Source: a bacterium | GTDB lineage: Bacteria > Blakebacterota > Blakebacteria > Blakebacterales > Blakebacteraceae | DNA length: 18,850 nt | Assembly (NCBI GenBank): GCA_025774205.1 | Contig: JALGWK010000003.1 | Coordinates: 1 to 18,850 of the forward strand | Reading direction: 5' to 3' | Part shown: one piece after another, positions 1-18,850 of the stretch | How the letters are laid out: every line of letters starts with the position of its first letter | Numbering within the stretch: position 1 is the stretch's first letter | The notes under the pieces: generated by a model | What the model was told of the DNA's origin: nothing | The model's input: only the letters and a program-made list of their open reading frames with translations | Database searches by the model: none | Made by a program: the position numbers and the translations under genes

Positions 1-127
1 TGGTGACCGGATCCAGATGGAGGTCGAGCTGATCACGCCGATCGCGATGGAGAAGGAACTCCGTTTCGCGATCCGTGAGGGCGGCCACACCGTCGGGGCC
101 GGCGTTGTCACCGAGATTATCGAGTAG
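1..127 (+). CDS. tuf: Elongation factor Tu, C-terminal end (partial)
   Basis: Only the last 41 codons are present, read from base 2 to the TAG at 125-127. The peptide holds the conserved end of EF-Tu domain III: an [11 protein letters not shown] stretch, then LRFAIREGG, then [10 protein letters not shown] at the terminus. EF-Tu is the GTPase that carries aminoacyl-tRNA to the ribosomal A site; the domain seen here is one of its tRNA- and EF-Ts-contacting beta barrels. The GTPase domain lies outside the window. The gene ends 23 nt before rpsJ, so it probably belongs to the same transcript, which is the usual str-S10 arrangement. Identification rests on a near-canonical C-terminus. Confidence 0.95.
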
Positions 128-150
128 CGGAACCGGCAGGGGAGACGGAA

Positions 151-422
151 GTGGCTGGTCAGAAAATCCGGATACGCCTGAAGGCGTACGAGCACGCGAC
201 TCTCGATCGATCGGCACAGGAGATCGTGCGTACCGCGAAACGGACCGGAGCCCGCATTTCGGGTCCGGTGCCGCTTCCCGTCAAGCGCAGTGTCTATACC
301 GTGCTGAGGGGACCTCACGTGGACAAGGTTTGATCGACATCTACGATTCCACGCCCCAGACCGTGGACGCGCTCATGAAGCTCGAGCTGCCCGCGGGAGT
401 GGACGTGGAGATCAAGGTCTGA
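151..422 (+). pseudogene. rpsJ: Ribosomal protein S10, frame broken by an apparent deletion of about 37 nt
   Basis: A GTG start at 151, preceded by GGGGAG, opens a frame reading [14 protein letters not shown], then [14 protein letters not shown] and [10 protein letters not shown]. It stops at TGA 331-333 after 60 codons. The rest of S10 (LIDIYD, then [20 protein letters not shown]) follows at once in a different frame and ends at TGA 420-422. Compared with S10 as known in E. coli (103 residues), the block between HVDK and RL(V/I)DI, about 12 residues in the long loop, is absent, and the junction shifts the frame; the implied loss is about 37 nt. S10 is a 30S head protein and, as NusE, a transcription antitermination partner. 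It is essential, so either the assembly is wrong here or another rpsJ exists. I annotate the whole span as one disrupted gene. Confidence 0.85.
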
Positions 423-435
423 TGCGGAGAACGAG

Positions 436-1284
436 ATGAAGGGGTTGATCGGCAGAAAACTGGGCATGACCCAGGTCTTCAGCGGGGACGGCGAAGCCGT
501 TCCGGTGACCGTGCTGGAGGTCGCTCCGAACGCCGTCCTGCAGGTCAAGACGAACGAAAAGGACGGGTACGAGGCGATCCAGGTCGGTTATGGACAGAAG
601 AAGCTGAATCGGACCCGGAAGTCCAACCGGGTGATCGCGGAGAAGGCGGGGCTTGAGTCCGCGCCGACCCGTATCCGGGAATTCCGAACTTCCGACGCCG
701 AGCTGTTCAAGGTGGGGGACCGGATCAGCGTCGACTTCTTCGCTATCGGGGACCGGGTGAAGGTCCGCGGTACCTCAAAGGGTCGCGGGTTCTCGGGGGC
801 CATGAAGCGGCACGGTTTTGCAGGCGGTACGCGCAAATCCCACGGTGGCGGTCCGAGTCATCGAGGCGTCGGATCGGTGGGTATGAGCGCCACTCCGGCA
901 CGGACCATGAAGGGTCGCAAACTGCCCGGACAGCACGGCAACAAGAAGATCACCGAGAAGAACCTCATCGTCGTCGAGGTGGATCCGGAACAGGAGCTGC
1001 TGCTCGTGCGCGGTTCGGTGCCCGGTCCGGTCAATGGACTGGTCAGGATCGAACTCGTTGGCGAGGAGCCCCGGAATTACACCCCCTCGGAGAGTATTGC
1101 CGACGAAGAGGTGGAAGCCGCCGGCGAGCCGGTTGAGGAGCTGGAGACCGACGAAGAGGTGGAAGCCGCCGTCGAGTCAGTTGAGGAGCCGCAGGCCGAC
1201 GAAGAGGTGGAAGCCGCTGGTGAAGAGGCCGTGGCGACCGCCGGGGAAGATGAGTCAGAGGCAACAGAGGAAGAGAACGAGTAG
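436..1284 (+). CDS. rplC: Ribosomal protein L3 with acidic C-terminal tail
   Basis: L3 is an early-assembling 50S protein whose internal loop reaches the peptidyl transferase centre. The ATG at 436 has GGAG 8-11 nt upstream. The N-terminus MKGLIGRKLGMTQVF and the central block RGTSKGRGFSGAMKRHGF, then SHGGGPSHRG, then LPGQHGNKKITEKNL are diagnostic. The product is 282 residues against about 205-215 usual. The core ends near residue 215, and residues 223-282 form an acidic tail: 29 of 60 residues are Asp or Glu and none is Lys or Arg. The tail is encoded by three 48-bp repeats. There is no frameshift at the junction, so the tail looks like real coding sequence. Its function is unknown to me. 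The gene lies between rpsJ and rplD. Confidence 0.97.
   Translation: MKGLIGRKLGMTQVFSGDGEAVPVTVLEVAPNAVLQVKTNEKDGYEAIQVGYGQKKLNRTRKSNRVIAEKAGLESAPTRIREFRTSDAELFKVGDRISVDFFAIGDRVKVRGTSKGRGFSGAMKRHGFAGGTRKSHGGGPSHRGVGSVGMSATPARTMKGRKLPGQHGNKKITEKNLIVVEVDPEQELLLVRGSVPGPVNGLVRIELVGEEPRNYTPSESIADEEVEAAGEPVEELETDEEVEAAVESVEEPQADEEVEAAGEEAVATAGEDESEATEEENE
1102..1245 (+). repeat. Three-copy 48-bp in-frame tandem repeat in the rplC tail
   Basis: Copies begin at 1102, 1150 and 1198, exactly 48 nt apart, each opening with gacgaagaggtggaagcc. Each codes for 16 residues starting DEEVEAA. The first halves are nearly identical; the second halves diverge (GEPVEELET, VESVEEPQA, GEEAVATAG). The period is a multiple of three, so copy-number change would lengthen or shorten the acidic tail without breaking the frame. 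Confidence 0.9.
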
Positions 1285-1291
1285 GCCGACC

Positions 1292-1924
1292 ATGGCGACA
1301 CTGAAGATATACGACAACGCGGGGAACCTGACGTCCGCGACCATCCCGGTCGACGACCGGATTTTCACTGCCGAGGGCGGTGAGCATCTGATCTATGAGG
1401 CGGTCACGTTCCATCTCGGCAACCGGCGTCAGGGCACGGCCAAGACCAAGGAACGAGCCGAGGTCAAGGCCTCCGGCCGCAAGCCGTGGAAACAGAAGGG
1501 TACCGGTCGAGCCCGGGTGGGTGCCGTAAGCTCTCCGATCTGGCGGGGCGGGGGCACGACCTTCGGGCCGAGTCCGCGTGACTATACGCGGAAACTGCCC
1601 GCCAAGGCTGCCCGCAAGGCCCGTATCTCGGCCCTCTCGGCCAAGTATCGGGATGAGGCGATTTTCGCCACCGAAGCGCTGCGGCCCGAAGGGCCGAAGA
1701 CCAAAGTGGTCGCGGGACTACTGGAGACAATGAACCTGAGCGGGAAGAAGGTCCTCTGGCTCGTCTCCGAGAGCGACAGGAACGCCCGGCTGGCAGCCAG
1801 GAACCTGGCCCGCTGCCGGACCCTGCTGGCGACCAACGTGAGTGTCTACGACATCATCAACAGCGATGTGGTCCTGATCGAGAAGGACGCGGTCGGCCCC
1901 CTGCAGGAGATCCTGATCCCATGA
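1292..1924 (+). CDS. rplD: Ribosomal protein L4
   Basis: L4 (210 residues) is a primary 50S binder whose extended loop lines the peptide exit tunnel. I chose the ATG at 1292, which gives [12 protein letters not shown], the usual L4 N-terminus; an upstream in-frame extension into rplC is low-complexity shadow. The tunnel loop is visible as [16 protein letters not shown], then [18 protein letters not shown], and the C-terminal globular part ends [19 protein letters not shown]. In E. coli L4 also represses the S10 operon through the mRNA leader. No such leader is visible here because tuf sits directly upstream of rpsJ, so that control cannot be assumed. Its stop overlaps the rplW start (ATGA). 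Confidence 0.97.
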
Positions 1925-2211
1925 AGTCTGCCCAGGAGATCATCATCAGACCGCTGATCACCGAGCGGGCCGCCATCCTGATGGAACGGGATAACAAGGT
2001 CCTCTTCGAGGTGGCGGTCACCGCCAACAAGAACGACATAAAGCGAGCCGTGGAAGAGATTTTCGAAGTCACTGTCACGGCCGTGCGGACGATGAACGTA
2101 AAGGGCAAGGTGAAGACGATGGGCAGGTTCTCCGGTCGTCGCGCAATGTGGAAAAAGGCAATCGTAACCCTGAGCGAAGGTGACTCGCTCGACTTCTTCG
2201 AGGGAGCCTGA
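1921..2211 (+). CDS. rplW: Ribosomal protein L23
   Basis: L23 (96 residues) binds 23S rRNA domain III at the tunnel exit, where it docks trigger factor and SRP. The sequence shows the L23 opening [17 protein letters not shown], the [20 protein letters not shown] segment, and [21 protein letters not shown] near the end, with the normal family length. It begins inside the rplD stop codon (ATGA), so it is probably translationally coupled to L4. It ends 7 nt before rplB. Confidence 0.96.
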
Positions 2212-2218
2212 TCGAACA

Positions 2219-3052
2219 ATGGGTCTTAAGAAGTACAAGCCGACCACGCCCGGACAGCGATTCCGGAATGTCAGCGACTTCTCCGAGGTGACCTCGGAGA
2301 CTCCCTACAAGCCGTTGACGACCGCGCTGCGCAAAACGGGTGGGCGGAACAGCCAGGGCCGGCTGACCGCCCGGCATCGCGGTGGCGGACACAGGCGCCG
2401 CTACCGGATCATTGATTTCAAGCGGAACAAGCGGGACATCCCCGCCGTGGTGGAGACGATCGAATACGATCCGAACCGCTCGGCGAATATCGCCCTGCTG
2501 CTCTACAAGGATGGTGAGCGCCGCTATATCCTGGCCCCTCTCGGGTTGAAAGTGGGCGATACACTGGTGGCCGGTGAGACGGTGGCGATCCGCCCCGGGA
2601 ACGCCATGCCGCTCGCGAAGGTGCCCCTCGGCAGCTTCGTGCATAACGTGGAGATGAAACCGGGCAAGGGTGGCCAGATAGCCCGTGGAGCCGGCACCGC
2701 GGCACAGCTGATGGCGCGCGAGCGCGGCAAGGCTATCCTGCGGCTCCCGTCGAAGGAAGTCAGGCTCGTGCCGCAGAACTGCTGGGCCACCATCGGCCAG
2801 GTCGGGAATCCCGAGCACGAGAACATCAGCTGGGGGAAGGCCGGCAAGTCGAGGCATCGGGGGCGCCGTCCGCACGTTCGCGGAGTGGCCATGAACCCCG
2901 TCGATCACCCCCATGGAGGTGGAGAGGGCAAGTCGAGTGGCGGTCGCCATCCGGTGAGCCCGTGGGGTGTGCCTACCAAGGGGCACAAGACCCGCAAGAA
3001 GAGGAAAGCCTCCGATAAGGATATCCTGCGCCGCAGAGGCCAGAGGAAGTAA
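2219..3052 (+). CDS. rplB: Ribosomal protein L2
   Basis: L2 (277 residues) is needed for subunit association and peptidyl transferase activity. I chose the ATG at 2219 ([15 protein letters not shown]), which matches the family start and follows GAGGGAG; an earlier in-frame start at 2180 would lie inside rplW. Hallmarks are [20 protein letters not shown] near residues 42-61, the OB and SH3-like core, and the C-terminal [12 protein letters not shown], where His230 corresponds to the conserved His229 of E. coli L2. The basic tail [15 protein letters not shown] is typical. Nothing is truncated or unusual. Confidence 0.98.
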
Positions 3053-3066
3053 GGAGCAGACCGGGT

Positions 3067-3357
3067 ATGTCACGATCGCTCAAGAAAGGGCCCTGGATCG
3101 AGCAGAGCCTCGAAAAGCGGGTCCTGGAGATGAACCGCACCGGTGAGAAGAAGGTGATCAAGACCTGGGCACGGCGATGCACCATCCCGCCGGAGTTCGT
3201 GGGACACACCTTCGCCGTGCACAACGGAAACAAGTTTGTACCGGTGTACATCTCGGAGAACATGGTCGGTCACCGGCTGGGCGAGTTCGCGCCGACGAGG
3301 ACCTTCCGGGAACACACCGGCAAGAAGGCCGAACGTATCACCAGGCTGAAGAAGTAG
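3067..3357 (+). CDS. rpsS: Ribosomal protein S19
   Basis: S19 (96 residues) sits in the head of the 30S subunit with S13 near the A-site tRNA. The N-terminal [14 protein letters not shown], the central [21 protein letters not shown] and the C-terminal [20 protein letters not shown] are canonical, and the length is normal. It starts at an ATG 14 nt after rplB, preceded by AAGGAG overlapping the rplB stop region. It is followed by rplV after 19 nt. Confidence 0.97.
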
Positions 3358-3376
3358 AGAAAGGGCCTGTCAGCAG

Positions 3377-3751
3377 ATGGAAGCCAAAGCAGTAGCCAAA
3401 TTCGTCCGGATCAGTCCGGGCAAAGCCCGACTCGTGGTCGACCAGATCCGCGGTGAGAGGGTTGAGGACGCTCTCAATACCCTCCATTTCAGCCGTAAGG
3501 CTGCCGCGGTGCCGATCGAGAAGACATTGAGGAGTGCGATCGCGAACCTCATCAACAGGAGCGACGGTGAGACAACCGTGCCTCCGGAATCGTTCATCGT
3601 CAACCGGGCCTTCGTGGACGCGGGGGCTATGATGAAGCGTTGGCGCCCGCGGTCGATGGGCCGGGCCCACCCGATTCTGAAGCGTTCCTGTCACATCACG
3701 CTCATGGTCTCGGACGGAGTGGACGAGACTGCAGAAGCCACCAAGGAGTAG
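3377..3751 (+). CDS. rplV: Ribosomal protein L22
   Basis: L22 (124 residues) has a globular surface domain and a beta-hairpin that reaches the narrow part of the exit tunnel. The opening [22 protein letters not shown] and the hairpin [20 protein letters not shown] are the family signatures. A short acidic tail ([12 protein letters not shown]) extends the end slightly. The AAGGAG before the next gene lies within its last codons (3743-3748) and probably serves the TTG start of rpsC. Confidence 0.96.
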
Positions 3752-3756
3752 ATCTC

Positions 3757-4452
3757 TTGGGTCAGAAATCACATCCGACCGGATTGAGACTGGGTATCGT
3801 CAAGGACTGGGATGCAAAGTGGTTCGCCGAGCGCGGAACGTTCGCCGACCTGCTCGAAGAGGACCTCATCCTCCGTCGCTACCTGTGGCGCCGACTTGCC
3901 CGCGCCGCACTGTCGAGGATCGTCATCGAACGGGCGCCGAAGCGGGTGACCGTTACCATCCATACGGCCCGTCCCGGGGTGGTCATCGGGCGGAAGGGCG
4001 CCGAGGTCGACAAACTGAAGGAAGAGCTCCAGCAGCTTACCGGCAAAGACATCTATATCAACATCCAGGAAGTCAAGCGCCCTGAGAAGGACGCCCAGCT
4101 GGTCGCCGAATCGATCGCCCGGCAGCTCGAGAGTCGGGTTTCGTGGAGGCGCGCGATGAAGAAGGCGATCGCCAGCGCCATGCGGATGGGAGCCGAGGGC
4201 ATAAAGATCACCTGCGGCGGGCGCCTGGGTGGCGCGGAGATGAGCCGCGTGGAGACGTACCTGGAGGGACGCGTGCCGCTCCATACTCTCCGAGCTGACA
4301 TTGATTTCGCCCGCGAGACAGCCTTCACGACGTACGGCACCATCGGCGTCAAGGTGTGGCTCTTCCACGGCGAGATTCTCGGTCCGCTCGATTCCTCCGA
4401 GGAAGCAGGCGAGGAACAGAAGAGCGGCTCACGGTCGCGAGGAAAGAAGTAG
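3757..4452 (+). CDS. rpsC: Ribosomal protein S3
   Basis: S3 (231 residues) lies at the mRNA entry site and contributes to ribosomal helicase activity. The N-terminus [23 protein letters not shown] fixes the start at TTG 3757, 8 nt after AAGGAG; no ATG or GTG lies nearby. The KH domain is visible as [20 protein letters not shown], and the C-terminal domain as [31 protein letters not shown] short charged, Ser-rich tail follows residue 210 ([19 protein letters not shown]). Length is within the normal range (about 210-240). Confidence 0.97.
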
Positions 4453-4464
4453 AGAGGGCGCGTC

Positions 4465-4881
4465 ATGCTGGCACCGAAACGGATCAAATACCGGAAGCAG
4501 CAGCGGGGCAGGTTCACGGGCAAGAAGGCCAAGGGAGGCACTGAAGTCTCCTTCGGCGCCTTCGGCCTGCGAGCCATGGAGTCGGCCTGGATCACGAATC
4601 GCCAGATCGAGTCGGCCCGTGTTGCGATGACCCGGCACGTGAAGCGGGGCGGGAAGATCTGGATCCGGATTTTCCCCGACAAGCCCCTCACAGTCAAACC
4701 GGCCGAGACCCGGATGGGGAAGGGCAAGGGAAGCCCCGAGCAATGGGTGGCGGTGGTGAAGCCGGGACGGATCCTGTTCGAGATCGAAGGAGTTGAAGAA
4801 GAGCTGGCCCGTGAGGCGTTCCGGCTCGCTACGCACAAACTGCCGATTAAAACGGCCTTCGTGGTTCGGGAGGAATTGTAA
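4465..4881 (+). CDS. rplP: Ribosomal protein L16
   Basis: L16 (138 residues) helps position A- and P-site tRNA and completes late 50S assembly. The N-terminus [16 protein letters not shown] is canonical, as are the Gly/Lys-rich block [18 protein letters not shown] and the [19 protein letters not shown] motif that contains the loop near the peptidyl transferase centre. It ends with [14 protein letters not shown], the usual terminus. The stop TAA shares its last A with the ATG of rpmC. Confidence 0.97.
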
Positions 4882-5123
4882 TGCGTGCCTCGGAAGTGCG
4901 AGAGCTGTCGCTCGATGAGATGAGGGTCAGGCTGAATGATCTGAAGGAGGAGATGCGCGGACTCCGGTTCGGGCATGTCATGCAGCAGGTCTCCAATCCG
5001 CTTGAGATCAGAGCGGTCCGCCGGGATATCGCCCGGATTGAAACGATTATCGCCGAGGACACCCGGAAGGCAGCCCCCGGCCCGGCAGAGACCGAACCGG
5101 TGGCTGGAGGTGAAGAGGCATGA
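4881..5123 (+). CDS. rpmC: Ribosomal protein L29
   Basis: L29 is a small helical hairpin next to L23 at the exit tunnel. Residues 1-62 are normal: [19 protein letters not shown], a basic middle, and [19 protein letters not shown]. The product is 80 residues against about 62-72, because of a Pro/Ala/Glu-rich tail (residues 63-80, ending PVAGGEEA). This is a mild version of the acidic tails on L3 and S5. The start overlaps the rplP stop and its own stop overlaps the rpsQ start. Confidence 0.95.
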
Positions 5124-5380
5124 GCAGAACTGATACACGGAAGGTACGGATGGGGCGCGTCTCCAGTTCGAAGATGGAAAAGACCGTGGTGGTCACGGTG
5201 GATCGGCTGGTCCGGCACCCCCTCTACGGAAAAACCATCAAGCGCCGGTCGAAACTGTATGCGCATGATGAAGAGAACCAGTGCCACGAAGGTGACATCG
5301 TCCGGGTGGTTGAAACCCGGCCGTTGAGCCGGACCAAGTGCTGGCGTGTCGTTGAGATCATCAAGAAGGCCTCGGTCTGA
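5120..5380 (+). CDS. rpsQ: Ribosomal protein S17
   Basis: S17 (86 residues) is a primary 16S rRNA binder with an OB fold in the 30S body. The sequence shows [20 protein letters not shown], then [19 protein letters not shown] and the [20 protein letters not shown] signature. The ATG overlaps the rpmC stop (ATGA), consistent with coupled translation. In many operon schemes the S10 operon ends here, but only 20 nt separate it from rplN and I see no terminator hairpin. Confidence 0.97.
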
Positions 5381-5400
5381 GGCACCAGGACGGATAGATC

Positions 5401-5769
5401 ATGGTCCAGGTCGAAAGCAGATTACGGGTCGCCGACAATACCGGCGCCAAGGTGGTCCAGTGCATCAAGGTGCTCGGAGGGACCAGGCGGCGGTATGCGA
5501 GGGTTGGCGACATAATCGTCATTACGGTCAAGGATGCCATCCCCGGTGGTACGGTGAAGAAGGGTGAGGTCATGAAGGCGGTTGTGGTGCGCACCCGGAA
5601 GGAGATCCGCCGTAAGGATGGAACGTACATCAGGTTCGATGAGAACGCCGGAGTACTGATCAGTGACGCAGGTGAACCGATCGGTACCCGCATCTTCGGA
5701 CCGGTAGCGAGGGAGCTCAGGGAGAAGCGATTCATGAAGATCGTCTCCCTCGCCCCTGAGGTGTTGTAG
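5401..5769 (+). CDS. rplN: Ribosomal protein L14
   Basis: L14 (122 residues) is a highly conserved barrel at the subunit interface, bridging to 16S rRNA helix 14 and contacted by the silencing factor RsfS. The N-terminus [18 protein letters not shown], the [20 protein letters not shown] block and the C-terminal [22 protein letters not shown] region are canonical, and the length is exactly typical. It is the first gene of the spc gene set, 2 nt before rplX. Confidence 0.98.
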
Positions 5770-5771
5770 AG

Positions 5772-6104
5772 ATGCAGGTAAAAAAGAACGATCAGGTGGT
5801 CGTGATCGCCGGTAACGACCGTGGCAAATCCGGCAAGATCCTCAAGACGTTTCCGGAGTCGAACCGGATTGTCGTCGAGGGGATCAACTTCATCAAGCGT
5901 CACACCCGTGGGACCCAGACGAATCCGCAGGGCGGGATCGTCGAGCGTGAGGGCACGCTCGACGCCAGCAACGTGATGGTCATCTGCTCCAGCTGTGGCG
6001 AAGGTGTCAGGACCCGCTCAACCGAACTCGTCGGCTCGGACGAGAAAACCCGTCACGTGCGTGCCTGCGTGCGCTGCGGTGAGATGTTGGGGGGTGAGCA
6101 GTGA
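5772..6104 (+). CDS. rplX: Ribosomal protein L24, zinc-ribbon form
   Basis: L24 (110 residues) initiates 50S assembly and sits near the tunnel exit. The KOW motif is at the start (KKNDQVVVIAGNDRGKSGKI). The conserved NFIKRHTRGTQTNPQGGI and DASNVMVIC segments follow. The C-terminal half carries two Cys pairs, C72-x2-C75 and C99-x2-C102, a likely zinc ribbon found in many but not all bacterial L24 proteins. The stop overlaps the rplE start (GTGATGG). Confidence 0.96.
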   Translation: MQVKKNDQVVVIAGNDRGKSGKILKTFPESNRIVVEGINFIKRHTRGTQTNPQGGIVEREGTLDASNVMVICSSCGEGVRTRSTELVGSDEKTRHVRACVRCGEMLGGEQ

Positions 6105-6649
6105 TGGAGAAGCCAAGGGTCCAGGTCCGGTACCAGGATGAGACGGTTTCCGAACTGAAGAAAAAGTTCGGCTACGAGAACGACCACAGTGTGCCCCGGT
6201 TGGTGAAGATCATTCTGAATCGGGGGGTCGGTGAGGCTACGCAGGATTCGAAACTCATCGATGTCGCCGTCGAGGAGCTGTCCCTTATCAGCGGACAGCG
6301 GGCCAGCGTGCAGAAATCCCGTCGTTCTGTGAGCAATTTCAAGCTCCGCAGCGGCATGCCGGTAGGCGCCCGCGTAACCCTCCGTCGGCAGCATATGTTC
6401 GAATTTCTCGACCGGCTCATCACGATCACCCTGCCGAGGGTGAGGGATTTCCGGGGTGTGAACCCCGACTCCTTTGATGGTCGCGGAAACTACAACATGG
6501 GGCTGAAGGAACAGATCGTGTTCCCGGAGATCGAGTACGACAAGGTCTCCAGAATCGAGGGTCTGGACATTGCCATCGTAACGACCGCCAGGACCGATGA
6601 GGAAGCCTTCGAGCTCCTCAAGGGTCTCGGCATGCCGTTCCGGAAGTAG
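6101..6649 (+). CDS. rplE: Ribosomal protein L5
   Basis: L5 (182 residues) binds 5S rRNA in the central protuberance and touches P-site tRNA. The family blocks are present: VPRLVKIILNRGVGEA near residues 30-45, QKSRRSVSNFKLRSGMPVGA near 70-89, and RDFRGVNPDSFDGRGNYNMG near 110-131. It ends at the usual TDEEAFELLKGLGMPFRK. It begins within the rplX stop region. Length and motifs are ordinary. Confidence 0.97.
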   Translation: MMEKPRVQVRYQDETVSELKKKFGYENDHSVPRLVKIILNRGVGEATQDSKLIDVAVEELSLISGQRASVQKSRRSVSNFKLRSGMPVGARVTLRRQHMFEFLDRLITITLPRVRDFRGVNPDSFDGRGNYNMGLKEQIVFPEIEYDKVSRIEGLDIAIVTTARTDEEAFELLKGLGMPFRK

Positions 6650-6664
6650 GAGAGGAAACACGAG

Positions 6665-6850
6665 GTGGCGAAGAAATCGATCGTAGAAAAGTCGAAGAGG
6701 ACACCAAAGTTCTCGACCCGGAAATATAACCGATGCCGCCGCTGCGGCCGTCCGCGCGCCTACATGCGCAGGTTCGGTATCTGCCGCATCTGTTTCAGGG
6801 AACTGGCGCTCGAGGGGAAGATCCCCGGAGTGCGGAAGGCATCCTGGTAG
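6665..6850 (+). CDS. rpsN: Ribosomal protein S14, zinc type (type Z)
   Basis: S14 (61 residues) is in the 30S head near S3 and S10. The short form with four cysteines, C24-x2-C27 and C40-x2-C43, separated by [12 protein letters not shown], is the zinc-binding version; the longer zinc-free version found in E. coli lacks these. The GTG at 6665 is preceded by AGGAGAGG. It ends [11 protein letters not shown], the canonical terminus. It is followed by a 67-nt gap, one of the longest in the supercluster, before rpsH. Confidence 0.96.
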
Positions 6851-6917
6851 AGGAAAAACGACTGCAGGGCGTGTTGTTCAAGGCGCGACCTGGCAGCTTG
6901 AGGAGTATGAAGAACTG

Positions 6918-7316
6918 ATGAGTATGACCGATCCGATAGCGGACTTGCTGACGAGGATCCGCAACGCGGCGAAAGCCGGTCATGTGAATGTGGATATCCC
7001 GGCTTCGAACATGAAGACCGAGATCGCCAGGATCCTGCGCAACAACTATTACATCCGTGGCTACCGTGTGACCGAAGACGGCAAGCAGGGTGTGCTCCGG
7101 GTGTACCTGAAGTACACCGAGGAAGAAACGCCCACGTTCCGCGAGTTGAAACGGGTCAGCCGTCCCGGTCTGCGCCAGTACGTGACCGCGGTCGATGTCC
7201 CGAAAGTCAAGAACGGCCTGGGTATCGCCATCCTATCAACTTCGGACGGGATCCTCAGCGATCGTGAGGCCCGCCGGAAGGGCGTAGGCGGCGAAGTCAT
7301 CTGCACGGTCTGGTAG
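6918..7316 (+). CDS. rpsH: Ribosomal protein S8
   Basis: S8 (132 residues from 6918) is a primary 16S rRNA binder in the central domain. In E. coli it represses spc operon translation. The start [15 protein letters not shown] and the C-terminus [21 protein letters not shown] are diagnostic. Two starts are possible: ATG 6918 (MSMTDPI) and ATG 6924 (MTDPI, closer to the family norm). Neither has a strong ribosome binding site at ideal distance: the GAGGAG at 6900-6905 lies 12 nt before 6918. A 3-codon frame, ATG AAG AAC TGA (6907-6918), sits directly under that site and its stop overlaps the rpsH ATG. Confidence 0.95.
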
Positions 7317-7337
7317 GAAGAAGGAGTTCAACAGACG

Positions 7338-7886
7338 ATGTCACGCGTAGGCAAAGAACCGATCCCCGTTCCAGATGGGGTCAAGGTCGACATCGAAGGT
7401 CAGCTTGTCACGGTAACGGGGCCGAGGGGGACGCTGTCTGACAGCATCCCCACGCCGATCGCCGTCTCGATGGTTGAGAAGGAGATCAAGGTCGAACGAC
7501 CGTCTGACGAGCCGCGGGACCGCAGCCTTCACGGGTTGAGCCGGTCGATGGTGGCCAACATGGTCACGGGTGTCTCGGACGGCTACAAGAAGGTCCTCGA
7601 GATCGTTGGTGTCGGGTACCGGGCTGAAGTGAAGAGCCGGCACCTGCTGCTCAATATCGGTCTCAGCCATCCGGTCCTCGTGAGGGCTCCGGAGGGTATC
7701 TCGTTCGCCGTTGAGAAGGATGGCAGCGTCGAAGTGAGCGGGATCGACAAGTACCTGGTCGGCCAGGTGGCCGCCAACATCAGAGCGATCCGGCCGCCGG
7801 AGCCTTACAAGGGTAAGGGTATCCGGTACCGGGGAGAATACATTCGCCGCAAGGCCGGCAAGACCGGCGCCGGCGGCATCGGTTAA
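7338..7886 (+). CDS. rplF: Ribosomal protein L6
   Basis: L6 (182 residues) is near the factor-binding site at the base of the L7/L12 stalk. The N-terminus [19 protein letters not shown], the [22 protein letters not shown] block and the C-terminal signature [20 protein letters not shown] are all present. The length equals the family norm, with two duplicated L6 domains. AGGAG lies upstream of the ATG. Neighbours are rpsH and rplR. Confidence 0.97.
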
Positions 7887-7909
7887 GGGCATCCAGGAGG
7901 GAAGGCGCC

Positions 7910-8278
7910 ATGCCCGCAGGATTCACCGAGAGGAACACTGTACAGCTGAGGTCACGTCGACGTCGCCGGATCAGGAAGAAGATCTCCGGCTCGCCCGGGC
8001 GGCCCCGGCTCTCGGTGTTCAGAAGCAACAAACACATCTACGCCCAGATCATCGACGATGTCCACGGACACACGCTGGTGGAGGCATCATCCCGCGGGCT
8101 CAGTACCGGAGGTTCAGTAAAGACCGCGGATGCCGCCAAGGAAGTTGGAAAGCTTCTCGCCGGCAGGGCCACGGAACAGGGGATCGAGACAGTGGCGTTC
8201 GATCGGGGCGGATATCTGTATCACGGCCGGGTGAAGGCCCTTGCAGAAGGGGCTCGCGAAGGCGGACTCAAGTTCTAG
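7910..8278 (+). CDS. rplR: Ribosomal protein L18
   Basis: L18 (122 residues) binds 5S rRNA in the central protuberance. A very basic N-terminus ([14 protein letters not shown]) precedes [20 protein letters not shown], and the conserved end [20 protein letters not shown] is followed by AREGGLKF. The ATG at 7910 follows AGGAGGGAAGGCGCC, a good ribosome binding site. Length is ordinary. Confidence 0.97.
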
Positions 8279-8320
8279 CAGGGACTACCGGGCAGACAGG
8301 TCAACGAGGGAGTCGTCAGA

Positions 8321-9355
8321 GTGGCCAGGATCAATCCTGAAAACATCGACCTTGAAGAGAAGGTCATCTATATCAACCGGACCGCGAAGGTCGTCAAGGG
8401 TGGTCGGCGGTTTCACTTCAGCGCCATCGCCGCGGTCGGCAACCGGCAGGGGATCGTCGGAGTCGGCGTCGGCAAGGCGAATGAAGTGGCTTCAGCCATC
8501 CGCAAGGCCAACGAGAACGCGCGGAAAAACCTCTTCCGGGTGCCGATCACGAACGGGACCATCCCGCATCAGACGATCGGTCGCGCCGGTGCCGGCAGAG
8601 TTCTGCTGAAGCCAGCCGGACCCGGTACCGGAGTCATCGCGGGCGGGCCGGTGAGAGCGGTACTCGAAGCGGCTGGAGTCAGGAACATCCTGACCAAGTC
8701 GATGCGGAGCAATAATCCGCACAACGTGGTGCATGCCACGATCAACGGACTGCAAACGCTGGAAGCGCCCACCGAGGTAGCGAAGCGTCGCGGTATCGAG
8801 GTCTGGGAAGTCCTCGGGATGAACGAGGAAACCTGGCGCAAGCGGCAGGCGGCCCTCGAGGCGACCATGCTGCAGGAGGCCGAAGACGCCGCCCGGCGGA
8901 GCACCGAAGATGATGTACGTAACCGGAGCGATGCCCGGACCAAGGTCGATAAGCGTCGGAAGGGTCGCAAGGCAGAGCCGAAACCCGTTCCCGTGGAGAA
9001 AGTAGCCACGCTCGAGGAGGAAGCCGCGGCCCCGGTCAAGGAAGCTGTGGCAGAGAAACCCGCCCCGGTCAAGGAAGCTGTGGCAGAGGAACCCGCCCCG
9101 GTCAAGGAAGCTGTGGCAGAGAAACCCGCCCCGGCCAAGGAAGCTGTGGCAGCGGAACCCGCCCCGGAAGAGACGACCGTGGAAGCGACCGTTGACGCGG
9201 TTGTGGAAGAGGCTGTGGAAGAGGTCGTCGAGGTCAAGGCGGAAGAGACACCGGCTGAAGCCGTCGTGGAAGAGGTCGAGGGCGCCGATGCGGAGCCGGC
9301 AGCGGAGGAAGCCGCCGAAGCCGCTGAAGAGGCTGAAGAAAAGAAGGCTGAGTAA
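8321..9355 (+). CDS. rpsE: Ribosomal protein S5 with long repetitive C-terminal tail
   Basis: S5 works in mRNA unwinding at the entry channel and in decoding fidelity. The core spans residues 1 to about 167: the dsRBD-like part ([20 protein letters not shown], then [10 protein letters not shown]) and the second domain ([20 protein letters not shown], then [13 protein letters not shown]). The start is GTG 8321. The protein is 344 residues, about twice the usual 160-170. The extension has a charged helical-looking stretch (residues 168-225), four tandem 11-residue repeats of the type [11 protein letters not shown], and a Glu/Ala-rich end ([16 protein letters not shown]). The frame is continuous and rpmD starts 2 nt after the stop. 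Confidence 0.95.
9029..9160 (+). repeat. Four-copy 33-bp in-frame tandem repeat in the rpsE tail
   Basis: Units start at 9029, 9062, 9095 and 9128, each opening gccccggtcaaggaagc (the fourth has gcc for gtc) and coding for [11 protein letters not shown] or a close variant. A truncated fifth unit (gccccggaagag) starts at 9161. The copies are almost identical at the DNA level, which points to recent expansion. The period keeps the reading frame. Confidence 0.93.
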
Positions 9356-9357
9356 CG

Positions 9358-9942
9358 ATGGCAGAGAAGAAGAAATCCTCGGCGAAGAAGACCGCCGCGA
9401 AGAAGACCGCCGCGAAGAAGACGGCCACGAAGAAGACGGCCACGAAGAAGACGGCCACGAAGAAGACCGCCGCGAAGAAGACCGCTGCGAAGAAGACCGC
9501 TGCGAAGAAGACCGCCGCGAAGAAGACCGCCGCGAAGAAGACCGCTGCGAAGAAGACGGCTGCGAAGAAGACGGCCGCGGAGAAGGCTCCCGAGGTGAAG
9601 GTCGTCACGCAGGAGGCTCCACCGGAGCCGGTCATCGAGGAGAAGGTGGAGGCACCGGAGGCTGCTCCGAAGACTGAGGCTCCGAAACCGAAGCCAAAAG
9701 TGAAGGCTGCCGCGCCGGCCGCGAAGCCGGCTGCCAAGGAACCGCCGAAGAAGGTTGGAACGCTGCGGATCACCCAGAAGAGGAGCCCGATCGGCCGTCC
9801 GGCCAATCAGAAGGCCACCCTGGTGGCGCTGGGCCTGAGGCGGATCCGCCACACGGTCGAGCACCGGGACACACCGTCCATCCGTGGCATGGTGCGAACG
9901 GTCATCCACCTGGTCGACGTAGTCGAGATACCGGACAAGTGA
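9358..9942 (+). CDS. rpmD: Ribosomal protein L30 with histone H1-like N-terminal extension
   Basis: The C-terminal part, from about residue 133 ([16 protein letters not shown], then [19 protein letters not shown], then [15 protein letters not shown]), is a complete L30 of about 62 residues, the normal size of the whole protein. Ahead of it lie a short Lys-rich start ([11 protein letters not shown]), thirteen pentapeptides of TAAKK or TATKK type (residues 12-76), and a Pro/Ala/Lys/Glu-rich linker (about 77-131). The pentapeptide resembles the C-terminal tails of eukaryotic H1 and bacterial H1-like proteins. The ATG at 9358 lies 2 nt after the rpsE stop. No other start with the L30 core downstream has a clear ribosome binding site, and the frame is open throughout, so the extension is probably translated. 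Its role is unknown; DNA or rRNA binding is inference. Confidence 0.9.
9391..9585 (+). repeat. Thirteen-copy 15-bp in-frame tandem repeat in the rpmD extension
   Basis: Thirteen 15-nt units (accgccgcgaagaag and close variants) run from 9391 to 9585. Units 3-5 read TATKK through an acg codon; the last reads TAAEK. Third-base variation (acc/acg, gcc/gct) shows that the units are not all identical, so selection on the protein or older duplication is possible. The antisense strand reads as a Phe/Ala/Val-rich open frame, which I treat as a shadow. Confidence 0.95.
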
Positions 9943-9967
9943 CGGAATAAGGATACGAGGGATTCCG

Positions 9968-10468
9968 ATGGGACGTTACGAGATCAAGCCCTCCGAGGGC
10001 AGCCGCCAGACGCGGAAACGCATCGGCCGTGGAGTCGGATCGGGTACCGGCAAGACTGCCGGGAAGGGGCATAAGGGACAGAAGGCCCGTTCAGGATATT
10101 CGCAGCGGGCATGGTTCGAGGGGGGGCAGATGCCCCTCCAGCGCCGGGTCCCCAAGCGGGGCTTCAAGAACCCCTTCAGGAAGGTCTTCGAGGTTGTCAA
10201 CCTGGCGGACCTGGAGCGGATCAAAGGGAGTGACGTGAGCAAGGAGGCCCTGGTCGAAGCAGGCCTGATCCGGTCAGTAGGTACTGATGTGAAAATACTG
10301 GGTAATGGCAAGATAGAGAAATCAGTTAATGTAACAGTCGAAGCTTTCTCGAGCAGTGCGCGAGAAGCTATCGAAGCCGCCGGAGGATCGTGCACGGTGA
10401 TCGAGAAGAGCCGTCGCAACTTCCGGGTGAAGCGGACTCCAGAGAACAACCAACCCGAGGCTGGATAA
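9968..10468 (+). CDS. rplO: Ribosomal protein L15
   Basis: L15 (166 residues) is a late-assembly 50S protein. The Gly-rich N-terminus ([21 protein letters not shown], 21 residues with the next glycine block HKGQKAR) is shown in part by [20 protein letters not shown], and the [17 protein letters not shown] motif and the C-terminal domain ([11 protein letters not shown], then [13 protein letters not shown]) are typical. A short tail ([12 protein letters not shown]) extends the end. The stretch 10281-10340 is notably AT-rich: I count 22 G or C in 60. secY starts 5 nt after the stop. Confidence 0.96.
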
Positions 10469-10473
10469 GGACT

Positions 10474-11811
10474 GTGAGCGTTTTCGACAGATTCCAGAAT
10501 GTCTTCAAGATACCCGAGCTGAAGAAGCGCCTCTTATTCACGCTCGGCATCCTGATCATCTATCGGATCGGGGGGCACGTTCCCTCACCGGGGATCGACG
10601 CGCACGCTCTGGGTGAATGGCTGACGTCGCAGCAGGGCGGCATCTTCGCGCTCTACGATATGTTCACCGGTGGCGCGCTCGGACGGGCGACGGTCTTCGC
10701 CCTGGGGATCATGCCGTACATCTCCGCCTCGATCATCATCCAGCTGATGGGCGCTACGGTGCCCTATTTCCAGCGGCTGCAGAAGGAGGGGGAAGAAGGG
10801 CGCCGGAAGATCAACCGGCTGACTCGATACGGTACCCTCCTTATCTGTGCCGGACAGTCGTGGGGAATGAGCTTCTGGCTGCAGTCGCTCATTACTCCGA
10901 GCGGGTACTCGGTAGTACCAGCGCCCGGACTCGGATTCCAGCTGCTGACGATGCTCTCCTTTACCACTGGAACGATCTTCATCATGTGGCTCGGTGAACA
11001 GATCACCGATCGCGGGATCGGGAACGGCATCAGCCTAATCATCTATGTAGGGATCGTCGCCATCTTCCCGGCTGCGGTACTTTCCGAGATCCAGCTGGTG
11101 AGCGCCAATAGCAAAACCCTGATCGAGCTGGTGCTGACCTTCATCCTGATGTTCGTAGTGACGATGGGGGCGGTACTGCTGACCCAGGGAGTCAGGAAGA
11201 TCCCCGTCCAGTACGCCAAACGGGTTGTCGGCAGGAAGGTCTATGGCGGACAGGCTACGCATATCCCCCTGCGGATCAACACCGCCGGGGTGATACCGAT
11301 CATCTTCGCCCAGGCGCTGATGTTCATTCCGCAGACGCTGTTCACCTTCTTCCCGCAGAGTGAGTTCTTCCTGGCGGCTCAGGGCTGGTTCAGCTACCAG
11401 AGTCCGGTCTACTGGTTCTTCTACGGGACCCTGATCGTCTTCTTTGCCTTCTTCTACACCGCGGTCGTGTTCAACCCGGTTGACCTGGCAGAGAACATGA
11501 AGAAATACGGCGGGTTTATCCCCGGCATCAGACCGGGCAAGAAGACCGCCGAATATGTGGAACGGGTGCTGGGTCGGGTCACCTTCCCGGGGGCCCTCGG
11601 TCTGGCAGCGCTCTCGGTTCTGCCCTACATGCTGGTGCGGTACTTCAACCTGAGCGTCTCCATGACCGACTTCTTCGGCGGGACCGGGTTGCTGATCATC
11701 GTCGGAGTCGCGCTCGACACGCTGCAGCAGATGGAGTCGCACCTGATGATGAGGCATTACGAGGGATTCACCCGGTCCGGCAAGATCCGGGGGAGGGTTG
11801 GCCGTGGATAA
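10474..11811 (+). CDS. secY: Protein translocase subunit SecY
   Basis: SecY (445 residues) forms the protein-conducting channel in the cytoplasmic membrane and works with SecE, SecG and SecA. I chose GTG 10474 (SVFDRFQNVFKIPELKKRL), which matches the family start; a longer frame would run into rplO. About ten hydrophobic segments are visible, including TM1 with LLFTLGILIIYRIG, the plug region, and TM2 with FALGIMPYISASIIIQLMG, the SecY signature. The C5 cytoplasmic loop has PGIRPG with Arg353, equivalent to E. coli Arg357 needed for SecA function. The C-terminus MESHLMMRHYEGF is canonical. The stop overlaps the adk start. Confidence 0.98.
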   Translation: MSVFDRFQNVFKIPELKKRLLFTLGILIIYRIGGHVPSPGIDAHALGEWLTSQQGGIFALYDMFTGGALGRATVFALGIMPYISASIIIQLMGATVPYFQRLQKEGEEGRRKINRLTRYGTLLICAGQSWGMSFWLQSLITPSGYSVVPAPGLGFQLLTMLSFTTGTIFIMWLGEQITDRGIGNGISLIIYVGIVAIFPAAVLSEIQLVSANSKTLIELVLTFILMFVVTMGAVLLTQGVRKIPVQYAKRVVGRKVYGGQATHIPLRINTAGVIPIIFAQALMFIPQTLFTFFPQSEFFLAAQGWFSYQSPVYWFFYGTLIVFFAFFYTAVVFNPVDLAENMKKYGGFIPGIRPGKKTAEYVERVLGRVTFPGALGLAALSVLPYMLVRYFNLSVSMTDFFGGTGLLIIVGVALDTLQQMESHLMMRHYEGFTRSGKIRGRVGRG

Positions 11812-12475
11812 CAGGTTCACCGCCATCATGCTCGGACCTCCGGGCGCGGGCAAGGGTACGCAGGCTGTACGCGTCGCCGAGAAGTACGAGGTCCCTCACA
11901 TCAGTACCGGGGATATCCTGAGGGACAATGTCGCGCGTGAGACAGAACTCGGTCTCAAGGCCCGCTCTTTTATGGAGGGTGGAGATCTCGTGCCCGATGA
12001 TCTGATCATCGCGCTGATCGCCGACCGGATCGAACAGGGTGACGCCGACAGTGGTTTCCTTCTCGACGGGTTCCCGCGCACCCTGGCCCAGGCCGTGGCG
12101 CTCGAGGATCTGTTGCGGGAGAAGGAGATGCCGATCGAGGTGGTGGTTCTCCTCGATGTCAATGACGACGAGATAGTGCGTCGTATCAGCAGCCGCTACC
12201 TCTGTCGCGATTGCGGTCGTGACGCGAATCTGGGTACGGGAATGATCACCGACGTATGTCCGCATTGCGGTGGAGAGCTCTACCAGCGGGAGGACGACAC
12301 CGCTGAGACTGTCCAGAATCGCCTGCAGGTCTACCGTCGCCAGACGGCTCCGCTCGTGGAGTATTACGAGGGCAAGAATCTGCTGATGAAAGTGGACGGC
12401 ATCGGCTCGATCGACGAGATCAGCGGCAGAATGTTCAGAGATCTTGAAAGAGAGTGGGAGTCCGGGAACGGATGA
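11804..12475 (+). CDS. adk: Adenylate kinase, zinc-lid type
   Basis: Adenylate kinase converts ATP and AMP to two ADP. From GTG 11804 the product is 223 residues. GGGAGGG at 11791-11797 is well placed for this start; the TTG at 11798 is too close to it. The P-loop GPPGAGKGT is at residues 11-19, followed by HISTGDILR (AMP site), DGFPRTLAQA and the lid. The lid holds four cysteines (C134, C137, C152, C155), the zinc-binding version rather than the hydrogen-bonded lid of E. coli. The gene overlaps secY at its start and map at its end (ATGA), so the three are probably co-translated. Confidence 0.97.
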   Translation: MDNRFTAIMLGPPGAGKGTQAVRVAEKYEVPHISTGDILRDNVARETELGLKARSFMEGGDLVPDDLIIALIADRIEQGDADSGFLLDGFPRTLAQAVALEDLLREKEMPIEVVVLLDVNDDEIVRRISSRYLCRDCGRDANLGTGMITDVCPHCGGELYQREDDTAETVQNRLQVYRRQTAPLVEYYEGKNLLMKVDGIGSIDEISGRMFRDLEREWESGNG

Positions 12476-13218
12476 TCAACATCCGCTCCAGCGAAGAGAT
12501 TGCTCTCCTGCGTGAAGCCGGACGGTTGGTCGGTCAGGCTCACGAACTGGCGAAGGAACTGCTGGTCCCGGGAGTCCGGGGGGAAACGGTTGATCGCGAG
12601 GTTGAGACCTTCATCTGCGACAATGGAGGAAGGCCGGCCTTCAAGGGGTTCCAGGGGTTCCCCGCGAGCGTGTGCTTCAGCCTCAATGACGAGGTGGTGC
12701 ACGGAATACCCGGTCGCAGGGAGGTCCGGGAGGGAGATGTCGTCAGTCTCGACATCGGGGTGGAGAAAGACGGTTACTACGGCGATTCGGCCTGGTCCTA
12801 CATTGTTGGTGAGGACATTCAGGACGCCGGACTACTTCTCACGATCACCGAGGAGAGTCTCTACAAGGGGATCGCCAGGGCGGTTGATGGAAACCGCCTC
12901 TTTGACATCGGTCACGCCATCCAGACGTGGGTTGAACGGCGTGGCTTCAGCGTGGTTCGGGAGATGGTCGGTCACGGCATCGGTACCATGATGCACGAAG
13001 AACCGCAGATCCCGAATTTCGGACCTCCCGGCAAAGGGCCTCTGCTCACGGCCGGGATGGTGTTCGCCATCGAACCGATGGTGAACCAGGGGTCCCACGA
13101 GATCACCACCCTGAAGGATGGGTGGACCGCGGTGACGAAGGATGGGAGCCTGTCGGCTCACTTCGAACACTGCGTATCGATCCATGACGGGGAAGCGGAG
13201 ATCCTGACCCTGCCGTAG
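12472..13218 (+). CDS. map: Methionine aminopeptidase, type I
   Basis: Removes the initiator methionine from nascent proteins with small second residues, after deformylation. The start ATG 12472 ([17 protein letters not shown]) overlaps the adk stop. The product has 248 residues. The five metal ligands are D94, D105, H168, E201 and E232; each is three residues before its E. coli counterpart (97, 108, 171, 204, 235), and the substrate-binding His76 (VVHGIPG) matches His79. The zinc-finger N-terminal extension of some families is absent. Position between adk and infA is the usual order in many bacteria. Confidence 0.98.
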
Positions 13219-13246
13219 GGCTGATAACTCCGATCTGGAGGCAAGT

Positions 13247-13465
13247 TTGGCGAAGGAAGAAGCGATTGCCGTCGAAGGTACGGTACTGGAGCCGCTGCCC
13301 AACGCCACCTTCAAGGTGGAACTGGACAATGGCCACGAGGTTCTGGCGCACATTTCGGGGAAGATGCGGATGCACTACATCCGGATCCTGCCCGGTGACC
13401 GGGTTCAGGTCGAGCTGTCACCATATGATCTGACTCGAGGCCGGATCACGTACCGGTACAAATAA
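13247..13465 (+). CDS. infA: Translation initiation factor IF-1
   Basis: IF-1 (72 residues) occupies the 30S A site during initiation. It is a single S1/OB fold: [20 protein letters not shown], then [20 protein letters not shown] and GRITYRYK at the end. The start is TTG 13247, 5 nt after CTGGAGG, which is the only plausible start because the family begins MAKEE. Length is exactly the family norm. Confidence 0.97.
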
Positions 13466-13476
13466 CGTTACTTTCC

Positions 13477-13491
13477 GGCCGAGAAACGGCC
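13477..13491 (+). other. Stem-loop between infA and rpmJ
   Basis: GGCCG (13477-13481) and CGGCC (13487-13491) form a perfect 5-bp GC stem around the loop AGAAA. It lies in the 37-nt infA-rpmJ gap, 11 nt before the rpmJ ATG, so it could expose or mask the start. There is no T-run, so it is unlikely to be a terminator. Confidence 0.45.
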
Positions 13492-13502
13492 AGGGTGAAA
13501 AG

Positions 13503-13616
13503 ATGAAAGTTCAGAGCTCGGTAAAGAGGGTTTGCGAGCACTGTAAGATCGTGAAACGCAAGGGTGTGGTGCGGGTGATCTGCAAGAACCCGCGACACAA
13601 ACAGCGCCAGGGTTGA
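13503..13616 (+). CDS. rpmJ: Ribosomal protein L36, zinc type
   Basis: A 37-codon gene. The product reads [20 protein letters not shown], then [17 protein letters not shown]. The zinc site is C11, C14, C27 and H32, the C+ form of L36; it docks in 23S rRNA near the stalk base. Its position between infA and rpsM is canonical. The ribosome binding site is weak: only AGGGTG upstream. Confidence 0.96.
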
Positions 13617-13648
13617 AGGACCAGGCAGGCGCTCAGGGGAGTTAATCA

Positions 13649-14011
13649 ATGGCTCGAATCGCCGGTGTAGACATCCCGAGGAACAAGCACGTCAGCATCT
13701 CGCTGACGTACATCTACGGGATCGGGCGGACCTCCGCCCGTCAGATCTGCGAGGCAGCGGGTGTGGAACCCGCCAAGTTGGTGCAGGACCTCTCTCCGGA
13801 GGAGGTTGCGGCTATCCGTGAGGATATCCAGAACAACCGTAAGGTGGAGGGAGCGCTCCGCGCTGAAGTGAACATGAACATCAAGCGACTGATGGATATC
13901 GGTTGCTACAGGGGGCAGAGGCACCGCCGGGGGCTCCCGGTCCGGGGACAGCGGACGCGTACCAACGCCCGCACCCGGAAGGGTCCCGGCAAGAGGTTCG
14001 CGCGCCGGTAA
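13649..14011 (+). CDS. rpsM: Ribosomal protein S13
   Basis: S13 (120 residues) is in the 30S head and contacts P-site tRNA and the 50S subunit. The N-terminus [20 protein letters not shown], then [13 protein letters not shown] and the basic C-terminal block [18 protein letters not shown], then NARTRKGPG, match the family. GGGGAG is 10 nt before the ATG. In E. coli S4 binds the mRNA leader just upstream of this gene; the 32-nt gap here is too short for that pseudoknot. Confidence 0.97.
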
Positions 14012-14048
14012 GGCGCCCAGCATCTGATTCCCTGAAGAGGAGATAGAC

Positions 14049-14450
14049 GTGGCCAAACAGGCAGGCAAGAAGGGGAAAGGGCGACGGAAGACCAAGAAGG
14101 TCGCCGAAGCCCATGGAATCGCCCATATCAAGGCGACCTTCAACAATACGAACATCACCATCACGAACGGGAACGGGGACACTATAGCGTGGTCCACTCC
14201 CGGTTCAGCCGGTTTCAAGGGCAGCCGGAAAGGCACGCCCTTCGCTTCCCAGACGGCCGCGGAAAAGGTCGCGCGGGAAGCGATGGCGGCCGGCATGAAG
14301 TCAGTGGAAGCCTGGGTCAAGGGTCCCGGTTCGGGCCGGGAATCGGCCATCAGGTCGCTGCAGGCCGCCGGTCTGCAGATCACCGCAATCAAGGATGTCA
14401 CTCCGATCCCTCACAACGGCTGTCGCCCTCCGAAGCGACGCCGCGTCTGA
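14049..14450 (+). CDS. rpsK: Ribosomal protein S11
   Basis: S11 (133 residues) lies on the platform near the mRNA exit and Shine-Dalgarno helix. The start is GTG 14049 after AGAGGAG. A basic N-terminus ([15 protein letters not shown]) precedes [19 protein letters not shown], and [20 protein letters not shown] and the C-terminal [13 protein letters not shown] are diagnostic. Length is ordinary. Confidence 0.97.
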
Positions 14451-14475
14451 GGCCACGAGGAGGATTCAGGATTTA

Positions 14476-15108
14476 ATGGCTCGTTATACCGAATCAGTCT
14501 GCAAGCTGTGCCGCCGGGAATCGATGAAGCTCTTTCTGAAGGGCGAACGGTGCGTCAGCGAGAAGTGTTCCCTCGATCGACGGAGCTACCCGCCGGGTCA
14601 GCACGGCCCGGGGATGAGGCGTCGCAAAGAGAGTGACTACTCGATCCAGCTCCGGGAGAAGCAGAAGGTGAAGCGGATCTATGGGGTGGGCGAGGCCCAG
14701 TTCAGGAACTACTTCAGCAAAGCCGCTCGAGCCCGGGGGACCACCGGTGAGGTGCTCCTCACGATGCTCGAAACAAGGCTCGATAATGTTGTCTACCGCC
14801 TCGGTTTCGCTGCTTCGCGTCCGTCGGCCAGACAACTGGTGCGTCACCGGCACGTGATGGTGAACGGCCGGGCCGTGGATATCCCCTCATACCAGGTGAA
14901 GCCAGGGGATGTCATCGAAGTGAAGGAACGCTCGCGTTCACTGGAGGCCATCCAGGACGCCATGAAGCGGTTCGGTCGCCGGGGTGAGCCGAGCTGGCTC
15001 ACGCTCGACAAAGCCAAAATGACCGGACAGGTCGTACAGGCTCCGACGCGTGCCGATGTGGATCTCGAGATCAACGAACAGCTGATCGTCGAGCTCTACT
15101 CCCGATAG
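14476..15108 (+). CDS. rpsD: Ribosomal protein S4, zinc type
   Basis: S4 (210 residues) nucleates 30S assembly and affects decoding accuracy. The ATG at 14476 ([15 protein letters not shown]) matches the family start; AGGAGG lies 12 nt upstream. An N-terminal four-Cys site (C9, C12, C26, C31) is the zinc version of S4. The S4 RNA-binding domain follows: [20 protein letters not shown], then [20 protein letters not shown]. In this cluster rpsD lies between rpsK and rpoA, unlike Bacillus subtilis where it is elsewhere. Confidence 0.97.
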
Positions 15109-15116
15109 GAACTGAT

Positions 15117-15137
15117 AACAGAACCGAAAGTTCTGTT
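15117..15137 (+). promoter_or_regulatory. Perfect 8-bp stem-loop in the rpsD-rpoA gap
   Basis: AACAGAAC (15117-15124) and GTTCTGTT (15130-15137) are exact inverted repeats around the loop CGAAA, a shape close to a stable C(GAAA)G tetraloop. It stands in the 59-nt gap between rpsD and rpoA, ahead of the GAGGAG site of rpoA. No T-run follows, so it is not a classical terminator; an mRNA processing or stability element, or a protein-binding hairpin, is possible. Confidence 0.5.
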
Positions 15138-15167
15138 GAACCGTACCAACGAGGAGTTTTCCGCTAT

Positions 15168-16163
15168 ATGAAGTGGAAGAACCTGACCATGCCGGAAGGC
15201 ATCGAGTGGGACACCAAGGCCTACTCGCGGACATATGGCAAATTCGTCGCCGGTCCCGTCGAACGCGGTTTCGGCGTCACGCTGGGCAACTCCCTGCGAC
15301 GGGTACTCCTGTCGAGTCTGCAGGGAGCGGCGATCACCTACGTGAAGATGGATGGTGCCCTGCATGAGTTCACGAGCATCCCCGGGGTGCTGGAAGACTT
15401 TACCGACCTGCTCCTCAACATGAAGGGTATCAGGGTCGAACTCAATGTGGATGAGCCGGTCACCGTGACTCTCGAGATGAACGGCCCGGGCGTGCTGACG
15501 GCCAAAGACCTGCAGCTCAGCGAGTCGTACACGATCCACAATCCCGGGCACTACGTGGCTACGCTCGACGACGAGGCCTCCCTCAAGATGGACGTGACGA
15601 TCGGTCACGGCCGGGGGTACCTGCCGGCAGAGGATCTCGAGGATCCCGATCTGCCCATCGGTATGATCCCCCTCGACGCGATCTTCTCGCCCATCCAGAA
15701 GGTCAACTACGAGATCGAGAATATGCGGGTTGGTCGGCGCACCGACTTTGAGCGCCTCACGATGGAGGTCTGGACCGACGGATCAATCGAACCGGCCATG
15801 GCGGTGAGCCATGCCGCGAAGATCCAGAAGGACCACTGGCTCGTGTTCATGGCCTTCGAAGAGGAACCGGAGGAAGAGACGGTACCGGAGATCGAAGAGG
15901 AGAGCCTGCGGATCCATGAACTTCTCAAGATGCCGGTGGATGAACTGGAACTGAGCGTGCGGAGCGCCAACTGCCTTCGCGCCGCGAACATCCAGGCCAT
16001 TGGCGATCTCGTCCAGAAGACGGAGTCGGAGATGCTCAAGTACCGCAACTTCGGACGGAAATCACTCTCCGAGCTGGCCGATATCCTTCATGAGATGGGC
16101 CTCGGGTTCGGAATGGATATCAGCAAGTACGAGGCCATTGAAGGCCTGATCGAGCAGGAGTAG
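15168..16163 (+). CDS. rpoA: RNA polymerase subunit alpha
   Basis: RpoA (331 residues) dimerises to start core polymerase assembly, and its C-terminal domain contacts UP elements and activators. The N-terminal domain shows VERGFGVTLGNSLRRVLLSS near residues 29-48 and GMIPLDAIFSPIQKVNYEIE near 165-184. The linker is acidic (EEEPEEETVPEIEEE). The C-terminal domain has LELSVRSANCLRAANIQAIG; the key DNA-contacting Arg265 and Asn268 are present, with R265 at the same number as in E. coli. GAGGAG precedes the ATG at 15168. It is followed by rplQ after 3 nt. Confidence 0.98.
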   Translation: MKWKNLTMPEGIEWDTKAYSRTYGKFVAGPVERGFGVTLGNSLRRVLLSSLQGAAITYVKMDGALHEFTSIPGVLEDFTDLLLNMKGIRVELNVDEPVTVTLEMNGPGVLTAKDLQLSESYTIHNPGHYVATLDDEASLKMDVTIGHGRGYLPAEDLEDPDLPIGMIPLDAIFSPIQKVNYEIENMRVGRRTDFERLTMEVWTDGSIEPAMAVSHAAKIQKDHWLVFMAFEEEPEEETVPEIEEESLRIHELLKMPVDELELSVRSANCLRAANIQAIGDLVQKTESEMLKYRNFGRKSLSELADILHEMGLGFGMDISKYEAIEGLIEQE

Positions 16164-16166
16164 ACC

Positions 16167-16541
16167 ATGCGGCACCGTAAGAAGGGGAGAAAGCTCTCCC
16201 GGTCAGCGTCCCATCGGAAGGCGACGCTCACGAGTCTGGCCCAGTCCCTCTTCATGGAGGACAGGATCGTCACGACCGTGGCCAAAGCGAAGGAACTGCG
16301 GCCGTACGCCGAGAAGCTGATCACCAAGGCCCGCAAGGGGGATCTCCACAGCCGTCGCGAGGTCATGAAGCACCTCAAGCGGAAAGATGTCGTCGACCGG
16401 CTCATGCACGATGTGGCTCCCTCGTTCGTGGAGCGGTCCGGGGGCTACACCCGGATCGTGAAGCTGGGATTCAGGAAGTCGGATGCTGCCGATATCGCTC
16501 TCATCGAGCTGGTGGGTCGCGGTATGCAGGACGAGGATTAG
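16167..16541 (+). CDS. rplQ: Ribosomal protein L17
   Basis: L17 (124 residues) is near the tunnel exit on the 50S. The N-terminus MRHRKKGRKLSRSASHRKAT, then SLFMEDRIVTTVAKAKELRP and GGYTRIVKLGFRKSDAADIA, match the family. It is the last gene of the ribosomal cluster. The next gene on the right runs the opposite way, so transcription probably ends in the following 38-nt gap. Confidence 0.97.
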   Translation: MRHRKKGRKLSRSASHRKATLTSLAQSLFMEDRIVTTVAKAKELRPYAEKLITKARKGDLHSRREVMKHLKRKDVVDRLMHDVAPSFVERSGGYTRIVKLGFRKSDAADIALIELVGRGMQDED

Positions 16542-16556
16542 CGTCTGTCGCATGGC

Positions 16557-16588
16557 CTGACACCCGGTCAGAAGGCCTCTCAGGAGGC
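16557..16588. terminator. Possible bidirectional terminator between rplQ and cutC
   Basis: Two short perfect hairpins lie between the converging genes: CTGAC-ACCCG-GTCAG (16557-16571) and GCCTC-TCAG-GAGGC (16575-16588), the second overlapping the cutC stop. The position is right for a shared terminator, but neither stem is followed by a T-run on either strand, so Rho-dependent ending or no terminator at all is equally possible. Confidence 0.35.
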
Positions 16589-17317
16589 TGCCTGAAGGAA
16601 CGCCCGGACCCTGTCGGCATCCGTCACAACCCGTTCGTACTCACCCGGAACCGAGTCTGCTCCCATCATCGGCCTGTCGTTCCTGTATTTCATGGCGCTC
16701 TCCCGCCGGGAGAAGGCCGCGAAATGCACCTCCCGGGCACCGGTACGATCGAGCACCGCCCGGATATTGTCCTCCCGCACACCCCCGCCCGGCATCACTG
16801 AAATCCGCCCGTCAGACCGTGAAACCAGGTCCGCGACCAGGTCGAGGGCATCAATGACCGACCGCTCACGGCCGGAGGTCAACACCCGGTCGACGCCCAG
16901 TTCGATGAGGGTGTCGAGGGCCTCGCGCGGGTCCCGCACCATGTCGAAGGCGCGGTGGCAGGTGACCTGCATCGGCCGGGCAGCTTCGATCAAACGAGAC
17001 ATGACTCCCACGTCGATCATACCCCTCGCGAGAAGGGCGCCGGTGGCGATGCCGAACGCGCCGGCTTCTCGCGCGGCAAGGATGTCATCGAGCATCACCC
17101 TGATCCCTTCCTCACTGTAGAGGAAGTCACCCCCGCGGGGCCGGATCAGGACCACGCAGTCGATCGGGGCGACCTCGACCACCTGCCTGATCATGCCCCG
17201 GCTCGGTGTCACGCCGCCTTCGACGAGGGCGGCGCAGAGTTCGATCCGGTTGGCACCGGCCCGGGCTGAAGCGAGGGCTCCGGAGACCGTGTCGACGCAG
17301 ACTTCGAATACAGGCAT
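16580..17317 (-). CDS. cutC: CutC family protein (copper homeostasis / TIM-barrel)
   Basis: The family is named for copper tolerance in E. coli, but its biochemical function is not firmly settled. The 245-residue protein shows the family blocks in order: EVCVDTVSGAL at the start, GANRIELCAALVEGGVTPSRG in part (NRIELCAALVEGGVTPS), LIRPRGGDFLYSEEG, VTCHRAFDMVRDPREAL, RVLTSGRE, MPGGGVREDNI, and MKYRN near the end. I chose ATG 17317 because it aligns with the E. coli start and GGGTGG lies about 8 nt upstream; a GTG at 17329 would add four residues (MATI). It points toward the ribosomal cluster and is convergent with rplQ. Upstream there are two small frames described in the findings. Confidence 0.88.
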   Translation of the reverse strand: MPVFEVCVDTVSGALASARAGANRIELCAALVEGGVTPSRGMIRQVVEVAPIDCVVLIRPRGGDFLYSEEGIRVMLDDILAAREAGAFGIATGALLARGMIDVGVMSRLIEAARPMQVTCHRAFDMVRDPREALDTLIELGVDRVLTSGRERSVIDALDLVADLVSRSDGRISVMPGGGVREDNIRAVLDRTGAREVHFAAFSRRESAMKYRNDRPMMGADSVPGEYERVVTDADRVRAFLQAAS

Positions 17318-17553
17318 GATCGTTGCCACCCTTCCAGGGTTTGGACAGGCTCGTTGTCACCGATGCGCACCGGCATCGCCTCCTCCTCACGCCTTGATCT
17401 CACCCGCAAGGTCCATCCGCGAAACGGTACGAATTGCTGACTCGGGGCACTGGTAATCTGTCACAGGTAACCATATCCTATCGGACACTCCGGGCGCCTG
17501 CACAGTTGTGATCAACCGACGAGAGTCACAGGGAAATGATGAGGAGTGGGCAG
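17318..17553. other. Divergent intergenic region (236 bases)
   Basis: This stretch separates cutC (leftward) from the flavoprotein gene (rightward) and should hold both promoters. I see the near-palindrome at 17452-17472 and a CATATCCTATC segment at 17473-17483 that could be a weak -10 element, but no convincing paired -35/-10 boxes on either strand. On the - strand it also holds a strong Shine-Dalgarno-like GAGGAGGAGG with an ATG at 17376 that is out of frame with cutC. Confidence 0.6.
17452..17472. promoter_or_regulatory. 21-bp near-palindrome, candidate operator
   Basis: GGTAATCTGT (17452-17461) and ACAGGTAACC (17463-17472) are inverted copies with 8 of 10 positions matching around a single C. 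It lies in the divergent region between cutC and the flavoprotein gene, about 82 nt before the flavoprotein start and 135 nt before cutC. Dyads of this size are typical for dimeric regulators, but I cannot name one. Confidence 0.4.
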
Positions 17554-18564
17554 ATGTTGTTCGAAAAACTCTCTGAACGGGGAACCGCGTTCCTCGGCAC
17601 CAGGTATCCGATCATCTCCGGCGCCATGACCTGGATCAGTGATGTAACCCTGATGCAGGCCGTGGCTGACAGCGGCGCCTTCCCGGTGCTGGCCGGCGGG
17701 AACATGGATCCCGATCTCTTCGAGCAGGAGATCGACCGCTGCATCGACCAGCTCAAGGCACCTTTCGCCGCGAACCTGATCACCATCGCGCCGAACTACC
17801 GGGCCCAGTACGAGATACTCCAGTCGAAAGACGTCGGCTTCGTCGTCTTCGCCGGGAGCTTTCCCCGCAAGGCCGATATCCAGGATATGAAACGGGCGGG
17901 CAAAAAGGTCCTCTCCTTCGCCTCGGGGGAGAGCATCGCCAAGCAGCAGATCAAGTTCGGAGCCGATGCCTTGATCCTCGAAGGGAGTGAGGCCGGCGGT
18001 CATGTCGGCCATGTCTCTCTCATGGTCCTCCTGCAGCAGGTACTATTCAATTTCGAAGAGGTGCCCATATTCGTCGGCGGAGGTCTCGCCACGGGTGAGA
18101 TGATGGCCCACCTGATGCTGATGGGCGCCGCCGGATGCCAGTTCGGCACCCTCTTCGTCATGACGGAGGAGTGCACGGCTCACGATGCTTTCAAGCAGGC
18201 CTTCGCCCGGGCTCGTGCCCGGCAGGCGGTAGCCACTCCGCAGTACGACTCCCGGCTGCCGATCGTGGCGGTGCGGGCGATAAAGAATCGGGGCACAGAC
18301 GAGTTCGGCAAACTGCAGCTGGAACTCCTCAACCGACTGGAGCAGGAGGAACTGTCACGCGAAAAGGCCCAGTACGAAGTAGAGAAATACTGGATCGGCG
18401 CCCTGCGGCGGGCGGTGGTGGACGGGGATGTCGACCACGGTTCCCTGATGGCCGGACAGAGTGTCGGCCTGGTCAGTGAGATCCGACCCATGAAGGAAGT
18501 GGTCGAGACTCTCGTTACGGATGCCGAGGTGGAGCTGTTGAGGACAGTCGGAAGGCTCAAATGA
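17554..18564 (+). CDS. FMN-dependent FabK / nitronate monooxygenase family protein
   Basis: The protein (336 residues) has the TIM-barrel flavoprotein fold shared by FabK enoyl-ACP reductase and nitronate monooxygenases. Visible marks are YPIISGAMTWISD near residues 18-30, AGGN near 47-50, EGSEAGGHVGH with His150 (the GGH of FMN/substrate binding), the GGG at 175-177, FGT at 197-199, and the C-terminal GSLMAGQSVGLVSEIRP typical of FabK. Motif for motif it reads more like FabK than like 2-nitropropane dioxygenases, but the substrate cannot be assigned. ATG 17554 has GAGGAG 8-13 nt upstream; ATGs at 17536 and 17539 give six or five more residues with poorer sites. The stop overlaps the Nudix start (ATGA). 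Confidence 0.87.
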   Translation: MLFEKLSERGTAFLGTRYPIISGAMTWISDVTLMQAVADSGAFPVLAGGNMDPDLFEQEIDRCIDQLKAPFAANLITIAPNYRAQYEILQSKDVGFVVFAGSFPRKADIQDMKRAGKKVLSFASGESIAKQQIKFGADALILEGSEAGGHVGHVSLMVLLQQVLFNFEEVPIFVGGGLATGEMMAHLMLMGAAGCQFGTLFVMTEECTAHDAFKQAFARARARQAVATPQYDSRLPIVAVRAIKNRGTDEFGKLQLELLNRLEQEELSREKAQYEVEKYWIGALRRAVVDGDVDHGSLMAGQSVGLVSEIRPMKEVVETLVTDAEVELLRTVGRLK

Positions 18565-18850
18565 CCCTGCAGCCATGGCCGATCGAGAACGAGGAACTCA
18601 TCGCCGATATGGGGATCTTCGCCGGGTGGCTGGTCCAGACCCGTTCCCCCCGCACCGGTGAAGCCCGTCTGGTTACCCGGATCGATTCCAGTGACTGGAT
18701 CAACATCGTCGCTCTCACCCCTGAGGAGGAGGTACTGCTCGTCCGGCAGTACCGGCACGGGACCCGCACCTTCACCCTGGAGATCCCCGGAGGGCTCATC
18801 GACGAGGGTGAGACGGCCGAAGATGCCGCGGTCAGGGAACTGCGCGAGGA
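18561..18850 (+). CDS. Nudix hydrolase, ADP-ribose pyrophosphatase-like (partial)
   Basis: Only 96 codons and 2 nt are present; the gene runs off the right end. It starts at ATG 18561, overlapping the previous stop. Residues 77-96 contain the Nudix box up to its end: G78, E84, R92, E93 and E96 with the expected spacing, followed by the first bases of the next acidic codon. The part before (NIVALTPEEEVLLVRQYRHG, then TFTLEIPGG) is typical of ADP-ribose or nucleoside-diphosphate-sugar pyrophosphatases, where E74-I-P-G-G precedes the box. Such enzymes cleave X-linked nucleoside diphosphates with a divalent metal. The missing C-terminus prevents substrate assignment. Coupling with the FabK-like gene suggests co-expression, not necessarily a shared pathway. 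Confidence 0.9.
   Translation, partial: MTLQPWPIENEELIADMGIFAGWLVQTRSPRTGEARLVTRIDSSDWINIVALTPEEEVLLVRQYRHGTRTFTLEIPGGLIDEGETAEDAAVRELRE

Follow-up and report, generated by a model that had tools for sequence, protein, structure and literature searches.

Ribosomal protein L30 is a small ribosomal protein with a normal length of 60 residues. In Borrelia burgdorferi, the N-terminal extension of uL30 fills a pocket formed by H39-H42 and H89 of 23S rRNA and by 5S rRNA; helical uL30 extensions exist in other bacteria, mycobacterial bL37 is comparable, and a shorter form has been proposed for the Borrelia protein (PMC10618245). A survey of prokaryotic proteomes listed 822 regions of low complexity for the ribosomal proteins of bacteria. 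Lysine made up at least 30% of 77 of these, and the regions of L21 were mostly lysine-rich; lysine-rich low-complexity regions were enriched in nucleic-acid-binding proteins, and L30 is unmentioned in the survey's main text (PMC6821194). H1-like extensions arose by convergence on L22 and L23a of Drosophila (PMC548281) and on S6 and L23a of mosquitoes (PMC11764897). Outside the ribosome, Pseudomonas AlgP and PhaF have H1-like tails that are thought to tie granules to the nucleoid (PMC9239181), and lysine repeats are described for Streptomyces TopA (PMC7398561). Within the open-access literature, to which our search was confined (subscription papers lay outside it), we found L30 described nowhere with a lysine-repeat head. 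Separate publications already cover low-complexity arms of bacterial ribosomal proteins, insect H1-like extensions and N-terminal extensions of uL30. Lysine-rich low-complexity arms on ribosomal proteins are therefore known, and what is new here is the carrier and the arrangement.

The window analysed here (the whole stretch of 18,850 nucleotides) contains an rpmD gene whose product, 194 aa long and read from an ATG, is an authentic bacterial uL30 with a full-length profile match (Table 1; the stop codon is included in the coordinates). Pfam L30 matched residues 136-186 (74.6 bits, cut-off 23) and NCBIfam rpmD_bact (TIGR01308) residues 136-190, covering model positions 1-55 of 55 (83.6 bits, cut-off 44.65), so that the complete L30 core claimed in the first-pass annotation was borne out. 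It is the sole L30 detected in its genome. Based on open reading frame order and profiles, rpmD lies between S5 and L15 at its standard place in the spc operon, with the order S5, L30, L15 and SecY, followed by IF-1, L36, S13, S11, S4, RpoA and L17; neighbours named by reading their translations alone carry putative names. No promoter-like site was seen in the sequence around the L30 head. Two further proteins of the operon, S5 and L3, have acidic C-terminal tails that contain tandem repeats of their own. The S5 protein of the same-genus genome described below ends in an acidic tail too, of other length and sequence; L3 was absent from the part of that genome that was compared. E/A-rich regions of L3 are a known low-complexity class (PMC6821194).

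Table 1. Features of the headed L30 locus, acidic tails of the same operon, and other carriers of the repeat module (positions refer to the window)
Feature	Position or locus	Strand	Evidence or detail
rpmD, headed uL30, 194 aa	9358..9942	+	ORF; Pfam and NCBIfam L30 matches; same-genus genome arranged alike
AAGAAGG, plausible ribosome-binding site	9341..9347	+	sequence; 10 nt 5' of ATG, within the end of the S5 gene
S5 stop TAA, then CG, then L30 ATG	9353-9355 (TAA)	+	sequence
13 tandem 15-nt units, AKKTA (10) / TKKTA (3)	9382..9576	+	Tandem Repeats Finder array 9382-9585; unit listing
Pro/Ala/Lys/Glu-rich linker, residues 75-135	9580..9762	+	translation, alignment; without predicted secondary structure
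L30 core, residues 136-194	9763..9939	+	profile matches; AlphaFold2; Foldseek to uL30
S5 acidic C-terminal extension, about 170 residues	8846-9352	+	Ala/Glu/Pro/Val-rich; 33-nt tandem repeat 9029-9167
L3 acidic C-terminal tail, about 76 residues	1054-1281	+	48-nt tandem repeat 1100-1217
FlpD/MvhD-like hydrogenase delta subunit with H1-like AKKT head	L048 (G000:C395), L049 (G001:C209), L050 (G002:C8), L051 (G003:C68)		
Gyrase appendages	L054 (G000:C515), L127 (G001:C158), L052 (G003:C138)		

The head in front of the core comprises 135 residues: MAEKKKSS, 13 repeat units and about 61 linker residues rich in Pro, Ala, Lys and Glu. The first-pass annotation had described thirteen (A/T)AKK pentapeptides and a Pro/Lys/Glu linker, and the codon listing agrees, with exactly 13 consecutive units and all AAG AAG pairs intact; the extension itself is real, and only its end, placed at 9755, lay roughly two residues before the core, as the head runs from 9358 to 9762. 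Tandem Repeats Finder gave 13.6 copies of the 15-nt unit with 94% matches and a score of 317. The head contains 41 Lys and 11 Glu and lacks Arg and Asp, with a net charge of about +30 (about +28 for the AKKTA repeats alone), and at least 29 of the lysines lie in its first 74 residues. All of its 13 prolines, some of them near the core, lie outside the array. The back-translated motif KK[TA]xxKK[TA] is far above chance, since it matched 16 times in this genome and its reversed-pattern control not at all.

With 41 lysines in 135 residues, the head belongs to the class of ribosomal-protein regions with at least 30% lysine, and it is, like them, of the disordered type, often Ala/Glu/Lys-rich; the window's L30 differs in its regular 15-nt AKKTA array and the N-terminal position (PMC6821194). 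The H1-like composition noted at first pass was confirmed by a Pfam HC2 (PF07382) match of 49 bits against a cut-off of 40. Membership of the HC2 histone H1-like nucleoproteins was rejected as a matter of composition only: the FlpD heads described below pass PF07382 too, the stricter NCBIfam models were not reached by the head (NF038052, 27.2 against 135 bits; NF038053, 42.6 against 80 bits), and HC2 proteins are stand-alone, DNA-binding nucleoid proteins, whereas this lysine-rich segment is fused to L30. The sigma factors SigA/HrdB, which the head matched in the PDB, were likewise taken as compositional matches. AlgP, PhaF and TopA resemble the head as bacterial proteins with disordered lysine-repeat arms, for which an action on DNA has been shown or is assumed; the AlgP/PhaF unit, however, is KPAA, and the window's AKKTA/TKKTA array is without proline. 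The insect H1-like extensions are also Lys/Ala-rich arms on ribosomal proteins, but eukaryotic and on other proteins, and no homology is implied.

By prediction, a disordered head precedes a normal L30 core. In an AlphaFold2 model built on a 39-sequence alignment, most of the core reached pLDDT values above 90 and the head about 50-67; secondary structure, helix or strand, was absent N-terminal of residue 135, and the first helix did not begin before residue 149. Foldseek matched the core to bacterial uL30 with a TM-score of 0.96 by target length. The Borrelia extension is, like the window's, N-terminal on a bacterial uL30, but it forms a bent helix in its rRNA pocket. A helix of that type directly N-terminal to the core was considered and rejected, given the helix-free model up to residue 149 and the 13 prolines in the head; compared with Borrelia uL30 and bL37, the head is longer and repeat-based, contains proline close to the core and lacks a predicted helix.

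The genus is represented by two genomes only. In the second (G001; contig JALGVQ010000052.1, MAG Meg19_1012_Bin_119, from the Guaymas Basin, where Meg19 is the name of a core taken at Megamat; PMC10290634), the arrangement is the same and the head has 129 residues. The ribosome-binding-site/start region AGAAGGCTGAGTAACGATG did not differ between the window and this genome, and AGAAGGCTGAGTAACGATGGCAGAGAA, which spans the S5 stop and the L30 start, was identical in both. Over the alignable codons of the window genome (G000) and G001 (NG86), dN/dS was about 0.20 for the head (0.146/0.724), 0.17 for the repeat (0.081/0.483), 0.19 for the linker (0.268/1.437) and 0.10 for the L30 core (0.053/0.545), values whose argument is weakened because slippage makes repeat units non-independent and because the repeat alignment may hide changes. 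Third codon positions hold 42 of the 76 differences in the head. Among the first 74 codons, 1 of 29 lysine codons was replaced, against 12 of 45 others, and an equally conservative outcome for lysine occurred in none of 20,000 simulations with the same number of changes placed at random. Ala, Thr and Val in the repeat part vary while the lysines are nearly fixed, and head length and charge are kept between both species. Departures from the consensus unit were synonymous in 9 of 12 cases in the G000 array (24% expected at random) and in 13 of 23 in that of G001. The G000 variants are clustered in blocks, with the three TKKTA units consecutive, which matches the expectation for repeat slippage. 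At sequence level, the head is coding, shared by two species in conserved form and constrained at its lysines.

We compared 113 distinct L30 proteins from broadly sampled and named genomes, a non-random set in which best-scoring matches and long-open-frame loci were kept, and a lysine-rich N-terminal stretch of at least 30 residues was present in 2 of them, both in this genus. The earlier view that such a head is not a standard L30 feature holds to that extent; terminal appendages as such are not unique to this protein. Lysine-rich C-terminal L30 tails were found in three other lineages (G035, G007 and G055), and the L30 of G260 has an acidic tail. In the family of G007, which is unrelated to the window's lineage, L30 was found in 20 of 21 genomes, and 10 of the 12 proteins examined (loci L180-L190 and L017) have tails of at least 26 residues. 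Nine L30s of the family have tails of 26-94 residues, mostly Lys/Ala/Pro-rich, and L180 and L181 are almost tail-less; L189, whose core boundary was misplaced by our script, also has a long Lys/Ala-rich tail. These K/A-rich tails (G007's family, G035 and G055) are on the same ribosomal protein as the window's head, but at the opposite terminus and with other sequence. Lysine-rich arms on L30 were thus gained independently, several times and at either terminus, because they sit in separate lineages, at opposite ends and with different sequences. In G035, an AKKT tail is present on both L30 and S2. The assemblies of the sister genus (G002 and G003) are incomplete, lack both L30 and L15, and are uninformative on the head.

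The repeat module is not confined to L30. Across the phylum sample of four genomes (G000-G003), a FlpD/MvhD-like protein with an AKKT-type head was found in all four, identified by Pfam FlpD in the three scanned genomes and by sequence reading in the fourth. The module forms a C-terminal tail on GyrA in G000 and G001, a TSTKK-repeat head is present on GyrB in G003, and a YtxH-like protein of G001 ends in a short tail of AKKT type. Of 60 sampled genomes, 15 contained KK[TA]xxKK[TA]; from reading their sequences, we take its carriers to resemble trigger factor, S2, Obg, topoisomerase I, a thiolase and free H1-like proteins. The AKKT module is therefore a general, promiscuous appendage of this lineage, with L30 as one carrier, and it was not invented specifically for the ribosome. 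As FlpD is a redox protein, the sequence of the module alone does not imply nucleic-acid binding. In unrelated genomes, L105 (G051:C58) has a phasin-like layout with a long AKK tail and no Pfam match, and L104 and L132 (G009) are free-standing lysine-rich H1-like proteins.

The explanation that we favour, tentatively and with a little less than even confidence, is that of a genuine uL30 lengthened by a genus-specific, disordered cationic arm, which is built into the 50S subunit and binds RNA, mainly its own rRNA. The N-terminus of uL30 has been extended in this genus by AKKTA repeats and a flexible Pro/Glu/Lys linker, a strongly cationic arm that is predicted to be intrinsically disordered, and the full-length protein would be translated from the ATG at 9358 and incorporated into 50S. 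The arm may bind RNA by charge, without sequence specificity. Its first target would be the 23S/5S rRNA around the N-terminus of uL30, both while the subunit is assembled and once it is mature; own rRNA seems the likeliest target because the N-terminal extension of Borrelia uL30 contacts rRNA. The array probably arose and turns over through slippage of the 15-nt repeat, and selection would preserve lysine density and frame, not the exact sequence. The RNA-binding arm is supported by the head and start context in a second genome, the dN/dS values, the lysine constraint and the lack of predicted secondary structure, as well as by the Borrelia rRNA pocket, the enrichment of lysine-rich regions in nucleic-acid-binding proteins and the repeated gain of arms on L30. 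The same module on the redox subunit FlpD, the restriction to two genomes and the weakening of dN/dS by repeat alignment and slippage count against it.

Some alternatives concern the reality of the full-length protein. The window comes from a draft MAG (527 contigs, 85.85% complete, 4.84% contamination), which could speak for an assembly or annotation artefact, a reading that we regard as barely credible; the headed L30 is not an assembly or start-codon artefact, because the separately assembled MAG of the same genus (JALGVQ010000052.1) carries the same head, with diverged sequence, at the same place, although the precise number of units may still shift with long reads. The first-pass annotation would have been contradicted by relatives lacking the extension, and the closest relative has it. 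It is very improbable that the head is a removed leader, or is bypassed by an internal start, so that only the core is in the ribosome. A shorter form has been proposed for Borrelia uL30 (PMC10618245), and besides the ATG at 9358 the frame offers only three start codons, the GTGs at 9595, 9646 and 9700. None of these, however, sits where it can be aligned to G001, in which the in-frame starts are at other places, and none would yield a core-sized L30; no usable start lies near the core, and the head appears to be under protein-level constraint. Of the roles suggested at first pass, the rRNA arm and the DNA or nucleoid link stay candidates; the removable leader is without support, and an internal start near 9750, which would have spoken against a full-length protein, found none either, as no internal start codon is common to both genomes.

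Other alternatives accept the arm and differ on its role. Positively charged nascent chains can slow elongation, and with 41 lysines in 135 residues, and S5 stop and L30 start 2 nt apart, ribosomes might be slowed on rpmD to tune L30 and the downstream L15 and SecY, the arm being a by-product; there is no conserved stall motif, however, and on GyrA and other L30s the module is C-terminal, where braking of the carrier would not work alike, so that we consider this quite improbable. Somewhat less improbable, yet still unlikely, is a tether, in which ribosomes, or L30 outside them, would be anchored to the nucleoid or mRNA by an H1-like arm with affinity for DNA or other RNAs. The composition resembles H1 and HC2, AlgP and PhaF offer a precedent (PMC9239181), and GyrA and GyrB carry an AKKT-type module in this phylum; but the polyanion closest to a 50S protein, and the most plentiful one, is rRNA, the module is also present on FlpD, and the HC2-like score is compositional. 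A wider version is a long shot: H1-like ribosome arms would link translation with the nucleoid or a polyanion condensate, and a single AKKT module would bring L30, gyrase and FlpD together on a shared polyanionic scaffold. The main rival to the RNA-binding arm is tolerated repeat growth, an unlikely but serious possibility: 15-nt slippage would lengthen free termini in this lineage without a dedicated role, and constraint would reflect avoidance of harm (charge, solubility and frame). It would account for the blocks of identical units, for the same AKKT module on functionally unrelated proteins and for the acidic low-complexity tails on S5 and L3 of the same operon. Against it, lysine codons are nearly unreplaced while Ala, Thr and Val vary, head length and charge are preserved between species, and such filler is costly for an abundant protein.

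This locus extends the list of ribosomal proteins with H1-like arms, which covers bacteria and insects alike, to uL30. Lineages add such arms repeatedly, and L30 can receive them at its N- or its C-terminus. The AKKT module on L30, FlpD, GyrA and GyrB within one phylum, together with the family-wide C-terminal tails of L30, makes the function of these arms testable.
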